From: Methylomagnum ishizawai
GTDB taxonomy: Bacteria; Pseudomonadota; Gammaproteobacteria; Methylococcales; Methylomonadaceae
Assembly: GCA_945861705.1 (NCBI GenBank)
Contig: CAMAVM010000003.1
Coordinates: 1-64,000 of the forward strand
DNA length: 64,000 nucleotides
Direction of reading: 5' to 3'
This document shows, in pieces, positions 1 to 64,000 of this stretch. The first letter of the stretch is position 1, and every line of letters begins with the position of its first letter. Under the pieces are notes generated by a model. The model searched no databases. It was not told the DNA's origin and worked only from the letters and a program-made list of their open reading frames with translations. The position numbers were made by a program, and so were the translations under genes.

Positions 1-106
1 AAACCACCAACTGACTGGCAGGGTTATATAAAACTGGAAACAAAGTAAGCTAATAGCGTTATGATAATAACCCTGAAAGTCTTTACTTGAGTACCCAAAT
101 TACCTT

Positions 107-769
107 ATGGAAGCCATTGAAATTTTAAAAAATAACGAATTATTTAAAGGCTTTGGTTTTAATGAATTGGAAGCCTTATCCGGTTTCGCACGACAAAAAA
201 TAATCGCAAAAAATGTCTTTATTATCAAGGAAGGAGAGCGCACCCATGAAATGTTTCTCATCATGGAAGGCATAGTTGATGTCATGCTAAATAATCAAGA
301 TGGCGATGAATTGATTTTATCAACATTGCAAGCAGGCGATATATTTGGTGAGCTTTCCTTGCTGGATGATAAACCCAGATCTGCCAATGTCATTGCGCGT
401 GAAGAGTGTAAATTGCTCGTGATTCATAAGTCAGATTTTTTTGAATTTTTAAATAAAAACTCCAACGCTGCGGTGCAAATCATTAAATACTTGTGTGAAA
501 AATTGAGAAGCACTAATAATATTGCCTACAGCTACGCACTTATGGATGTTTATGAACGCTTAATAAAGTACCTGTTTTCTGTAGCAGAACCTATGGCTGA
601 CGGCAAATTTATTATTTCATCAGCCTTGACGCATAAAGAAATTGCTTTAAAAATTTGCACTGGAAGGGAGGTTGTAACGCGGATGCTTAAAAGGTTGGAA
701 AAAGACAACTACCTTACCATTGAAAATAAAACGATCTTCATCAACAAAGAACTTCCCAGCTCGTTATAA
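107..769 (+). CDS. Crp/Fnr-family transcriptional regulator
   Basis: A 220-residue one-component regulator. Residues ~10-120 form a cyclic-nucleotide-binding-type beta-roll (GDIFGELSLLDDKPRSANV is the typical phosphate-binding-cassette region) and residues ~150-210 form a winged helix with the recognition segment TGREVVTRMLKRLEKDNYL. The spaced N-terminal cysteines of an FNR iron-sulfur cluster are absent, so it is more Crp-like than Fnr-like. The ligand cannot be told from sequence. It stands alone, upstream of a convergent tRNA-Met/ychF block, and no target is evident. The ATG at 107 gives the normal family length. Confidence 0.9.
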   Translation: MEAIEILKNNELFKGFGFNELEALSGFARQKIIAKNVFIIKEGERTHEMFLIMEGIVDVMLNNQDGDELILSTLQAGDIFGELSLLDDKPRSANVIAREECKLLVIHKSDFFEFLNKNSNAAVQIIKYLCEKLRSTNNIAYSYALMDVYERLIKYLFSVAEPMADGKFIISSALTHKEIALKICTGREVVTRMLKRLEKDNYLTIENKTIFINKELPSSL

Positions 770-840
770 ACCGTAACACCATAGCTAGTAGCTACAGTCG
801 AATTGAGCTATCTTGTTGATATATAAATAATTTAATACTA

Positions 841-857
841 TGTTACACTATGTAACA
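841..857. promoter_or_regulatory. Perfect inverted repeat downstream of the Crp-like gene
   Basis: TGTTACA and TGTAACA form 7-base arms separated by CTA. This symmetry is operator-like. It lies about 70 bases after the regulator stop codon and before the convergent tRNA terminator, with no T-run after it. The function is unknown. It could be a regulator-binding site or a weak hairpin. Confidence 0.35.
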
Positions 858-873
858 CTGACCGATAGGCAAT

Positions 874-903
874 AAAAAAGCCCTGCGATTTCTCGTAAGA
901 GCT
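874..903 (-). terminator. Rho-independent terminator after tRNA-Met
   Basis: Read on the minus strand, an AGCTCT/AGGGCT stem (one G-U pair) encloses a smaller CGA/TCG hairpin and is followed by six T residues. It sits about 10 bases past the 3' end of the tRNA, as expected for its terminator. Confidence 0.6.
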
Positions 904-912
904 TGATTTTCT

Positions 913-989
913 TGGTGGCGATAGGTGGATTTGAACCACCGACCCCGGGGTTATGAATCCCGTGCTCTAACCAACTGAGCTATATCGCC
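913..989 (-). tRNA. tRNA-Met (CAT), elongator type
   Basis: A full cloverleaf is readable on the minus strand: acceptor GGCGATA/TATCGCC with encoded CCA, D-arm GCTC/GAGC, anticodon loop TTCATAA, five-base variable loop, and T-arm GGTGG-TTCAAAT-CCACC. The first acceptor pair is G-C, so it is the elongator form, not the initiator. The last pair of the anticodon stem is an A/C mismatch. It lies just downstream of ychF on the same strand. Confidence 0.93.
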
Positions 990-1043
990 GAATGCAGGGG
1001 TTTGACAAAGAGCCGCGAATTATAGGTTTCACCCTCTATTTTG

Positions 1044-2135
1044 TCAAACGTTGAATCTGAAATGTACAACATCGCCGTCCTTAACGACATATTCCTTGCC
1101 TTCTAAGCGCCACTTACCGGCATCTTTTGCACCTTGTTCGCCCTTATAAGCAATAAAGTCTTGGTAGGAAATAACTTCGGCGCGGATAAAGCCTTTTTCA
1201 AAATCGGTGTGGATTACCCCTGCTGATTGAGGAGCAGTAGCACCGACAGGAATAGTCCATGCCCTGACTTCTTTAACCCCAGCGGTGAAGTAAGTGGCTA
1301 AGTTTAACAAGCTGTAACCCGCCCTTACGACGCGATTAAGACCAGGTTCTTCCAAGCCTAGATCATCAAGAAATTCCTTTTTTTCATCGTCTTCAAGCTG
1401 CGCTATTTCTGACTCTATAGCAGCACAGATTGCTACCACCGTTGCCCCTTCATTATCGGCAAATGCCTGTACCTTATCTAATAAGGGATTGTCGGTAAAG
1501 CCGTCATCCTGAACATTGGCTATGTACATGGTGGGTTTTAAGGTTAGCAAGCACAAATCTTTGATGAGGGCTATTTCCTCATCTTCTAAAGCTAATCCTC
1601 GTGCGGGCAGTCCGGCATCCAATTGCTGAAAGATGCGGTCTAAGACTTGTTTTTTCGCCAGATCATCTTTGTTGCCGGATTTGGACGCTTTACTTACACG
1701 TAGCAACGCTCGTTCCACGGAAGCCATATCGGCCAGCGCCAATTCGGTATTGATGACTTCAATATCTGAAAGCGGGTCGATTTTTCCGGCGACGTGGACG
1801 ACATTGTCATCCTGGAAGCAGCGGACGACGTGGGCAATAGCATCAGTTTCACGGATATTTGCCAGGAATTGGTTGCCTAAGCCTTCGCCTTTGGATGCGC
1901 CAGCGACGAGTCCTGCAATATCGACAAACTCGATGGTAGTAGGAATAATGCGTTCTGGCTTGACAATTTCTGCCAGTTTATCCATCCTGGGGTCAGGTAC
2001 GGGTACGACACCTACGTTGGGGTCTATAGTGCAAAACGGGTAATTCTCTGCCGCAATTTTTGCTTTGGTGAGTGCGTTAAACAAGGTTGATTTGCCCACA
2101 TTGGGTAAACCAACAATTCCACAGTAAAGTGCCAT
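1044..2135 (-). CDS. ychF: Redox-responsive ribosome-binding ATPase YchF
   Basis: A 363-residue Obg-family P-loop protein. The N-terminus [15 protein letters not shown] is Walker A, followed by the switch region [20 protein letters not shown] with no G4-type NKxD, in keeping with the known ATP preference of YchF. A helical insertion occupies ~130-200 and the C-terminal TGS domain (~280-363) ends in FRFNV. YchF binds ribosomes and affects stress responses and translation in other bacteria. The usual partner pth is not beside it here. The length matches the family. Confidence 0.97.
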
Positions 2136-2165
2136 AAGTTCTCTTGGAAATGGATAAGGTGTAAA

Positions 2166-2245
2166 GGTAAAGAATTGCGGATTCTGGTTGAGTCCTTAGC
2201 CAGGACTCTCCTGAGATCGTCGATGGACTCAGGATGAACGGTAAC
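2166..2245. repeat. Degenerate dispersed repeat (VRPEPVEG-type family)
   Basis: Upstream of ychF the sequence contains GACTCTCCTGAGA followed by GGACTCAGGATGAACGGTAA. The first block matches the reverse complement of a block near 60757-60769 (GGCTCTCCTGAGA), and the second is a decayed copy of the GCTCAGGACGAACGGTAG block at 60701-60718. It is the most decayed copy of the family in this window. Confidence 0.5.
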
Positions 2246-2323
2246 GTGTTCAGAGATTCCAGATAATAAGCGGCATTATACAAGTTTCAACAGTAATCTG
2301 GGCGATTAATGCAGTAGCTAAGA

Positions 2324-2734
2324 CTAATGCACAGTCATTTTCAGCTTTACGATAAGCTGCCTGTAATCGTCTTCGCTTAGTGCATCATTGGCAATGAAGA
2401 TGGTGGGTTTATTCTGCATTTGTAGAAATATAAAAGCCGTTGTGACGACAGTTGATTTTAATATTTCTACCGCTTCAAAATCACCGCCCTCGGAAATTTC
2501 CCAACTCAGCTTTTCGGTATACCGTATTTTACGTTGTTCAATCTTAAGCTGGGGGAAGTTGATCTTGAAATTTAAGCCGATGAGAGCAGCAAATCCAAGT
2601 TTCAGTATAAGTGGCAAGGCATTGGATACACTCGCACCCAACGCGATAAGATGAATAACGATGACTAATCTTTTTAACTTTATTGAAGGCTTGAGTTCGG
2701 CGACAAATGCTGCACCGTGTTTTTTTGCGATCAA
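2324..2734 (-). CDS. YgfX-like small membrane protein
   Basis: A 136-residue protein. A lysine-rich start is followed by two close hydrophobic segments (~20-55; LVIVIHLIALGASVSNALPL, then LKLGFAALIGLNF) and a soluble beta-rich half ending in an acidic SEDDYRQL segment. This two-helix hairpin plus C-terminal domain resembles the YgfX/CptA family (membrane partner of SdhE in enterobacteria). The similarity is weak and based on layout. No sdhE is adjacent. It sits between ychF and dbpA on the same strand. Confidence 0.5.
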   Translation of the reverse strand: MIAKKHGAAFVAELKPSIKLKRLVIVIHLIALGASVSNALPLILKLGFAALIGLNFKINFPQLKIEQRKIRYTEKLSWEISEGGDFEAVEILKSTVVTTAFIFLQMQNKPTIFIANDALSEDDYRQLIVKLKMTVH

Positions 2735-2797
2735 TTGGATGCCCTAAATCTTACGTTTTAAACAGTTCAGATGAATGTTGTCACAGTTTTATAAACA

Positions 2798-4183
2798 TCA
2801 CCATTGCGACTTGCGAACATTAAAACTACGCCCCTTTAGTTTGCCGTTTCTTAAGCAGGTGAGGCCAGCATTGACACTTTCCCGTTTTATCGCCACGTAA
2901 GCATGGTTATCAAAGATGTCGATTTTGCCGACTTCAGTGCCGGAAATCCCTGCATCGCCAGTTAAAGCGCCCAATATATCACCTGGACGTACCTTATCTT
3001 TGCGGCCGCCATCTATCCATAAGGTGACCATTGGTGGTTCAAACCTGTCTTCGTGGCTCATTTTAAAAGGCACTACTTCATCCCACTTAGCCGTGGTGTT
3101 TTGATACTCTTCAATGGCTTTAACCCTGGGTAGTTCTTGTTGCGTACATAAACTCAGTGCCAAGCCTTTATTTCCGGCGCGGCCTGTGCGCCCAATCCTA
3201 TGGACGTAGATTTCAGGATCCCACGGCAGTTCATAGTTAACCACTGCCTGCAATTCTTTAATATCCAGGCCACGGGCGGCAACATCGGTCGCCACCAGAA
3301 TCGAACAACTTTTATTGGAAAAACGCACCAACACCTGATCGCGGTCTTTTTGCTCCAGATCGCCATGCAAAGCTTGGACGGAAAAACCGCTATTTGCCAA
3401 CTCATTGGCGACATCGTGACAATCTTTTTTGGTATTGCAGAATATGACCGTCGATTCTGGGCGATGATACGATAGCAGATAGCCTAGAGCATCAGTTCTC
3501 CGGTTTTTTTCTACTTCATAAAAAAGTTGCTCGATAACATCAGCGTGATGAGCTTCCTCAATGCTGACAGTAACCGGTTTATATTGAAACTTCTGGCTCA
3601 GTTCACGAATAGGGTCTGCAAACGTGGCGGAAAACAGCAGGGTTTGCCGATGCGTCGGCGCGTAGGAAATAACCTCGGTAACGGCTTCTTCAAAGCCCAT
3701 ATCCAGCATTCGGTCAGCCTCATCCAGCACCAGCATGTTCAGGTTGCTCAAGCGTAAACTGCGTTTACGCAGATGTTCCTGCAAACGTCCCGGCGTACCG
3801 ACGACAATGTGAACGCCGTGGCGCAAGGAATCAACTTGTGGTCCGAAAGGCACGCCGCCGCATAAGGCTAAGATCTTGATGTTCTGTGTAAAACGCGCCA
3901 GCCTGCGGATTTCTTTGCAGACCTGATCGGCCAGTTCACGGGTAGGACACACCACCATCGCTTGAACCTTAAAACTGCTCAAATCCAAGCGTGATAACAT
4001 CCCGATACCAAAACAGGCCGTTTTACCGCTGCCAGTTTTGGCTTGTGCAATCACGTCTTTGCCCTCAAGAATGTGCGGCAAACTTTCCGCCTGAATGGAG
4101 GTAAGTTGGGTATACCCCAAGGATTCTATATTTTCAAGCAGGGCGGGTTTTAACGGTAGCGACGAAAAGGCGGCAGACTTCAC
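2798..4183 (-). CDS. dbpA: ATP-dependent RNA helicase DbpA
   Basis: A 461-residue DEAD-box helicase. It has Q-motif FSSLPL...YTQLTSIQ, Walker A AKTGSGKT, PTRELA, VGTPGR, DEAD in VLDEADRMLDMG, SAT in LFSATF, and HRIGRTGRAG in the second RecA domain. The C-terminal ~75 residues (KVRPGDILGALTGDAGISG onward) form the DbpA RNA-binding domain that recognises 23S rRNA hairpin 92, which separates DbpA from other DEAD proteins. It acts in 50S subunit assembly. It stands as a single gene. Confidence 0.95.
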   Translation of the reverse strand: MKSAAFSSLPLKPALLENIESLGYTQLTSIQAESLPHILEGKDVIAQAKTGSGKTACFGIGMLSRLDLSSFKVQAMVVCPTRELADQVCKEIRRLARFTQNIKILALCGGVPFGPQVDSLRHGVHIVVGTPGRLQEHLRKRSLRLSNLNMLVLDEADRMLDMGFEEAVTEVISYAPTHRQTLLFSATFADPIRELSQKFQYKPVTVSIEEAHHADVIEQLFYEVEKNRRTDALGYLLSYHRPESTVIFCNTKKDCHDVANELANSGFSVQALHGDLEQKDRDQVLVRFSNKSCSILVATDVAARGLDIKELQAVVNYELPWDPEIYVHRIGRTGRAGNKGLALSLCTQQELPRVKAIEEYQNTTAKWDEVVPFKMSHEDRFEPPMVTLWIDGGRKDKVRPGDILGALTGDAGISGTEVGKIDIFDNHAYVAIKRESVNAGLTCLRNGKLKGRSFNVRKSQW

Positions 4184-4386
4184 AATGGACTCTATGTATT
4201 AACGCGAATACCGACGAACTGTCTGCATTCAATGGCTTATGATACCAGATACTGATATTTTGAGGCGGATAAGGAAAAGCTGACCCAAATATCAGGGCTT
4301 CTTTAGGTTCAATAACTGTCAGATTGATGCGGCGCACGTAAATCTTCCGGAGCATCATCTCCAACGGCGCAAGGGGCATTCCCTAG

Positions 4387-4509
4387 CTATTGCACTGAAT
4401 ACTGTCCAAGGCGGCGTTTACGTTCCAGAGTTTTGTTGACGGCTTGCCGCAAGCAATCCAGCGTGGCTTGTGTGTCTGCGTTTGGTGTAGGGGTTGGCTT
4501 GGCATTCAT
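4387..4509 (-). CDS. Small ORF downstream of the zeta-like pseudogene, probably truncated
   Basis: A 40-residue reading frame whose ATG overlaps the stop of the zeta-like gene (ATGA overlap at 4506-4509). It is proline-rich at the start and ends LERKRRLGQYSVQ. Small proteins with an LERKRRLGQY segment are known to me as companions of zeta-type kinases in Proteobacteria, usually with a longer tail after that motif. This copy therefore looks truncated. Its function is unknown. Confidence 0.45.
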   Translation of the reverse strand: MNAKPTPTPNADTQATLDCLRQAVNKTLERKRRLGQYSVQ

Positions 4510-5075
4510 GATTGAGCCTCCTGCTGTAATAGCGCAAAAAATTCGGGATGGAAAATAGTACGTGCAGTGCCTTCCTGCTGAAATACCAGTTCTGGGGCTG
4601 TATCGCTATTCATGTAACACTCTATTTGATTAACCTTTGAGGAAAAGACATGCAATAAATTATGTAGGTTGCGGGGAAAACGGCGTATTAACTCAGCTTC
4701 AGGGATATTATGTCCACCGTGGGCAACGCGCTCCGCTACCCGTAACCGCGCATTTCGGCACTGGGCAAGGCCAGATAAATTAACTCGACTCGCCAACCTG
4801 TAGTTTGTAATCGCTCTATCAGCGTAATATAACTTCGTCCGGCAAGCGTGGTTTCAAAAGCAAAATCCTGGCGAGTGTTAATGCAATCTTCAATCTCATG
4901 CAGGAACAAACGGCTGGCGGCCAGTAAATGCTGTTCTGGTGCTAAGGGCGACAAACCAGCAGCGATCAAATCGGCGTTAATAAAGCGACGGCAACCCGCT
5001 ACTGTCGGCATATACTCCATTGCAAAGGTGGTTTCCTGCGCCGTTAGGGACTACAACTATCAAACAAGCGGGCAT
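4506..5075 (-). pseudogene. Zeta-toxin-like AAA kinase, frameshifted twice
   Basis: Starting at the ATG near 5075 the frame reads a P-loop start (IVVVPNGAG), then shifts exactly at the Walker A lysine. Two bases seem lost near 5028-5034, and the sequence resumes in another frame as TTFAMEYMP. The next part ([39 protein letters not shown]) is typical of zeta-like kinases. A second shift near 4740-4760 moves the C-terminal part ([30 protein letters not shown]) to a third frame. Intact homologues phosphorylate sugar nucleotides or act as toxins. This copy cannot make a full product unless the shifts are sequencing errors. Confidence 0.8.
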
Positions 5076-5094
5076 CTTACAACAACTCGACTAC

Positions 5095-5301
5095 TCACAA
5101 AGCCACTCGTTTAGCGATTTCAATATCTTTGCGTAACAGATCGTTGACTAAAGACTGTAAGCTTTCCTGTTGTGCCAGACCTTTTTCATTTAAGCATTGA
5201 ATTACATCCTTATCCAAATATATCGGTAATTGAATGTCTTCAGCAGGGATATAAAATTTACCTTGTCCAGCATTGGAAAAATCGTATTCGTCCCTTATCA
5301 T
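5095..5301 (-). CDS. Ribbon-helix-helix (CopG/BrnA-like) putative antitoxin
   Basis: A 68-residue protein with start RDEYDFSNAGQGK, similar to BrnA-type antitoxins, then a beta-strand/helix segment IQLPIYLDKDVIQCL and SLQSLVNDLLRKDIEI typical of RHH DNA-binding proteins. Its start overlaps the end of the DUF2442 gene by 4 bases (ATGA). It may autoregulate the DUF4160-DUF2442-RHH operon. It ends 20 bases before the zeta-like pseudogene start. The antitoxin role is inferred. Confidence 0.65.
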   Translation of the reverse strand: MIRDEYDFSNAGQGKFYIPAEDIQLPIYLDKDVIQCLNEKGLAQQESLQSLVNDLLRKDIEIAKRVAL

Positions 5302-5540
5302 GCCGCTTTTTCAAAGCTATTCGAAGTAGCAAACCTATATAAAGTTTTCGGTTCGATATCAGCATTGCCGTTTTTGAATTGAAGACATCCCCACTCAGGG
5401 TCGATGCAAGCGGAGGGTAAATCTTCAACGCCGACGTGTTTAGCAATCAAGTCAGTTAAATCAACGGCTTTGATTTCGCCGTTTACAAACTCTAATTTAA
5501 AGCGATAACCTTCAAGGTATTCAAATTTTTTAAGTTTCAT
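5298..5540 (-). CDS. DUF2442 domain protein
   Basis: An 80-residue protein. The pattern LEGYRFKLEFVNGEIKAVDL followed by an acidic loop, DPEWGCLQF and NGNADIEPKTLY is that of DUF2442, a small beta-rich family often found beside DUF4160 and small DNA-binding proteins. It is translationally coupled to the downstream RHH gene and follows the DUF4160 gene by 5 bases. The biochemical function is unknown, and the context suggests a toxin-antitoxin-like module. Confidence 0.75.
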   Translation of the reverse strand: MKLKKFEYLEGYRFKLEFVNGEIKAVDLTDLIAKHVGVEDLPSACIDPEWGCLQFKNGNADIEPKTLYRFATSNSFEKAA

Positions 5541-5545
5541 GGTAT

Positions 5546-5800
5546 TTACTCCAACGGGGCAATGGGATGGAAATTTTGGCTATCCCACATTTCCAGCAGT
5601 TCATCCTGGTGTAACTCCGCCCATTCCCGAACCAACTGGCGACATTTTTTAGGTACTACACCTTCGATAATATTGAGTTTTTCCAGTTCCATGACAGCTT
5701 CAAATTCGCCGTATTTTATATGAATATGGCGGGGTGGATGCTCCCAGTCAATCAAGTACATCCTAATAATAATGCCATAAAAACGGCAGATTTCGGGCAT
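5546..5800 (-). CDS. DUF4160 domain protein
   Basis: An 84-residue protein with the DUF4160 signature: ICRFYGIIIRMY at the start, then HPPRHIHIKYGEFEAVMEL with its conserved histidines, and a C-terminal helix RQLVREWAELHQDEL. It is first in the DUF4160-DUF2442-RHH cassette. The family is widespread in accessory regions and has no established activity. The cassette lies between a restriction-modification pair and a decayed zeta-like gene, in keeping with a defence or stability island. Confidence 0.78.
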   Translation of the reverse strand: MPEICRFYGIIIRMYLIDWEHPPRHIHIKYGEFEAVMELEKLNIIEGVVPKKCRQLVREWAELHQDELLEMWDSQNFHPIAPLE

Positions 5801-5883
5801 CAGTAATACTCCTTAATACATAGTTTTCATTATTGCCTGCTTTTTTGCAGGGGCGGTGGTGATAGTGGCATCTGTTCGTCTCC

Positions 5884-7290
5884 TCATTCACCCAAAATCA
5901 TACGTTCCACTTCGGCCTTGGTATCGGCCAGGGTTTGCGCGGCTTCGGTTTGGAGTTGTTTAGCTTGATTGCGCATACTTGCAATATGGTTTGCTATTTC
6001 ATTTTGTTTTTCAATGGGCGGCAGAGGAATATGTAGATTGATAATAGCAGTTTCGCTAATATTGGGTTGTGCTCCCCCAACTGAATTTTTGAGAATTAAA
6101 TTTTGATAGAGGGCAGTATTTAACAAATTCATTAAATAATAAGTATTCATTTTATCTGAGCGTAATATTCCATTCCTTTGGTTTAAAAGAGCTTTAGTGT
6201 CTTGCTCAAAGATGCCAACCTTACCAATTGTTGCCCCCGTCATTGCAAAAACTAAATCGTTTTTTTCAATTTTAAATCTATTATATTCATCATAAAAATA
6301 TGTAGGTAAGAATGTGGAATTTGATAAGTCTATTAGGTTTTTAGAAATATTTTTAATCGTGACTAAATAGCAGCCTAGACTTTCAATGTAATCATCAGAG
6401 CTAAAAGCGTATCCAGATAAGAAAGTACATTTTTCTTTTATTTTTAATAAATCATAAGACGAGCTATCAAGTGCAATTTTTACAGCTTTGTCTTGATAAT
6501 AATTGGAGTCTAACCGACCACCTATCACGGTACTAAACGGCGCAGTAAACATGCGTTTTTCAAGGCTATTGTCCTGCTGCGGCAAAGTAATACCCAACTC
6601 CGCCAATAAATACGCATCAATCCCCGCCAAAAGTGATTGGGCTTGTTGTTCTTTTTGTTGCCGCTCGATTAAAGCGGCTTGGTAGATTTGAACGGTGCGC
6701 TGCTGTATTTCTAAAGGTGGAACTACAATAGGAACAGGCGACAACTGTTGATAATTGATATTTTTTTGCGCTGATTGTGGCGCTAAATCCTCTAAATAAG
6801 TCTTGATAAACTTAAAATACAAATTAATGTATTCAAGAGTTAGCTCATTGGTCTTTGGTGTCATGCCAATCAAGCTGTCGGGGAAACATGCTGGATAATC
6901 CAAAATTGTCGTATCCCCAATATTGGCAGCAATGGTGATGACCACGATAGGCTTGCTAAATAATCGGCTGGTTTTTAAACCCAGCTCGTTTAGGGTTTGC
7001 GAGTAAGTAATTTGTCCATTGCTTTGACTGGCTCGAACAATATCACCTGTTTGGATAAATGGATATTCACCGCCATAAAATCGGGGTTCATTTCTTGGGC
7101 GATGCCCAAAACGTCCCCGTTGCATTTCAATAACTTCTGACAATTTTTTAACTGGATAACGCGTATTATTGACGATGTTTAAGTTATTGACTGAAAAATA
7201 ATACAGAGGATCAAGGCGACCATCAACATCTGAATGATTAATGAAAAAAATCTTTAAACCATCTTCACGGTTTAATTTAGATGGACTCAC
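5884..7290 (-). CDS. hsdS: Type I-style specificity subunit (HsdS)
   Basis: A 468-residue protein with two target-recognition halves. The first ends with PPLEIQQRTVQIYQAALIER before a coiled segment (~200-225). The second ends with IPLPPIEKQNEIANHIAS before a second coiled segment (~430-460). This repeated TRD/conserved-helix layout defines HsdS and sets a bipartite recognition sequence. It overlaps the methylase-nuclease gene by 14 bases and is translated from the same message. No second hsdS or recombinase that would suggest phase variation is visible. Confidence 0.92.
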   Translation of the reverse strand: MSPSKLNREDGLKIFFINHSDVDGRLDPLYYFSVNNLNIVNNTRYPVKKLSEVIEMQRGRFGHRPRNEPRFYGGEYPFIQTGDIVRASQSNGQITYSQTLNELGLKTSRLFSKPIVVITIAANIGDTTILDYPACFPDSLIGMTPKTNELTLEYINLYFKFIKTYLEDLAPQSAQKNINYQQLSPVPIVVPPLEIQQRTVQIYQAALIERQQKEQQAQSLLAGIDAYLLAELGITLPQQDNSLEKRMFTAPFSTVIGGRLDSNYYQDKAVKIALDSSSYDLLKIKEKCTFLSGYAFSSDDYIESLGCYLVTIKNISKNLIDLSNSTFLPTYFYDEYNRFKIEKNDLVFAMTGATIGKVGIFEQDTKALLNQRNGILRSDKMNTYYLMNLLNTALYQNLILKNSVGGAQPNISETAIINLHIPLPPIEKQNEIANHIASMRNQAKQLQTEAAQTLADTKAEVERMILGE

Positions 7291-9454
7291 GATTTACCTC
7301 TTTTACAATAAACCGTGCTAACTCTGTGCTGATGATATCTAGTTCATTTTTCCCTGTTTGCTTACCTGTCGCGTCATAACCTATGTCTTCGGCAATTGCC
7401 ATAAAAATGGGGTAGTCAGACAAGGCACTTTGTTTTTTGAGTATATAGGCTTCTTCCAAGCGCTCTTTCAGTTCGTTGATTTGCTCGGTGTATTCGGTGC
7501 TTTTCTCGGTTTTCCATGCTTTATAAGCATCGGTTTTTTTAAAGGCGGCTGTGTTGCCTTCATAGTTTGCGCCAATCGCTTGGTCAAGGATTGTTTTCTT
7601 TTCTTTCTCGATGCGGGCTACTTCTTGGCTGTAGCTGTTCTCAGTCAATAAGTCGGCTTGCAAGCTGAGTTTTTGCTGTTGCAAGGCGTGGGTTTTATCC
7701 GCGCTGTATTTACGCAAAAACAACACGCTGCTTTTTACTCCTGCACCCGTGGCAGTAAAAGCCGTTTGCGGCAAACTGACCACGGCGACAATGCGGCACC
7801 AGTCTTCAATTTGGTCACGTACGTATTGCAAACTGCTGTTGGTGAGTACGCCGTCGGGGATGACTATCGCCAGATAGCCGCCTGCGTTTAAGAATTGATG
7901 GCATTGTTCGATAAACAACACCTCTGTACTTTGGGTGTCACGGTTTTTAACGCCGCTGTTTTTAAGGTCTAACCAAGAGGTGTCTCTTTGCCCAAAAGTA
8001 TAGGTATCTAAATAAGCTTTTTCGGTGAGTTTAACCGCGCTGCCAAACGGCGGATTGGTGATGATGAAGTCAAAACGCCCGTATTTAAAGCCGTTGTTTT
8101 TGGACAGTTCTTGCAGTTTGGTGTCTTTGAGTAAGCCGTCAGCACTAATAACGTTGGTATGTCCATCGTCATGAATAATCATATTCATCTTGGCTGCGCG
8201 GCTGATTTGTTCGTTGATTTCTATGCCGTATAAGCGTTTTTCGGCGAAGTCGTGCCAATGTTGCCAATGTTCTTTGCTTTCTGGGTCGTAAAATTCGTTG
8301 GCTTCGCGGCGGACTTTTTCCAGGGCGTGCAACAAAAATCCGCCACTGCCACAGGAGGTATCCAAGACCAGTGATTCATGGGTAATCGGCAACACATCAA
8401 CAATGAATTTTACAATTGGGCGCGGGGTAAAATATTGCCCAAAGCTGCCGCGAAAGAATGAATCCATGAAGGTTTCAAACGCGCGGCCCTTGCTGTCTAA
8501 ATCGGTTTTGTTCAGGTTGATGTCTTGCAGGTATTCAACAATGGTACGCACCCGTTCGTGGGTAAGGCGGATATTATCGCGGAACACTTCGGGGTCTTTT
8601 TTTCGGCCTTCTTCGTAGAGTGCATTAATGCGGATGAATAAGGCTTCGTTGGTTTTTCTTAACGCATCGCGTTGTTTTTCTTCCTCATTTGAACCCTTGC
8701 CTTCTTCTTGGATAACTTGAAAATCGTAGGCTTCGCCCTGTTTACGGGCTTTCCGTTCATCCCATATTTTACAAAAAATGAGCTTATCCAATTCATCAAA
8801 GGCTTCTGATGGGTTGAGTTGACCGCCAGCCCATAACGCATTGTGTGCTTGCTTAAAGCGGCGGGTCAGTTCGTCCTCAGCGACAACTTGTAAGTCGAAA
8901 AATTTTTGCTCACCTTCTTTATGTTTCAGTTTGTCCGCAGCTTTAACAAACTTATAAGGGGCCAATTTATCCACGCCGTAGGGCGGAATATCAGACTCCG
9001 GTTTACGGGTGTTTTTACTTTTATCAACTTGAAAATAATCGTTTTTAATCTTGGATGTTACCCAAACCCATTTGACATTATTGGGTAAGGCAAAAGCGTA
9101 TGAATAGGCTTGATTAATTGATTGGGCGAATTCAGCTTCAGAAACTTCTTGTTGTTTACATTCCACCAAAATATGTGGTTCTAAACAGTCATCATCGTTA
9201 TAAACGACAATATCTGCTTCTTTTTTACCCGACCCCATCGTCACCATAACAAAATTTTGTACACGGTGTTTGGGATAACCATATTCGAGGATTAAGCGGC
9301 AGTAAGCTTCGGACTGCACTTGTTCTTCTGGGTTACTGTATAAGCGGCTTTTCTTTTGCTCGACGTATTCGATACGCTTGCCGTCATCCAGGAGTTTAAT
9401 TAATCCCTTTTCGATGCCTAGCTGGATGTAGTCAATGGCTTGGTTTTCGTTCAT
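7277..9454 (-). CDS. Nuclease-methyltransferase fusion subunit of a restriction-modification system
   Basis: A 725-residue fusion. Residues ~40-130 resemble the HsdR N-terminal nuclease: D81 in KEADIVVY and the ILVECK segment give a D...ExK set (E98, K100). Residues ~200-630 are an HsdM-type N6-adenine methylase with SAM motif LDTSCGSGG (~360) and catalytic NPPF (~466). The C-terminal ~90 residues are helical. There is no helicase/translocase domain and no hsdR gene nearby. The layout (nuclease and methylase in one chain, specificity in a second) is like BcgI-type type IIB or type IIG enzymes, not classical type I. The closest relative cannot be settled by eye. Confidence 0.85.
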   Translation of the reverse strand: MNENQAIDYIQLGIEKGLIKLLDDGKRIEYVEQKKSRLYSNPEEQVQSEAYCRLILEYGYPKHRVQNFVMVTMGSGKKEADIVVYNDDDCLEPHILVECKQQEVSEAEFAQSINQAYSYAFALPNNVKWVWVTSKIKNDYFQVDKSKNTRKPESDIPPYGVDKLAPYKFVKAADKLKHKEGEQKFFDLQVVAEDELTRRFKQAHNALWAGGQLNPSEAFDELDKLIFCKIWDERKARKQGEAYDFQVIQEEGKGSNEEEKQRDALRKTNEALFIRINALYEEGRKKDPEVFRDNIRLTHERVRTIVEYLQDINLNKTDLDSKGRAFETFMDSFFRGSFGQYFTPRPIVKFIVDVLPITHESLVLDTSCGSGGFLLHALEKVRREANEFYDPESKEHWQHWHDFAEKRLYGIEINEQISRAAKMNMIIHDDGHTNVISADGLLKDTKLQELSKNNGFKYGRFDFIITNPPFGSAVKLTEKAYLDTYTFGQRDTSWLDLKNSGVKNRDTQSTEVLFIEQCHQFLNAGGYLAIVIPDGVLTNSSLQYVRDQIEDWCRIVAVVSLPQTAFTATGAGVKSSVLFLRKYSADKTHALQQQKLSLQADLLTENSYSQEVARIEKEKKTILDQAIGANYEGNTAAFKKTDAYKAWKTEKSTEYTEQINELKERLEEAYILKKQSALSDYPIFMAIAEDIGYDATGKQTGKNELDIISTELARFIVKEVNRESI

Positions 9455-9469
9455 TTATTGTCTTGATGA

Positions 9470-9547
9470 GGTGTGCTGACACACCATTGCGTTGTTTTCG
9501 ATTTTGAAATTTGATGTATCAACACTTTTATAGACACAAAGTTGTGT
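9470..9547. promoter_or_regulatory. Two inverted repeats upstream of the restriction-modification operon
   Basis: GGTGTG-CTGA-CACACC (9470-9485) lies about 15 bases upstream of the methylase-nuclease ATG and could act as an operator or as an mRNA hairpin at the ribosome-binding site. ACACAA-AG-TTGTGT (9534-9547) lies further upstream in the expected promoter zone. No controller (C) gene is adjacent, so any binding protein is unknown. Confidence 0.4.
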
Positions 9548-9638
9548 TGATTTTAGCAGTATTTCGCTGTCTATGAACCAATGGAGCGGACTCGATTGAT
9601 TTATTCGTAGCAATCAACCCATTTATTATTTTAGTTCG

Positions 9639-9700
9639 ATAGGATACGCTGAAAGAAGTGAAGCGCATCATTCGCGGTCGATGCGTCTCGTACCAGAGCC
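9639..9700. repeat. Degenerate GTAGGATGCGCTGA-type dispersed repeat
   Basis: The stretch GATAGGATACGCTGAAAG followed by GAAGCGCATCATTCGCGG and TCGATGCGTCTCGTACC matches a small palindromic repeat common in gammaproteobacterial genomes (arms of the type GTAGGATGCGCTGA with a central GCATC...GATGC). The rest of the 420-base gap 9455-9876 is AT-rich and shows no gene I can support. Confidence 0.5.
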
Positions 9701-9876
9701 GATCAAACTGGCAAAGGTGGTTTTTTCAGGAAACTTTTGAAACATTTTTTTGGTTGTGTTTAGCGACCAAATCAAAGAACGGTTAAAATTATCAACCTTA
9801 CCCTGACATTGATGAAGGCAAAAAATGAGTTTTAAAAGCAGTTTAGTAAAAAATTGCAATTAATTGGACACCCAAA

Positions 9877-10233
9877 ATGATGGTCTTATGGGTGGCGAAT
9901 ATGGTGTTCAAGGGCATTGCAGCATTAACCGACTATAGTTTCGACCCCGACGAGCGCAAAGCTTACGTTCAAACGACGCTTTACGGTGAAGCAGAAGCCA
10001 TTGAGGTTTGGCTGGATGGTTTTGCCATCATTAGCGATGGTGAATCAAACAAATTCATCATTCAACAAGTACAATCGAACAAACCCTGGTTGAATAATAT
10101 ATTCGCCCATATTGCCGGAAAAGCGTGGAAAATTCCTGTGATACCGCAGTTGACGGCTCATATTGAGCTAATCGCCGAGCTTCTAAAAGCCGAAAACCCA
10201 GCACAGGAAGATAAAGAACAGGAAGCTATTTAA
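9877..10233 (+). CDS. Hypothetical protein
   Basis: A 118-residue protein with no motif I recognise. It has a mixed beta/alpha look (TTLYGEAEAIEVWLDGFAII), no signal peptide, and a charged C-terminus ending ENPAQEDKEQEAI. In-frame ATGs at 9877, 9880 and 9901 leave the exact start open. It is followed by a palindromic terminator and a convergent fae-like gene. Codon use looks like that of its neighbours. It may be a lineage-specific protein. Confidence 0.55.
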   Translation: MMVLWVANMVFKGIAALTDYSFDPDERKAYVQTTLYGEAEAIEVWLDGFAIISDGESNKFIIQQVQSNKPWLNNIFAHIAGKAWKIPVIPQLTAHIELIAELLKAENPAQEDKEQEAI

Positions 10234-10302
10234 TTGAGGTTGTCCTGCTTAGGCTGAGTGTTTTCCGTCTGAATCTTTTAACCTAAAATTTGGCTAGGGC
10301 GA

Positions 10303-10323
10303 AAGCCCCACTAGTGGGGTTTT
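10303..10323. terminator. Bidirectional terminator between the hypothetical gene and fae-like gene
   Basis: The palindrome CCCCACTAGTGGGG (10306-10319) is flanked by an A-run and a T-run, giving a stem plus T-tract on both strands. It lies between convergent genes and would end both transcripts. Confidence 0.75.
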
Positions 10324-10333
10324 GCACTTGTAT

Positions 10334-10882
10334 CTAAATTTTACCGTCCAGACCCATCTGGAAATATTTATGAGTAATCATATCCTGGTTTTCCAGTAGC
10401 CAATCGATATCTGGTTGGTTATTCATCGCTTTGTGGATGGCGGTTGCCATGGCTTTGCGGTGAATATCGAATAGGATTTTATGATCCAACGCATCGTCGG
10501 TCACTACGCTGGGGTTCAGCCACACAGAGACGATGATGCCTAAATCGTTGGCTTTGTCTTTGGGAATATCACCCGCACGTACTGCATCCAAAACGCCATT
10601 GGCGATAGCGGCTTGTACCGTACCCATTAAGATGTTGGTGTAACGGGTATTTTTGACGGTGACTTTACTGACCATCAACGTCACTGGCCTGACCTGGATG
10701 TCGGTGTTCAAAATGGCAAACACGCGGGTATGGCCTTGGACTTGTCCAGCGGTCATGCTGGCAATTGCTGTGCCGACAGGGCCGTCAAGTTCGCCGATAA
10801 TGACTTCCGGTTCGGCTGCTGTGCCGGGCGGGCCGCCAGCGACTAAGGCTTCCCCAGTACGCATAATGATTCTTTCGCTCAT
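10334..10882 (-). CDS. Formaldehyde-activating enzyme (Fae) homologue, divergent
   Basis: A 182-residue Fae-fold protein. Family features are TGEALVAGG near the start, VIIGELDGPVG, VRPVTLMVSKVTVKN, and the C-terminal DHKILFDIHRKAMATAIHKA helix. Fae joins formaldehyde to tetrahydromethanopterin. In the Methylobacterium enzyme the segment VAHIDLIIG carries the catalytic His22. Here the aligned segment is AAEPEVIIG, with glutamate 24 in place of the histidine. The protein is therefore probably a Fae paralogue (the group called Fae2/Fae3 or Fae-like) and may not catalyse the reaction. It stands alone with a leader of ~150 bases. Confidence 0.85.
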   Translation of the reverse strand: MSERIIMRTGEALVAGGPPGTAAEPEVIIGELDGPVGTAIASMTAGQVQGHTRVFAILNTDIQVRPVTLMVSKVTVKNTRYTNILMGTVQAAIANGVLDAVRAGDIPKDKANDLGIIVSVWLNPSVVTDDALDHKILFDIHRKAMATAIHKAMNNQPDIDWLLENQDMITHKYFQMGLDGKI

Positions 10883-11027
10883 GGTGTTTTCCTCTTAAAG
10901 GTAAAAATGGTCGGGATTAGTATGTAATGTCATTATGTAGGATATTAGGCTAGCAAGTAAAGCATGTGGTTTTGCCCACCATTTTCATTTCCTTGCTCCT
11001 GCCGTGTGGGAACGATGGAAAATAGTT

Positions 11028-11894
11028 TTACTTTATCGCCCGTAATAAATTTCCACAAAACAGTTCTTTATCGGTTTTAGTTTGCATCCAAAGTTGTTTT
11101 ATGTGCATTTTATTATCAGGGAAATACGGTCCGGCAGACTTTGCCAAATCTGCCAACGTCACTTTAGGTGAATAGGTGTTAAGAATTAAAAAAGCTTTGG
11201 GATTCATCAGCCCGTGCGCGGTTTCTATCAAACTGGACAGATGGTTTTCTAATATCCATTTTTCGCCTTTAGCTCCCAAGCCCCAGGCGGGTGGATCCAT
11301 GATGATGCCATCGTATTTGTTGCCGCGTTTCAATTCACGCTGGGCAAATTTTAACGCGTCTTCAAGCACCCATTTGATGTCGGAAAGCGAGCTGCGTTCC
11401 ATATTGCTCTTAGCCCAGGTGAGCATTTGTTTGACCGAATCAACATGTACCACTTCCGCACCATTGGCACGTGCAACCAGCGATGCCGCACCGGTGTAAG
11501 CAAATAAATTTAATAGCTTTTGACCAGCATAAACCTGTTCTTGAATAAAACGCCAGTTGGCCTGTTGTTCCGGGAAAAGGCCGACATGTTTGAATTTGGT
11601 TAACTTCAAGCCGAAGTTTAATTTGCCATAAGCAATAATCCATTGCTCGGGAGAATGCGCTTTGATGTTTTTCCAGTTACCTTGCGTTGAGGATTGTTCC
11701 TCAAATTCCCAATGTGCCATTGCTTGCCATTGGGCGTAAGGCCATCCCGGTTTGTAGTGTGCTTGAAGGTCGGGGCGAATGGTAATGATCTTTCCCCACT
11801 GTTCCAGTTTCTTACCGTCGCCTGCATCAAGCAGCTCGTAGTCAGGCCAGGGTAAGCCGTATTCGTGTGATGGTGTTCCGGCAGATGTATTCAT
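11028..11894 (-). CDS. Class I SAM-dependent (RlmI-like) methyltransferase
   Basis: A ~288-residue protein from the ATG at 11894 (an upstream in-frame TTG at 11933 would add 13 residues). The Rossmann part has motif I LLNLFAYTGAASLVARANGA and the catalytic-type motif IIMDPPAWGLG, as in the RlmI/RlmK group of 23S rRNA cytosine/guanine methyltransferases. It lacks the N-terminal PUA domain of RlmI. The target is unknown, and rRNA is the usual one for this motif set. It is a single gene between fae-like and tolC on the minus strand. Confidence 0.8.
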   Translation of the reverse strand: MNTSAGTPSHEYGLPWPDYELLDAGDGKKLEQWGKIITIRPDLQAHYKPGWPYAQWQAMAHWEFEEQSSTQGNWKNIKAHSPEQWIIAYGKLNFGLKLTKFKHVGLFPEQQANWRFIQEQVYAGQKLLNLFAYTGAASLVARANGAEVVHVDSVKQMLTWAKSNMERSSLSDIKWVLEDALKFAQRELKRGNKYDGIIMDPPAWGLGAKGEKWILENHLSSLIETAHGLMNPKAFLILNTYSPKVTLADLAKSAGPYFPDNKMHIKQLWMQTKTDKELFCGNLLRAIK

Positions 11895-11987
11895 GCAGCC
11901 ATGCTTTTCAGGTGATTGGGTACGAATCCCCAATGTCTATGCTTAGATGATTATTTTTGTTGGGGCTCGAATCTCACCCACAACCTA

Positions 11988-13328
11988 TTATTTTAGCGGG
12001 GTAGAGCTAGTCACCAACAAGCCATTAATTAATTCAAGATCATTTTGAGTGAGGTCGCTGGTTGTTTGCTTTAGTTTGATGGTGTTAATCAGGTAATCAT
12101 AACGGGCGCGGGACAAGTCGCGTTTGGCGCGGTAGACGTTACGTTGTTCGCCGAGTACATCAACCATGGTGCGTATGCCGACTTCAAATCCGGCTTCGGA
12201 GGCTTCCAAGGCACTGGACGCTGATGTTACCGTTGCATTGAGGGCTTCTATGCGGCTGATGTTGGTCATTATGCTGCGGTAGGTGTTATTGACTTGGCGT
12301 TTTACCGAGCGTTTGACAGCGGTCAAATTTTCTTTGGCGGCTTCATATTCAAAGCTGGCTTGCCGGGTCCTGGAATTGACTGCGCCGCCTTCAAATAAAG
12401 GCACATTCAATTGCACGCCTATACTTTGGTTATCACCGCGTGGCCCGAACGCAGAGCCATTTTCTGATACGCCGTAAGCGCCAACCAAGTCCAGTTTAGG
12501 TAAATGGCCGCTGCGTTGTATGTCGATGTCTTTGTGTGCTACTTCCATTTGGTTGAAGGCGGCAATAATGCTCAGGTTATTGGTTTCTGCGGTTTCGCCC
12601 CATTTTGACATATTGTCTGGCACAGGTTTTTTTAGGGGCAGGGTTTCACCTAGGGAACTTACCAATGCTTCACTGTCGCCGATAATCTCCCTTAAGGCTT
12701 CTTTTTGGTTGTCCAGGTTGTTGGCGGCTTCAAGTTCATTGGCAGTGGTCTGGTCGAAAGCGGCCTGTGCTTCGTAGACATCGGTGATGGGAATGATGCC
12801 TACTTCATAGCGTCCCTTGGCTTGTTCAAGCTGCTTTGCAATCGCCTGTTTTTCCGATACCGTGAATTGCAGGTTATCCTGGGCTGACAGCACATTAAAA
12901 TAAGCTTCGGTCGTCCTCACCATCAGCTTCTGTAACTCGGCCTGATATTCTGCCTCAGCCTGGGCAATTTGATTATCGGACTGGCTTAATTGCACCCAAT
13001 GATCCCAGTGGAACAGCGGTTGGGTTAAATTAACGCTGAAAGTATGGTTCCAATACTCCTGATTGGAAGGAAATAAATTGTTTAGATTTGATATTCTATT
13101 ATGTCGCCATTCCCTGCCTGATGCCCCTGTGGCGGCTACAGTAGGAAAAAACCGTGCAAGTCCCTGGTTCCTGCTTTCCCGGGCAGTCGATTGTTTGGCT
13201 TCGGCTTGCTTGACAATCGGATCGTTTTGCAAGGCACGTTCGTAAATGTCCATTAAATTCTCCGCCCGTAGCAAGGCGGGAACGCTTATCAACAGCACGG
13301 CAATCAGGTTGGTTAATCTTTGTCTCAT
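11988..13328 (-). CDS. tolC: Outer membrane channel TolC
   Basis: About 446 residues from the ATG at 13328. This start places a clean signal peptide (RLTNLIAVLLISVPALLRA) directly before ENLMDIYERALQNDP, the usual mature TolC start. The frame is open 29 codons further up but there runs into repeat DNA, so I reject that start. Two homologous halves of alpha-helical barrel repeats follow (AEAEYQAELQKL, then the second-half equivalent), with VDVLGEQRNVYRAKRDL typical of TolC. It serves efflux and type I secretion. It is divergent from the lipoprotein gene at 13580. Confidence 0.92.
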   Translation of the reverse strand: MRQRLTNLIAVLLISVPALLRAENLMDIYERALQNDPIVKQAEAKQSTARESRNQGLARFFPTVAATGASGREWRHNRISNLNNLFPSNQEYWNHTFSVNLTQPLFHWDHWVQLSQSDNQIAQAEAEYQAELQKLMVRTTEAYFNVLSAQDNLQFTVSEKQAIAKQLEQAKGRYEVGIIPITDVYEAQAAFDQTTANELEAANNLDNQKEALREIIGDSEALVSSLGETLPLKKPVPDNMSKWGETAETNNLSIIAAFNQMEVAHKDIDIQRSGHLPKLDLVGAYGVSENGSAFGPRGDNQSIGVQLNVPLFEGGAVNSRTRQASFEYEAAKENLTAVKRSVKRQVNNTYRSIMTNISRIEALNATVTSASSALEASEAGFEVGIRTMVDVLGEQRNVYRAKRDLSRARYDYLINTIKLKQTTSDLTQNDLELINGLLVTSSTPLK

Positions 13329-13350
13329 AAGATATTTGGTAGGTGTAAAG

Positions 13351-13496
13351 TTAAGGAATTTCTGAATAAGTTGATTGCGTTCATGGTTCGACAGGCCCAC
13401 CACGAACGCAATCAACCCGTTACCGTTCGTCCTGAGCCTGTCGAAGGAAGCCTGTCGAAGGAAGCCTGTTGAAGAACTTAATCAGAAATTCCTTAA
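13351..13496. repeat. Nested inverted-repeat element between tolC and a lipoprotein gene
   Basis: The ends TTAAGGAATTTCTGA(A/T)TAAGTT (13351-13372) and its reverse complement (13475-13496) match at 21 of 22 positions, forming long arms. Inside are a VRPEPVEG-type unit (CGTTCGTCCTGAGCCTGTCG near 13424) and a 14-base tandem array, GCCTGTCGAAGGAA at 13436, 13450 and, with changes, 13464. It occupies the divergent promoter region, so it may affect tolC expression or act as a transcript hairpin. Confidence 0.75.
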
Positions 13497-13579
13497 TTTT
13501 ACCAGCCTGTGCATTACTCATTTTCCCTTGTAAGTGGTAGTATTTTGCAGGTTTTTTCTCACGGCTTTCACTATAACGC

Positions 13580-14821
13580 ATGAAACTTCTATTTAAAATT
13601 TTCTTTTTGTCATCCTTAACGATTTCCTTGAGTGCTTGTTCCAGTATGGGTAAGGGCATGGTTGAAGCCTTTTTTGAAAAACAGGATGCCGTGGACACCC
13701 GTGTTTGTGAAATTTGGGGCAAAGCCTTTGATGGGCTTGCGCCGTTTCTGGACAATAGGCATGGCAAGATGAAAGTCCTGATGGTGCATGGTGTGGGCGA
13801 TCACCTGCCAGGATATTCTACGCAATTTGTCGAAAAGTTAGCCGCAGAACTGGATTTACCCGTGATGTCCGCCCTGAAAAAGAATATCCCTTTAACCAGT
13901 AATCACGATACTAGCAAAAACCTTGGTAATTTAAGCGTTGTCAGGTTGCTGAGTAAAGACAGAAGCAAGGAGCTGATGTTCTATGAATTAACGTGGTCTG
14001 CTATTACTGCTGAGAAGAAAGAAGTGTTAGCTTATGATAATTCAGGAGAATATGCTTTTCGCCGAGCAGAAATAAACAACCTGATGAAACAATTCTCCAA
14101 TAGCACAGGGCCTGATCCGATCATTTATTTGGGGGAGAGCCGGGACGATATTTTAGTCTCTTTTGGGCAAGCATTTTGCTGGATGATTAAAAGCGATTGG
14201 CAAACTATTTCCGAGGGCAAAGCCCAAGTTTGTTCCTTTAATGATGATGGATTGATTAAAAATTTGGTTGTCGATCAGTACGCCTTTGTATCGCACAGCC
14301 TTGGGAGTCGCATTACTATCGACGGCTTACAGCGTATAGCGACGCGGATTGATAGGCGCGATGTTGATTTTAAGGAAGCTTTAAAGCATAAAAAACTGCC
14401 TATTTACATGATGTCCAATCAATTACCCCTATTGCAATTAGGCGAAAAAATGCCGGAAGTAAGTAATCAAAAGCCATCTTATTGTTTACCAGGCGGGGAT
14501 AAATACGAACAGCGCATACTGGCAAATACCCCGATCATTGCTTTTAGCGATCCGAACGATCTATTAAGTTACGCTATCCCACAAGGATTCGTGGAGAAAT
14601 ACCTAGATTCCAGATTGTGTACTGAGGTGACCAATATCAACATCAACGTAGCAAAAATCATCAATGCCTTCAATTTTGGTAAGGTCGCAAATCCTTTGGA
14701 AGCGCATGTTGGTTATGGTACAGATGATCGCGTTATTGCTTTGATCGCCAAGGGAATTGGTAACATCAGAGCATCTAAAATGGTTAATGAACGCTGTCGT
14801 TGGGTGGAGACGATTGATTGA
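13580..14821 (+). CDS. Lipoprotein with alpha/beta-hydrolase-like motifs
   Basis: A 413-residue protein. The signal peptide ends in the lipobox LSACSS, so the mature protein begins with a lipidated cysteine at residue 20. The segment VLMVHGVGDHLPGY looks like the oxyanion-hole HG region of alpha/beta hydrolases, and FVSHSLGSRI resembles the nucleophile elbow (serine in SHSLG). An esterase or lipase role is therefore plausible but not shown. The stop is followed by a short duplication of GAGACGATTGAT. It is divergent from tolC and convergent with the alcohol dehydrogenase. Confidence 0.75.
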   Translation: MKLLFKIFFLSSLTISLSACSSMGKGMVEAFFEKQDAVDTRVCEIWGKAFDGLAPFLDNRHGKMKVLMVHGVGDHLPGYSTQFVEKLAAELDLPVMSALKKNIPLTSNHDTSKNLGNLSVVRLLSKDRSKELMFYELTWSAITAEKKEVLAYDNSGEYAFRRAEINNLMKQFSNSTGPDPIIYLGESRDDILVSFGQAFCWMIKSDWQTISEGKAQVCSFNDDGLIKNLVVDQYAFVSHSLGSRITIDGLQRIATRIDRRDVDFKEALKHKKLPIYMMSNQLPLLQLGEKMPEVSNQKPSYCLPGGDKYEQRILANTPIIAFSDPNDLLSYAIPQGFVEKYLDSRLCTEVTNININVAKIINAFNFGKVANPLEAHVGYGTDDRVIALIAKGIGNIRASKMVNERCRWVETID

Positions 14822-14857
14822 GACGATTGATCGAGAATCACGCTACTCTTAAATCTT

Positions 14858-15910
14858 TCATTTAGCTTCCAAGCTTGCCAGGTCGATAACAAACCGATAC
14901 TTAACATCACTTTTCAATATGCGCTCGTAGGCTTGGTTTATCCTTTGTATTGGGATGATTTCTATATCTGAGACGATATTATGTTCGGCACAAAAATCCA
15001 GCATTTCCTGGGTTTCTTTTAGACCGCCGATTAGCGATCCGGCAATTTGGCGACGTTTAAAAATTAGGTTGCCGATTGCAGGGGAGGGGTGTGGTTGATC
15101 GGGTACACCGACCAAACATAAAGTGCCATCGCGTTTGAGCAGTTCAGTAAAGCTGTCTAAATTGTGGGCAGCAGCGACCGTATTCAAGATGAAATCAAAA
15201 CTGAGCCGATGTTGTTGCATGGCTTCGGTATCTTTGGAAATGACGACTTCATGTGCGCCTAGCCTGATAGCATCGTCCACTTTGCTTGCCGAGGTGGTAA
15301 ATAGCACAACATGCGCCCCCATTGCACGGGCGAATTTAACGCCCATGTGTCCAAGCCCACCTAAGCCCACAATGCCAACTTTATCGCCCTTGCCGACTTG
15401 CCAATGGTTTAACGGCGAGTAGGTGGTAATGCCCGCACATAACAGCGGCGCGGCTGCAGCGGCATCTAGCTTATCGGAAATATGCAGTACGAAATGTTGA
15501 TTGACGACGATCTGGGAAGAATAGCCGCCGTAGGTATTGCCACCTGAGATATTATCGGCTGAGTTGTAGGTAAAGGTTGCCGAATTACAGAATTGTTCCA
15601 GATTATCGGCACAATCCGAACATACACCGCAGGAATCCACCAGACAGCCTATGCCGACCGTCTCGCCAACGCTAAATCCAGTAACTTGATTGCCTATTGC
15701 GGTTACTTTGCCAACTATCTCATGACCAGGAATCATAGGAAAATTGGCATTACCCCATTCATTTCGTACCTGATGAATATCAGAATGGCACACGCCGCAA
15801 AACAGGATTTCAATTTGAACGTCATTTGCACCTGGGTTTCTGCGCTCAAAACTGTATGGTACTAACGGTGAATGGTTGTTATGCGCGGCGTAACCGTGGG
15901 TCTTTAGCAT
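14858..15910 (-). CDS. Zinc-dependent NAD(P) alcohol dehydrogenase (YahK/CAD type)
   Basis: A 350-residue medium-chain dehydrogenase. The catalytic zinc site is in CGVCHSDIHQVRNEWG with the GHEIVG motif. The structural zinc cysteines are in SCGVCSDCADNLEQFC. The nucleotide-binding GLGGLGHMGVKFA follows. The pattern matches the YahK/cinnamyl-alcohol dehydrogenase group, which usually reduces aldehydes with NADPH. It is a single gene. In a methanotroph it may handle short aldehydes, but no substrate can be read from the sequence. Confidence 0.9.
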   Translation of the reverse strand: MLKTHGYAAHNNHSPLVPYSFERRNPGANDVQIEILFCGVCHSDIHQVRNEWGNANFPMIPGHEIVGKVTAIGNQVTGFSVGETVGIGCLVDSCGVCSDCADNLEQFCNSATFTYNSADNISGGNTYGGYSSQIVVNQHFVLHISDKLDAAAAAPLLCAGITTYSPLNHWQVGKGDKVGIVGLGGLGHMGVKFARAMGAHVVLFTTSASKVDDAIRLGAHEVVISKDTEAMQQHRLSFDFILNTVAAAHNLDSFTELLKRDGTLCLVGVPDQPHPSPAIGNLIFKRRQIAGSLIGGLKETQEMLDFCAEHNIVSDIEIIPIQRINQAYERILKSDVKYRFVIDLASLEAK

Positions 15911-16085
15911 GGGAAGCTCCTGTCGTGTTTTGGTAACTATATCAGCAATTTTTATTTTATATGATGGTTGTTCACTATCAGTAAAATGTAGCCTAAAGTT
16001 AATGTCTACGTGTAATTTTAATTACTTATACACTCTCAAATTACGTTAAAATGGCAATCCTTACTCGCTTTTATAGGTTTTGTGT

Positions 16086-16868
16086 ATGTTTAGCAAACTA
16101 TTTCCTATCGCATTAATTACGTGTTTACTAACCGCTTGTGCGACCAGTCCCACTGGCAGAAGTCAGTTCATCTTTATGCCTGACACGCAAATCAATCAGA
16201 TGGGTTTGCAGGCCTTTGATACCTTAAAAAGAGATAAAAAACTCAGCTATAACAATCAGTACAATCAGGCAACGACCTGTATAGCTAACGCCATTACGCA
16301 GGTTGTGGGTGGTAACTGGGAAGTCGTGGTCTTTGAAGACAACAGCCCTAATGCGTTTGCACTGCCTGGCAATAAAATTGGCGTACATACCGGAATGCTA
16401 CAATTAGTCGATAATCAGGAACAACTGGCTGCTGTTATTGGTCATGAGATTGGTCATGTTCAGGCTAAACACAGTAATGAACGGGCTTCGCAAGAAATGG
16501 CGATGAGCCAAGGCCTGAACGTATTGCAAGCGATGACCATGCCAACATCTGCCTTGGGTCAACTTGGCTTTGGATTATTGGGCGTTGGTGCAGAATACGG
16601 CGTTCTTAAACCGTATGGACGTACGCAGGAAAGCGAAGCCGATATTATTGGTGTGGATTTGATGGCGAAAGCGGGGTTTGATCCTAGGCAAAGCATCGGA
16701 TTGTGGCAGAAGATGGAGCAAGCCACGCAAGGTAAACAGTCGGTCGAATTTATGTCTACCCACCCTTCCCATGCCACTCGCATTCAAAATCTGGAGCAGC
16801 ACATGCCGCAAGCGATGGGTTTATTTCAACAAGCGCAAGCTATGGGCAAGCAACCGCGCTGTATTTGA
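16086..16868 (+). CDS. M48-family metalloprotease lipoprotein (LoiP/YcaL-like)
   Basis: About 260 residues from the ATG at 16086. The signal peptide ends in the lipobox LTACAT. The zinc motif is HEIGH (in AAVIGHEIGHVQAKHS), and the third ligand is in ESEAD (QESEADIIGVDLMAKAGFDP). The C-terminal THPSHATRI is typical of periplasmic M48B proteases that remove misfolded outer-membrane proteins. It lies directly upstream of dapC: the gap to the dapC ATG is two bases, which suggests co-transcription. Confidence 0.9.
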   Translation: MFSKLFPIALITCLLTACATSPTGRSQFIFMPDTQINQMGLQAFDTLKRDKKLSYNNQYNQATTCIANAITQVVGGNWEVVVFEDNSPNAFALPGNKIGVHTGMLQLVDNQEQLAAVIGHEIGHVQAKHSNERASQEMAMSQGLNVLQAMTMPTSALGQLGFGLLGVGAEYGVLKPYGRTQESEADIIGVDLMAKAGFDPRQSIGLWQKMEQATQGKQSVEFMSTHPSHATRIQNLEQHMPQAMGLFQQAQAMGKQPRCI

Positions 16869-16870
16869 GC

Positions 16871-18121
16871 ATGAACCCAGGTTTAGCACTTTGCCATCCC
16901 TATCCTTTTGAAAAACTGGCGCAACTTAAGCAAGGTATTATTGCGCCAGAACACAAAGCGCATATCAGCTTATCCATTGGTGAGCCAACACATCCAATTC
17001 CAGCATTTATTCAGGATGCGCTCTTTGAACACATAAAAGGACTTGGTACTTACCCAACCACCAAAGGCATTCCCTTATTAAGGCAGGCGATTGCCGATTG
17101 GTTGAGTTTTCGTTTCAAAATCCCACATGAGGCGATTGATCCCGAATCCCAGGTTTTGCCCGTAAGTGGCACACGCGAAGCCTTGTTTTCGATAGCACAA
17201 TGCATGGTTGATGTTTCAGCAAAGCCCATCGTCATCATGCCCAACCCCTTTTATCAGATTTATGAAGGTGCGGCTTTATTGGCAGGTGCGGAACCTTATT
17301 TCCTGAATACGGTAGAAGCAAATGGTTATCTGCCGGATTTTGATTCCGTACCCGAAGACGTATGGCAACGCTGCCAGTTGATTTATATTTGCTCGCCGGG
17401 CAATCCCAGTGGTGCGGTTATGCCTCAAGCCAGTCAGGAAAAACTGGTTCAGCTGGCTGAAAAATACGGTTTCATCATCGCCTCGGATGAATGCTACAGC
17501 GAACTTTATGATGACGAAGACAATCCGCCAGTCGGCTTGTTACAAACCGCTTACGAAATGGGCAATACGACATTTAATCGTTGCTTAGTTTTCCATAGCT
17601 TATCTAAACGCTCCAATGCACCGGGGTTACGTTCTGGCTTTGTTGCGGGCGATGCGAAAATTTTACAATCTTATTTTCAATACCGTACCTATCAAGGCTG
17701 TGCGATGCCTTTGCCAACTCAACACGCCAGTATTCATGCTTGGCAGGATGAGGCACATGTCATCGAAAATCGCCAATTGTACCGTGCCAAATTTGCCGCC
17801 TTTATCGACATACTTAGCAATGTCTGCGATGTTAGCAAACCTGAAGCTAGCTTTTATATATGGCTAAAAACAAACTTGTCTAACGACCTACAAGGTCAGG
17901 GAAAGTACAGTAAGTTGCCTGGAGCAACTGCCGATACCGAATTCGCCCAACAACTTTTTGCCAAAGAAAACATTACAGTTTTGCCCGGCAGTTACTTATC
18001 CCGCGAATTCGCTAATATTAACCCCGGTCAAAATTACGTTCGTATAGCATTAGTCCCGCCATTGGCTGACTGTATCGAAGCCGCACATCGAATCAAAAAT
18101 TTCATAACCACCTTAAACTAA
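16871..18121 (+). CDS. dapC: Succinyldiaminopimelate transaminase DapC
   Basis: A ~416-residue fold-type I PLP aminotransferase. It has [10 protein letters not shown] at the N-terminus, the PLP-lysine motif in [15 protein letters not shown], and the final arginine region [10 protein letters not shown]. The GEP and SLSKRSN motifs are those of the DapC group in the succinylase branch of lysine/diaminopimelate synthesis. Linkage to dapD and dapE on the same strand supports the role. I start at the ATG (16871); an in-frame TTG six bases earlier would overlap the protease stop. Confidence 0.93.
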
Positions 18122-18132
18122 AAGTAATAACC

Positions 18133-18951
18133 ATGACTGAACTAGAAAACACCATCAACAATGCCTTTGAACAACGCGCCGACATCACTCCAGCAAATGC
18201 CACAGCGGAAGTACGCAATGCCGTCAACGAAGCACTAAACTTGCTCGACACCGGCAAAGCCCGTGTTGCCGAAAAAATCAATGGCGACTGGGTGACGAAC
18301 CAATGGCTGAAAAAAGCCGTGCTATTGTCCTTCCGCATCAACGAAAATCGCCTGATGGACGGGGGCAACACCCGTTATTACGATAAGGTCGAGTGTAAAT
18401 TCTCCAACTATTCTGAAGAAGACTTCGCCAAGGCTGGCGTACGCGTCGTACCCAATGCTGTCGCACGTCGCGGCTCGTACATTGCACCGGGCGCAATCCT
18501 GATGCCATCTTACGTCAATATAGGTGCTTATGTAGACAGCGGCACGATGGTTGACACCTGGGTAACGGTGGGTTCTTGCGCCCAAATCGGTAAAAATGTC
18601 CATCTTTCCGGCGGCGTCGGTATCGGCGGTGTGCTAGAACCTTTACAAGCGGGCCCGACCATTATCGGCGACAATTGCTTCATCGGCGCACGTTCCGAAG
18701 TCGTAGAAGGTGTTATTGTTGAAGACGGCTGCGTTATCTCGATGGGCGTTTATATTGGTCAAAGCACTAAAATATACAACCGCATGACCGGCGAAGTCAG
18801 CTATGGACGCATCCCGGCCGGATCGGTTGTCGTCTCCGGCAACCTGCCTTCATCCGATGGCAAATACAGCCTGTATTGTGCGGTGATCATCAAGCAAGTC
18901 GATGAACGAACACGTAGCAAAACAGGCATTAATGAGTTGTTGCGGGATTAG
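18133..18951 (+). CDS. dapD: Tetrahydrodipicolinate N-succinyltransferase DapD
   Basis: A 272-residue protein. An alpha-helical N-terminal domain (~1-100) is followed by left-handed beta-helix hexapeptide repeats ([40 protein letters not shown]), which form the acyl-CoA site of the trimer. It transfers succinyl from succinyl-CoA to tetrahydrodipicolinate, the step before DapC. The length and ending ([13 protein letters not shown]) match the family. A Fic gene intervenes before the rest of the dap cluster. Confidence 0.97.
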
Positions 18952-19008
18952 AAAGCAATTGATGCTCTTTGCATTCTGTTAATCACGAGATTGTATTGGG
19001 AAATTGAT

Positions 19009-20490
19009 ATGGCAAGTTATATTTGGAAACCAATCGAACCTCTATCGGACGAAGATCGCGAAATTGATCTTGCCTCAATGCACTCACTCTATGATTCCTG
19101 GCGTGCATTTAAAAATCGCCTACAAGATTCAAGTGAAGGTAGTTTTCGTGACTTTAATCAGAGACTTGTCCGTAGATTGAGTGTGGAAACGGGAATCTTG
19201 GAAAGATTGTATGATCTTGATAGAGGTACTACAGAAGCATTGATAGCAACCGGATTTGTAGAAGAGATCGTTTCCCGTTCAAGCACAGACATAGAGCCAT
19301 CAAGGCTAATTGATATTCTTCGAGATCAGGAAGCTGCTATTCAACTTGTTATAGATTGCATTGCTAAAAACCGTCCCCTTACAAAGTCCGTTATTCATGA
19401 ATTACACGTCATTATCACGGGGCATCAAGAAACAACAATAGCAATTGATCAATTTGGAAAACAGTTTGAAATTTCGCTTTTAAAGGGTAAATTTAAAGAG
19501 CATCCAAATAATCCAAAACGTCCTGATGGAGCTACTCATGAATATTGTCCGCCAGTTCATGTCGAGTCAGAGATGGACAATTTACTCAACTGGCTCAATG
19601 AATATGGGTCAGAGGATCCGATTATTGTTTCCGCATGGTTTCATCACAGGTTTACACAAATCCACCCTTATCAAGACGGTAATGGCCGCTTGGCGAGAAC
19701 ACTTACTACTCTTGTTCTATTGCGAGCACAATTATTACCGTTAGTAATAGATAGAGACCTTCGCATCGAATACATTTCTGCTCTTGAACTTGCTGACGCA
19801 AACAATCTTTCTTCATTAGCTTCATTATTTGCACGTTTAGAGCGTTCTGCTATCTTACAAGCGTTAAGCATTGATGCAGATGCTGAGATTTACGAACAAA
19901 AAAATCTCACGTCAGCAGTAATAGCTGGTTTAGCGGACAAGTTCGGAAAACGTCGTTTAGCAAAATACACAGAGCTTCGAGAAGTCAATAATGTTGCAAT
20001 AAAACTTCGATCAAAAGCGCGTTATTCGCTTCAAGAAGCGTTTACTGAGCTTAAGAATGTAATCTCTGGAATAGCTGAAGCCGACATATTTGTTGGTGAA
20101 GGCGGTCAAGATAAAGGAAATTCCCATTGGTATAAATATGAACTCATTGCTTCTGCTAATGAAACTGGAAAATTCATCAATTTCTCAGAAGATCACTATT
20201 TTGTAAAAGCAACTATTCGCGCTAATCGTGAACGACTTGTATTTATTACATCTTTTCATCACATTGGCCGAGAGCTATCTGGGATTATGGAAGTAACAGC
20301 CTTTGCAACATTGGAATCCTTTGAGGATTCTGACGACAGACAATCTGTGAAAGAAAACTTCTTTGTATGTTCGCTTGAACCATTTGTGATTACCAATAAG
20401 ACAAATGCTGATGATGTTATAGCTGCCTTTACTCGCTGGGTAGATACAGCTCTAGCGGTGGCTGTAAAAGAATATGGCGATCGTTTGTAA
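19009..20490 (+). CDS. Fic-domain protein (putative AMPylase)
   Basis: About 493 residues from the ATG at 19009 (an in-frame TTG at 18991 is possible but less likely). The Fic core motif is HPYQDGNGRLAR (~res 220-231), matching HPFx(D/E)GNGRxxR with the catalytic histidine. An N-terminal SVETGILERL may be the inhibitory-helix region of class II Fic proteins, but the (S/T)xxxE(G/N) spacing is not exact. The C-terminal ~200 residues carry no motif I can name. The gene separates dapD from the arsC-like/dapE genes and is AT-richer in appearance, suggesting an insertion. No antitoxin-like partner lies beside it. Confidence 0.85.
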   Translation: MASYIWKPIEPLSDEDREIDLASMHSLYDSWRAFKNRLQDSSEGSFRDFNQRLVRRLSVETGILERLYDLDRGTTEALIATGFVEEIVSRSSTDIEPSRLIDILRDQEAAIQLVIDCIAKNRPLTKSVIHELHVIITGHQETTIAIDQFGKQFEISLLKGKFKEHPNNPKRPDGATHEYCPPVHVESEMDNLLNWLNEYGSEDPIIVSAWFHHRFTQIHPYQDGNGRLARTLTTLVLLRAQLLPLVIDRDLRIEYISALELADANNLSSLASLFARLERSAILQALSIDADAEIYEQKNLTSAVIAGLADKFGKRRLAKYTELREVNNVAIKLRSKARYSLQEAFTELKNVISGIAEADIFVGEGGQDKGNSHWYKYELIASANETGKFINFSEDHYFVKATIRANRERLVFITSFHHIGRELSGIMEVTAFATLESFEDSDDRQSVKENFFVCSLEPFVITNKTNADDVIAAFTRWVDTALAVAVKEYGDRL

Positions 20491-20547
20491 CAAAAGCAAG
20501 TGCAATAAGTATAACTAAATCTCTTTAACTTTAACCATGAGCATACC

Positions 20548-20790
20548 ATGAGCGAAAACATATCCAACAATGCCATCATTTACGCGACCCTTGCCCTTAA
20601 CAGCGAAATCGCTCTCCAACAAGAGTATTTAGAATCAAGCGAGGTTCCCGAAGATGAGCGGGAAAATGAGGAGGAAATTCTTGAAGACTTACAGCAAGCC
20701 TTTATGGAATTCGTCGATCTGTATAAAATCCGCTGCAAATCCGACAAAGAACTGCCTGATATTGATGAATTGCTGAACAGCCAGTTGTAA
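20548..20790 (+). CDS. Small acidic hypothetical protein
   Basis: An 80-residue protein, strongly acidic in the middle (EVPEDERENEEEILEDL), mostly helical, with no membrane segment. It begins after a ~57-base gap from the Fic gene and stops 2 bases before the arsC-like gene, so it is probably co-transcribed with the arsC-like gene and dapE. I do not recognise a family. Its tight placement argues for a real gene. Confidence 0.65.
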   Translation: MSENISNNAIIYATLALNSEIALQQEYLESSEVPEDERENEEEILEDLQQAFMEFVDLYKIRCKSDKELPDIDELLNSQL

Positions 20791-20792
20791 TT

Positions 20793-22264
<1,472 letters not shown>

Positions 22265-22292
22265 TAAAGCTAACACAATCAATAATCTAGAA

Positions 22293-22967
22293 TTATACAG
22301 CTATAGTTTTAAATACCAAGTCATCAAGGAAAGCGATAATGCTGTTATCGTCTTTTCCTTGCCCGAAATCAGTTAAGGATGGCAGGTTGTTCATAAAAAA
22401 ATTCTGGAAATGTGCCATTTCAATAATGGTGGAGGCTAATGATTTTGGATAGCAATAATTCGGATTGCACTCCTTAATAATGTTAGCGATATGGGCGCAT
22501 AAGTCTTTGTAAGGCTTAAATAACTTGTCTTTATTGTCCTCCGACACCCGTTTCGTTAAATAAGTTTTGGAACCTTCGGTGATTATGATTTGATGCAACA
22601 GACCCTCATCGACATAACTGGTGCTGAGATCATCTTCCACTGTTGTAGCCAATAGCTTGATGATCATTTTAAGCTTAACGATGGGGTCGTTAATATTATT
22701 TGTTTGATACATGACTTGGTATTGCAGCCATGTCCAATACCAGGCGACAATATAAATCAGCAAACGGTGTTTGTTTTCAAAGTACCGATAAACACCCGCT
22801 TCGGTCGTCCCAATATCCTCGGCTAGCTTTCTGAAGGTAAAGGCTTCAAAGCCGCTTTTGTGTATTAGCTGGATGCTATGCATGATTATTTTCTTCCCCA
22901 GTTCAGATTGCTCCGGGTTCCTAAGAAATAACTTCTCATTCATCTTTATCTGCAATTCAATTACCAT
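22293..22967 (-). CDS. TetR/AcrR-family transcriptional regulator
   Basis: A 224-residue protein. The N-terminal helix-turn-helix is AFTFRKLAEDIGTTEAGVYR followed by YFENKHRLLIYIV, the standard TetR pattern. The large helical ligand domain is family-specific, and no ligand can be read. It is divergent from the ABC/HlyD/TolC operon with a 205-base shared promoter region that carries perfect inverted repeats, so it is the likely local regulator of that operon. A second in-frame ATG at 22943 is also a possible start. Confidence 0.88.
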   Translation of the reverse strand: MVIELQIKMNEKLFLRNPEQSELGKKIIMHSIQLIHKSGFEAFTFRKLAEDIGTTEAGVYRYFENKHRLLIYIVAWYWTWLQYQVMYQTNNINDPIVKLKMIIKLLATTVEDDLSTSYVDEGLLHQIIITEGSKTYLTKRVSEDNKDKLFKPYKDLCAHIANIIKECNPNYCYPKSLASTIIEMAHFQNFFMNNLPSLTDFGQGKDDNSIIAFLDDLVFKTIAV

Positions 22968-23061
22968 AATTTCTGTTTTGCTTTAATTAAATTAGTTACA
23001 GATTAATATCTTGGTTTTACAGAAACGGAATAAAAAACCGTTAGCGACAAGCCAAAATAAT

Positions 23062-23129
23062 CTTTACAACCAATAATGATAGTATTACTATCTATAACAG
23101 TTGTTTGTTTATCATTTAAGATTGTAAAG
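23062..23129. promoter_or_regulatory. Candidate operator region between tetR and the ABC operon
   Basis: Two symmetric motifs occur: GATAGTA-T-TACTATC (23078-23092), a perfect 15-base palindrome of TetR-operator size, and CTTTACAA (23062-23069) with its reverse complement TTGTAAAG (23122-23129). They fall in the shared region of divergent tetR and ABC genes, which is the usual site for TetR autoregulation. Binding is inferred. Confidence 0.5.
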
Positions 23130-23173
23130 TTGTTATAAGGAAAAGTAAATGATCTGTTCGGTACTAATTTCGT

Positions 23174-24844
23174 ATGAATAACTCGCTCAGCCCCTTCCAG
23201 AGATTACAAAAGCTAATCACGCTAGAACGTGAAGACATCAAAATTCTAATCACTTACGGTGTTGGTATAGGCGTTCTGTCGTTAGCCACACCAGTTGCTG
23301 TCCAAGCGCTCGTCAACACCATTGCGTTCGGTGCCTTGTTTCAGCCATTGTTGGTGCTCACCTTGGTGCTGCTGGTCTTATTGGGTTTTAGTAACAGCTT
23401 GGTCGCCCTACAGTTTTATGTGGTCGAAATGTTGCAACGACGGGTATTTGTTCGCATGTTTGGGGAAACAGCTACCCGCTTACAGCAAGCCCGTTATGCT
23501 GAAAAAGACGAACACCATCTACCGGAATTAACCAACCGTTTTTTTGATGTGGTGACGTTACAGAAAACGGCTTCGGTGATGTTGCTGGAAACACTGGGCT
23601 ATGTGTTGCAGACTTTAATCGGCATGATCTTGTTGGCGTTTTATCATCCGCTATTGCTGGCTTTTGACCTGTTCTTTGTTAGTGCCTTGGCCTTTATTTT
23701 GTTTGGGATGGGCAAAAATGGCTTGGCGTCTGCCATTGAGCAATCAAAGGCGAAATATAAGGCTGCGGCTTGGCTGGAGGATATAGCGGCGAATCCTATT
23801 TTAAGCAAATCGTCCGAAAACAAAGCTTATCTTAACGCCCAAACCGACCATATTGCGCAAGCCTATGTTGATGCTTGCTCGGTGCATTTCAAGGTGTTGT
23901 CCAGCCAAAATATTGGCGCGTTAATTCTGCACACGCTTGCCAATACCTTATTGTTGGGGATGGGTGGCTGGATGGTGATTTCCAACCAACTTAGCTTAGG
24001 GCAACTGATTGCAGCGGAATTGGTCGTTGGTGCAATGATCTACGGATTAACCCGCCTGGGTAAAACCTTGGAAAACTTTTACGACATGTTGGCGAGTGTC
24101 GATAAGCTTGGGTATCTATTGGATTTGCCGCAGGAAACAGACAAAGGCGGAGCGCCAGAACTTATAGAAGAACCCTATAAGGTAGCTATTGAAAACCTCT
24201 CATTACCTGGAGGGATACACTTAGATGCGCTTAATAATATCAGTTTACAGCTAGTCCCGGGCTCACGCCTAGTTATTACCGAAGGCATGGATAAAGGTAG
24301 CTTACTCGATGTTATCTATGGCCTACGCCAACCCAGTTCTGGTCAGGTTTGTTTGAACGGCCAAGACCTTCGCGACCTTAATCTTGGGCTGTTACGCAAT
24401 ACCGTCAGCCTAGTGAGGGACGCTGAGATCTTTGCTGGCACATTTCTGGATAACATTAGCATGGGGCGTGCGCTGACGTTAACGGAAGTCAGGCAAATAT
24501 TGGATCATGTTGGTTTGGTCGGCACCATTGCAGAATTACCTGACAGCTTGGAAACCCAGTTATTACCGAATGGTTCGCCATTAACTCATGAACAATGCTT
24601 ACGCTTAACCTTGGCACGGGCAATGATCGGGCGACCGCGGTTGCTGTTGTTGGACAAGGTGCTGGATCGAATTGATAACCGAGCATTACCAACGATTCTT
24701 GACCATTTGCTAGCCAAAAATACGCCGTGGACATTGATCGTGACTAGTCAATGCGCCGACATCATTGCTCGATTTGACCGCATAATCAAACTTGATAACG
24801 GCATGATATTGAATATGAATGAAGAGAATCAAGGTGGCTTATGA
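23174..24844 (+). CDS. Type I secretion-type ABC protein with degenerate ATPase domain
   Basis: A 556-residue protein. Residues ~20-310 form an exporter transmembrane domain with at least five hydrophobic helices. Residues ~335-545 align in layout with an ABC ATPase, but the motifs are broken. Walker A reads EGMDKGSLLD where GxxGxGKST is expected, the signature LSGGQ reads LTHEQ, and Walker B LLLLDKVLD has lysine where the catalytic glutamate should be. The protein is therefore unlikely to hydrolyse ATP on its own. It is followed by HlyD- and TolC-type genes with 4-base overlaps. No N-terminal C39 peptidase is present and no obvious substrate gene is near. Confidence 0.85.
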   Translation: MNNSLSPFQRLQKLITLEREDIKILITYGVGIGVLSLATPVAVQALVNTIAFGALFQPLLVLTLVLLVLLGFSNSLVALQFYVVEMLQRRVFVRMFGETATRLQQARYAEKDEHHLPELTNRFFDVVTLQKTASVMLLETLGYVLQTLIGMILLAFYHPLLLAFDLFFVSALAFILFGMGKNGLASAIEQSKAKYKAAAWLEDIAANPILSKSSENKAYLNAQTDHIAQAYVDACSVHFKVLSSQNIGALILHTLANTLLLGMGGWMVISNQLSLGQLIAAELVVGAMIYGLTRLGKTLENFYDMLASVDKLGYLLDLPQETDKGGAPELIEEPYKVAIENLSLPGGIHLDALNNISLQLVPGSRLVITEGMDKGSLLDVIYGLRQPSSGQVCLNGQDLRDLNLGLLRNTVSLVRDAEIFAGTFLDNISMGRALTLTEVRQILDHVGLVGTIAELPDSLETQLLPNGSPLTHEQCLRLTLARAMIGRPRLLLLDKVLDRIDNRALPTILDHLLAKNTPWTLIVTSQCADIIARFDRIIKLDNGMILNMNEENQGGL

Positions 24845-26217
24845 AACACATTGATGATTCAAGCCGACCTTTATTATCCGTCATTAATACCTTAAAAACG
24901 GTAGAGACAGCACCCGTTGCCAAACGTATTGCGCGGGGATTGCTCAAATTGTTCCTGCTCCTGTTTTTATTTTTAGGGTTTACTCCTTGGCAACAAAACG
25001 TGCGCGGCCTCGGACGAGTGGTTGCTTACACCCCTGCTGACCGTCAACAACTCATTAGTGCACAGGTGGATGGCCGAATTTCGCGTTGGCTGGTCAGGGA
25101 AGGCTCGCAGGTTAAGCAAGGCGACATATTGGCAGAATTACTGGATAACGACCCACAGTTACTGCAACGTCTGGAAAGCGAACAGAAAGCCGCATTGGCA
25201 AAGCAAGAAGCCACCGACAACCGCGTCAACACCTTCCGTGAACAATTGCGGATGACAGAACGCGCCCGTCCCCAGGCCATATCAGCGGCGCAATCCCGTG
25301 TGGATATGGCGAATGAACGGCGTAAAGCTGCCGACCAATCTGTACAAGCCGCTAAAGCAGCGAAACAGACCGCCACCCTAAACCTATCCCGGCAACAACA
25401 ATTGCGATCGAAAGGGTTGGCTTCGCAGCGGACGCTGGAATTATCCCAACTTGAAATGGCTCAACGTGCCGCAGAAGTGGAAAGGACACAAGCGGCGTTA
25501 GAAGCCGCAAAAAGTGAAGTGGATGCCTTTACGTCGGATTGGCAAAAACTGGTGGCAGATGCATCGGCTAATGTTGAAAAATCCCGTGCCGACTTAAACA
25601 AGGCAATTGAAGACCAAAACAGTGTCCGTGCAGACATCCTAAAATTGCAAACCCGCTTGGCGCGACAACAAACCCAAACGGTTACCGCGCCTCGGGATGG
25701 GATTGTCCTGCGCTTATTGGCAAATCCATGGGCGGAAATGGTGAAGCCTGGACAGGCATTGGCTATTTTTGTCCCGGACACTAAAGAACGTGCGGTTGAA
25801 TTATGGGTTGATGGGAATGATCTTCCTTTGATTGTGACGGGTAGCCGAGTCCGCTTGCAATTTGAAGGCTATCCCGCGATACAGTTTGGCGGTTGGCCTG
25901 AGTTTTCGGTAGGCTCCTTTGGTGGTCGGGTAGTCTTGATTGATGCAACCGATGACGGTAAAGGTCATTTTCGGGTAGTGGTCAGGCCAGATCTTGAAGA
26001 CATTGAGTGGCCGAAAGTGCGTTTTTTACGTCAAGGTGTGCGCGTGAACGGTTGGGTACTGTTGGGACAAGTTACGCTGGGATATGAATTGTGGCGGATT
26101 TTCAATGGCTTTCCACCGTTGATACTGCCAGAGCCTTATTCTTCTGAAATTAACAAAGGTAATCCTGCAAAACAGGACGATTACAAGCCCAAAAACGATG
26201 AAGGTAAGGACGCATGA
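24841..26217 (+). CDS. HlyD-family periplasmic adaptor
   Basis: A 458-residue protein. One membrane helix (LLKLFLLLFLFLGFTPW, ~30-50) is followed by a biotinyl-lipoyl half (DGRISRWLVREGSQVKQGD), a long coiled-coil hairpin (~95-275, rich in A/Q/E/R), the second lipoyl half (VTAPRDGIVLRLLANPWAEM), and a beta-barrel. It would bridge the inner-membrane ABC protein and the outer-membrane channel. A C-terminal extension ends in a charged DDYKPKNDEGKDA tail. The start overlaps the ABC stop by ATGA. Confidence 0.92.
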   Translation: MKHIDDSSRPLLSVINTLKTVETAPVAKRIARGLLKLFLLLFLFLGFTPWQQNVRGLGRVVAYTPADRQQLISAQVDGRISRWLVREGSQVKQGDILAELLDNDPQLLQRLESEQKAALAKQEATDNRVNTFREQLRMTERARPQAISAAQSRVDMANERRKAADQSVQAAKAAKQTATLNLSRQQQLRSKGLASQRTLELSQLEMAQRAAEVERTQAALEAAKSEVDAFTSDWQKLVADASANVEKSRADLNKAIEDQNSVRADILKLQTRLARQQTQTVTAPRDGIVLRLLANPWAEMVKPGQALAIFVPDTKERAVELWVDGNDLPLIVTGSRVRLQFEGYPAIQFGGWPEFSVGSFGGRVVLIDATDDGKGHFRVVVRPDLEDIEWPKVRFLRQGVRVNGWVLLGQVTLGYELWRIFNGFPPLILPEPYSSEINKGNPAKQDDYKPKNDEGKDA

Positions 26218-27632
26218 TAAGGCTTGTTATTGTGGTACTTACCTTGCTGCCGGCCATTGGTCTGGGAGTGGAAAACCCAGAAAACAAGGCTTCGATATTG
26301 TCACTTGAGGACGTTTTGACTGCGGCAAAAAAATCTTTCCCCAGCTTGCTGGCTGCCGAACAACGCAAGCAAGTGGCCGCAGGTGAACTCACTGCGGCAG
26401 AGGGCGGCTTTGATACCTTATTAAAATCCCAAAACCGCTGGTCTGTTACAGGTTTGTATGAAAACCAAAACAATGACGTTAGCCTGGAGCAACCCACTAA
26501 GCTTTGGGGCACGACTTTTTTTGGTGGCTGGCGGCGTGGCATTGGCGATTATGCCGTTTATGAGGGCAAAAGCCAGACCACCGACAGTGGGGAAGCCCGC
26601 ATCGGGGTGAATGTGCCCTTATGGCGCAATCGCGACATTGACCGCCGTAGAGCCAGTTTACAACAGGCGGAATTAGGCCAATTAATCGCTGGGCACGAGT
26701 ATGAACAGGCCTTGATCGAGGCGACCCGGATTGCCTCCTACCGTTATTGGGATTGGGTGCTGGCAGGACAGCGATTGATGGTAGCCAAGCATTTGCTGCA
26801 GATTGCCGAACAGCGCGACCAAGGCATACGGGAACGGGTAGAAGCAGGCGATATACCCGAGTTTGAAGCCCTGGACAACCAACGGGCTATTATCGAACGA
26901 CAAGAGCGGGTGGTTGCGGCACAACGCTTATTGGAACAAAGCGCCATCCAATTATCGCTGTATTGGCGAGATGATGCCGGCCAACCCCAGCTTCCCACCG
27001 ATGAGCAACTGCCAGAACATTTTCCGAATCCTGATTCAATAAAAATCGTCAGCATGGACGAAGCCTTGCAAACATCGCTCAATCAACGGCCTGAATCTAA
27101 ACGTCTGGAATTGCAAGCCAAACAAACACAGACAGAACTGGAATTGCAACAAAACCAACGTGCGCCGGGCATTGATTTTACCGTCACTGCAGCTAATGAC
27201 ATCGGCGGCGATAGCCGCGATAAGATTAACCGCAACGAATTGTATCTAGGCTTAAATATTGATATTCCCCTGCAACAACGCACCGCCACCGGACGCGCCC
27301 AGGTTGCTGCCGCTAATGTCCATCGTTTGAATCTTGATAAAAGGTTGCAAGATGACCGGATTTCAGCGGAAGTCAAAGACGTGTATTCGGCACTTTCTGC
27401 CGTGCGAAAACGTCTGAACTTAAGTGCCGAACAACTCAATGCCGCAGAACAACTGGAAGACGGCGAAAAAATCCGCTTTGAGTTAGGCGAAAGCACTTTA
27501 TTGTTCGTGAACTTGCGGGAAATCGCCACGGGCGATGCTGCCTTGCTGTATGCCGAAGCGGACGCCAGCTTGTTCAGGAGTGTCGCAGATTACCACGCCG
27601 TTTTAGGTGTCGCGGCAATACGCAATGATTAA
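26214..27632 (+). CDS. TolC-family outer membrane channel of the same operon
   Basis: A 472-residue outer-membrane efflux protein. The signal peptide (RLVIVVLTLLPAIGLG) is followed by two OEP repeats with long helices (YEQALIEATRIASYRYWDWV; second-half ELQAKQTQTELELQQNQR). It differs clearly from the tolC at 11988-13328 and is dedicated to this operon. The start overlaps hlyD by 4 bases. In layout it is a CusC/TolC hybrid; the substrate is unknown. Confidence 0.9.
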   Translation: MIRLVIVVLTLLPAIGLGVENPENKASILSLEDVLTAAKKSFPSLLAAEQRKQVAAGELTAAEGGFDTLLKSQNRWSVTGLYENQNNDVSLEQPTKLWGTTFFGGWRRGIGDYAVYEGKSQTTDSGEARIGVNVPLWRNRDIDRRRASLQQAELGQLIAGHEYEQALIEATRIASYRYWDWVLAGQRLMVAKHLLQIAEQRDQGIRERVEAGDIPEFEALDNQRAIIERQERVVAAQRLLEQSAIQLSLYWRDDAGQPQLPTDEQLPEHFPNPDSIKIVSMDEALQTSLNQRPESKRLELQAKQTQTELELQQNQRAPGIDFTVTAANDIGGDSRDKINRNELYLGLNIDIPLQQRTATGRAQVAAANVHRLNLDKRLQDDRISAEVKDVYSALSAVRKRLNLSAEQLNAAEQLEDGEKIRFELGESTLLFVNLREIATGDAALLYAEADASLFRSVADYHAVLGVAAIRND

Positions 27633-27659
27633 CCGATTGAACTAAGAGGATCTCAACTG

Positions 27660-28100
27660 ATGACAAACGAGATTTTTCAAAACAAAACCAAAGTATTAAC
27701 CGTTATTAAATGGCTGCTGTGCATTACGGCCTTAATCTACTCGATTAAATTTCCTGATGTTATTGCCCATTCCATTGTTGTGGGAGTTCATACATTTTAT
27801 GAAGCAACCTCTTTTTTGCTAGAAGAGCTGTTAACGCATAGTTTTGGTTTTGATAAGGCTTTGGCACAACTGATTGTGTTTTATTTGAGCATCGTCGTCG
27901 GTATCGGTACAACCGTGTTGTTATGGCGGCAATTGTTGACATTGCTACGAAGGCTTCGGGATTACCTCATCTTCAAACTGTACACCTACAAATATCAGAC
28001 ACTGTATGCTTGGCACAGCAAGCGCACAAACCAGAAAATCAAACTTATCCTTATTCACTCCGTCTGGATGAGCAGTGCGTTTATGTTCCTGTTGACGTGA
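27660..28100 (+). CDS. Small membrane protein, paralogous to the one at 47802
   Basis: A 146-residue protein with three or four hydrophobic segments (VIKWLLCITALIYSI, LIVFYLSIVVGIGTTVLL, and the C-terminal SVWMSSAFMFLL). The central HTFYEATSFLLEELLTHSF then AQLIVFY resembles HLIIEVVEIALDRLIEIIF then ELIVFY in the protein at 47802-48224, so the two form a family I cannot name. It follows the TolC-like gene by 27 bases with an AGAGGA ribosome-binding site, so it may be the last gene of the secretion operon. Confidence 0.7.
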   Translation: MTNEIFQNKTKVLTVIKWLLCITALIYSIKFPDVIAHSIVVGVHTFYEATSFLLEELLTHSFGFDKALAQLIVFYLSIVVGIGTTVLLWRQLLTLLRRLRDYLIFKLYTYKYQTLYAWHSKRTNQKIKLILIHSVWMSSAFMFLLT

Positions 28101-28173
28101 AATGACAGCAGCTTGCGTACCCAACCCATTTACTTTAATCACTTTTACTTAAACTTAAAGCGGAGCAATCACA

Positions 28174-28822
28174 TGAAAACACTCACGAAAGCAATGCAAG
28201 ACAGCATCACTCCTGTTATGGCATTGGAATTGTTAAAAGAAGGCAACAAGCGGTTTGAGAATAACATAAAGGTCAGCCGTAACCTATTACAACAAGTCAA
28301 CTAAACCTCCGATGCTCAACACCCGTTCGCCATCATCTTAAGCTGCATCGATTCCCGCACGTCCGCTGAATTGATATTCGATCAAGGTTTAGGTGATATT
28401 TTCAGCGTACGGATTGCAGGCAACATCATCAACGAAGACATCCTAGGCAGCATGGAATTTGCCTATAAAGATGCAGGCTTGAAATTCATTGTCGTGCTGG
28501 GTAATACCAAATGCGGTGCAGTCAAAGGTGCTTGCGACCATGTTGAAATGGGCAACCTTACTGCCTTATTGGCTAAACTGCAACCTGCTGTTTATGATGA
28601 AAAAACGGAGACAGAAAACCGCCATTCAGGTAACGATGATTTTGTGGAAAAAGTCTCGACTATCAATGTAAAACGCACGGTACACGCCATCTTAGAGTGC
28701 AGCCCAATTTAAAAGAAATGCTAGAGTATGGTTCTATCGGTATCGTGGGTGGCAGCCATGAAATTTCCACAGGCGAAGTGACTTTTTATGAAGATACGTC
28801 AGTCATCAACCAAGTTTCTTAG
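28174..28822 (+). pseudogene. Beta-carbonic anhydrase, disrupted
   Basis: The conceptual product is a beta-class carbonic anhydrase: start MALELLKEGNKRFENN, zinc-ligand motif SCIDSRTS, VRIAGNIINEDILGSMEF, and the C-terminal GSIGIVGGSHEISTGEVTFY. Three defects are visible. An in-frame TAA at 28302-28304 stands where CAA (Gln) is expected. LGNTKCGAV has asparagine where the zinc-binding histidine should be (LGHTKCGA). A one-base deletion in a T-run near 28708 shifts the frame before LKEMLEYG. The gene is dead, and the loss of a metal ligand argues against simple sequencing error. Confidence 0.9.
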
Positions 28823-29095
28823 GGTCATTCAACCATCTGTACTGCTGGATATTGCATAAGTAGTTATGGAAAAGCCATGCTAAGGGGAGTGATCGAACAG
28901 CCGATCAAGCTTCACAAAAAATATCTTTGGCTCGTATCCTGCCATGGATGGTCTAGGAGATTTATTTTATGGTTTATTACGCCATCTGATTGAACAACTA
29001 AAACAGAAGCACGCCTAATTAACGACTTGCTACGGTTTTAATGCTTCAACTCGACGGGCAATCTTGCTTGAAATACTTACAATCAATATCTTTGG
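28823..29095. other. Intergenic debris between the carbonic anhydrase pseudogene and tRNA-Lys
   Basis: No intact gene is present. One short frame (about 28895-29019) ends YPAMDGLGDLFYGLLRHLIE and so on to a TAA, and may be the tail of a lost gene, but I cannot assign it. The area looks like decaying DNA contiguous with the pseudogene. Confidence 0.35.
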
Positions 29096-29171
29096 TGGTG
29101 GGTCGTGCGCGGCTCGAACGCGCGACAACCGCATTAAAAGTGCAGTGCTCTACCAGCTGAGCTAACGACCC
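29096..29171 (-). tRNA. tRNA-Lys (TTT)
   Basis: A cloverleaf on the minus strand: acceptor GGGTCGT/ACGACCC with encoded CCA, D-arm GCTC/GAGC, anticodon stem CTGCA/TGCGG with loop CTTTTAA, and T-loop GTTCGAGCC. The length of 76 nt is normal. It stands alone. The AT-rich interval from its 5' end to 29539 holds no gene I can support. Confidence 0.95.
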
Positions 29172-29539
29172 AACAAAGACTTACAATTATAACAATCAGC
29201 CGAATATTTGCAAGATATTATTCTTGTAATCTGATTGATATTGCCTCGACCTCATTTCAGTACAGAGTTTTAACGTTCTTGCACAATAAATTTTTGAGCA
29301 GAATTTTCTGTACGATACTAAAAAGAAACACGGCGTTAAATCGAGGTTTTAGCAACGAAAGTGAGCTATCCAATCTGCATCGAAAAAATTGATTATGTTC
29401 GTCAGGAATTCTCGCAATCGTGCTATCAAGTTACATTTAGTTATTTTTGGCAACATTAGTGGTGTCGATTTAGATTGCCTCGCCGCAAAGTACAGTATGA
29501 GTTATATTTATGATTTAATAGGCAATTAGTAAAAATATA

Positions 29540-29642
29540 CATGGCTATATACAAAGCACAGGTTAGTCAAACTAACCTGTAGAAATTTCAAAGTGTTGGC
29601 TGAAATAAATCCTGCACAACCTGCAACTTGTATATAGCCATG
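29540..29642. repeat. 103-base inverted-repeat element (MITE-like) with internal hairpin
   Basis: CATGGCTATATACAA (29540-29554) and its exact reverse complement TTGTATATAGCCATG (29628-29642) are 15-base perfect ends. Inside, CAGGTTAG-TCAAA-CTAACCTG (29559-29579) forms a second perfect hairpin. No coding capacity is present. It lies ~70 bases upstream of slyD, so it could also shape the slyD leader RNA. A non-autonomous mobile element is one reading. Confidence 0.65.
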
Positions 29643-29709
29643 AAAATATAAGACAACAAATACACAAAACGGTATCATACCCGACATTTTTAAATAATAA
29701 GGTTTTACC

Positions 29710-30189
29710 ATGCAAATTGCCAACAATACTGCCGTAACTATTCACTATACTTTGACCAACGATGCGGGGGAAGTACTTGACAGCACGGCTGGCGGTGAAC
29801 CGATGGTTTACTTACATGGTAAGGGAAATATTATTTCTGGACTGGAAAAAGCACTGAATAATAAAAATACCGGCGATAAATTCGATGTGCGTATTGAGCC
29901 AGAAGACGCTTATGGCGAATTTAGTGAGGATATGATTCAAGTTGTGTCAAGGGAGATGTTTGATGGCATAGACGATTTGGAAGTCGGAATGCAATTTCAC
30001 GCAGCAGTAAATTCCGGTTCAGGTATTGTCACCATCATGAAAATAGACGGTGATGACATAACAATTGATGGCAATCATCCCATGGCAGGTTTGGCTTTGA
30101 ATTTTGCCATAGAAATTGTTGGTGTAAGATTAGCCACCAAGGATGAAAATTCACACGGACATATCCACGGTGCGGGATGTAATCACTAA
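29710..30189 (+). CDS. slyD: FKBP-type peptidyl-prolyl isomerase SlyD
   Basis: A 159-residue protein. The FKBP half has VTIHYTLTNDAGEVLDST and GLEKALNNKNTGDKFDV, with the insert-in-flap chaperone domain between ~70 and 125 (PEDAYGEFSEDMIQVV onward) and a short His/Cys tail (HGHIHGAGCNH) that can bind metal, as in SlyD. It acts as a folding helper and metal carrier in hydrogenase and copper/nickel metabolism in other bacteria. The next gene is convergent. Confidence 0.92.
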   Translation: MQIANNTAVTIHYTLTNDAGEVLDSTAGGEPMVYLHGKGNIISGLEKALNNKNTGDKFDVRIEPEDAYGEFSEDMIQVVSREMFDGIDDLEVGMQFHAAVNSGSGIVTIMKIDGDDITIDGNHPMAGLALNFAIEIVGVRLATKDENSHGHIHGAGCNH

Positions 30190-30202
30190 ATGATGTCTGT
30201 TA

Positions 30203-30240
30203 ATTGAACCCATCGTGTAATTCTGTGGGTTCAATTTTTT
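30203..30240 (+). terminator. Rho-independent terminator after slyD
   Basis: ATTGAACCCA (30203-30212) pairs with TGGGTTCAAT (30226-30235), followed by a run of T. It overlaps the last codons of the convergent gene at 30231-31178. Confidence 0.8.
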
Positions 30241-31178
30241 GCCCGTCTGATTAAACTATCAAGTACATCGGGTACAAAACGTTCTGCAAATCCTGATATA
30301 AAACACAATATAAGGAGCTTTGCAGTTTGGGCAGAATCGTAAGGCGCACACAGAAATTTGCCGATAAAGTTTTGCGATGAGCTGACGTTACATTCTGCAT
30401 TCTCATTCGGCTTAGGCAGTAAGTCCAAAATATTGACTAACTGGGATCGGGATAGCAAGTACACCAGCACCGAAAACACCGCGCCACTGACCACTAAGGA
30501 AATCATGTAGGAATTCGACATGCCCTGACCGATGTCTGACGAATTAATCGCAGAATCGGTAAAATTTGTTGTGGTGTTAGAGGCTTGCTCAAGCCGCTGC
30601 AATAAGCTAACAACCGCGCCAATCATCCCAAAATAAACGGTAAGTAATATTAGCTGCCAGCTTTGTCCGGTGCTTGTGTGGTTGGTAAGCGAAAATATGC
30701 CGATGCCCGCTATCAGTAACGCAAAAAATATAAAAATAGGGATTTCTTTTTTCTTATTAATGGCAAGGTTTCTTTGCATTCGATAATAATTCATCCGTTG
30801 CATTTGTCGGGTAATATTAACGGCATCCTCTTTCAAAACTAGGTAGCTGTTTGGGGTGACATCTAGCTTTAAGGTCTCGTTATTAATATGTTCAGGGAGA
30901 CTTGTTAAGTAGTTGTCATAAACTGCATCACCCGCTTGAATGCGAAATTTTTCTCTAATTATCCACATTCTGCGTGATAATTCGTCCTTCGACAGGCTTT
31001 TAAGCATAAAAATCTCCATTGACCACAGTTGTGGCAAAGTTGGTACACTAAAATCTGGCTTGTTTGGGTCTAACCCGTACGCCGCCAGAAACGCGATTTT
31101 TCGATCACTATCGAGTAATAAAAAATCAGCTTCTATTGCTTTTTTAACTTCATCAGAATAAGAATTTGATACGTTCAT
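30231..31178 (-). CDS. Membrane protein of unknown function
   Basis: A 315-residue protein. Residues 1-140 are soluble and charged. Four hydrophobic segments follow: IFIFFALLIAGIGIFSL (~150-167), LILLTVYFGMIGAVVSLL (~180-197), MISLVVSGAVFSVLVYLL (~225-243), and a last one around ~290 (LLILCFISGFAERFV). The N-terminal part (SVPTLPQLWSMEIFMLKSLS) has no motif I know. It is convergent with slyD and divergent from fhcB. No function is proposed. Confidence 0.7.
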   Translation of the reverse strand: MNVSNSYSDEVKKAIEADFLLLDSDRKIAFLAAYGLDPNKPDFSVPTLPQLWSMEIFMLKSLSKDELSRRMWIIREKFRIQAGDAVYDNYLTSLPEHINNETLKLDVTPNSYLVLKEDAVNITRQMQRMNYYRMQRNLAINKKKEIPIFIFFALLIAGIGIFSLTNHTSTGQSWQLILLTVYFGMIGAVVSLLQRLEQASNTTTNFTDSAINSSDIGQGMSNSYMISLVVSGAVFSVLVYLLSRSQLVNILDLLPKPNENAECNVSSSQNFIGKFLCAPYDSAQTAKLLILCFISGFAERFVPDVLDSLIRRAKN

Positions 31179-31514
31179 AACTGTGCGACTCCGGGCTGAC
31201 TTAAAGCAATTTAGTGAGCTAGTAAAATTCTTGCCGAAATTAGTTTAGTTTATAAAAGCATATTCAAAAACAACGAATTGTGATGCGTAAAATTAACAGC
31301 AAAATGCGGTAATATTTCACAGACAGGAGTATAAAATTGATCTACCGCGTTAGGTCGGATTTAACCATATATACTATATAGCCAGATGATTGCTGTTCGC
31401 GGCTGTATAGATATCGATAACTCGCCATCGCAGCCATATCCAAGACATAATCAGTTATTAGAGTTAAAATATAAGCATTAAATCGTAGCAAATAAACACA
31501 GCAGGGGAGTTTTA
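31179..31514. promoter_or_regulatory. Promoter/leader region upstream of the fhc operon
   Basis: A 336-base AT-rich gap between divergent genes. It holds TATATACTATATAG near 31367-31380, a plausible -10 zone. GCAGGGGAG at 31501-31509 is a strong ribosome-binding site and decides the GTG start of fhcB at 31515. No further gene or riboswitch is evident. Confidence 0.4.
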
Positions 31515-32789
31515 GTGACTGTAATAACCGAGGTACCTAGTCCGTTTTGCGGGGTCGGCACGGATGATCTGACAGTTCAGGTGGATGGCGTTGCTATAAA
31601 AGTGACCGCTAACGGTTGTGTTGTTAATACGCCTGCGTTTGAGCAAGCCTTGGGTGATGCTAACCCCAGAATCGCAGCCAAGGTCGTTAGCCTTCAAGAA
31701 GCCGTTAGTAAAGCAGCAAGCTTATTGGCACAAACCAAACAACCCGTTATTGGCGGCTGTGCAACGGATGTCAACGGAATGCGGGGCTTATTGTCTCTGG
31801 CCGACCATACTGGCGCAGTCGTCGACAACATGGGTTTCAACGCCGCGCGCAATAATTTCCTGACCCTGCAAGACTCCGGCTGGATGAACACGACCTTGGC
31901 GGAGGTCAAAAACCGTTGCGACCTGCTGGTGGTAGTTGGCACTGACTTGGAAACCTTGGTGCCGCGCTTTTTTGAGCGTTATCTCTGGAATGAGGCGATG
32001 TTCCTGGAAGACAGCAAGCAGCGGCAAGTCATCTATCTGGGCAAAGCGCCTTCGGGTAATGCTTCAACTTCCCCAGATGGGCAGAAAGCGCAAGTGCTGG
32101 CTAGCGATGACGGCGCACTGCCCGAAGTTGTTGGCGTGTTAAGGGCTTTGGTCAAAGGCCAGCCGATCCGCGCTGAACAAGCGGGCGGTATTGCGGTTGC
32201 CGATTTACAAAGCATTGCCGATAAGCTCTTAGCCGCCAAATACGGTGTTGTCACCTGGGGTGCGGGCGCATTGGGTATCAACAACCATGCCGAACTCATC
32301 GTGCAAACGGTTTCGGAGATGATTAAGGATATCAATGATAAAGGCACACGTTGTTCCGGCTTGCCGTTGGCAGGTAAGGACGGCGACCTGACTGCTAACC
32401 AAGTCTGCGGTTGGACGACGGGTTATCCGGCGCGGGTGCGGTTTAGCAAGGGTTATCCCGAATACGACCCTTATCTGTACGACACCGTAGCCATGATAAG
32501 CAACGGCGAAGCGGATGTGTTGCTGTGGGTGCAGGCATTCAACGTCAACGCCAAACCGCCCGTGTACGACATTCCGACGATTGTGGTAGGCCGTTGCGGC
32601 ATGTTATTCGATAAGGAGCCGGATGTTTTCATCCCTGTCGGCACACCGGGTATCGACCATGTCGGACATGCTTATCGTACCGATAATGTCGTCGCCATCC
32701 GCCTAAAAAAACTGCGCGATGTTGGTTTGCCAAGCACGGCGGAAGTCCTAAGTGCCATTGAACTCGCATTGCAAGGAGCGTCGGCATGA
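31515..32789 (+). CDS. fhcB: Formyltransferase/hydrolase complex subunit B
   Basis: A 424-residue homologue of formylmethanofuran dehydrogenase subunit B. SPFCGVGTDDLTVQVDG at the N-terminus, QPVIGGCATDVNGMRG and WTTGYPARVRFSKGYPEYDP are family-typical. In the bacterial complex this subunit has lost the molybdopterin/redox role. The Fhc complex converts formyl-tetrahydromethanopterin to formate. It starts with GTG, placed by the GGGGAG box just upstream. It overlaps fhcA by 4 bases. Confidence 0.93.
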   Translation: MTVITEVPSPFCGVGTDDLTVQVDGVAIKVTANGCVVNTPAFEQALGDANPRIAAKVVSLQEAVSKAASLLAQTKQPVIGGCATDVNGMRGLLSLADHTGAVVDNMGFNAARNNFLTLQDSGWMNTTLAEVKNRCDLLVVVGTDLETLVPRFFERYLWNEAMFLEDSKQRQVIYLGKAPSGNASTSPDGQKAQVLASDDGALPEVVGVLRALVKGQPIRAEQAGGIAVADLQSIADKLLAAKYGVVTWGAGALGINNHAELIVQTVSEMIKDINDKGTRCSGLPLAGKDGDLTANQVCGWTTGYPARVRFSKGYPEYDPYLYDTVAMISNGEADVLLWVQAFNVNAKPPVYDIPTIVVGRCGMLFDKEPDVFIPVGTPGIDHVGHAYRTDNVVAIRLKKLRDVGLPSTAEVLSAIELALQGASA

Positions 32790-34462
32790 TTATCAAACTG
32801 ACAGGCGGTAAAGTCTACGACCCGGCTAGCGGCATGGCAGGGATTATCCAAGACCTTTACATCAAAGACGGTAAGATTATCGCTGACCCGATAGACAGGG
32901 GCGGCGACCAGCCCGTCGATAAGGAATACGACTGCCGGGGCAAAGTCATCATGTCCGGTGCGATTGACATGCACACCCACATCGGCGGCGGCAAGGGCAA
33001 TATCGCCAGGACGATGTTGCCGGAAGACCATCGCAAAGATCCCGTAGCTCGTACCGACATCACCCGTTCCGGCAATGGGCACGCCATGCCCAGCACGTAT
33101 GTGACGGGCTATCGTTACGCCGAGATGGGTTATACCGCCGGTTTTGAACCTGCCGTGTTGCCGATCAATGCTCGTCAGGCGCACATGGAAATGGCGGACA
33201 TCCCCATCCTGGACAAGGGCGGCTACGTCATGTTGGGCAGTGACGATTATTTCTTGCGAATGCTGACCGCCAAAAAAGACCAAAAAGCCATTAATGATTA
33301 CGTCGCCTGGACGATACATTCCGCCAAAGCGATTGGTGTTAAGGTGGTTAACCCAGGCGGTATCAACGCATTCAAATTTAACCAGCGCAAACTGGATTTG
33401 GATGAACAAAATAGCCATTATGGCGTAACACCGCGCGAAATTTTGCGCGTATTGGCTACTGCTGTAAAAGAAATCGGCATTAAACATCCCTTACATGTGC
33501 ATGGCTGTAACCTGGGCGTTCCAGGCAATATGCAAACTACGCTGGATACCATCCAAGGTATCGGTGGTTTGCCCATGCACTTAACCCATATCCAATTCCA
33601 CAGTTATGGTACAGAAGGCGATCTCAAGTTTTCTTCTGGCGCGGCGCAAATTGCCGAGGCCGTTAACAAAAACAAAAATATTACGATAGATGTTGGGCAG
33701 ATTTTATTTGGTCAGACCGTAACGGCATCGGGCGATAACATGCGCCAACATGCTAACCATAAGTATGCCAGCCCGAATAAATGGGTGTGCATGGATATTG
33801 AATGCGATGCTGGTTGCGGCGTTGTGCCATTCAAATACAAAGATCAAAACTTTGTTAATGCTCTGCAATGGGCGATTGGCCTGGAAACCTTTTTGTTGGT
33901 TGATGACCCTTGGCGCATTTTCCTGACCACCGACCACCCTAACGGTGCGCCGTTCACCAGTTATCCACATTTGATACGCCTGTTGATGGACAGGTCTTTC
34001 CGTAATGAAGTCTTGGCGACCATCCATCCCCAAGCGCAACTTATGACGACGTTAGGCTCAATCACTCGCGAATACACCCTGGATGAAATCGCCATTATGA
34101 CCCGCGCTGGTGCGGCGAAACTCATCGGCCTGAAAGACCGTGGCGGCCTAGCCCCCGGTTACTTTGCCGACATCACCGTCTACACCGACAACGCCAACCG
34201 CGAAGCCATGTTCACCAAACCGGATTACGTGTTCAAAGACGGCGAATTGGTCGTGGTGGACGGCAAAGTTGTTCATACCAAGTGGGGTACGACGCACATT
34301 GCTAAACCCGACTACGACCCATCGGTAGAAAAAGACTTACAAGCCTATTTTGATAAGTATTTGACGATGAAATTGGGCAATTTCAAGATTAGCGATGACG
34401 AGATTACCGAGGATGGCAGGGGGAGTTTGTCGGTGCATCCATTGGCAGAAAAATCATCATAA
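32786..34462 (+). CDS. fhcA: Formyltransferase/hydrolase complex subunit A
   Basis: A 558-residue amidohydrolase-fold protein. The metal-binding HxH is in GAIDMHTHIGGGKGN (~residues 58-62), further histidines are in HPLHVHGCNLGVPGN, and TTDHPNGAPFTSYP carries the catalytic-aspartate region. In Methylobacterium FhcA hydrolyses the formyl group from the methanofuran-type cofactor to formate. It follows fhcB by translational coupling. The usual next gene, fhcD, is delayed by a toxin-antitoxin pair here. Confidence 0.95.
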   Translation: MIIKLTGGKVYDPASGMAGIIQDLYIKDGKIIADPIDRGGDQPVDKEYDCRGKVIMSGAIDMHTHIGGGKGNIARTMLPEDHRKDPVARTDITRSGNGHAMPSTYVTGYRYAEMGYTAGFEPAVLPINARQAHMEMADIPILDKGGYVMLGSDDYFLRMLTAKKDQKAINDYVAWTIHSAKAIGVKVVNPGGINAFKFNQRKLDLDEQNSHYGVTPREILRVLATAVKEIGIKHPLHVHGCNLGVPGNMQTTLDTIQGIGGLPMHLTHIQFHSYGTEGDLKFSSGAAQIAEAVNKNKNITIDVGQILFGQTVTASGDNMRQHANHKYASPNKWVCMDIECDAGCGVVPFKYKDQNFVNALQWAIGLETFLLVDDPWRIFLTTDHPNGAPFTSYPHLIRLLMDRSFRNEVLATIHPQAQLMTTLGSITREYTLDEIAIMTRAGAAKLIGLKDRGGLAPGYFADITVYTDNANREAMFTKPDYVFKDGELVVVDGKVVHTKWGTTHIAKPDYDPSVEKDLQAYFDKYLTMKLGNFKISDDEITEDGRGSLSVHPLAEKSS

Positions 34463-34490
34463 ATGTTGGTTATTTTCATATCATTTGCTT

Positions 34491-34781
34491 ATGAAACGGG
34501 TTAAGGCACTCGATATCTTAAATAAAATTAAACCAGAGCTTGTAAAAAGTTATGGGGTTAGTCAATTAGCTTTATTTGGTTCGACTGCAAGGGATGAAGC
34601 AACTGAAGAAAGCGATGTTGACATATTGGTAAGTTTCGATGGTGTTGCGACTTCGTCGCGTTACTTTGGAGTCCAGTTTTATTTGGAAGATAACCTTGGT
34701 TGCACGGTTGATTTAGTCACCGACAAGGCAGTGCGACCGGAGTTGCGTCCGTATATCGAAAGGGAAGCGATTCGTGTCTAA
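34491..34781 (+). CDS. MNT-family nucleotidyltransferase (putative antitoxin)
   Basis: A 96-residue minimal nucleotidyltransferase. The motif LFGSTARDEATEESDVDILV has G30-S31 and the metal-binding pair D42/D44. MNT proteins pair with HEPN RNases and, in characterised cases, AMPylate a tyrosine of the toxin. The ATG at 34491 is chosen because the upstream frame runs back into fhcA. It overlaps the HEPN gene by 8 bases. It sits 28 bases after fhcA, inside the fhc operon. Confidence 0.88.
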   Translation: MKRVKALDILNKIKPELVKSYGVSQLALFGSTARDEATEESDVDILVSFDGVATSSRYFGVQFYLEDNLGCTVDLVTDKAVRPELRPYIEREAIRV

Positions 34782-35133
34782 CTGCACTAGGGAAAGGGAA
34801 TGGCATTTTTATGTGGATGATATGATCGGCTTTACCGAAAAAGTCATTGCTTACACAGACGGGTTAAATCAACAGGAATTTACCCAAAGCGGACTGAATT
34901 ACGATGCGACTTTACGGAATTTGGAGTTAATCGGCGAGGCGGCAACGCATATTTCCGATGATGTCCGTAATAATTTTCCAAATATACCTTGGCGGCAAAT
35001 TATTGCCACACGTAATCGGTTAATTCATGGTTATTTGGGAATCGATAATGACACTTTGTGGAGCATTATCGAAACTGATATTCCGTCTTTGTTGAAAGAA
35101 TTGTTTGCCATGCAACAAGACATAAGGCGTTAA
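34774..35133 (+). CDS. HEPN-domain (DUF86) putative RNase toxin
   Basis: A 119-residue all-helical protein with the HEPN RNase motif Rx4H (R80...H85 in RNRLIHGY) and Tyr87, the position that MNT partners modify in the Rx4HxY type. LRNLELIGEAATHIS is the usual second helix of DUF86. It starts with GTG at 34774, overlapping the MNT gene. It ends 32 bases before the fhcD-fhcC fusion, so read-through expression with C1 genes is expected. Confidence 0.87.
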   Translation: MSNCTREREWHFYVDDMIGFTEKVIAYTDGLNQQEFTQSGLNYDATLRNLELIGEAATHISDDVRNNFPNIPWRQIIATRNRLIHGYLGIDNDTLWSIIETDIPSLLKELFAMQQDIRR

Positions 35134-35165
35134 CTATAAGTAATGTTAAATATGAGCAAAAAATT

Positions 35166-36941
35166 ATGATTATCAATGGCGTAACCATCGACGCAACTTT
35201 TGCGGAAGCTTTCCCAATGAAGGCGACACGGGTGATTATCACCGCACACAATGAAAAATGGGCGTTGATTGCGGCACAATCCATGACGGGATTTGCGACA
35301 TCAGTCATTATGTGCGGCTGTGAGGCAGGAATAGACCGAATCCTCGAGCCTTCGGAAACGCCTGACGGTCGACCCGGCGTGGCGGTCTTGATTTTTGCGA
35401 TGGGTGGCAAAACCTTGGCAAAACAACTCGAAACCAGAGCAGGACAATGTGTACTGACAGCCCCGACTTCGGCGTTATTTGCTGGCATCGAAAGTGCCAC
35501 CAAAATTCCCCTAGGCAAAAACCTGCGTTATTTTGGTGATGGTTTTCAGATTGGAAAAGTCATCGGCGGAAAGCGTTATTGGCGTATTCCGGTGATGGAT
35601 GGCGAATTCCTGACCGAAGCCACCACTGGGCAGGTTGAAGCCATAGGTGGCGGCAACTTCTTAGTGTTGGGACAATCGCAAGCACAAGTGCTGGCAGCGT
35701 GTGAAGCGGCAATAGCAGCTATGAACAATGCCCCCAACGTCATCATGCCGTTCCCTGGCGGTGTGGTGCGCTCGGGTTCCAAAGTTGGTTCCAAATATGC
35801 GGCACTCAATGCCTCGACCAATGATGCCTTCGGTCCGACTTTAAAGGGCGCAACCAAGACCCAGCTTTCCGATGACATCGAATGCGTCATGGAAATAGTA
35901 ATTGATGGTTTAAGCAAAAACGCTATTGATGAAGCCATGCGCGTAGGCATTCAAGCCGTTTGCGACTTAGGTGCAGCCAATGGCATAAAACGCATCAGCG
36001 CAGGAAATTACGGTGGTAAGCTAGGGCCGTTCCATTTTCATCTACAAAACATAATGGGTGACCAGAAGATCGCTGACAACGCATTAAAAGCTGAGGTTGT
36101 TAGCGTAGGTGTAGAACAAAAAACTCAAGCTAAAGCATTGACGCTTAACTTGAAAACCCAACCTAAGCAACGGGTTGATATGTCACTTTTAGTGCCCGCT
36201 AATTTGCTAAATAAGAGTGCCGAAGACATTGCGAGAATGACTTTACAATGCGGAAAGCAGCAAATACCGCTCAGTGATTTGTTCGATATTGCTGGGGAAG
36301 ATTCTCAAAACATTATCATTAACAATAGCTTTGATAAGCTGGACTTTATCGGCAAGGAACTCGATGGTGGAAGCATTACTGTAAATGGTGATGTTGGCGC
36401 TTATTTAGGCATGGGCATGAACTCTGGCAACATCACAGTTAACGGCAATGTTGGCTTATATGCTGCTTGCGAAATGAAGAAAGGCATGCTGGAAATCAGC
36501 GGCAACACAGGCGATTTTCTCGGTGGTGCGTTGCCCGGCAACAAAATGGGTATGAAGGGTGGCACTATCCTCGTCAAAGGCAATGTCGGCGACCGTGCTG
36601 GCGACCACATGCGTCGTGGCACTATCCTTATCGAAGGCAATGCTGGCGATTATTGCGGATCACGCATGACCGCCGGAACCATAGCCGTCATGGGCAACAC
36701 TGGACGTTACGTAGGCTATGCGATGCGCCGTGGCACTTTGTTGTTATGGAATCAACCGCAATTACCCGCCAGTTTTAATGATTGCGGAACACACACTTTG
36801 AGTTTTTTACCCCTGCTATTCGCGTCATTTAAGACCAGCAATTCCAAATTTTCCGACGCATCCGTCACATTCAACCGCGTTCAACGCTATGCCGGAGATA
36901 TGTCGGAAATCGGGCGTGGTGAGGTGTTAGTAAAAGTATAA
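35166..36941 (+). CDS. fhcD-fhcC: Fused formyltransferase (FhcD) and subunit C (FhcC)
   Basis: A 591-residue protein. Residues 1-~298 are FhcD, formylmethanofuran:tetrahydromethanopterin formyltransferase (start VTIDATFAEAFPMKATRVII; end GNYGGKLGPFHFHLQ). Residues ~322-591 are FhcC, with ALTLNLKTQPKQRVDMS and repeats of the GN(V/A/T)G...G type (ITVNGDVGAYLGMGMNSGN, LIEGNAGDYCGSRMTAGT). Codon-by-codon reading across the joint (~36040-36140) finds no stop and no plausible start for a separate FhcC. The two are separate genes in Methylobacterium. The fusion fixes a 1:1 ratio of the two subunits. Confidence 0.9.
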   Translation: MIINGVTIDATFAEAFPMKATRVIITAHNEKWALIAAQSMTGFATSVIMCGCEAGIDRILEPSETPDGRPGVAVLIFAMGGKTLAKQLETRAGQCVLTAPTSALFAGIESATKIPLGKNLRYFGDGFQIGKVIGGKRYWRIPVMDGEFLTEATTGQVEAIGGGNFLVLGQSQAQVLAACEAAIAAMNNAPNVIMPFPGGVVRSGSKVGSKYAALNASTNDAFGPTLKGATKTQLSDDIECVMEIVIDGLSKNAIDEAMRVGIQAVCDLGAANGIKRISAGNYGGKLGPFHFHLQNIMGDQKIADNALKAEVVSVGVEQKTQAKALTLNLKTQPKQRVDMSLLVPANLLNKSAEDIARMTLQCGKQQIPLSDLFDIAGEDSQNIIINNSFDKLDFIGKELDGGSITVNGDVGAYLGMGMNSGNITVNGNVGLYAACEMKKGMLEISGNTGDFLGGALPGNKMGMKGGTILVKGNVGDRAGDHMRRGTILIEGNAGDYCGSRMTAGTIAVMGNTGRYVGYAMRRGTLLLWNQPQLPASFNDCGTHTLSFLPLLFASFKTSNSKFSDASVTFNRVQRYAGDMSEIGRGEVLVKV

Positions 36942-37000
36942 TTTGTTATATGCAACATCCAGCCCGTACCGTCTATTTTCTGGTTATTTCGTATTCAGGT

Positions 37001-37006
37001 TATAAT
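37001..37006 (+). promoter_or_regulatory. Candidate -10 box upstream of miaB
   Basis: TATAAT at 37001-37006, about 65 bases upstream of the miaB ATG. No convincing -35 is present at the standard distance, so it is only a candidate. It marks a likely transcript start separate from the fhc operon, which ends at 36941. Confidence 0.4.
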
Positions 37007-37070
37007 AGAACGTAAGACACTTATTTACGAACAACACCAAGGGCTACAAGAGGATAAAACTGAACACAAT

Positions 37071-38426
37071 ATGACGCAAAAATTATATATTCAGACGAAC
37101 GGCTGTCAGATGAATGAGTACGATTCTGACAAAATGCGTGATGTCCTTCATGCCTCGCATGGTTTTGAATTGATTGATGACCCTAAGCAAGCCGATGTGC
37201 TGTTGCTCAATACTTGTTCCATAAGAGAGAAAGCACAGGAAAAAGTGTTTTCTGCGCTGGGAAAATGGCGTAAGATCAAAGCCTTACGTCCTGATGTTAT
37301 CATTGGTGTCGGCGGTTGTGTTGCCAGTCAGGAAGGCTCGGCGATTCAAAAACGTGCGCCTTATGTCGATATTGTATTTGGTCCCCAAACTTTGCACCGT
37401 TTGCCGCAATTGCTGGATGAAGTTCGCAGTCAGAGCAAGCCCGTCGTTGATATATCTTTCCCCGAAATCGAAAAATTCGACAATCTACCTGAACCCAGAG
37501 CAGAAGGCCCGAAAGCCTTTGTGTCGGTGATGGAAGGGTGCAGCAAATATTGTACTTTCTGCGTGGTACCCTATACCCGTGGTGAAGAAATTAGCCGTCC
37601 TTTAAATGACGTGATTGCCGAGATTACTGCGTTGGCAAAGCAAGGTGTGAGGGAAATTAACCTGTTAGGGCAGAATGTCAACGCCTATCGCGGCGAAATG
37701 GAAGACGGTGATATTGCTGATTTCGCCTTGCTCATGCATTATGTGGCCGCCGTTAAAGGCATCGACCGGATTCGTTTTACCACCTCACATCCTATTGAAT
37801 TTACAGACAATTTAATCGAAGCGTTTGCCGAAATCCCCCAATTAGTTGACCACCTGCATTTGCCTGTGCAAAGCGGCAGCGACCATATCCTTAAGATGAT
37901 GAAGCGCGGACATACCCGTGCTGATTATATTGATAAGATTCGTAAGCTAAGACTAATCAGACCCAATATCAGTCTTTCCTCGGATTTCATTATCGGTTTT
38001 CCAGGCGAAACCGACCAGGAATTTGAGGAAACGATGGCGTTCATCAATGAAATTGGCTTTGATTTGTCGTTCAGCTTCATTTACAGCGCACGTCCTGGCA
38101 CACCCGCCGCCGATTTGCCGGATGATATTCCTTTTGAAGTAAAAAAACACCGCTTGGAACGCTTCCAAAACCGCATTAACGAAATGGCGATGGCGATTTC
38201 ACAAAGCATGATTGGAACCGTGCAAACCGTGTTAGTCGAGGGACAGTCCAAAAAGAATCCTTTGCAAATGCAGGGCAGGACTGAAAATAACCGTGTCGTC
38301 AACTTTATCGGGCATCCAAAATTAGCTGGGCAATTTGTCAATGTGCTGATTGCCGAAGCCTTGCCCAATTCATTACGGGGTCGCATGGTCGAAGCCCCAG
38401 TCAACAAGCAAACTGCTTATGCTTAA
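37071..38426 (+). CDS. miaB: tRNA-2-methylthio-N6-dimethylallyladenosine synthase MiaB
   Basis: A 451-residue radical-SAM methylthiotransferase. An N-terminal cluster domain ([30 protein letters not shown]), the radical-SAM cysteines [15 protein letters not shown], and a C-terminal TRAM domain (~380-445) are all present. It adds a methylthio group to i6A37 of tRNAs. It starts the miaB-ybeZ-ybeY-ybeX cluster seen in many gammaproteobacteria. Confidence 0.97.
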
Positions 38427-38429
38427 TTC

Positions 38430-39404
38430 ATGATATCCGAAGAAATTTCCCTGATTCCGGCAGATAATGCTAGATTGTCCAATTTTTGCGGACACTTAGA
38501 TAACCACTTACGACAAATTGAAACTCGCCTTAAAGTCGAAATTGCCAATCGCGGCAACCGATTTAAGGTCACTGGTGTAGAAAACTCAGTCAAGGCGGCC
38601 TGTGCAGTGATGGAAAAATTGTTTGAAAGTACCGAGAAAGAAGAGTTGACTGCCGAACTTATTCATTTGGCGATGCAAGATGCTTCAATTGATGACCTAT
38701 TAGATGGGCATGAGCAAATCGAGCAGCAGCCTGTTGCTATTAAAACAAAATTTGGGTTGATTAAGGGCAGGGGAGCTAATCAACAAGATTATCTGAAAAA
38801 AATTGTCACCCATGACATCAATTTTGGCGTAGGGCCTGCTGGAACAGGTAAAACTTTCTTGGCTGTTGCTTGTGCAATTGAAGCATTACAATCAGAAAAA
38901 GTCAGAAAAATCATCTTGGTACGCCCAGCGGTTGAAGCGGGTGAAAAACTGGGCTTTTTGCCGGGTGACATGGCGCAGAAAGTCGATCCTTACTTACGGC
39001 CTTTGTATGATGCCTTATACGATATGTTGGGTTTAGAGCTGGTTGAGAAAATGATTGACCGTGGCATTATCGAAGTCGCGCCATTAGCATTCATGCGTGG
39101 CAGGACGTTGAACGACGCGTTTATCATCCTGGATGAAGCGCAAAATACCACGGTTGAACAGATCAAAATGTTTCTAACCCGTGTGGGGTTTGGCTCAACG
39201 GCGGTAGTTACTGGTGATATTACCCAGATCGATTTGCCGTCGGAGAAAATGTCCGGCTTACGGCATGTGCTGGAGGTTTTGAAAGATGTGGAAGGCATTA
39301 GTTTTACTTTTTTTAATGCACGAGACGTGGTGAGACATCCTTTGGTACAGCGCATCGTACTTGCGTATGAAGCCTATGAGCTGAAAACCAAATCTGGGCT
39401 ATAA
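38430..39404 (+). CDS. ybeZ: PhoH-family ATPase YbeZ
   Basis: A 324-residue protein. Walker A GPAGTGKTFLAVA and Walker B FIILDEAQNTT are present, together with the N-terminal KH-like region (LKVEIANRGNRFKVTG) of the PhoH-like group. It is linked to ribosome biogenesis with YbeY, next to which it lies. It begins 3 bases after miaB. Confidence 0.95.
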   Translation: MISEEISLIPADNARLSNFCGHLDNHLRQIETRLKVEIANRGNRFKVTGVENSVKAACAVMEKLFESTEKEELTAELIHLAMQDASIDDLLDGHEQIEQQPVAIKTKFGLIKGRGANQQDYLKKIVTHDINFGVGPAGTGKTFLAVACAIEALQSEKVRKIILVRPAVEAGEKLGFLPGDMAQKVDPYLRPLYDALYDMLGLELVEKMIDRGIIEVAPLAFMRGRTLNDAFIILDEAQNTTVEQIKMFLTRVGFGSTAVVTGDITQIDLPSEKMSGLRHVLEVLKDVEGISFTFFNARDVVRHPLVQRIVLAYEAYELKTKSGL

Positions 39405-39414
39405 ATAAAATTCA

Positions 39415-39876
39415 ATGAATCAAATTGAGGTACAGGTCGTTTTTTCTTCCCCAGGGCAACCTGATAAAACGCAAATCCAGCAATGGATTGATGCGGCATT
39501 GCAAGATTATGATAAGGATGCCGAAATTGTCGTGCGTATCGTAGATGTACACGAAAGTGCCCAACTGAATAAACAATATCGCCATAAACCAGGACCTACC
39601 AATATATTAAGTTTTCCGGCAGACATTCCAGAAGGCATTGGGCTGAATTTGCTGGGCGATTTGGTGGTCTGCGCCCCCGTTGTGGAACGGGAAGCATTAG
39701 AGCAACAAAAATTGCTAACGCATCATTGGGCGCATATTATTATCCACGGCGTACTGCATTTGCTCGGTTATGACCACATTGAAGAGGCCGAGGCTGAGGT
39801 GATGGAGAGCTTGGAAATCAAAATCTTACAGACACTTAATATCAGTAATCCTTATCTACAGGCACACGAACTATGA
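39415..39876 (+). CDS. ybeY: Endoribonuclease YbeY
   Basis: A 153-residue protein with the zinc motif H3xH5xH in HIIIHGVLHLLGYDHIEEAE and the preceding TNILSFPAD. It acts in 16S rRNA 3'-end maturation and ribosome quality control. It overlaps ybeX by 4 bases. The length is typical. Confidence 0.97.
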   Translation: MNQIEVQVVFSSPGQPDKTQIQQWIDAALQDYDKDAEIVVRIVDVHESAQLNKQYRHKPGPTNILSFPADIPEGIGLNLLGDLVVCAPVVEREALEQQKLLTHHWAHIIIHGVLHLLGYDHIEEAEAEVMESLEIKILQTLNISNPYLQAHEL

Positions 39877-40715
39877 ACGAAGACAAACCTCCCAGTAGTA
39901 GCTCTCAGCGAAGGCGTTGGGTAGATAGAATCAGCCAACTGTTTTCCGGTGAGCCGCAAGATCTGGAAGATTTGCTCGAAATACTACGAGAAGCCAAAAT
40001 CAATCGTTTGCTTGATACTGATGCGTTGACTATGATCGAAGGGGTCTTGCAGGTAAACCAGATGCGGGTGCGAGATATAATGATTCCGCGTGTGCAGATG
40101 GTGGTCGTCCCCAACGATGCCGAGTTGGAAACCATTCTGCCGTTGGTGACTGAATTTAATCACTCCCGTTATCCCGTTATTGATGGTGACCGCAGTAAAG
40201 TCGTCGGTGTTTTGCTGGCTAAAGATTTGCTGGCGCATTTGTCACGCAGCAGTAATGTGCTAGTCAAAGACATCATGCGCCCTGCTTGTATGGTGCCAGA
40301 AAGTAAGCGCTTAAATGTCCTGCTAAAAGAATTGCGTACTAATGGCAATCACATGGCAATCGTCGTCGATGAATACGGGCAGACGGCAGGCTTGGTGTCT
40401 ATTGAAGACGTGCTGGAACAAATCGTTGGCGAAATCGAAGATGAGCATGACGATCAGGAAGATGAAGGCTATATCTTTCGCCGGAATGACAACGAATACA
40501 TGATTAAAGCCTTAACGCCGATGGAAGAGTTTGATGACTATTTCACCACCCAGTTGGCGACCGATGAGTACGATACCGTCGGTGGTTTCATCGTCAGCCA
40601 GTTGGAACACATGCCTAAGAAAGGCGAGACCCTTGAGGTTGATAAAATGCGTTTTGAGGTCATTCGGGCAGATACACGCAGAGTGCATCTGATCAAATTG
40701 AAGATTATTGATTAG
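39873..40715 (+). CDS. ybeX: HlyC/CorC-family CBS-domain protein YbeX
   Basis: A 280-residue protein. Two CBS domains lie at ~65-190 (VRDIMIPRVQMVVVPNDAEL; VKDIMRPACMVPESKRL), and a C-terminal CorC/HlyC domain starts at ~205. There is no membrane domain, as usual for YbeX. It is tied to ribosome and magnesium homeostasis in E. coli. The next gene in the classical order, lnt, is absent and galE follows. Confidence 0.93.
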   Translation: MNEDKPPSSSSQRRRWVDRISQLFSGEPQDLEDLLEILREAKINRLLDTDALTMIEGVLQVNQMRVRDIMIPRVQMVVVPNDAELETILPLVTEFNHSRYPVIDGDRSKVVGVLLAKDLLAHLSRSSNVLVKDIMRPACMVPESKRLNVLLKELRTNGNHMAIVVDEYGQTAGLVSIEDVLEQIVGEIEDEHDDQEDEGYIFRRNDNEYMIKALTPMEEFDDYFTTQLATDEYDTVGGFIVSQLEHMPKKGETLEVDKMRFEVIRADTRRVHLIKLKIID

Positions 40716-40721
40716 CAAGCA

Positions 40722-41774
40722 ATGAATAGCGCAAAGTCCGTATTGGTAACAGGTGGTGCAGGTTATATCGGTAGCCACGCTTGTGTGGAATTGTTGCAAG
40801 CGGGTTATCGTGTGGTTGTGGTCGATAATCTGGAAAACAGCAAGTTTGAAGCGTTAAAACGGGTGCAGGAAATTACCGATAAACCGCTGACTTTCTATCA
40901 AGTCGATATTCGTGACCACGCTTCCCTGGCTGACGTTTTTGCCAAAGAAGCCATCACTTCCGTCATGCACTTTGCAGGTCTGAAAGCAGTGGGCGAATCC
41001 TGTGAACTTCCGCTTAAGTATTATCACAACAACGTCTACGGCACGATAGTGCTGCTCCAGGTGATGGCAGAAGCTAACGTCAAACAACTGGTGTTCAGTT
41101 CCTCGGCGACGGTTTACGGTACCAATCCACAAGTCCAATATACCGAGGATTTGCCGATAGGCGCAGTCAATCCTTATGGTCGAACCAAGGCGATGATCGA
41201 GGATATGCTCAGGGATTTATCCGCAGCGGATGCCATAAAGCCAAGCCAATCGCCCTGGAAAATAGCCTTATTGCGCTATTTTAACCCCATCGGTGCCCAC
41301 GAAAGCGGCAGGATAGGCGAAGACCCCAACGGCATACCGAATAACCTCATGCCTTATGTCACCCAAGTTGCTATTGGCAAATTGGCGCAACTGTCTGTTT
41401 TTGGTGATGATTACCCCACGCCTGATGGCACGGGTGTTCGGGATTACATCCATGTCGTCGATCTGGTCAAAGGCCACATCAAGGCCATCCAAGCCTTGCA
41501 AACCGAAAAATTCGCTGCTGGTGGATGCAAAGCCTACAACTTAGGGGCGGGGAAGGGCTGTAGTGTGCTGGAGATTATCGGCACGTTTGAAAAAATTACG
41601 GGTCGAAAGGTCAATTACAGCTTTGCGCCTAGAAGGGCAGGGGATTTGCCTGAATATTACGCCAATCCAGCCTTAGCATTGCAAGAATTGGGCTGGCAAG
41701 TGGAAAAAACCTTGGAAGATATGGTTGCAGATACTTGGCTGTGGCAGGTCAACAATCCGCAAGGTTATAACTGA
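40722..41774 (+). CDS. galE: UDP-glucose 4-epimerase GalE
   Basis: A 350-residue short-chain epimerase. The NAD site is VTGGAGYIGSHACVELL, the catalytic set is SSSATVYG and YGRTK, and the GDYPTPDGTGVRDYIHVVDL segment is diagnostic for GalE. It interconverts UDP-glucose and UDP-galactose for surface polysaccharides. It starts 6 bases after ybeX, so it probably shares its transcript. Confidence 0.96.
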   Translation: MNSAKSVLVTGGAGYIGSHACVELLQAGYRVVVVDNLENSKFEALKRVQEITDKPLTFYQVDIRDHASLADVFAKEAITSVMHFAGLKAVGESCELPLKYYHNNVYGTIVLLQVMAEANVKQLVFSSSATVYGTNPQVQYTEDLPIGAVNPYGRTKAMIEDMLRDLSAADAIKPSQSPWKIALLRYFNPIGAHESGRIGEDPNGIPNNLMPYVTQVAIGKLAQLSVFGDDYPTPDGTGVRDYIHVVDLVKGHIKAIQALQTEKFAAGGCKAYNLGAGKGCSVLEIIGTFEKITGRKVNYSFAPRRAGDLPEYYANPALALQELGWQVEKTLEDMVADTWLWQVNNPQGYN

Positions 41775-42101
41775 TCGAGCCTAGAACAAATCCAGCACGA
41801 GTATGGATCAGTAAGGGTGCAACATACTACCCGATGTCGATAAATTAAGGATGAAACCCCCCTCTCCTGCTGGATTCCTACATGGATGTAGGTTAGTAGG
41901 GCAATGCAGGAGCAGCGTAGCGGTGTGCCGAGAAGGTTGGGGTGAGGAGATTAAAACAAGTCCTACCTCTTCCTAACCTTCTCAGCAACTGCCTCGGCGG
42001 TGTTCTACACAACCCCAGCACAACACTTACCATACCTTTTTTAACCATTTGCTTGTTATAATGGCTGCGTTTAAATAGAGCCATTCTGATTGAGAGAATA
42101 A
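41775..42101. promoter_or_regulatory. Inverted-repeat-rich gap and dapA promoter
   Basis: Nested palindromes occur: CTCCTGC/GCAGGAG (41864-41870, 41906-41912) around CCTACAT-GG-ATGTAGG (41877-41892), then GAGAAGGTT/AACCTTCTC (41930-41938, 41975-41983). They look like small dispersed repeat units. TATAAT at 42057-42062 is a strong -10 box for dapA, about 40 bases before its ATG. No gene is present. Confidence 0.6.
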
Positions 42102-42980
42102 ATGATTCAAGGTAGTATCGTCGCTTTAGTCACACCCATGGATGAAAGTGGTGCAGTGGATTGGGCAAGTTTACAGAAATTAGTCGAATTTCACATAGCG
42201 CAGGACACTGATGCAATCGTCGCGGTAGGCACAACGGGCGAATCTGCGACGTTGGATGAAGATGAGCATTGCGATGTAGTCAAGGCGGTTGTGAATTATG
42301 CCCAAGGGCGCGTTCCTGTGATTGCTGGGACAGGCTCAAATTCAACGACTGAAGCCATTACCTTGACCCGCCGAGCTAAAGAAGTAGGCGCGGATGCTTG
42401 CCTGATTGTAACGCCTTACTACAATAAGCCGACTCAAGAAGGCTTGTACCTGCATTATAAGGCTATAAGCGAAGCTATTGATATTAAACAGATTTTATAT
42501 AACGTCCCAGGGCGTACAGCATGTGATATGTTGCCGGAAACTGTGGGGCGGCTTTCACATTTAGATAATATCGTAGGTGTTAAGGAAGCAACAGGCGATT
42601 TGACCAGGATAACAACCATCCGAGATTTAGCTGGTTCTGACTTTGCCATCTATAGCGGTGATGATGCTACCAGCCGTGAAGCGTGTTTAATGGGAGCAAA
42701 TGGTAGCATTACAGTTACTGGTAATGTCGCGCCCAAATTGGCGCATGAAATGCTTTTAGCGGCAATCAAGGGTGATGTTGAAACGGCGTTAGCACTCGAT
42801 AATAAATTAATAGGTTTACATAAGCAATTGTTTATCCAAGCTAATCCCATCCCCGTAAAATGGGCGGTGGCAGAAATGGGTTTGATGGCTAAAGGAATTC
42901 GCTTGCCATTAACTTGGCTGACGGAAGACTGTTATGATGCTGTTCGACTAGCCATGCAGCAAGCTGACATTATCGTGTGA
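42102..42980 (+). CDS. dapA: 4-hydroxy-tetrahydrodipicolinate synthase DapA
   Basis: A 292-residue TIM-barrel aldolase. It has VGTTGESATLDEDEH, the active-site tyrosine in VTPYYNKPTQEG, and the Schiff-base lysine in VGVKEATGDL. It condenses pyruvate with aspartate semialdehyde, the first step of the diaminopimelate path whose later genes lie at 16.9-22.3 kb. It is followed after 4 bases by bamC, a common gammaproteobacterial pairing. Confidence 0.97.
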   Translation: MIQGSIVALVTPMDESGAVDWASLQKLVEFHIAQDTDAIVAVGTTGESATLDEDEHCDVVKAVVNYAQGRVPVIAGTGSNSTTEAITLTRRAKEVGADACLIVTPYYNKPTQEGLYLHYKAISEAIDIKQILYNVPGRTACDMLPETVGRLSHLDNIVGVKEATGDLTRITTIRDLAGSDFAIYSGDDATSREACLMGANGSITVTGNVAPKLAHEMLLAAIKGDVETALALDNKLIGLHKQLFIQANPIPVKWAVAEMGLMAKGIRLPLTWLTEDCYDAVRLAMQQADIIV

Positions 42981-42984
42981 CTTT

Positions 42985-43746
42985 ATGAAAAATAGAATTG
43001 GGATTATCTTCATCGGTATTGCCGCTACCGTCTTGGCAGGGTGTACTTATCTGCAAAGTTATTTTCCTGATAAAGAAAGGGATTACCAATACACCACTGA
43101 AATCCCCTTGATTAATTATCCCGCTGAGTTAAGGAAGAACCAGTCTACAAGCAGTGCAGCAGTAGTCACCTCACCTACTGATAATCTTGTGGGAAGAGAG
43201 ACTGGGACGACTACAGATGATGCAGATCAACCACCTGCGAATAATACTTCAGCAGAAAATACCTCAGAAGCAGCACCCGCAACTACTCCAGAAACAACCA
43301 GCACACCCGTAACACCAGCGACAGAATCCGATGACCAGGATACAGTTTTGTCCGTCGAAATAATCAAATACGATGATGGTGAAAGCCGCTTGCGCTTAGG
43401 TGCAGGGCATTCGAAATCCTGGCGTGTGATCAATAAAGCCTTGAGCCGTAATACCATCGAAGTTACCGAACGAAATTCTGAACAGGCACAAATTGTTGTC
43501 CAATATGATCCAGACGAGAAAAAAGCGCAAGACGAAGGGTTTATGGATGAAGTTATGTTTATATTTCATGGCATTAACATGAATGAAAAGGAATATGTCC
43601 TCAAGCTGGAACAACACGACCAACAAACTGATGTGATTGTGCTGAATGAAGAGCATCTACCTTTGCTTAATGATGATGCCGCTTTGCGCTTGCTGAAAGT
43701 GATGGCGGACACCATTAAAGCTGATTTGACTGAAAAGGCTAAGTGA
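42985..43746 (+). CDS. bamC: Outer membrane assembly lipoprotein BamC
   Basis: A 253-residue protein. The signal peptide ends in the lipobox LAGC. A long low-complexity Thr/Ser/Ala/Pro linker (~60-110) and one helix-grip domain (RLRLGAGHSKSWRVINKALS) follow. It is shorter than the two-domain E. coli BamC (about 344 residues), so it probably holds one or a compact pair of domains. The position after dapA supports the call. Confidence 0.83.
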   Translation: MKNRIGIIFIGIAATVLAGCTYLQSYFPDKERDYQYTTEIPLINYPAELRKNQSTSSAAVVTSPTDNLVGRETGTTTDDADQPPANNTSAENTSEAAPATTPETTSTPVTPATESDDQDTVLSVEIIKYDDGESRLRLGAGHSKSWRVINKALSRNTIEVTERNSEQAQIVVQYDPDEKKAQDEGFMDEVMFIFHGINMNEKEYVLKLEQHDQQTDVIVLNEEHLPLLNDDAALRLLKVMADTIKADLTEKAK

Positions 43747-43861
43747 GGAAGACATGTTTTTTAGTGAGTGATGCAAGTATCGCATGTCGTCCAACGCATC
43801 ATCTTGAATACCTAAGCATCCTAAAGGATGCTAATCCACCTATCTATTTGTTATCGCCCAC

Positions 43862-46800
43862 ATGCTTAAACTCCTTGGTTCATCTGCCTTATCAGATTTT
43901 CGTATCCGTCCACTGAATTTTCAGTTACGAGATATAGAGGGTGGTGTCACCTTGCTAAACGCACGATTTATTCATTTTGTTGATGTTGGCGGAGGTTTGA
44001 AAGACCAGGAATTGGCGATATTAAGCCAATTGCTTTCTTATGGAACAGATGTCGTCAAACAAGAACCTGTTAATAAATCAAAACTTGAAGAAAAATGGCT
44101 GGTCGTGCCTCGGGCTGGGACGATTTCGCCCTGGTCTACTAAAGCTACTGAAATTGCCCAACGTTGCGGCTTAAATTCCGTCAGGCGTATCGAACGGGGA
44201 ATTGAATATACGATCATAATAAATGCCGTTTTGTCTAATGATAGTAAAAAACGCTTATCGGCATTGCTACACGACCGCATGACCCAATCCGTCTGTTTTG
44301 GCGATATTCCAACCGATTTCTTTGCGGCGCATAAGCCAAAACCATTGCAGTCAGTCGATATTTTAGGTCAAGGCCGTGGTGCGTTGGTATTAGCCAACAC
44401 GCAATTGGGCATGGCGTTATCTGAGGATGAGATTGACTACCTGACTGCCAGTTTTACCACGCTGGGGAGGAATCCGACCGACGTGGAATTGATGATGTTT
44501 GCCCAGGCCAATTCCGAACATTGTCGCCATAAAATATTTAATGCCGATTGGACGATAGACGGCATTGAGCAAGCACAGTCCTTGTTCGCCATGATCCGCA
44601 ATACGTCGGCAAAAAGCCCTAAAGGAATTTTAACGGCTTATAGCGACAACTCCTCCGTTGTTGAAGGCGCACATACACAGGTTTTTATCCGCAATCCCAT
44701 GACGGGGGAATACGGTTATATCGAAGAAGCAGCGCATTTGTTGATGAAAGTTGAGACGCACAATCACCCTACAGCCATCTCGCCTTTTCCCGGTGCGGCA
44801 ACGGGTTCGGGTGGGGAAATTCGGGATGAGGGCGCGACAGGTCGGGGTTCTGCAACTAAAGCGGGGCTGACCGGATTCTCGGTATCGCATTTGAAAATCC
44901 CGAGTTTCCAGCAACCCTGGGAACAGGATAACGGCAAGCCTGAGCGCATTGCCTCGGCCTTGCAGATTATGTTGGAAGGCCCGTTAGGTGGTGCGGCATT
45001 CAACAATGAATTTGGCCGTCCTAACCTGGCGGGATATTTCCGCAGTTTTGAGCAAGCCGTGCCTGGCAAGGGCAATGAATATAAGGGTTACCACAAACCG
45101 ATCATGATCGCTGGTGGCATGGGCGCAATTCGTCCTATGTTGGTGAACAAGCAGCCGATTCCGGCGGGTTCTTTAATTATTATCCTGGGCGGTCCTGCCA
45201 TGTTAATCGGTTTGGGCGGCGGCGCGGCATCATCCCAAGCATCGGGTTCGGGTGCAGAAGACCTGGACTTTGCTTCCGTCCAGCGTGAAAACCCCGAAAT
45301 GCAGCGGCGTTGCCAGGAAGTCATCAACCATTGCAATGCCTTGGGCGATGAGTCGCCGATTATTTCCATCCATGATCTTGGCGCAGGTGGCTTATCTAAT
45401 GCCGTACCGGAAATCATCCATGATTGCGGACGTGGCGGTCAGTTTGAATTACGCAATGTCCAAAATGCCGATCTCGGCATGTCGCCCATGCAAATCTGGT
45501 GCAATGAAGCGCAGGAGCGGTTTGTGCTCGCTATTAAACCAGAAGCACTGGAATTGTTTACTGCATTTTGTGAGCGTGAACATTGCCTGTATGCCGTTAT
45601 TGGCAAGGCGACTGAGGAAGAACATTTACAACTAAACGATGAACTATTAGGAAACCAGCCCGTCGATCTACCCATGTCGGTGCTATTCGGCAAACCACCT
45701 AAAATGCACCGCAAAGTTGAACGTAGCATACCACCCAAAACCAAATTGGATTTTGCTGGTATCGAATTAAAAGAAGCCATCAAACGGGTCTTATCATTCC
45801 CTGCCGTCGCTGATAAAAGTTTTTTGATCCACATCGGTGACCGTTCCGTTACGGGATTAGTCGCAAGGGACCAAATGGTCGGTTCTTGGCAAGTTCCCGT
45901 TGCCGATGTTGCTGTCACCGCGTCCGGTTTTCAGGCGCTTACGGGTGAAGCAATGGCAATGGGTGAGCGCACGCCCGTTGCCGTTATCGACGCACCCGCA
46001 TCAGGCCGGATGGCGGTAGCTGAGGCGATCACCAATATTGCCGCCGCCAGTATAAAGGCATTGGGGGACATCAAACTGTCCGCAAACTGGATGGCAGCGG
46101 CAGGTTATCAAGGCGAAGACGCGGCTTTGTACGATACCGTGAAGGCGATTGGATTGGAATTATGTCCTGAACTGGGTATTGCGATTCCGGTCGGCAAGGA
46201 TTCCTTATCGATGAAGACCGTCTGGCAGGACGAGCAAGGCGAAAAAACAATGACTGCGCCGTTGTCATTGATTATTACTGCTTTTGCCCCCGTGGTTGAT
46301 GTTAGCTTAACGCTCACGCCGCAATTACAAGATGTTGCCGATAGCGTGTTAATCCTGGTCGATCTGGGTTTAGGAAAGAATCGTTTGGGCGGTTCAGTAT
46401 TAGCCCAAGTTTATCAACAAATGGGTGACGTAAGCCCTGACCTTGATGATGCCGCTTTACTGAAAGGCTTCTTCCATGTCATCCAAACCTTAAATAAGCA
46501 GAACAAAATTTTGGCTTATCATGACCGCTCGGATGGCGGTTTGTTAGCAACCGTTGCAGAAATGCATTTTGCCAGTCGCTTGGGTGTTGATTTACGTATC
46601 GATAATCTTGGCGACGATATGTTGGCAGCCTTATTCAATGAAGAATTGGGTGCCGTTATCCAAGTTAAAAGCCAGGATGCAGATGAAGTCATCGGTTTAT
46701 TTAAACAAGCCGGGTTTTCTGGCGGAGTTCATATCATTGGCGGATTAGCCAACAAAGGCCAGCAGTTGTCGATTTATCAGGCGGATAAGCTAATCTACTC

Positions 46801-47755
46801 GTCTTCCCGCGCTGATTTGCAATCTATCTGGTCTGAAGTTAGTTATAAGATGCAAGCATTGCGCGACAATCCCGATTGCGCTCTCCAACAATATGAACGT
46901 ATTAAAGATAATGGCGATAAAGGCTTACACGCGAACTTGACCTTCGATGTCAACGACGACATTACCGCACCGTACATCAATACGGCAAAGCCAAAGATCG
47001 CCATTTTGCGTGAACAAGGCGTAAACGGCCATGTCGAAATGGCGGCGGCATTTGAACGTGCCGGATTTACCAGTGTCGATGTCCATATAAGCGACATCAT
47101 TTACGGGCGGGTGAGTTTGGCTGGGTTTGCCGGACTAGCCGCTTGTGGCGGTTTTTCTTATGGTGACGTGCTGGGTGCAGGTGGCGGTTGGGCTAAGTCA
47201 ATTTTATTCAATCCCCGCGCCAAGGACGAATTTACGGCATTTTTTGCACGACAAGACAGTTTCGGTTTGGGCGTGTGCAATGGTTGCCAAATGATGTCGG
47301 GTTTGACTGAGATCATCCCAGGGTCAGGACATTGGCCGCGTTTTGTGCGTAACACCTCAGAACAATTCGAGGCCAGGGTGGTCATGGTGGAGGTGCAACC
47401 ATCACCGTCTATCTTGTTTGCTGGCATGGCAGGTTCCCGTTTGCCCGTAGTGGTGGCACATGGTGAAGGCCACGCCATCTTTGAAGGTGAACCTTCAACG
47501 GCTGTCAACGCCAATAAAGTTGCATTGAGTTATGTCGATAATTACGGCAACATAACCGAAGCATTTCCTGCAAATCCCAATGGATCGCCCTTAGGCATCA
47601 CCGGATTGACGACTAGCGATGGACGTTTTACCATCATGATGCCGCATCCTGAACGGTGTTTCAGGGCAGTACAAAATTCATGGCATCCCCAGGACTGGAA
47701 AGAATATGGCGGCTGGATGCGCTTGTTCAGGAATGCCAGGGCTTGGGTAAGTTAA
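43862..47755 (+). CDS. purL: Phosphoribosylformylglycinamidine synthase PurL
   Basis: A 1297-residue single-chain FGAM synthase. The N-terminal PurS-like part is followed by ATP-binding halves ([35 protein letters not shown]) and a C-terminal glutaminase with the nucleophile cysteine in [12 protein letters not shown] and the His/Glu pair near PHPERCF. It makes FGAM in purine synthesis. It is a single gene of the length usual in gammaproteobacteria. Confidence 0.98.
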
Positions 47756-47801
47756 CAAAGTACTTATTACCCCTAATGTACCATTGATAATCGGATTGCG
47801 T

Positions 47802-48224
47802 ATGGATAGGAAAATATATCAAAAACTGTTCTTCCACCTTAGCGTGTTCGGCGTTGTGGTCAGTGTTTTGGTAGGTTTCTATGATGTGATATTTGGTTCG
47901 GTATTCGAGTTCTTCCATCTAATTATTGAAGTCGTTGAGATTGCACTGGATCGATTGATTGAGATTATTTTTCATACCAATCCACGGCAGACGGAATTGA
48001 TCGTTTTTTATATTCTGCTGACCATAGGCGGCGTATTAATTTATTTGACCTGGAAAGCGTCAGTGCAATTGTGTGGTGGGCTTTGCGACACGCTAAAAAA
48101 GGATTGGGTTGAACTAAAAAATACCGTCATTGGGGATTGGCAATCCATGTCTGTCATGAATCGTTTGATATGGGTAAGTGTGTTTTTGCTCGTCAACTAT
48201 TTGGCTTCATTTTTGCTGTTCTAA
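47802..48224 (+). CDS. Small membrane protein, paralogous to the one at 27660
   Basis: About 140 residues from the ATG at 47802 (an in-frame TTG at 47784 is weaker). Three hydrophobic segments are visible (SVFGVVVSVLVGFY, ELIVFYILLTIGGVLIYL, LIWVSVFLLVNYLASFLL). The middle (HLIIEVVEIALDRLIEIIF, ELIVFY) parallels the protein at 27660-28100. It lies between purL and a phosphatase gene, not a secretion operon, so the family is not tied to secretion. The function is unknown. Confidence 0.65.
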   Translation: MDRKIYQKLFFHLSVFGVVVSVLVGFYDVIFGSVFEFFHLIIEVVEIALDRLIEIIFHTNPRQTELIVFYILLTIGGVLIYLTWKASVQLCGGLCDTLKKDWVELKNTVIGDWQSMSVMNRLIWVSVFLLVNYLASFLLF

Positions 48225-48264
48225 GACAGATCCTAATTTAGGCTATTAACAAAATCGACATAAC

Positions 48265-48747
48265 ATGGAAAAAATCAAAGTGCTTTTTGTCTGCATGGGC
48301 AACATCTGCCGATCCCCTACAGCCGAAGGCGTATTTATCAAACTGATTGCCGAGAAAAAGTTAACATCAAGGTTTACCGTCGATTCAGCCGGAACTCACG
48401 CTTATCATGTCGGTAATCCACCTGATGCCCGCGCCCAACAAGCAGCGCTTAAACGGGGCGTAGAATTACAGCAATTACGTGCCAGAAAAGTCCACAGCAG
48501 CGATTACGAGTATTTTGACTATGTGTTGGCGATGGATGACGATAATTATTCGATACTCATTCATGAATGTCCCGATGAATATAAAGACAAGGTCAAATAT
48601 TTTCTGGATTATGCGCCGCAATTAGGAGTCCGTGAAGTCCCTGATCCTTACTACGGTGAAAAGTTCGGCTTTGAGCGGGTGTTGGACATGGTGGAAGATG
48701 CCTCTTTGGGGTTTTTAGAAACCCTCAAAAAAGCCGGTCTTAAATGA
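48265..48747 (+). CDS. Low-molecular-weight protein tyrosine phosphatase
   Basis: A 160-residue protein with the P-loop CMGNICRSPTAEG (Cys10, Arg16) and the general-acid motif DPYYG (~residue 127). It dephosphorylates tyrosine or arginine phosphate. Wzb-type members control exopolysaccharide, but no capsule kinase is near, so the target is open. It begins 40 bases after the small membrane protein. Confidence 0.95.
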   Translation: MEKIKVLFVCMGNICRSPTAEGVFIKLIAEKKLTSRFTVDSAGTHAYHVGNPPDARAQQAALKRGVELQQLRARKVHSSDYEYFDYVLAMDDDNYSILIHECPDEYKDKVKYFLDYAPQLGVREVPDPYYGEKFGFERVLDMVEDASLGFLETLKKAGLK

Positions 48748-48859
48748 TTTCTGCGTGTTGGTGGGATGTGCTGCACATGCTATTCTAGCATTTCGTCTTT
48801 ATAAATTAGTTGCTCGGACAACGCTCCACGCAACACTAAAAAATGAGGAGAAAAGAACT

Positions 48860-49330
48860 ATGTTTAAACAAAATTTTATAAGCCGTGCCTTGTTGGCTGC
48901 ATTAATGTTTTTGCCAGTTGTCTCCAGTTCGCTCGCGCAAACGTCCACGCAAGAGCCAGCACTGGATCGTACGGTACAAGATACGCAACTTAAGTGGAAT
49001 CCCTGTCCAGCATTTATGCCGAAAGGTTGTGTGATTGCCTTGCTGCATGGCGACCTTGCAAAAGAGAACGCTGACGTATTCTTCAAAATGCCCGCCCACT
49101 CCACTATTCCCACCCATAGTCACACGTCGGCGGAGCGCATCGTGGTGATTGCGGGAGAGCTTCATGTAACTTACGAAGGGCAGCAGACATCAGTGATAAA
49201 GCCGGGGACTTATGCGTACGGCCCAGCAAAACGACCACATAAGGTTTTTTGCGCCAGTGCTGAAGATTGTGTGCTGTTCATCGCTTTTGAATCGCCGGTT
49301 GATGCAATACCGAGCAAAGACGCACAATAA
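48860..49330 (+). CDS. Secreted cupin-domain protein
   Basis: A 156-residue protein. The start at 48860 is set by the GAGGAG box and gives a signal peptide (ISRALLAALMFLPVVSSSLA). The cupin core carries the metal histidines in HSTIPTHSHTSAERIVVIAG and RPHKVFCA. The product is probably a periplasmic metal-binding protein. The reaction is unknown. Confidence 0.85.
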   Translation: MFKQNFISRALLAALMFLPVVSSSLAQTSTQEPALDRTVQDTQLKWNPCPAFMPKGCVIALLHGDLAKENADVFFKMPAHSTIPTHSHTSAERIVVIAGELHVTYEGQQTSVIKPGTYAYGPAKRPHKVFCASAEDCVLFIAFESPVDAIPSKDAQ

Positions 49331-49397
49331 TTCCAGCTAACGCTTATTTTATTAATGCAGATTTAATAGTTAAGCACCTAATATTAAAAGCATAATT

Positions 49398-50117
49398 ATG
49401 GCAATCACCGAAAATACTGTGGTATACATGGATGGAGACGTAGTTTTGGAGGCGTTCTTCGCTTTTGATGATGCTTTTACAGAACGAAGACCCGCTGTTT
49501 TGATTAGCCATACTTGGTGTGGCAGAGACACCTTTGTTGCGGATAAGGCAAGAAAATTGGCGGCATTGGGTTATGTTGGTTTTGCACTGGATATGTACGG
49601 CAAAGGTATTTTAGGTGCTAATGTCGAGGAAAATGCAAGGTTGATGCAGCCTTTTATGGAAGATCGGGCTAAGTTGCAACAACGCATGAAAGCCGCCCTT
49701 AATACCGTCAAGTTGCTGCCTTGGGTGGATGACAGTAAAATCGCCGCTATGGGCTTTTGTTTTGGTGGTTTATGCGTTCTTGATTTGGCTCGCTCTGGCG
49801 CTGACATTAAGGGTGTGGTGAGTTTTCATGGCTTACTTTTCCCACCAGAAAATATCCAAGGTAATAAAATCAAAGCTAAAATCCTGGCATTACATGGTCG
49901 TGACGACCCAATGGGATTGCCTGAGCAAGTGCTTGCCTTTCAGGAGGAAATGACACAAGCTGATGTCGATTGGCAATTTGTTTCCTATGGACATACCGTC
50001 CATGCCTTCACTAATCCTGTCGCCAACAATCCCGATTTCGGTACGGTTTATCAAGCTGATGCGGACAGACGAGCATGGTTATCTATGCAGAATTTCTTCA
50101 CTGAAATATTCGCGTAA
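49398..50117 (+). CDS. Dienelactone hydrolase-family protein
   Basis: A 239-residue alpha/beta hydrolase. The nucleophile is in GFCFGGLCVLDL (cysteine, as in dienelactone hydrolase), the acid in ALHGRDDPMGLP, and the histidine in SYGHTVHAFT. No catechol pathway genes are nearby, so it is a general member with unknown substrate. It ends 41 bases before the ABC permease gene. Confidence 0.9.
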   Translation: MAITENTVVYMDGDVVLEAFFAFDDAFTERRPAVLISHTWCGRDTFVADKARKLAALGYVGFALDMYGKGILGANVEENARLMQPFMEDRAKLQQRMKAALNTVKLLPWVDDSKIAAMGFCFGGLCVLDLARSGADIKGVVSFHGLLFPPENIQGNKIKAKILALHGRDDPMGLPEQVLAFQEEMTQADVDWQFVSYGHTVHAFTNPVANNPDFGTVYQADADRRAWLSMQNFFTEIFA

Positions 50118-50158
50118 GCTGTTAGGCTACTTTTGCAACGCAATGTGAACCTCCTGTC

Positions 50159-51508
50159 ATGACCTTATTGTGGACCGATGCACTGATATTGCTGCTTTTG
50201 CTGTCTTCGGTAAGTATTGCGTTTTACCTGCACGATAAGGAACATATCCAGCGTCCGCTCAATAAAATTGCGCGTAGTAAAGTTGGGATGGTGTCTTTAG
50301 TCGTATTACTGTTTTTTCTGTTGGTTGGTCTGCTCGATTCCATTCATTTCAACGCTAATCAAGAAAAAAATAACGAAATCATTAGTTTGTTGGATTATTT
50401 CGCCACGCCGCTACGGGAACATACTGAGAAAACCTACTCAGCGCCGTTTGCGACGACCTTATACAGCAAGGAGATGATTGCAAATGTTGGTACGATACAA
50501 TGGGATTATCCGCGACTGGTTTATGGTGGGAAACATCTGGTAAATCCAGAAAAAGAGCAGTTACCTGATGTTTTGTTAAAAGCTGGGTTTGGGTTTTTAA
50601 TGGGTTTAGCTTTATTCACAGCATGGATGCTTTTATCTGCTGGAGTCAGTTACCTAAAACAAGGTTCAGCACCCAAGTTTTTTGCCATGCGTCCAGTGAT
50701 GTCAACCTTATTTATTATAATAGTCATAAGCACGGTGCTTGGTTACCTGTCACTTTATTATCATGTTTTAGGCACAGACAAAGTCGGCGAAGACGTGTTT
50801 TACCAAGCCATCAAAAGCATTCGTACTGGTCTGGTCATCGGTACGTTGACCACACTCATCATGCTGCCAATGGCAATACTATTTGGTATCCTCGCAGGAT
50901 TTTTTCGTGGCTGGGTTGATGATGTCATCCAATACCTGTACACCACACTCAATTCCATCCCCAGCGTATTGCTGATCGCGGCATCGGTGTTGATGGTGCA
51001 AGTGTACATGGCAAACCATGAGTCCGAGTTTACCAGCGTGATCGTCCGTGCCGATATACGGTTGCTGTTCCTATGTATGATACTAGGCGTGACCAGTTGG
51101 ACAGGCTTATGTCGGTTGCTTAGGGCAGAAACCCTAAAGCTCAGGGAAATGGAATATGTGCAAGCGGCGCAGGCGTTAGGTGTCAAACAACATGCTATTT
51201 TGCTGCGCCATATTTTGCCGAATGTGATGCACATCGTGCTGATTTCCGTCGTATTGGATTTCAGTTCCCTGGTATTGGCAGAGGCGGTATTGTCTTATAT
51301 CAACATCGGCGTTGACCCGACGACCTATAGCTGGGGCAATATGATTAACGGCGCACGCCTGGAAATGGCGCGTGAACCCATCGTGTGGTGGTCGTTATCA
51401 GCCGCTTTTGTATTCATGTTTGCCCTGGTGCTGGCAGCCAATCTGTTTGCCGATGTCGTGCAGGATGCGTTTGATCCGAGGAGCGCGGGTAATGAAAGCG
51501 TTGGATAA
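50159..51508 (+). CDS. DppC/YejE-like peptide ABC transporter permease
   Basis: A 449-residue permease. Two N-terminal helices are followed by a large periplasmic loop, then the binding-protein-dependent transport domain with the coupling-helix motif EYVQAAQALGVKQHAILLRH (EAA-like) around residues 335-360. It resembles the C-type subunit of oligopeptide transporters. No B-type permease or solute-binding protein gene lies in the window. Its 3' end overlaps the next small gene by 17 bases. Confidence 0.85.
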   Translation: MTLLWTDALILLLLLSSVSIAFYLHDKEHIQRPLNKIARSKVGMVSLVVLLFFLLVGLLDSIHFNANQEKNNEIISLLDYFATPLREHTEKTYSAPFATTLYSKEMIANVGTIQWDYPRLVYGGKHLVNPEKEQLPDVLLKAGFGFLMGLALFTAWMLLSAGVSYLKQGSAPKFFAMRPVMSTLFIIIVISTVLGYLSLYYHVLGTDKVGEDVFYQAIKSIRTGLVIGTLTTLIMLPMAILFGILAGFFRGWVDDVIQYLYTTLNSIPSVLLIAASVLMVQVYMANHESEFTSVIVRADIRLLFLCMILGVTSWTGLCRLLRAETLKLREMEYVQAAQALGVKQHAILLRHILPNVMHIVLISVVLDFSSLVLAEAVLSYINIGVDPTTYSWGNMINGARLEMAREPIVWWSLSAAFVFMFALVLAANLFADVVQDAFDPRSAGNESVG

Positions 51509-51731
51509 ATTAACGGACAATCAAATTAATCCAGCCAAATTATTATTGAGCAAATGGACAGCGGTAGTGCCACAAAATAAGGAAAAACATTTTTTAGTCA
51601 CTTGTGTTAACGAAGATGAGCAAGGCGTTGTTAGCACTTGCATTGTCGAAGCAGTGCTTACGCATGGCGAGTATGAAATGACTTGGCAAGAATTGAAAGA
51701 CAACACACGTTGGCTAACGGGTTGGCGCTGA
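51492..51731 (+). CDS. Small Trp-rich TIGR02450-family protein
   Basis: A 79-residue protein starting inside the permease gene (ATG at 51492). LLLSKWTAVVPQNKEKHFLV and the C-terminal TWQELKDNTRWLTGWR match the TIGR02450 family of tryptophan-rich conserved proteins. The function is unknown. It sits between the permease and ATPase genes of a transporter, which may only reflect compaction. Confidence 0.85.
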   Translation: MKALDKLTDNQINPAKLLLSKWTAVVPQNKEKHFLVTCVNEDEQGVVSTCIVEAVLTHGEYEMTWQELKDNTRWLTGWR

Positions 51732-51747
51732 ATACTAAACATAACAT

Positions 51748-53385
51748 ATGACTGAGCCATTGTTGTCCGTCGAAAATCTAAGCGTCAATTTCAATCGAAA
51801 CCATGTGGTAGTCGATAACATCAGCTTTGTTATTTACCCAGGCGAAACTTTCGCTTTAGTGGGCGAGTCGGGTTCGGGGAAATCGATCACTGCATTATCT
51901 GTGCTACGGTTATTACCTAATAATGCTTCGCTGACTGCTTCTTCTATTAGCTTACATGGCGATAATCTATTAAAAAACTCCGAATTGGATCTGTGCAAAA
52001 TCCGTGGACGGCGTATTAGCTTGATTTTCCAGGATCCAATGTCGTCGCTGAACCCAGTTATGACGATAGGGGAACAAGTTGCAGAAGCCATCCAGCAACA
52101 CTATCCGTTATCCAAAAGTGATACCCAACAACGCGTACTGGAATTATTGCAGCAAGTTGAACTGCCGGAACCGCAAGAAAGGATTAAGAGCTATCCTCAT
52201 CAATTGTCTGGCGGTCAGCGGCAACGGGTAATGATAGCGATTGCCTTGGCAGGCAAGCCGGATTTGCTGATTGCCGATGAGCCGACGACCTCGTTGGACG
52301 TGACGATCCAGGCGCAAATATTGGTCTTATTGAAAAGCATCCAGCAAAGTACCGGCATGGCGTTGTGGCTGATTAGCCATGATCTCGCATTGGTTTCCAC
52401 GATGGCGGATCGGGTCGCCGTAATGCAGCACGGCAAAATTGTGGAAACCGCGCAATCGGCAGAACTGTTTAGTAGTGCCAAGCATCCTTATACCCAGAAG
52501 TTACTCAATGCCCTGCCATCCATGCAAAGCTGCCTCGACCATTGCGCCGAAGATAAACCACCTTTGTTGCAAGTGGATAATTTTCATTGCTATTATCCGA
52601 TACGTAAAGGCTTATTCAAGCGCATCGTCGGTTATGTACGGGCTGTGGACGGTGTCAGTTTTTCCATTCAGAAAGGCAAAACCTTAGCGTTAGTGGGTGA
52701 ATCGGGTTGCGGAAAAACGACTTTGGGTAAAAGCTTGCTTAATTTGATTCCAAGCACTTCTGGATCAGTAAAAATTGACGGCGTTGCTTTGGATGGCCTG
52801 GAAGGTGAGCAATTACGAAAACAACGCACCAATATGCAGATCGTCTTCCAAGACCCGTTCTCGTCGATGAATCCCAGGATGCTGGTAGGCGATATTGTTG
52901 CAGAAGGCATTGTTGCACTGCATCCAGACGTTAATGCCGTCGAGCGCAAGGAGCGTGTACGGAAATTGCTGCAACAAGTCGGTTTGCCGGAAGCTGCTGC
53001 ATTGCGTTATCCCCATGAATTTTCCGGTGGGCAACGGCAGCGGATATGTATCGCCCGTGCCTTGGCAGTGCAACCTAAACTGATCGTGTGCGACGAGCCG
53101 ACGAGTGCCTTGGATGTATCGGTACAAGCGCAGATAATCCAGCTTTTAAAGGACTTGCAGAAAGAACAAGGGATCAGCTATTTGTTTATTACCCATGATC
53201 TCGCCGTTGTTGCTGAGATTGCTGACGAAGTGGCGGTGATGTATCAGGGGAAAATAATAGAGCAGGGCAGTGTTGAGCAAGTACTTTTCAAGCCACAACA
53301 TGCGTATACGAAAAAACTGATTAGTGCTGTACCCGTGCTAAAGTACAGCAATGACAGCCAGCTAAAAACTGGCGTTGTCCTGTAA
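51748..53385 (+). CDS. Double-ATPase subunit of peptide ABC transporter (YejF/GsiA-like)
   Basis: A 545-residue protein with two complete ATPase halves. The first has GESGSGKSITAL, signature LSGGQRQRV and Walker B LLIADEPTT. The second has GESGCGKTTLGK, FSGGQRQRI and LIVCDEPTSALD. It corresponds to the fused D+F subunits of peptide uptake systems. Only one permease gene accompanies it in this window. Confidence 0.93.
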   Translation: MTEPLLSVENLSVNFNRNHVVVDNISFVIYPGETFALVGESGSGKSITALSVLRLLPNNASLTASSISLHGDNLLKNSELDLCKIRGRRISLIFQDPMSSLNPVMTIGEQVAEAIQQHYPLSKSDTQQRVLELLQQVELPEPQERIKSYPHQLSGGQRQRVMIAIALAGKPDLLIADEPTTSLDVTIQAQILVLLKSIQQSTGMALWLISHDLALVSTMADRVAVMQHGKIVETAQSAELFSSAKHPYTQKLLNALPSMQSCLDHCAEDKPPLLQVDNFHCYYPIRKGLFKRIVGYVRAVDGVSFSIQKGKTLALVGESGCGKTTLGKSLLNLIPSTSGSVKIDGVALDGLEGEQLRKQRTNMQIVFQDPFSSMNPRMLVGDIVAEGIVALHPDVNAVERKERVRKLLQQVGLPEAAALRYPHEFSGGQRQRICIARALAVQPKLIVCDEPTSALDVSVQAQIIQLLKDLQKEQGISYLFITHDLAVVAEIADEVAVMYQGKIIEQGSVEQVLFKPQHAYTKKLISAVPVLKYSNDSQLKTGVVL

Positions 53386-53428
53386 TATTCGCCGCTCAGA
53401 ATTTCCATTTAACACGAAGAATGCGAAT

Positions 53429-53451
53429 GAAAAACAAGGCTTTGCAGCCTT
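53429..53451 (-). terminator. Rho-independent terminator after the ExeA-like gene
   Basis: On the minus strand AAGGCT-GCAA-AGCCTT is followed by GTTTTTC. The hairpin also lies between the convergent ATPase gene and the ExeA-like gene. Confidence 0.7.
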
Positions 53452-53474
53452 CGTGCTGTAAAAATAGGTCAAAC

Positions 53475-54401
53475 TTAAAGCGATTTTGAAATATCGACCT
53501 TGGTCTTGTCCAAGATAGCCCGTCGTAGCCGCTCTGCTTCTGTTGCTCTGTCCATCAAACTAGGTTCAGTCGTAACCGTCCCTTTAAAGCGTTTTATGCC
53601 ACCAGTTTTTCTTTCATTTACCACTTCAACAATGTCTTTCCAGCTTATTGTTTTGGTTTCCGACGCAAAGGCAAAAACCATCGCCAGATCACATATATTG
53701 TTGATCAGACGTGGCACGCCTTCGGTGTAATAAAAAACCGCCGCCATAGCCGCTTCATTAAAGACAGTAGGATCGCCACCAGCAACCTGTAAGCGATGAA
53801 CGATGTAGTTTTGGGTTTCTTCAAAATTCAGCGGTTTAAGGTGGTATTCGATAGAGATACGTTGGGCAAACTGGATAAGTTCCGGTTTGTTGAGTTTATC
53901 GACTAACTCGGGTTGCCCTACCAATATCATCTGTAATTTGATGTGATCGGCAATATTGACGTTGGATAGCAGTCTTAACTCCTCCAACGTTTCTATATCC
54001 ATGTTTTGCGCTTCATCAACAATCAAAATCACACGACGTTGCTTTTTGTGTTCTTCAGCCAGAAATTTAGTGAATATCTGGTAACGTTCCGCCTTATTCT
54101 TAGTTTCATGAGGAATATTGAACGCGGCTAATACCCAGGTCAAAAGATCGCCAAAAGCACTGTGGGTATTGGTAATCAGACCGACAGTACATTGATTTTC
54201 GACCTTTCCCAATACCGTCATAATCAGGGTGGTCTTGCCAGAACCAATATCACCGGTGATGACAGTGATACTGGCTTGACTCACCAAACCATATTTTAAG
54301 GTGGTCAGTGCTTTCTTGTGGATAGGGCTTAAATACAGAAAGCTAGGGTCAGGACTCAGCGAAAACGGCTTTTTTGTAAGGCCAAAAAAATGTGTATACA
54401 T
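53475..54401 (-). CDS. ExeA/GspA-type AAA ATPase
   Basis: A 308-residue protein. The N-terminus FFGLTKKPFSLSPDPSFLYL is the hallmark of the ExeA/MshM group. Walker A GDIGSGKTT, Walker B ILIVDEAQN, and RLINNICDLAMVFAF follow. Relatives act in type II secretion, MSHA pilus or exopolysaccharide export. No periplasmic peptidoglycan-binding domain is present. No secretion genes are adjacent, so the partner is unknown. Confidence 0.85.
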   Translation of the reverse strand: MYTHFFGLTKKPFSLSPDPSFLYLSPIHKKALTTLKYGLVSQASITVITGDIGSGKTTLIMTVLGKVENQCTVGLITNTHSAFGDLLTWVLAAFNIPHETKNKAERYQIFTKFLAEEHKKQRRVILIVDEAQNMDIETLEELRLLSNVNIADHIKLQMILVGQPELVDKLNKPELIQFAQRISIEYHLKPLNFEETQNYIVHRLQVAGGDPTVFNEAAMAAVFYYTEGVPRLINNICDLAMVFAFASETKTISWKDIVEVVNERKTGGIKRFKGTVTTEPSLMDRATEAERLRRAILDKTKVDISKSL

Positions 54402-54816
54402 AGGTTTAGTTTGGCAAGCCAGTTAGTAAAGATAGGTTGAATAACGGCAATGTCGAAGTATAAGCTTTCAATTGGCTATCGTGCATTGTATTTCCATATA
54501 AAATTATCGTAAAAGGAATATCCACGGTACTGACGAGATCACAAAATTAGATATTTTATTCAATATGATACGTTACAAAATAGGTGGATCAATCAAAATT
54601 TAATCAGTACCAACAAAGAATGTGTTCAGAATTTGTATTTGTTAAGTATTTCAGGTGTCACTCATCAGGTAATAGGTTACGGGAAGCCTAAATGTTAAGC
54701 AATAGGTAGTATTACCTAGTTTTTCAACACCTTATTAGCCAAATAATACCCACACGTAATCAATAAAAAGTCTTTGGAGATAAGGTGTGTTTGTACAGAT
54801 CCAGTTACTGTTAACG
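54402..54816. other. AT-rich intergenic gap
   Basis: No gene is evident in these 415 bases. A small TAGGTA-GTAT-TACCTA hairpin followed by GTTTTT lies at 54703-54724 and could be a weak plus-strand terminator, though no plus-strand gene precedes it. The region should hold the promoter of the ExeA-like gene. Confidence 0.4.
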
Positions 54817-57648
54817 TTATTGAAGCTCAAATTGTGGGCGTAAAAGTTTTAATCCGGGCGGTAAAGCTTCACCAAAAACCTGATCCTCTTCTTTTTCGTC
54901 CAATTCCTTATAATGTTCAACCATCTCCAGCCAAGCATACGGTGTTTTGCTTAATTTAAACTTATCAATTAGTTGGATACGAAGTGATTCATCAATATCG
55001 CGTACTCTATCGCCACTTTTCCGACTGATTAATGTGGCAGCAAATGCAGCTTGCGGGTTCTTTTTCCAGTCTTCGCTCAAAAGAGCAGTTAGCCATTTTT
55101 CAGCAATATCGGCGGAAATGACATTATGACTGCTGCCATAAAAAGGGTGACGTGCCCCCACACGACCTAACGCCCACCAGGTTTGCTTAGACTCGCTGGA
55201 TTTTTGCAAGCGTTTGATTAACCATTCACCCGTTTGTGTTTTGCTGGTGATTGGCAACCTTTCCAATACAGCGGCAAGCCGCACCATATCATCATAACTG
55301 CGTTGTTTGGCTTGCTTGGCAACAGTGGGTTGCCTACTAGCAGCGGGATTGATGTAGTTGGCAATATCCTTATAAATCAACTCTTGAGCGGCGGCATCCA
55401 AGCCACCCGCAATGCGTCGCCACAACGTCCACCATTCGCTCCAGTTCTGGATTTCATTAGTGAATTGTATGCCTTGCGGATAGAGATTCCACAATTGCTC
55501 TACGCGCCAGTCATCCAGTGGGCAACCAAAACCTGGGCGCAGACAAAAACCAGTCAAACTGAGCCAAACTCGTTCATGATGTTCCGAACGACGGCGGTAT
55601 TTTTGCCCTTCCAACAGTACCGCAAACAACGCCCTGAGCAAGGAAGAATCCCATTCAGTACGTGTACCTAAGCGTTTTTCGAGATCAGCACGCAGGTTTT
55701 TGACTGCGTTTGGATTGATTTCTTTCGATTTTGGCCCGAAAACCGCCTGTATCAGCTCGCAAACGGCATTAAATTGCGGATGTAATTCAGTATTTGCCTG
55801 GACTCTGATGTTGCCCTGCTTCCTGATCTGGAACTCCACGTCCCAGCGTTGTTGCTGGTTGTTGCCAGATTTTTGCTTGCTTGTCGCCGATTGATTTACC
55901 CCATCATTCGCCGCAATACATTGAATTTTAAGCGTACCTAGGTCGGTTTGAGTAACGCCAAGTTGCACAACGGTTTCGTTGTCTTTATCGCTAGATTCAT
56001 CACCAAATGCCACAACTAACGGCGGCAAGGCATGAAAATCATCGGTAATTTCGGTAAGATCGCCCACTTTCAAGAGCTGATCGCCGGAATAAGAAGCCAG
56101 ATCAAAACGCACTGGCATACCCGTACGCAAAGCAAAGCGGCGATCATGGAGGACAATTTCCTTGCCTTCTTCGCTGCCTTTGGGTAACACACAAATGCCG
56201 TATTGTGCTGTTGTTGGCTTTGCATCGGAAGCGGTTTCGACTAACAAAAAATAACTCCGCGCCGCGCCGCCACCAATTTTTAATTGCTTGTCATGTCTGG
56301 CGATGGCATAGCTGACTGCACCATAAGCGACTGAAAACTCAGGATGGTTGTTCTCAAGCAACGTTAATGGCTTCGGACTCCAACTATTGCACAAGTCGAG
56401 GATTCTTTGAGTAATCTGTACACTGCGAAACAATCCGCCATTCAGCAAGATTGCATCAGGTACATGCCCTGCGTCTTGCAATGCTTGTTGTGCAGCGGTT
56501 TTGTGCAGGTTTAAAAATGCTGCGATATGCTTGCTGACGGCAGGTTCTGCCGTGTACGGCAAACCGAATTCTACCACGCCGCTGCGTTTTCTGTCGGGTA
56601 AGTCGTTTAAGTGGGTGAGCGGAAAGAAGCCGTCTAGGGCGATTCGCCTGACATCTTCATGCGTTAAGAAAGTAGAACGTGATCCGCCAATTAACTTGGA
56701 TCCACCGCCCAATAAGGTAATCGGCAATTGTTCTGGTGCATCATCCGCCAGCAAGCGCTCTTTAGCAGCACGGCATTGTTCGATAAGCAGCGAAAAATCG
56801 GCAGCCGAAAAGCGCGATTGCCCCGATTGCCCAGATTGCAAACGGCTTTCGACGAGATGGGCTAGCGCCAAATCAATGTTATCGCCACCTAATAGGATGT
56901 GGTCGCCGACGGCGATACGGGTCAACTTGGGTTCTGCCTGACTATGTTCAACCTTTATTAGTGTCAGGTCAGTCGTGCCACCGCCCACATCACAAATCAA
57001 CAACAAACGTACGTTTTTTAGTGCGTTATGAATATCCCCAGCATTAAGTCGCAACCAGTCGTAACACACTGCTTGAGGTTCTTCGAGCAGTCTGACATTA
57101 CTGAGTCCAGCCCGTTTTGCCGCCTCCAAGGTAAGTGACCGAGCGGCTTCATCAAAAGAAGCGGGTACGGTAATCACAATATCCTGATTTTCCAACGGCG
57201 CACCAGGGTTTTGATGCCCCCAAACCGTGCGGATGTGCCTGAGATAGCTGGCACTGGCATCGACTGGGGAGACCTTCTCAACACCTTCCTCACTGCCCCA
57301 AGGTAAGATGTCCGCATTTTGGTCAACGGTAGTATGCGACAACCAGCTTTTGGCACTGGTCACCAATCGGCCTTTAGACTTTGCACCCAATAACCGAGCG
57401 GCTTCACCAATAACGGCGTTTGTGCCGTGCTGGGAAAACGGCAGGTCGTCTTTCGACAGTTCATTTTCAGCCGGATGATACCTAACGGACGGCAATAAAG
57501 GCTTGGCGGCAACTTGCCCAGGTGCAATCAATTGCTTAATCTGGAATAGCTGAATATCATGCTTTTGGTCGTTTTTGGCGTATGCAACAACGGTATGCGT
57601 TGTGCCTAGGTCTATGCCAACGTGGAATTGGGGGGATTTTATTTGCAC
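54817..57648 (-). CDS. Large Hsp70-family protein
   Basis: A 943-residue DnaK-like ATPase. It has phosphate 1 GIDLGTTHTVVAY, connect segment DIVITVPASFDEAARSLTLE, RLLEEPQAVCYDW, phosphate 2 LICDVGGGTTDLTLI, and DAILLNGGLFRS for the adenosine site. The last ~450 residues differ from DnaK: a short beta part and then a large helical C-terminal domain. This is the group of ~900-residue Hsp70 homologues in Proteobacteria, often found with a DUF2760 protein and a second Hsp70. Here it is alone. The client is unknown. Confidence 0.92.
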   Translation of the reverse strand: MQIKSPQFHVGIDLGTTHTVVAYAKNDQKHDIQLFQIKQLIAPGQVAAKPLLPSVRYHPAENELSKDDLPFSQHGTNAVIGEAARLLGAKSKGRLVTSAKSWLSHTTVDQNADILPWGSEEGVEKVSPVDASASYLRHIRTVWGHQNPGAPLENQDIVITVPASFDEAARSLTLEAAKRAGLSNVRLLEEPQAVCYDWLRLNAGDIHNALKNVRLLLICDVGGGTTDLTLIKVEHSQAEPKLTRIAVGDHILLGGDNIDLALAHLVESRLQSGQSGQSRFSAADFSLLIEQCRAAKERLLADDAPEQLPITLLGGGSKLIGGSRSTFLTHEDVRRIALDGFFPLTHLNDLPDRKRSGVVEFGLPYTAEPAVSKHIAAFLNLHKTAAQQALQDAGHVPDAILLNGGLFRSVQITQRILDLCNSWSPKPLTLLENNHPEFSVAYGAVSYAIARHDKQLKIGGGAARSYFLLVETASDAKPTTAQYGICVLPKGSEEGKEIVLHDRRFALRTGMPVRFDLASYSGDQLLKVGDLTEITDDFHALPPLVVAFGDESSDKDNETVVQLGVTQTDLGTLKIQCIAANDGVNQSATSKQKSGNNQQQRWDVEFQIRKQGNIRVQANTELHPQFNAVCELIQAVFGPKSKEINPNAVKNLRADLEKRLGTRTEWDSSLLRALFAVLLEGQKYRRRSEHHERVWLSLTGFCLRPGFGCPLDDWRVEQLWNLYPQGIQFTNEIQNWSEWWTLWRRIAGGLDAAAQELIYKDIANYINPAASRQPTVAKQAKQRSYDDMVRLAAVLERLPITSKTQTGEWLIKRLQKSSESKQTWWALGRVGARHPFYGSSHNVISADIAEKWLTALLSEDWKKNPQAAFAATLISRKSGDRVRDIDESLRIQLIDKFKLSKTPYAWLEMVEHYKELDEKEEDQVFGEALPPGLKLLRPQFELQ

Positions 57649-58186
57649 TGGTGTAATGATATTTAGATGTTTGTTTGCAAATCAATAATGTGATGCGATT
57701 TATGAGAAGTCTTAAGCTAAACTGGCTAGCCATAGTCATCACGAAACCCCGTGGTTTAAGATTTTGATTTGTAGAGAAAGCGGGTTGTTTTGAGGATGAT
57801 AAGGTTTTCAAATCTTTCAAAGGTTCGCTAGTGTAACTTTTAAGACCGCCTTATTACAAACGTCATAAAAAAGATTAATAATCGCTCTGGATTAAGCCAA
57901 TTTCATTGGCATGATACTTCTAACGTCCACAAAGGCATCAAAGCCGTCGCCATTGGTTGATTTCCGGTGGATGCGGTGAGGTACGAACGGCATCGTTCGC
58001 GTTATTCCCCTGCCGTAATGTCCGGCAATTCGATTTCATTGCCCCAGTTCTCTGGATAAATCCCTTGTGCCACATAGCCATGAAACCGCGTACGGCGCAT
58101 GGATTGCACCTGCCTACCGTCCCACACACCCCTGCGCCAACTAAAGTACGCCCATATTCCACCGGAGTTTGCCATATCCTGCATTA
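57649..58186. other. Gap with degraded sequence between hsp70 and the transposase remnant
   Basis: No gene can be supported. Minus-strand frames in 57950-58185 are open for ~60-75 codons but match no family I know. GGTGAGGTACGAACGGCATCG near 57975 resembles part of the GTAGGATGCGCTGA-type repeat. The area reads as debris next to an insertion-sequence remnant. Confidence 0.4.
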
Positions 58187-58678
58187 GCTATTTGGGATCT
58201 TAAAAATTTGGTCATGCTGCACAAATTGCGGTTGATCGGGTGGCGGTTCGGCTTTAATGAGTTTAATCAAGTCTCGTTTGGCAAACAGGTTAAGTGCCAA
58301 CAAGCGGATGATTTGTTGCAACGAAGCTTCGACTTGATTGCAAAATTTGAGGTAGGCTAGCAGTAAATAGACGCACACGGCAAAACCCAAATTTGGGTCA
58401 TACCCAAAGGGCATAAATCACCGCATTTTGGCTGATTCCTAGTTAACGATTTGATCTTGAGGTTTTGCTTGATCCATTTGAAGAACAACTCGTCGTTGCC
58501 AACGTTGCTTGTAGATGTCTGCGACAGTCTGCGCCGACAGCTTGAAATGGTTGGTGATGAAAGTGCATTCCTTTTTTGTCCCAGCATCGAAATAGACCAC
58601 TTGCCTAACATCGGGCAGTTTCCTTTGATTCGGAATGATAAAAGCAACACCAATCTTACGGTGCGTCTTCAATCTCAT
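58187..58678 (-). mobile_element. IS4-type transposase remnant (frameshifted C-terminal part)
   Basis: Three minus-strand frames carry successive parts of one DDE transposase C-terminus: ECTFITNHFKLSAQTVADIY then KQRWQ, next ELFFKWIKQNLKIKSL, next AVCVYLLLAYLKF and NLFAKRDLIKLI. YKQRWQ.ELFFKWIKQNLK is the YREK-type region with the last catalytic glutamate in IS4-family elements. The N-terminal two-thirds is missing and at least two frameshifts are present. The remnant begins right at the pxmC stop codon. No terminal repeats were identified. Confidence 0.85.
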
Positions 58679-59429
58679 CCAGCAATTCTATCATACGAGT
58701 TGTACCCTGCAATAGAATGCCGCCGACCCCCAACGCAAACCAAACCCCAATCACAAATCCCCAATGGATCGGCGCGGCAAAAAATTCTTCCCTAAACCAG
58801 AACGTATGCCCCCATTCATTGAAGCCGACACTGACCAGGATCATGAATGGCCCGAATACTGCCAGTGTTAATGGCAGTGAAATACCCTTGGCATACAGCG
58901 GTAGCCTTGTCCTGGCATATAACCAGGCGCAACCGCCTAATATAATATAGAGCGGAAAATTGAAATAAAACTCGATGATGTGATTGGCGGTGAACGGCGT
59001 ATCGCGGATGGCGACCTGATGCCAGGAATTGTCCTGCTCGGCGAAATAACTGCCCGCCCAATAGACGGCAAAGGTGTAGATGCTGATCCACATGGTCAGG
59101 GTAAAATATCGGCGGATTTCCTCCTTCGGTTCAAGCGTGTCCAGATTCTTATCCCTGGAAAACCATAAATATCCCCAAAATCCACTTGCGATGAGTACAT
59201 CAAGCACTAATTCAATGTAAAACAGCCGCATCCAGTAGATTTCAAATACCGGTTCGGTGGAATCCAGGCCTGTTGAAACGGCAAATGCGCCTTGGTAGAT
59301 ACGTAGTCCCATATAGATGACGGTTAGAACCGCGAAGCCTGCCAAATACCGGGGTAAATCTTTCAAATACCAGGGCGGCATTTTCTTGTCTTCTACTAAT
59401 ACTGCCGTGTGTTCGCGTGTTGTAGCCAT
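58656..59429 (-). CDS. pxmC: Copper membrane monooxygenase subunit PxmC
   Basis: A 257-residue PmoC homologue with about six helices. The metal site known from PmoC (Asp-x3-His...His) is conserved as D133 and H137 in EQDNSWH and H150 in FTANHIIEFY, with the 4- and 13-residue spacing. LDSTEPVFEIYWM and GFNEWGHTFWFREE are family signatures. It is the last gene of pxmABC, 25 bases after pxmB. The C-terminus EIEDAP is short compared with canonical PmoC. Its stop lies where a transposase remnant begins, but the protein seems complete. Confidence 0.93.
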   Translation of the reverse strand: MATTREHTAVLVEDKKMPPWYLKDLPRYLAGFAVLTVIYMGLRIYQGAFAVSTGLDSTEPVFEIYWMRLFYIELVLDVLIASGFWGYLWFSRDKNLDTLEPKEEIRRYFTLTMWISIYTFAVYWAGSYFAEQDNSWHQVAIRDTPFTANHIIEFYFNFPLYIILGGCAWLYARTRLPLYAKGISLPLTLAVFGPFMILVSVGFNEWGHTFWFREEFFAAPIHWGFVIGVWFALGVGGILLQGTTRMIELLDEIEDAP

Positions 59430-59454
59430 GATATTATCCTCTTGAGATTGTGAG

Positions 59455-60867
59455 CTAATTGAATTTGGGGATCACTGCGGCAGTCAGGCTTGAGATATAA
59501 CGCTCACCTGTACCGTCGTAGAAAAACAGCAAGCCACCAATTCGGCTGTCGGCATCGTTAATCAGCCCGTCCAGTCGTTCGGATTCCCATAACGCATCTT
59601 TGGCGGCAATCGTCATAGTGCGCTGTTCGCCAGGTTGGATAGGGGCGGCATTGTCCACGCTTAAACCTTCAGAAGAGGTCATGCTTTCTGAACTGCCTAG
59701 CTCCGGTTTTGGCACATCCTTGTTGAAAAAACGTACATTTCCGGTAGCAAACTCGCCTATTTGTATCGGCTTGTCACTGCCATTCTTGATTTTTAGGGTA
59801 AAAGTCATGGTTCGCTCCGGTACACGGTATTCGGCCTTTACTGTTTCGACATTAACTACTCCGGCATTTACCTGGGCAGGGAGCGGCAGAATTTGGTCTA
59901 GCGAAGCCTGCAAAGGAATCGCTTTCGGATATTTGCTGGCTGTCATTGAATAAGCTGCAAACACCAGTAAAGGCACACCGATCAGCATAGCTTTACCGAT
60001 TTTTCTGTCGAATGGGGTAATCAGCTCATCTTCCATTCCTGCTTGCAGCATTCGATAACGGGCAATAAATAAAGGCCGACGTACCCACCAGAGCAGCCAA
60101 GCCGTTGCTAGTACAGCCCAGAAACTGTGCCAAAATATGCCGTTGCCTAGGCCATAAGTTTCCATATTGACCATCTCGCCGTTGATGGTTTGGATGTCAT
60201 TGGTAAAATCCGCTGCATCTCCGGCAATATCCAGCCATACACCAGGCCCCATCACTTGACCCGTATCTTTCAGGTTAAAGAAGGGGTGGATGTGGTAATG
60301 ACCCGGCAGGCGTCCTTTCAGTACGACCTTGAAGTTGTAATCGCCGCCTGGTTGCAACGCCACCGAATTCATGTAGGGTTTATCGTTCAAATAGCGTTCA
60401 GTTCGAATCAGGACTGGGCCAGGTGTGGATATATTCAAAAACGCCGCTTCAGGTTTGGGTACGCTGGCAGGCCAATCTTCAGCCACATGAAATTTTCCGC
60501 TGACGTTGATTTCTTCGTTGACATTAAATTTTTGCTTTGACCATTGCACGTCGTACCATTGGATCGTACGCATTCGGATGAATGGCTCCAAGGCTTTTTC
60601 CCCATGTGCCATTACGGGTTGCATTGTAAGCATGTACACCGAGAAGATTAAGCCTAGAAGTATTATGCACTTTAGGGGAGTCTGGTGATGTCCTTCGACA
60701 GGCTCAGGACGAACGGTAGTAATATTATTCCTTCCGTAATAATCCTTTTGACCGTTCTCAGGAGAGCCTAGTTGAATCCGTTCGTACCCTCTGGGGCATA
60801 AATGGTGAGCTAGTCGAACCATGGACGGATTCAACTTGTAATGAGATCCCTTTATTAATGTTTTCAT
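59455..60867 (-). CDS. pxmB: Copper membrane monooxygenase subunit PxmB with repeat-extended leader
   Basis: A 470-residue PmoB homologue. The three histidines of the PmoB copper site are present: H88 (at the predicted mature N-terminus, MAHGEK) and H192/H194 (GHYHIHPF). The spacing of 104 and 106 is the same as in M. capsulatus PmoB (33, 137, 139). Two cupredoxin domains flank two helices (~250-310). The leader is odd: 87 residues before the mature start against ~32 in canonical PmoB, and the extra ~55 include TVRPEPVEG from a dispersed repeat. The ATG at 60867 has a perfect AAAGGAGGG site and is 14 bases from pxmA. No other in-frame start retains a signal peptide. Confidence 0.92.
   Translation of the reverse strand: MKTLIKGSHYKLNPSMVRLAHHLCPRGYERIQLGSPENGQKDYYGRNNITTVRPEPVEGHHQTPLKCIILLGLIFSVYMLTMQPVMAHGEKALEPFIRMRTIQWYDVQWSKQKFNVNEEINVSGKFHVAEDWPASVPKPEAAFLNISTPGPVLIRTERYLNDKPYMNSVALQPGGDYNFKVVLKGRLPGHYHIHPFFNLKDTGQVMGPGVWLDIAGDAADFTNDIQTINGEMVNMETYGLGNGIFWHSFWAVLATAWLLWWVRRPLFIARYRMLQAGMEDELITPFDRKIGKAMLIGVPLLVFAAYSMTASKYPKAIPLQASLDQILPLPAQVNAGVVNVETVKAEYRVPERTMTFTLKIKNGSDKPIQIGEFATGNVRFFNKDVPKPELGSSESMTSSEGLSVDNAAPIQPGEQRTMTIAAKDALWESERLDGLINDADSRIGGLLFFYDGTGERYISSLTAAVIPKFN
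60690..60835. repeat. Dispersed repeat inside the pxmB signal-peptide region
   Basis: It contains CCTTCGACAGGCTCAGGACG followed by AACGG, a GTTCTCAGGAGAGCC block, and a terminal hairpin with 11-base arms GTTGAATCCGT (60771-60781) and ACGGATTCAAC (60825-60835). Blocks recur at 2166-2245, 13376-13470 and 63353-63425. In pxmB it is in frame and gives the VRPEPVEG peptide. The exact ends are uncertain. Confidence 0.8.
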
Positions 60868-60881
60868 AATTCAGCCCTCCT

Positions 60882-61634
60882 TTAAATGTTGCTAAGGTAA
60901 CGTGTTGTTGCAAACCACTTGCCGATATACCACCACAAGGTATACATCAGCGTGCATAACAAGGCGGAGCAGAATGCCGATAATGGCGTTGCAATTTGGC
61001 CGTAAGTCCGTAATGTCCCGCGCTCGATAATCCTTAGATATTCTGGCATCCCAGTACGAATGTATTGGAAGCCGAACAAGTCCGCCAAAGTCAACTGACC
61101 ATTGCCAGCTTCGACAGGCACATGAAACATGGCGAAGATCGGCCAGTTAGCAGGGTAGAACAGCAGTGCAAACATGGAACCCCCGAATATTGCGGTAATC
61201 GTCAAGCTGTTGCTTAACATCAGGATAGCATCCAGGACTAGCGCACTCGGCAGCATGGTAGAAGGCAGCACCATATTGATGGGAAAATAATTCCAATAGT
61301 GATAAGCGAAGATTCGGGCTATCCAAGTGCCTATCGACAAGGCGGCGACACACAAGGTAGCACCCAGTGGCAGACGAAATTTCCCCCATAAGACGGCCTG
61401 CACTGCCGCCGGAAACGTAATACCCATCAACGGCGTAACCAACGGCCACCATTGCCTGTCCTTCCAGTCCACCCAGAAATCCCAATCGCCGACCGTAAGG
61501 GCAAAATGCAGATGGAAGGAACCGATAAACAGGAATAGCGCCAATACCAGGATAAGATAATCATAAGCGCGGCTGATCCGGGCTTTTTCTCCGGTATAAG
61601 GTTTAAACGTTTGAGTTGAAAGATTTGCTGACAT
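60882..61634 (-). CDS. pxmA: Copper membrane monooxygenase subunit PxmA
   Basis: A 250-residue PmoA homologue with the start at the ATG 61634 (GGGAG site before it). The open frame to 61916 lacks family similarity and is rejected. Seven hydrophobic segments are present. GDWDFWVDWKDRQWWPLVTP and WPIFAMFHVPVEAGNGQLTL are signatures close to the classic PmoA primer sites. It is first in the order A-B-C, which separates pxm from pmoCAB. PxmABC is reported to be induced under low oxygen or denitrifying conditions in some methanotrophs, and its substrate is not settled. Confidence 0.93.
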   Translation of the reverse strand: MSANLSTQTFKPYTGEKARISRAYDYLILVLALFLFIGSFHLHFALTVGDWDFWVDWKDRQWWPLVTPLMGITFPAAVQAVLWGKFRLPLGATLCVAALSIGTWIARIFAYHYWNYFPINMVLPSTMLPSALVLDAILMLSNSLTITAIFGGSMFALLFYPANWPIFAMFHVPVEAGNGQLTLADLFGFQYIRTGMPEYLRIIERGTLRTYGQIATPLSAFCSALLCTLMYTLWWYIGKWFATTRYLSNI

Positions 61635-61826
61635 ATTGTTTCTCCCAAAGATAACATTGAATAAGTGGGGTATTCTTATCCAGAATAGTGAGTGTCTATG
61701 ACACGCTTGAGCGATACAATAGGTCGAAATAGAGGTTTTGTTAAATGTATAAGTTTCATGTAGCCATTGACGCAATTCATAGTCAATAAAGCCATAGCTA
61801 GTTACTTTAGTGTTAGGATAAAAAAT

Positions 61827-62309
61827 ATGCGGTGGAGCAAACTCAAAAAAACTGTTGAGGACACTTTCGCGGAAAGTGTTCGAGGTCGAATCCATGTATT
61901 TAGTACACGCTATCAATGTTCATGCGGAAGAGCATGGATTACGGTAAATGGTAAAGAGTTGGTCGATCTCTCAACGATGCTTTCGCGTCTTATATATCGT
62001 TGTTATTATCATGAAGCAACAAATACGAATTGCCTCACTCACCCCGCAGTCAAAGACGAAGATCGAACACCAGGCAATCTTGTTGAACGTGGTGAATTCT
62101 CAAGATTTGATTTTCATGAGGCGTGTTGGAATTATATTCATTCGAACCTAAATGAATCCCTTAGTAGCAATAATCCTCTCATCGTCGCTCTTGCTGTACT
62201 GAATGGCAAAGTTGGGAAACAAAAATTGAACAAAATGCTGGCTGGTGATTTGCACCCATTGCCAAAAAAACTAATTGAAATTCGGATAGATGCAGAAAAG
62301 ATTGATTAG
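61827..62309 (+). CDS. SF0329-like conserved protein
   Basis: About 160 residues from the ATG at 61827. The start RWSKLKKTVEDTFAESVRGR followed by YQCSCGRAWITVNGKEL and the C-terminal LHPLPKKLIEIRI fits the conserved proteins labelled SF0329-like (memory-based, moderate certainty). No motif gives a function. It is divergent from pxmA with a 190-base gap and lies upstream of a LysR gene. AT-rich codon use suggests acquisition. Confidence 0.6.
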   Translation: MRWSKLKKTVEDTFAESVRGRIHVFSTRYQCSCGRAWITVNGKELVDLSTMLSRLIYRCYYHEATNTNCLTHPAVKDEDRTPGNLVERGEFSRFDFHEACWNYIHSNLNESLSSNNPLIVALAVLNGKVGKQKLNKMLAGDLHPLPKKLIEIRIDAEKID

Positions 62310-62403
62310 GATTATGTGGTGTTTGGTAGGTTCTTAGCCAAGTCGAACCCAGTTTGCTTTCCGTAAAATCGCTTACTTCTAACTAAAATTAAGCAATTCT
62401 CTG

Positions 62404-63330
62404 ATGTCCAATCTAAGAACCTTCGATTTGAACCTGCTGGTGGCATTTGACGTGCTGATGCGGGAATTGAACGTGACCCGCGCTGCGGAACAGATGTTCG
62501 TCACGCAATCGGCGATGAGCCATATCCTGCATCGGTTGCGGCAACAACTGGATGATCCGTTGCTGGTGAAAACCCCGACTGGCATGAAGCCGACAGAACG
62601 GGCGCTGGCTTTGATTGAGCCAGTCAGGGCATTATTGACAGAGATGGAGCAACTCATTCAGCCGCCTTTGGAATTTGAAGCCAGCACCAGCCAGCGGCGT
62701 TTTGTCTTAGCTGCCACTGATTATCTGGAATTCTTGCTAATACCCGCATTGACGGGGGCTATCGACCAGATCGCGCCCAGCATTGATCTTCATGTCAAGC
62801 GCACCGAAGCCGCATTTCCGGTCACGCAATTGGAAAACGGTAGCCTTGATGTCGTATTGGGTTTCGGGTCGGTTTTGAATCCTCCCACCCATTTGCGCTG
62901 CCAAACCTTATTTGATGACGAAATGGTGTGTGTCGTCAGGCAAAATCATCCCCTCATTCGCACCGCACCCTCACTGGAAGACTACATCGCCGTCCCGCAC
63001 ATGCTGATCTCCTGGAAAGGCACTCCGGCGGGGATCATCGACCAACACTTGCAGGAGATGGGGCTGGAGCGGCGGATCAAGCTGATCGTCCCCAACTTCC
63101 TGTCCGCACCGTTGATCGTCGCCCAAACGGATATGGTTTTGTCCTTGCCATATAAACTGGCTAAACGGTTTACGAAATTCGTGCCGCTGGAAATATTTCC
63201 CGTACCTATCCAACTTCCGGCTTACGATTTGGTCATGATCTGGCATCCTTTACATGACAAAGACCCCGCCCATCAGTGGCTACGAGATAAAATTGTGGCG
63301 ATAGGGCAAGATATTGATGGCATTTATTGA
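62404..63330 (+). CDS. LysR-family transcriptional regulator
   Basis: A 308-residue protein. The N-terminal winged helix (DLNLLVAFDVLMRELNVTRA, FVTQSAMSHILHRLRQQLDD) is followed by a LysR substrate domain (~95-300) with DVVLGFG and SLPYKLAKRF. The start LRTFDLNLLV and the SHILHRLR recognition helix resemble the NodD/PcpR-like group. It does not abut pxmA, and its target is unknown. Confidence 0.9.
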   Translation: MSNLRTFDLNLLVAFDVLMRELNVTRAAEQMFVTQSAMSHILHRLRQQLDDPLLVKTPTGMKPTERALALIEPVRALLTEMEQLIQPPLEFEASTSQRRFVLAATDYLEFLLIPALTGAIDQIAPSIDLHVKRTEAAFPVTQLENGSLDVVLGFGSVLNPPTHLRCQTLFDDEMVCVVRQNHPLIRTAPSLEDYIAVPHMLISWKGTPAGIIDQHLQEMGLERRIKLIVPNFLSAPLIVAQTDMVLSLPYKLAKRFTKFVPLEIFPVPIQLPAYDLVMIWHPLHDKDPAHQWLRDKIVAIGQDIDGIY

Positions 63331-63352
63331 TTCGACCTTTTAATGTTTAAAC

Positions 63353-63425
63353 CGTTCGTACTGAGCTTGTCGAAGCACATACGCCTTTCGACTGGCTTTT
63401 ATGCCCTTTGGGTACAAGGCGAACG
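63353..63425. repeat. VRPEPVEG-type dispersed repeat after the LysR gene
   Basis: CCGTTCGTACTGAGCTTGTCGAAG is followed by TTTCGACTGGCTTTTATGCC and TTTGGGTACAAGGCGAACGG. The second half is the reverse complement, with changes, of the 60782-60818 block (GTTCGTACC...GGGCATAAA...TAGTCGAA). It forms a large imperfect hairpin between convergent genes. Confidence 0.6.
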
Positions 63426-63463
63426 GGAGTTAAGACTTGGCAAGGCCGAATCTATAAGGTTTG

Positions 63464-64000
63464 TTAACGCCCAGTCAACCCCGCCGCCAAGGCTTTTACC
63501 TGTATCAAATAAAACGGCGGCTTTGCTTTCAACACCCCACCATTCAGCGTAGCTGACTGGTGCAGCCGGTTGACCACAGCATACAACTGTCCAGCAGCAC
63601 CAAAACAAAATGAATCCACCCAAGACAAATCAGTGCTTTGCACTAATCGCTTATATTTTCTATCTGCTGAAATAACGCCAATCGCGTTTTCTGCCAATTC
63701 GCCCAGATAGATATTGTTATCCTTGTCGATAGTTATGCCATCTGAAATCGGCTTATCACTGTAGCGTTCAACACGGCTTGCCAAAGCCTTGGCATTCAGT
63801 TTTTCGTCTGTCAGATCGTCCGCTTTTATCCGGTAAAGGCTGAGTCCGTGCATAGGGCCGAAGTAAACCCATTCATTATTCAAGTCTTCGGTAATCGGGT
63901 TGACCCCTATATGTGGGCGAATCAGTTTCCCAGATTTATCTTTAACCTGAACTGGAACCTTATCAATCACCAAATCGACATTTTCAGGTATAACACTGGC
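63464..64000 (-). CDS. Yellow/MRJP-like (SMP-30-type) protein, cut by the window edge
   Basis: About 178 codons of the C-terminal part are present. The frame runs without a start through 64000 (ASVIPENVDLVIDK at the edge), so the gene continues outside. Beta-propeller blades are visible: WVYFGPMHGLSLYRI, SDGITIDKDNNIYLGELAEN, LSWVDSFCFGAAGQLYAVVN, ending in KPPFYLIQV. This is the bacterial major-royal-jelly/Yellow family, also called L-dopachrome tautomerase-related. The reaction is not established in bacteria. Confidence 0.85.
   Translation of the reverse strand, partial: ASVIPENVDLVIDKVPVQVKDKSGKLIRPHIGVNPITEDLNNEWVYFGPMHGLSLYRIKADDLTDEKLNAKALASRVERYSDKPISDGITIDKDNNIYLGELAENAIGVISADRKYKRLVQSTDLSWVDSFCFGAAGQLYAVVNRLHQSATLNGGVLKAKPPFYLIQVKALAAGLTGR

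Follow-up and report, generated by a model that had tools for sequence, protein, structure and literature searches.

An in-frame REP-like repeat insert in the predicted signal peptide of a PxmB copper monooxygenase subunit

The pxm operon and the leader of PxmB

The window analyzed here, a 64,000-nucleotide stretch of Methylomagnum ishizawai contig CAMAVM010000003.1, harbors on its minus strand a pxmA-pxmB-pxmC operon in which all three genes are open. The product of pxmA (60882..61637) has 251 aa beginning with MSANLSTQ, the start of the ORF being placed by similarity to locus L014, and its stop codon (60882-60884) is separated by 14 nt from the ATG of pxmB. The pxmB ORF (59455-60867) encodes 470 aa from this ATG, and pxmC (58656..59429) is an open ORF of 257 aa. 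PxmB matches the Pfam Monooxygenase_B profile (PF04744) over residues 89-469 (3.8e-165) and scores above the cut-off of the AmoB and CH4/NH3 monooxygenase B models of NCBIfam (NF041640 and TIGR03079). Excerpts from the literature describe pxm as an operon without known function, with transcripts that increase in denitrifying Methylomonas denitrificans and, in Methylomicrobium album, with nitrite and hypoxia (PMC4594100).

An earlier note on this DNA had placed the mature N-terminus of PxmB at H88, and the comparison with known structures bears this out. Residue 88 aligns with the first residue of five of the 11 PDB matches (11ll_Aa, 9pxf_A, 9cl6_A, 7s4m_A and 3chx_A), and H88, H192 and H194, which we take to be the copper ligands, are invariant across 11 aligned PxmB proteins. 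Since the PDB chains begin at query residue 88 and H88 is invariant, the leader comprises 87 residues, and the mature protein, preceded by QPVMA, maps to 59458..60606 on the minus strand. The full-length PF04744 match, the three histidines and the operon order are those of the PxmB subunit of pxmABC copper monooxygenases, but the leader differs from those of other PxmB proteins, which span about 28 or about 50 residues. A structure model of PxmB (mean pLDDT of 59, with residues 1-64 below 50) was too poor for use.

By simple measures, the leader presents the features of a Sec signal peptide: an n-region with a net charge of +5, a hydrophobic core (CIILLGLIFSVYMLT, residues 67-81, 60625..60669 on the minus strand) with a mean Kyte-Doolittle value of 2.46 over 15 residues, and the AXA-like site QPVMA. 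Both core and cleavage site are similar to those of relatives. As the earlier note had reported, a ribosome-binding site and an ATG lie upstream of the repeat that occupies much of this leader. The GGAGGG site (60875..60880, minus strand) ends 7 nt upstream of the ATG (60865..60867, minus strand); a similar site, GGAGGACTGAGTTATGAAAAC, is found in the related genome G002, and an identical one in L031, a second insert-bearing pxmB sequence from Methyloglobulus sp. WB-IL-21.

The same note had recognized the peptide TVRPEPVEG as the in-frame translation of a dispersed repeat, and the genome agrees: the 23-mer underlying this peptide (residues 51-59) occurs at 43 places in the own genome (G000) at up to 3 mismatches, and its reversed control at none. 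The repeat content of the leader proved larger than that peptide, amounting to a repeat pair with a nested repeat. From the resemblance of its ends to those of other elements, the insert spans approximately 180 nt, equivalent to 60 codons (about codons 6-65; about 60673..60852, minus strand), and sits between MKTLI and K-C of the leader. Its components, all on the minus strand, are a REP1 palindrome with a 12-bp outer stem (60771..60835), delimited by comparison and folding and split by 18 nested nucleotides; a degenerate inverted copy of the REP2 core (60752..60769); and REP2 itself (60694..60716), the source of most of TVRPEPVEG. The remaining G000 copies have the rough layout AAGGAATCTCTGAACAAG-REP-REP-CTTAATCAGAGATTCCTT, and the pxmB insert carries both ends in diverged form, matching a consensus made by eye from those copies at 22 of 27 nt on the left and 11 of 19 on the right, the latter a value reached by 0.23% of shuffles. 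Without the 60 repeat residues the leader would measure 27 residues, versus 28 in most short-leader PxmB. Among the matches listed for the 141-nt insert, with up to 40 candidates scored per genome, the only full-length ones at 89% identity or above are the two pxmB sites, and the next best, both in G002, cover positions 8-138 at 75% and 24-138 at 77%.

The nested 18 nt (60785..60802, minus strand) lie in frame within REP1, code for LCPRGY and have no counterpart in L031. They form a micro-palindrome, TACCC..GGGCATAAA on the plus strand, belonging to a TACCC(2-5 nt)GGGCATAA type that is abundant in three related genomes, where G001, G006 and G007 hold 56, 50 and 24 of them, respectively (controls 2, 2 and 0), and rare in three others, with five copies in G000 (control 3), four in G005 (control 3) and one in G003 (control 2). 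Three of the five G000 copies fall in the window, where shuffling expects 0.01, and all three lie around the pxm operon: the nested one, one downstream of pxmC (58401..58416, plus strand) and one beside a REP copy (63399..63414, minus strand).

The reading frames point to translation of the insert. Only one of its six frames is open, that of pxmB, and the remaining five hold between 2 and 8 stops. The ATG, GTG and TTG codons of the leader occupy positions 1, 12, 16, 77, 79, 82 and 86, with ATG1, TTG12 and ATG16 ahead of the core, GTG77 and ATG79 inside it, and no ATG, GTG or TTG between codons 16 and 77. Because of this gap, any PxmB bearing the signal peptide has to contain codons 16-65 as a minimum, and the codon positions support the view that a standard start bypassing the repeat would lose the signal peptide. 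The earlier claim that no other start preserves it thus stands for starts that bypass the repeat, but not for TTG12 and ATG16, which lie inside the insert and would also keep the core. Between the repeat and GTG77 the window holds only ATA and ATC as possible non-standard starts; L031 presents an ATG at its own codon 67, bordering the core.

In the predicted RNA fold, the insert forms two hairpins, one from the REP1 palindrome and another from REP2 paired with its degenerate inverted copy (z-scores against shuffles of -2.24 and -3.36), and the 30 nt from the ATG onwards are mostly unpaired, with a mean pairing probability of 0.29 in the window and 0.49 in L031. The same prediction, made on the isolated 5' RNA, pairs GGAG of the ribosome-binding site with CUCC at the right end of the insert (around 60677-60680; probability 0.72-0.95), and in L031 GGG of this site is predicted to pair just past the right end of the insert (0.85-0.97). 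Unless it is opened by translation of pxmA, such pairing could make initiation less efficient and so lower expression. No described structured RNA was detected at gathering thresholds in 58500-62500.

Relatives, a second carrier and selection on pxmB

We searched 61 genomes including the own genome, of which 55 match PxmB or PmoB. Contigs of Methyloglobulus morosus KoM1 and Methyloglobulus sp. WB-IL-21 are among those of the same genus, which suggests that the window genome belongs to Methyloglobulus. On a tree of 40 mature proteins, with PmoB as the outermost rows, the window protein and L031 are joined (100/99), and their sister is an 11-row clade with leaders of approximately 49-53 residues that lack the repeat. 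Elsewhere on the tree, leaders measure about 24-32 residues wherever the start could be read; starts were judged by eye, and those of L014 and L062 were unreadable. Long leaders without the repeat, which the earlier note had named as grounds for rejecting its reading, therefore do exist in relatives, but they constitute a different extension. The notion that they are decayed REPs was discarded, as each of the 11 leaders, aligned locally to the repeat, scores within the range of its 200 shuffles. Leaders with and without the insert do coexist among relatives: across 237 family genomes, the repeat leader is present in two of 53 PxmB-like rows (E ≤1.6e-69; at least one row, from G172, is truncated where its contig ends), found in G000 and G006. 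The pxmB of G002 has a short-type start in a context similar to that of the window gene, with an N gap directly after it.

L031 carries the insert in pxmB at the same place and in frame. Two indels separate its leader from that of the window, the 18 nt extra in the window and a 12-nt duplication in L031, and beyond the block that is identical in both sequences L031 retains a diverged element end that matches the consensus at 13 of 19 positions, as do 0.03% of shuffles. Its contig begins 18 nt upstream of the pxmB ATG, its pxmC has a +1 frameshift that alters the C-terminus, and its bin, with 5% contamination, includes a second pxmA-pxmB start, whose long leader lacks the repeat. Because pxmC is frameshifted and the bin holds this repeat-free start, the L031 copy of pxmB may be a relic or derive from another organism. 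The two pxm operon ends of this bin (G006), one with a repeat leader and a frameshifted pxmC and the other with the long repeat-free leader, are covered by L144 (G006:C367) and L215 (G006:C195).

The mature part of pxmB differs between the window and L031 at 90 of 1149 nt, with a dS of 0.315 and a dN of 0.026 over 383 codons (ratio 0.082). Polarized with 11 outgroups, the changed codons divide 29 to 8 (synonymous to nonsynonymous) along the window branch and 25 to 8 along that of L031, with 11 unassigned. Judged by these substitutions, purifying selection acted on mature pxmB along each of the two branches (dN/dS of 0.08), a pattern that speaks for a protein in use after the insertion. The insert itself differs at 1 of 138 aligned nt, where the nested piece borders on the rest. 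Stretches of this length taken from the mature gene show 4 to 17 differences (mean 10.6; Poisson P of one or fewer, 2.9e-4), and the 27 codons directly past the insert differ at 21 of 81 nt. Simple descent does not account for this identity; recombination, a chimeric contig end or constraint at the nucleotide level could each yield a near-identical insert.

The repeat family and its copies in other genes

Like REP/BIME repeats, the element is a short palindrome with many dispersed copies and stems in predicted folds. Opposite-facing REP pairs occur at several loci (for instance L108, L110, L115 and L117), and the motif is present at up to 2 mismatches in all 10 relatives searched for it. Within the window, exact copies of the 23-mer lie at 13423-13445 and 60694-60716, the former inside a second REP pair of the same family (13351..13448), and a copy with 2 mismatches is found at 63352..63374 on the minus strand. 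Eight Y1_Tnp matches were identified in G000, none of them a repeat-flanked tyrosine transposase, with the closest REP about 4 kb away, and for this reason we call the element REP-like. On the coding strand, the sequence of REP2 is CGTCCTGAGC. Excerpts from Di Nocera et al. 2013 describe CGTC REPs as having a CGTC tag, a stem of 8-9 bp and a CCA tail without a link to a transposase, which was not seen for the pxmB element either, and restrict the arrangement of a transposase flanked by the repeat to GTAG REPs (PMC3733652). The pxmB element also behaves as a protein-coding palindrome, with an open frame that is read in phase in pxmB, in ribD and in a TonB-dependent receptor fragment of G000. 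Open-licence papers yielded no name for the peptide strings PEPVEG, RPEPVEG or VLSLSK.

At one site, ribD harbors a single REP of this family in G000, G001 and G003, a REP pair in G006 and G007, and none in G002 and G005, so that five of the seven aligned genus members carry a REP, in stop-free frames (G000:C1:123752-124876, covered by L126 and L147, and L208-L212 and L214; L213 of G004 stands outside the alignment). In the TonB-dependent receptor fragment (G000:C43, near 9400-10391; L113 and L146; Plug domain, 1.4e-20), which is cut by the contig end, a REP pair lies directly ahead of an apparent signal peptide recognized by eye. The frame of this leader is also open in G006:C303 (L201), with a further 72 nt and a C-homopolymer difference at the start; the G006 receptor is probably broken further on, as it is matched in two frames.

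A comparison of REP sites between G000 (34 stretches and the window, covering all 43 matches) and G006 (40 stretches and L215, covering 58 of 60 matches, with those on C445 and C457 set aside) found only ribD, the receptor and pxmB to be shared by matches above approximately 200 nt, all of them in coding frames; the associated figure of 1.7e-4 is post hoc and carries no weight as proof. Conservation at the nucleotide level as a general trait of the family found no support, since the shared ribD and receptor copies, compared by eye, have differences of their own. Further REP-bearing candidates, among 30 loci of which three are from G000, include peroxidase-like, membrane and cupredoxin-like ORFs named by eye. 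In one of them, a cupredoxin-like ORF of G003 (L105, 1409-2287, minus strand), the REP, read in the second open frame that the element offers, precedes what may be a signal peptide; in another, a 681-residue peroxidase-like ORF that is open where the locus ends (L082, also G003, minus strand), a REP lies in frame around residue 502.

Origin and fate of the insert

We consider it likely that a REP pair inserted into pxmB, is translated as a long n-region, and leaves PxmB to be exported and cleaved normally. Under this reading, a non-autonomous REP pair of approximately 162 nt would have entered the gene just past the start codon, between MKTLI and K-C of an ordinary leader some 27 residues long, prior to the split of the window lineage from L031. 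With an insert length that is a multiple of three and an open frame, the ribosome would start at the old ATG and translate the repeat, giving PxmB a long, positively charged n-region followed by a hydrophobic core and a VMA cleavage site of the usual kind; exported by Sec and cut ahead of H88, the protein would then be a normal copper subunit. The 18-nt micro-palindrome would have entered the REP of the window lineage later, again in frame. We infer the origin by transposition, translation from the ATG at 60867, Sec export, and an insert that is tolerated rather than useful.

In favor of this reading count the 43 copies versus none in the control, the presence of both element ends, the 27-residue remainder, the start context resembling G002, the sole open frame, the 18- and 12-nt indels, the purifying selection on mature pxmB and the absence of a start between codons 16 and 77. 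The in-frame REPs of ribD add to the case. Counting against it are the restriction of the insert to two of 53 rows, the contamination of the L031 bin, the start of its contig and its frameshifted pxmC, together with the near-identity of the inserts, the predicted pairing of the ribosome-binding site and the poor structure model.

The earlier note had left two outcomes, a working long leader or an operon on its way to inactivation. That the insert disabled expression or export, with the open frame reflecting only a recent event, appears unlikely. The frameshifted pxmC of L031, the young-looking inserts and the predicted pairing of the ribosome-binding site with the right end of the insert would fit such decay, but pxmA, pxmB and pxmC of the window are all open, the codon changes on the window branch indicate that selection went on, and the element end outside the identical block has diverged in both sequences, so that the insertion is probably not new. 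A working leader is hence favored for the window, because L031 shares the in-frame insert and mature pxmB appears to be under purifying selection; inactivation is unsupported there but possible for L031. More improbable still is a repeat that remains untranslated as mRNA structure, with initiation at a downstream non-standard codon or within the core. Di Nocera et al. can be cited in its favor (PMC3733652), as can the ATG at codon 67 of L031, yet the window offers only ATA and ATC ahead of GTG77, the ribosome-binding site and ATG common to relatives lie upstream of the repeat, both leader indels keep the frame and the pxmB frame alone is free of stops.

Two further readings concern the sequences themselves. 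The insert of L031 might be a chimeric contig end or a recent recombinant from a window-like strain, leaving one true carrier lineage. The jump from 1 of 138 to 21 of 81 differing nucleotides on crossing the right border of the insert, the contig start just upstream and the second pxm start in the bin point in this direction, but L031 lacks the 18-nt piece, has a 12-nt duplication of its own and preserves the diverged element end past the identical block. We regard this account as doubtful though worth bearing in mind; it concerns the age of the insert and can be reconciled with its translation as a long n-region. REPs are repetitive and the genome is a 52-contig assembly, which could invite an assembly artefact in the window, but the identical insertion place in a separate assembly record (L031) and the confinement of full-length matches to the two pxmB sites among the matches listed make this extremely improbable. 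A bolder proposal, to which we attach little credence, holds that Methyloglobulus REP pairs are a recurrent source of n-regions (in PxmB, the TonB-dependent receptor and possibly the cupredoxin-like protein), and that the pxmB element combines an mRNA structure able to close the ribosome-binding site with an n-region for slow export; selection at the nucleotide level would then account for the near-identity between the two lineages. On the sequence evidence, translation of the insert, and its toleration as an unusually long n-region, is the likeliest outcome.

In-frame insertions of repeats into bacterial genes have already been published, as intragenic REPs and as Rickettsia RPEs. In the available portions of PMC3733652, GTAG and CGTC REPs resemble the pxmB element in being short palindromes, often in opposite-facing pairs, and mostly intergenic; those inside ORFs, reported from several species, are partly in frame and more frequent at amino-terminal than at C-terminal ends. 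CGTC REPs and the pxmB family also share a lack of nearby transposase genes. The same excerpts attribute most amino-terminal cases to misannotated starts, whereas in pxmB no standard start that bypasses the repeat keeps the signal peptide, and the frame is kept in L031; a definition of REPs as elements that seldom overlap coding regions is given in excerpts from PMC12306157. RPEs, described by Ogata et al. (2000, 2002) as cited in PMC10969869 and PMC3733652, are palindromes of approximately 150 nt with an open frame, found in frame in unrelated genes and, like the pxmB insert, common to related species; R. conorii proteins with an amino-terminal RPE-1 are reported as expressed in vivo (PMC3733652). 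The pxmB element, likened to RPEs by description and not by sequence, differs in its host and in that most of its copies lie outside recognized genes. Excerpts from PMC5422565 ascribe extended signal peptides to TpsA and autotransporter proteins, with slowed export and delayed cleavage in FhaB. By description, the pxmB leader shares with them an N-terminal extension before a Sec signal peptide, but theirs are semi-conserved and that of pxmB is repeat DNA read as protein. Among the open-licence matches listed, no paper dealt with REPs in signal peptides or in pxmB.

Export of PxmB by means of its signal peptide would require that an amino-terminal REP be translated, and pxmB would then test whether "extragenic" palindromes provide protein sequence, as well as the extent to which the Sec n-region can be lengthened in a natural copper enzyme. 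The case also speaks against default trimming of starts at REP-bearing genes. The ribD series, with empty, single-REP and paired states at one site, supplies several in-frame states from a single genus.
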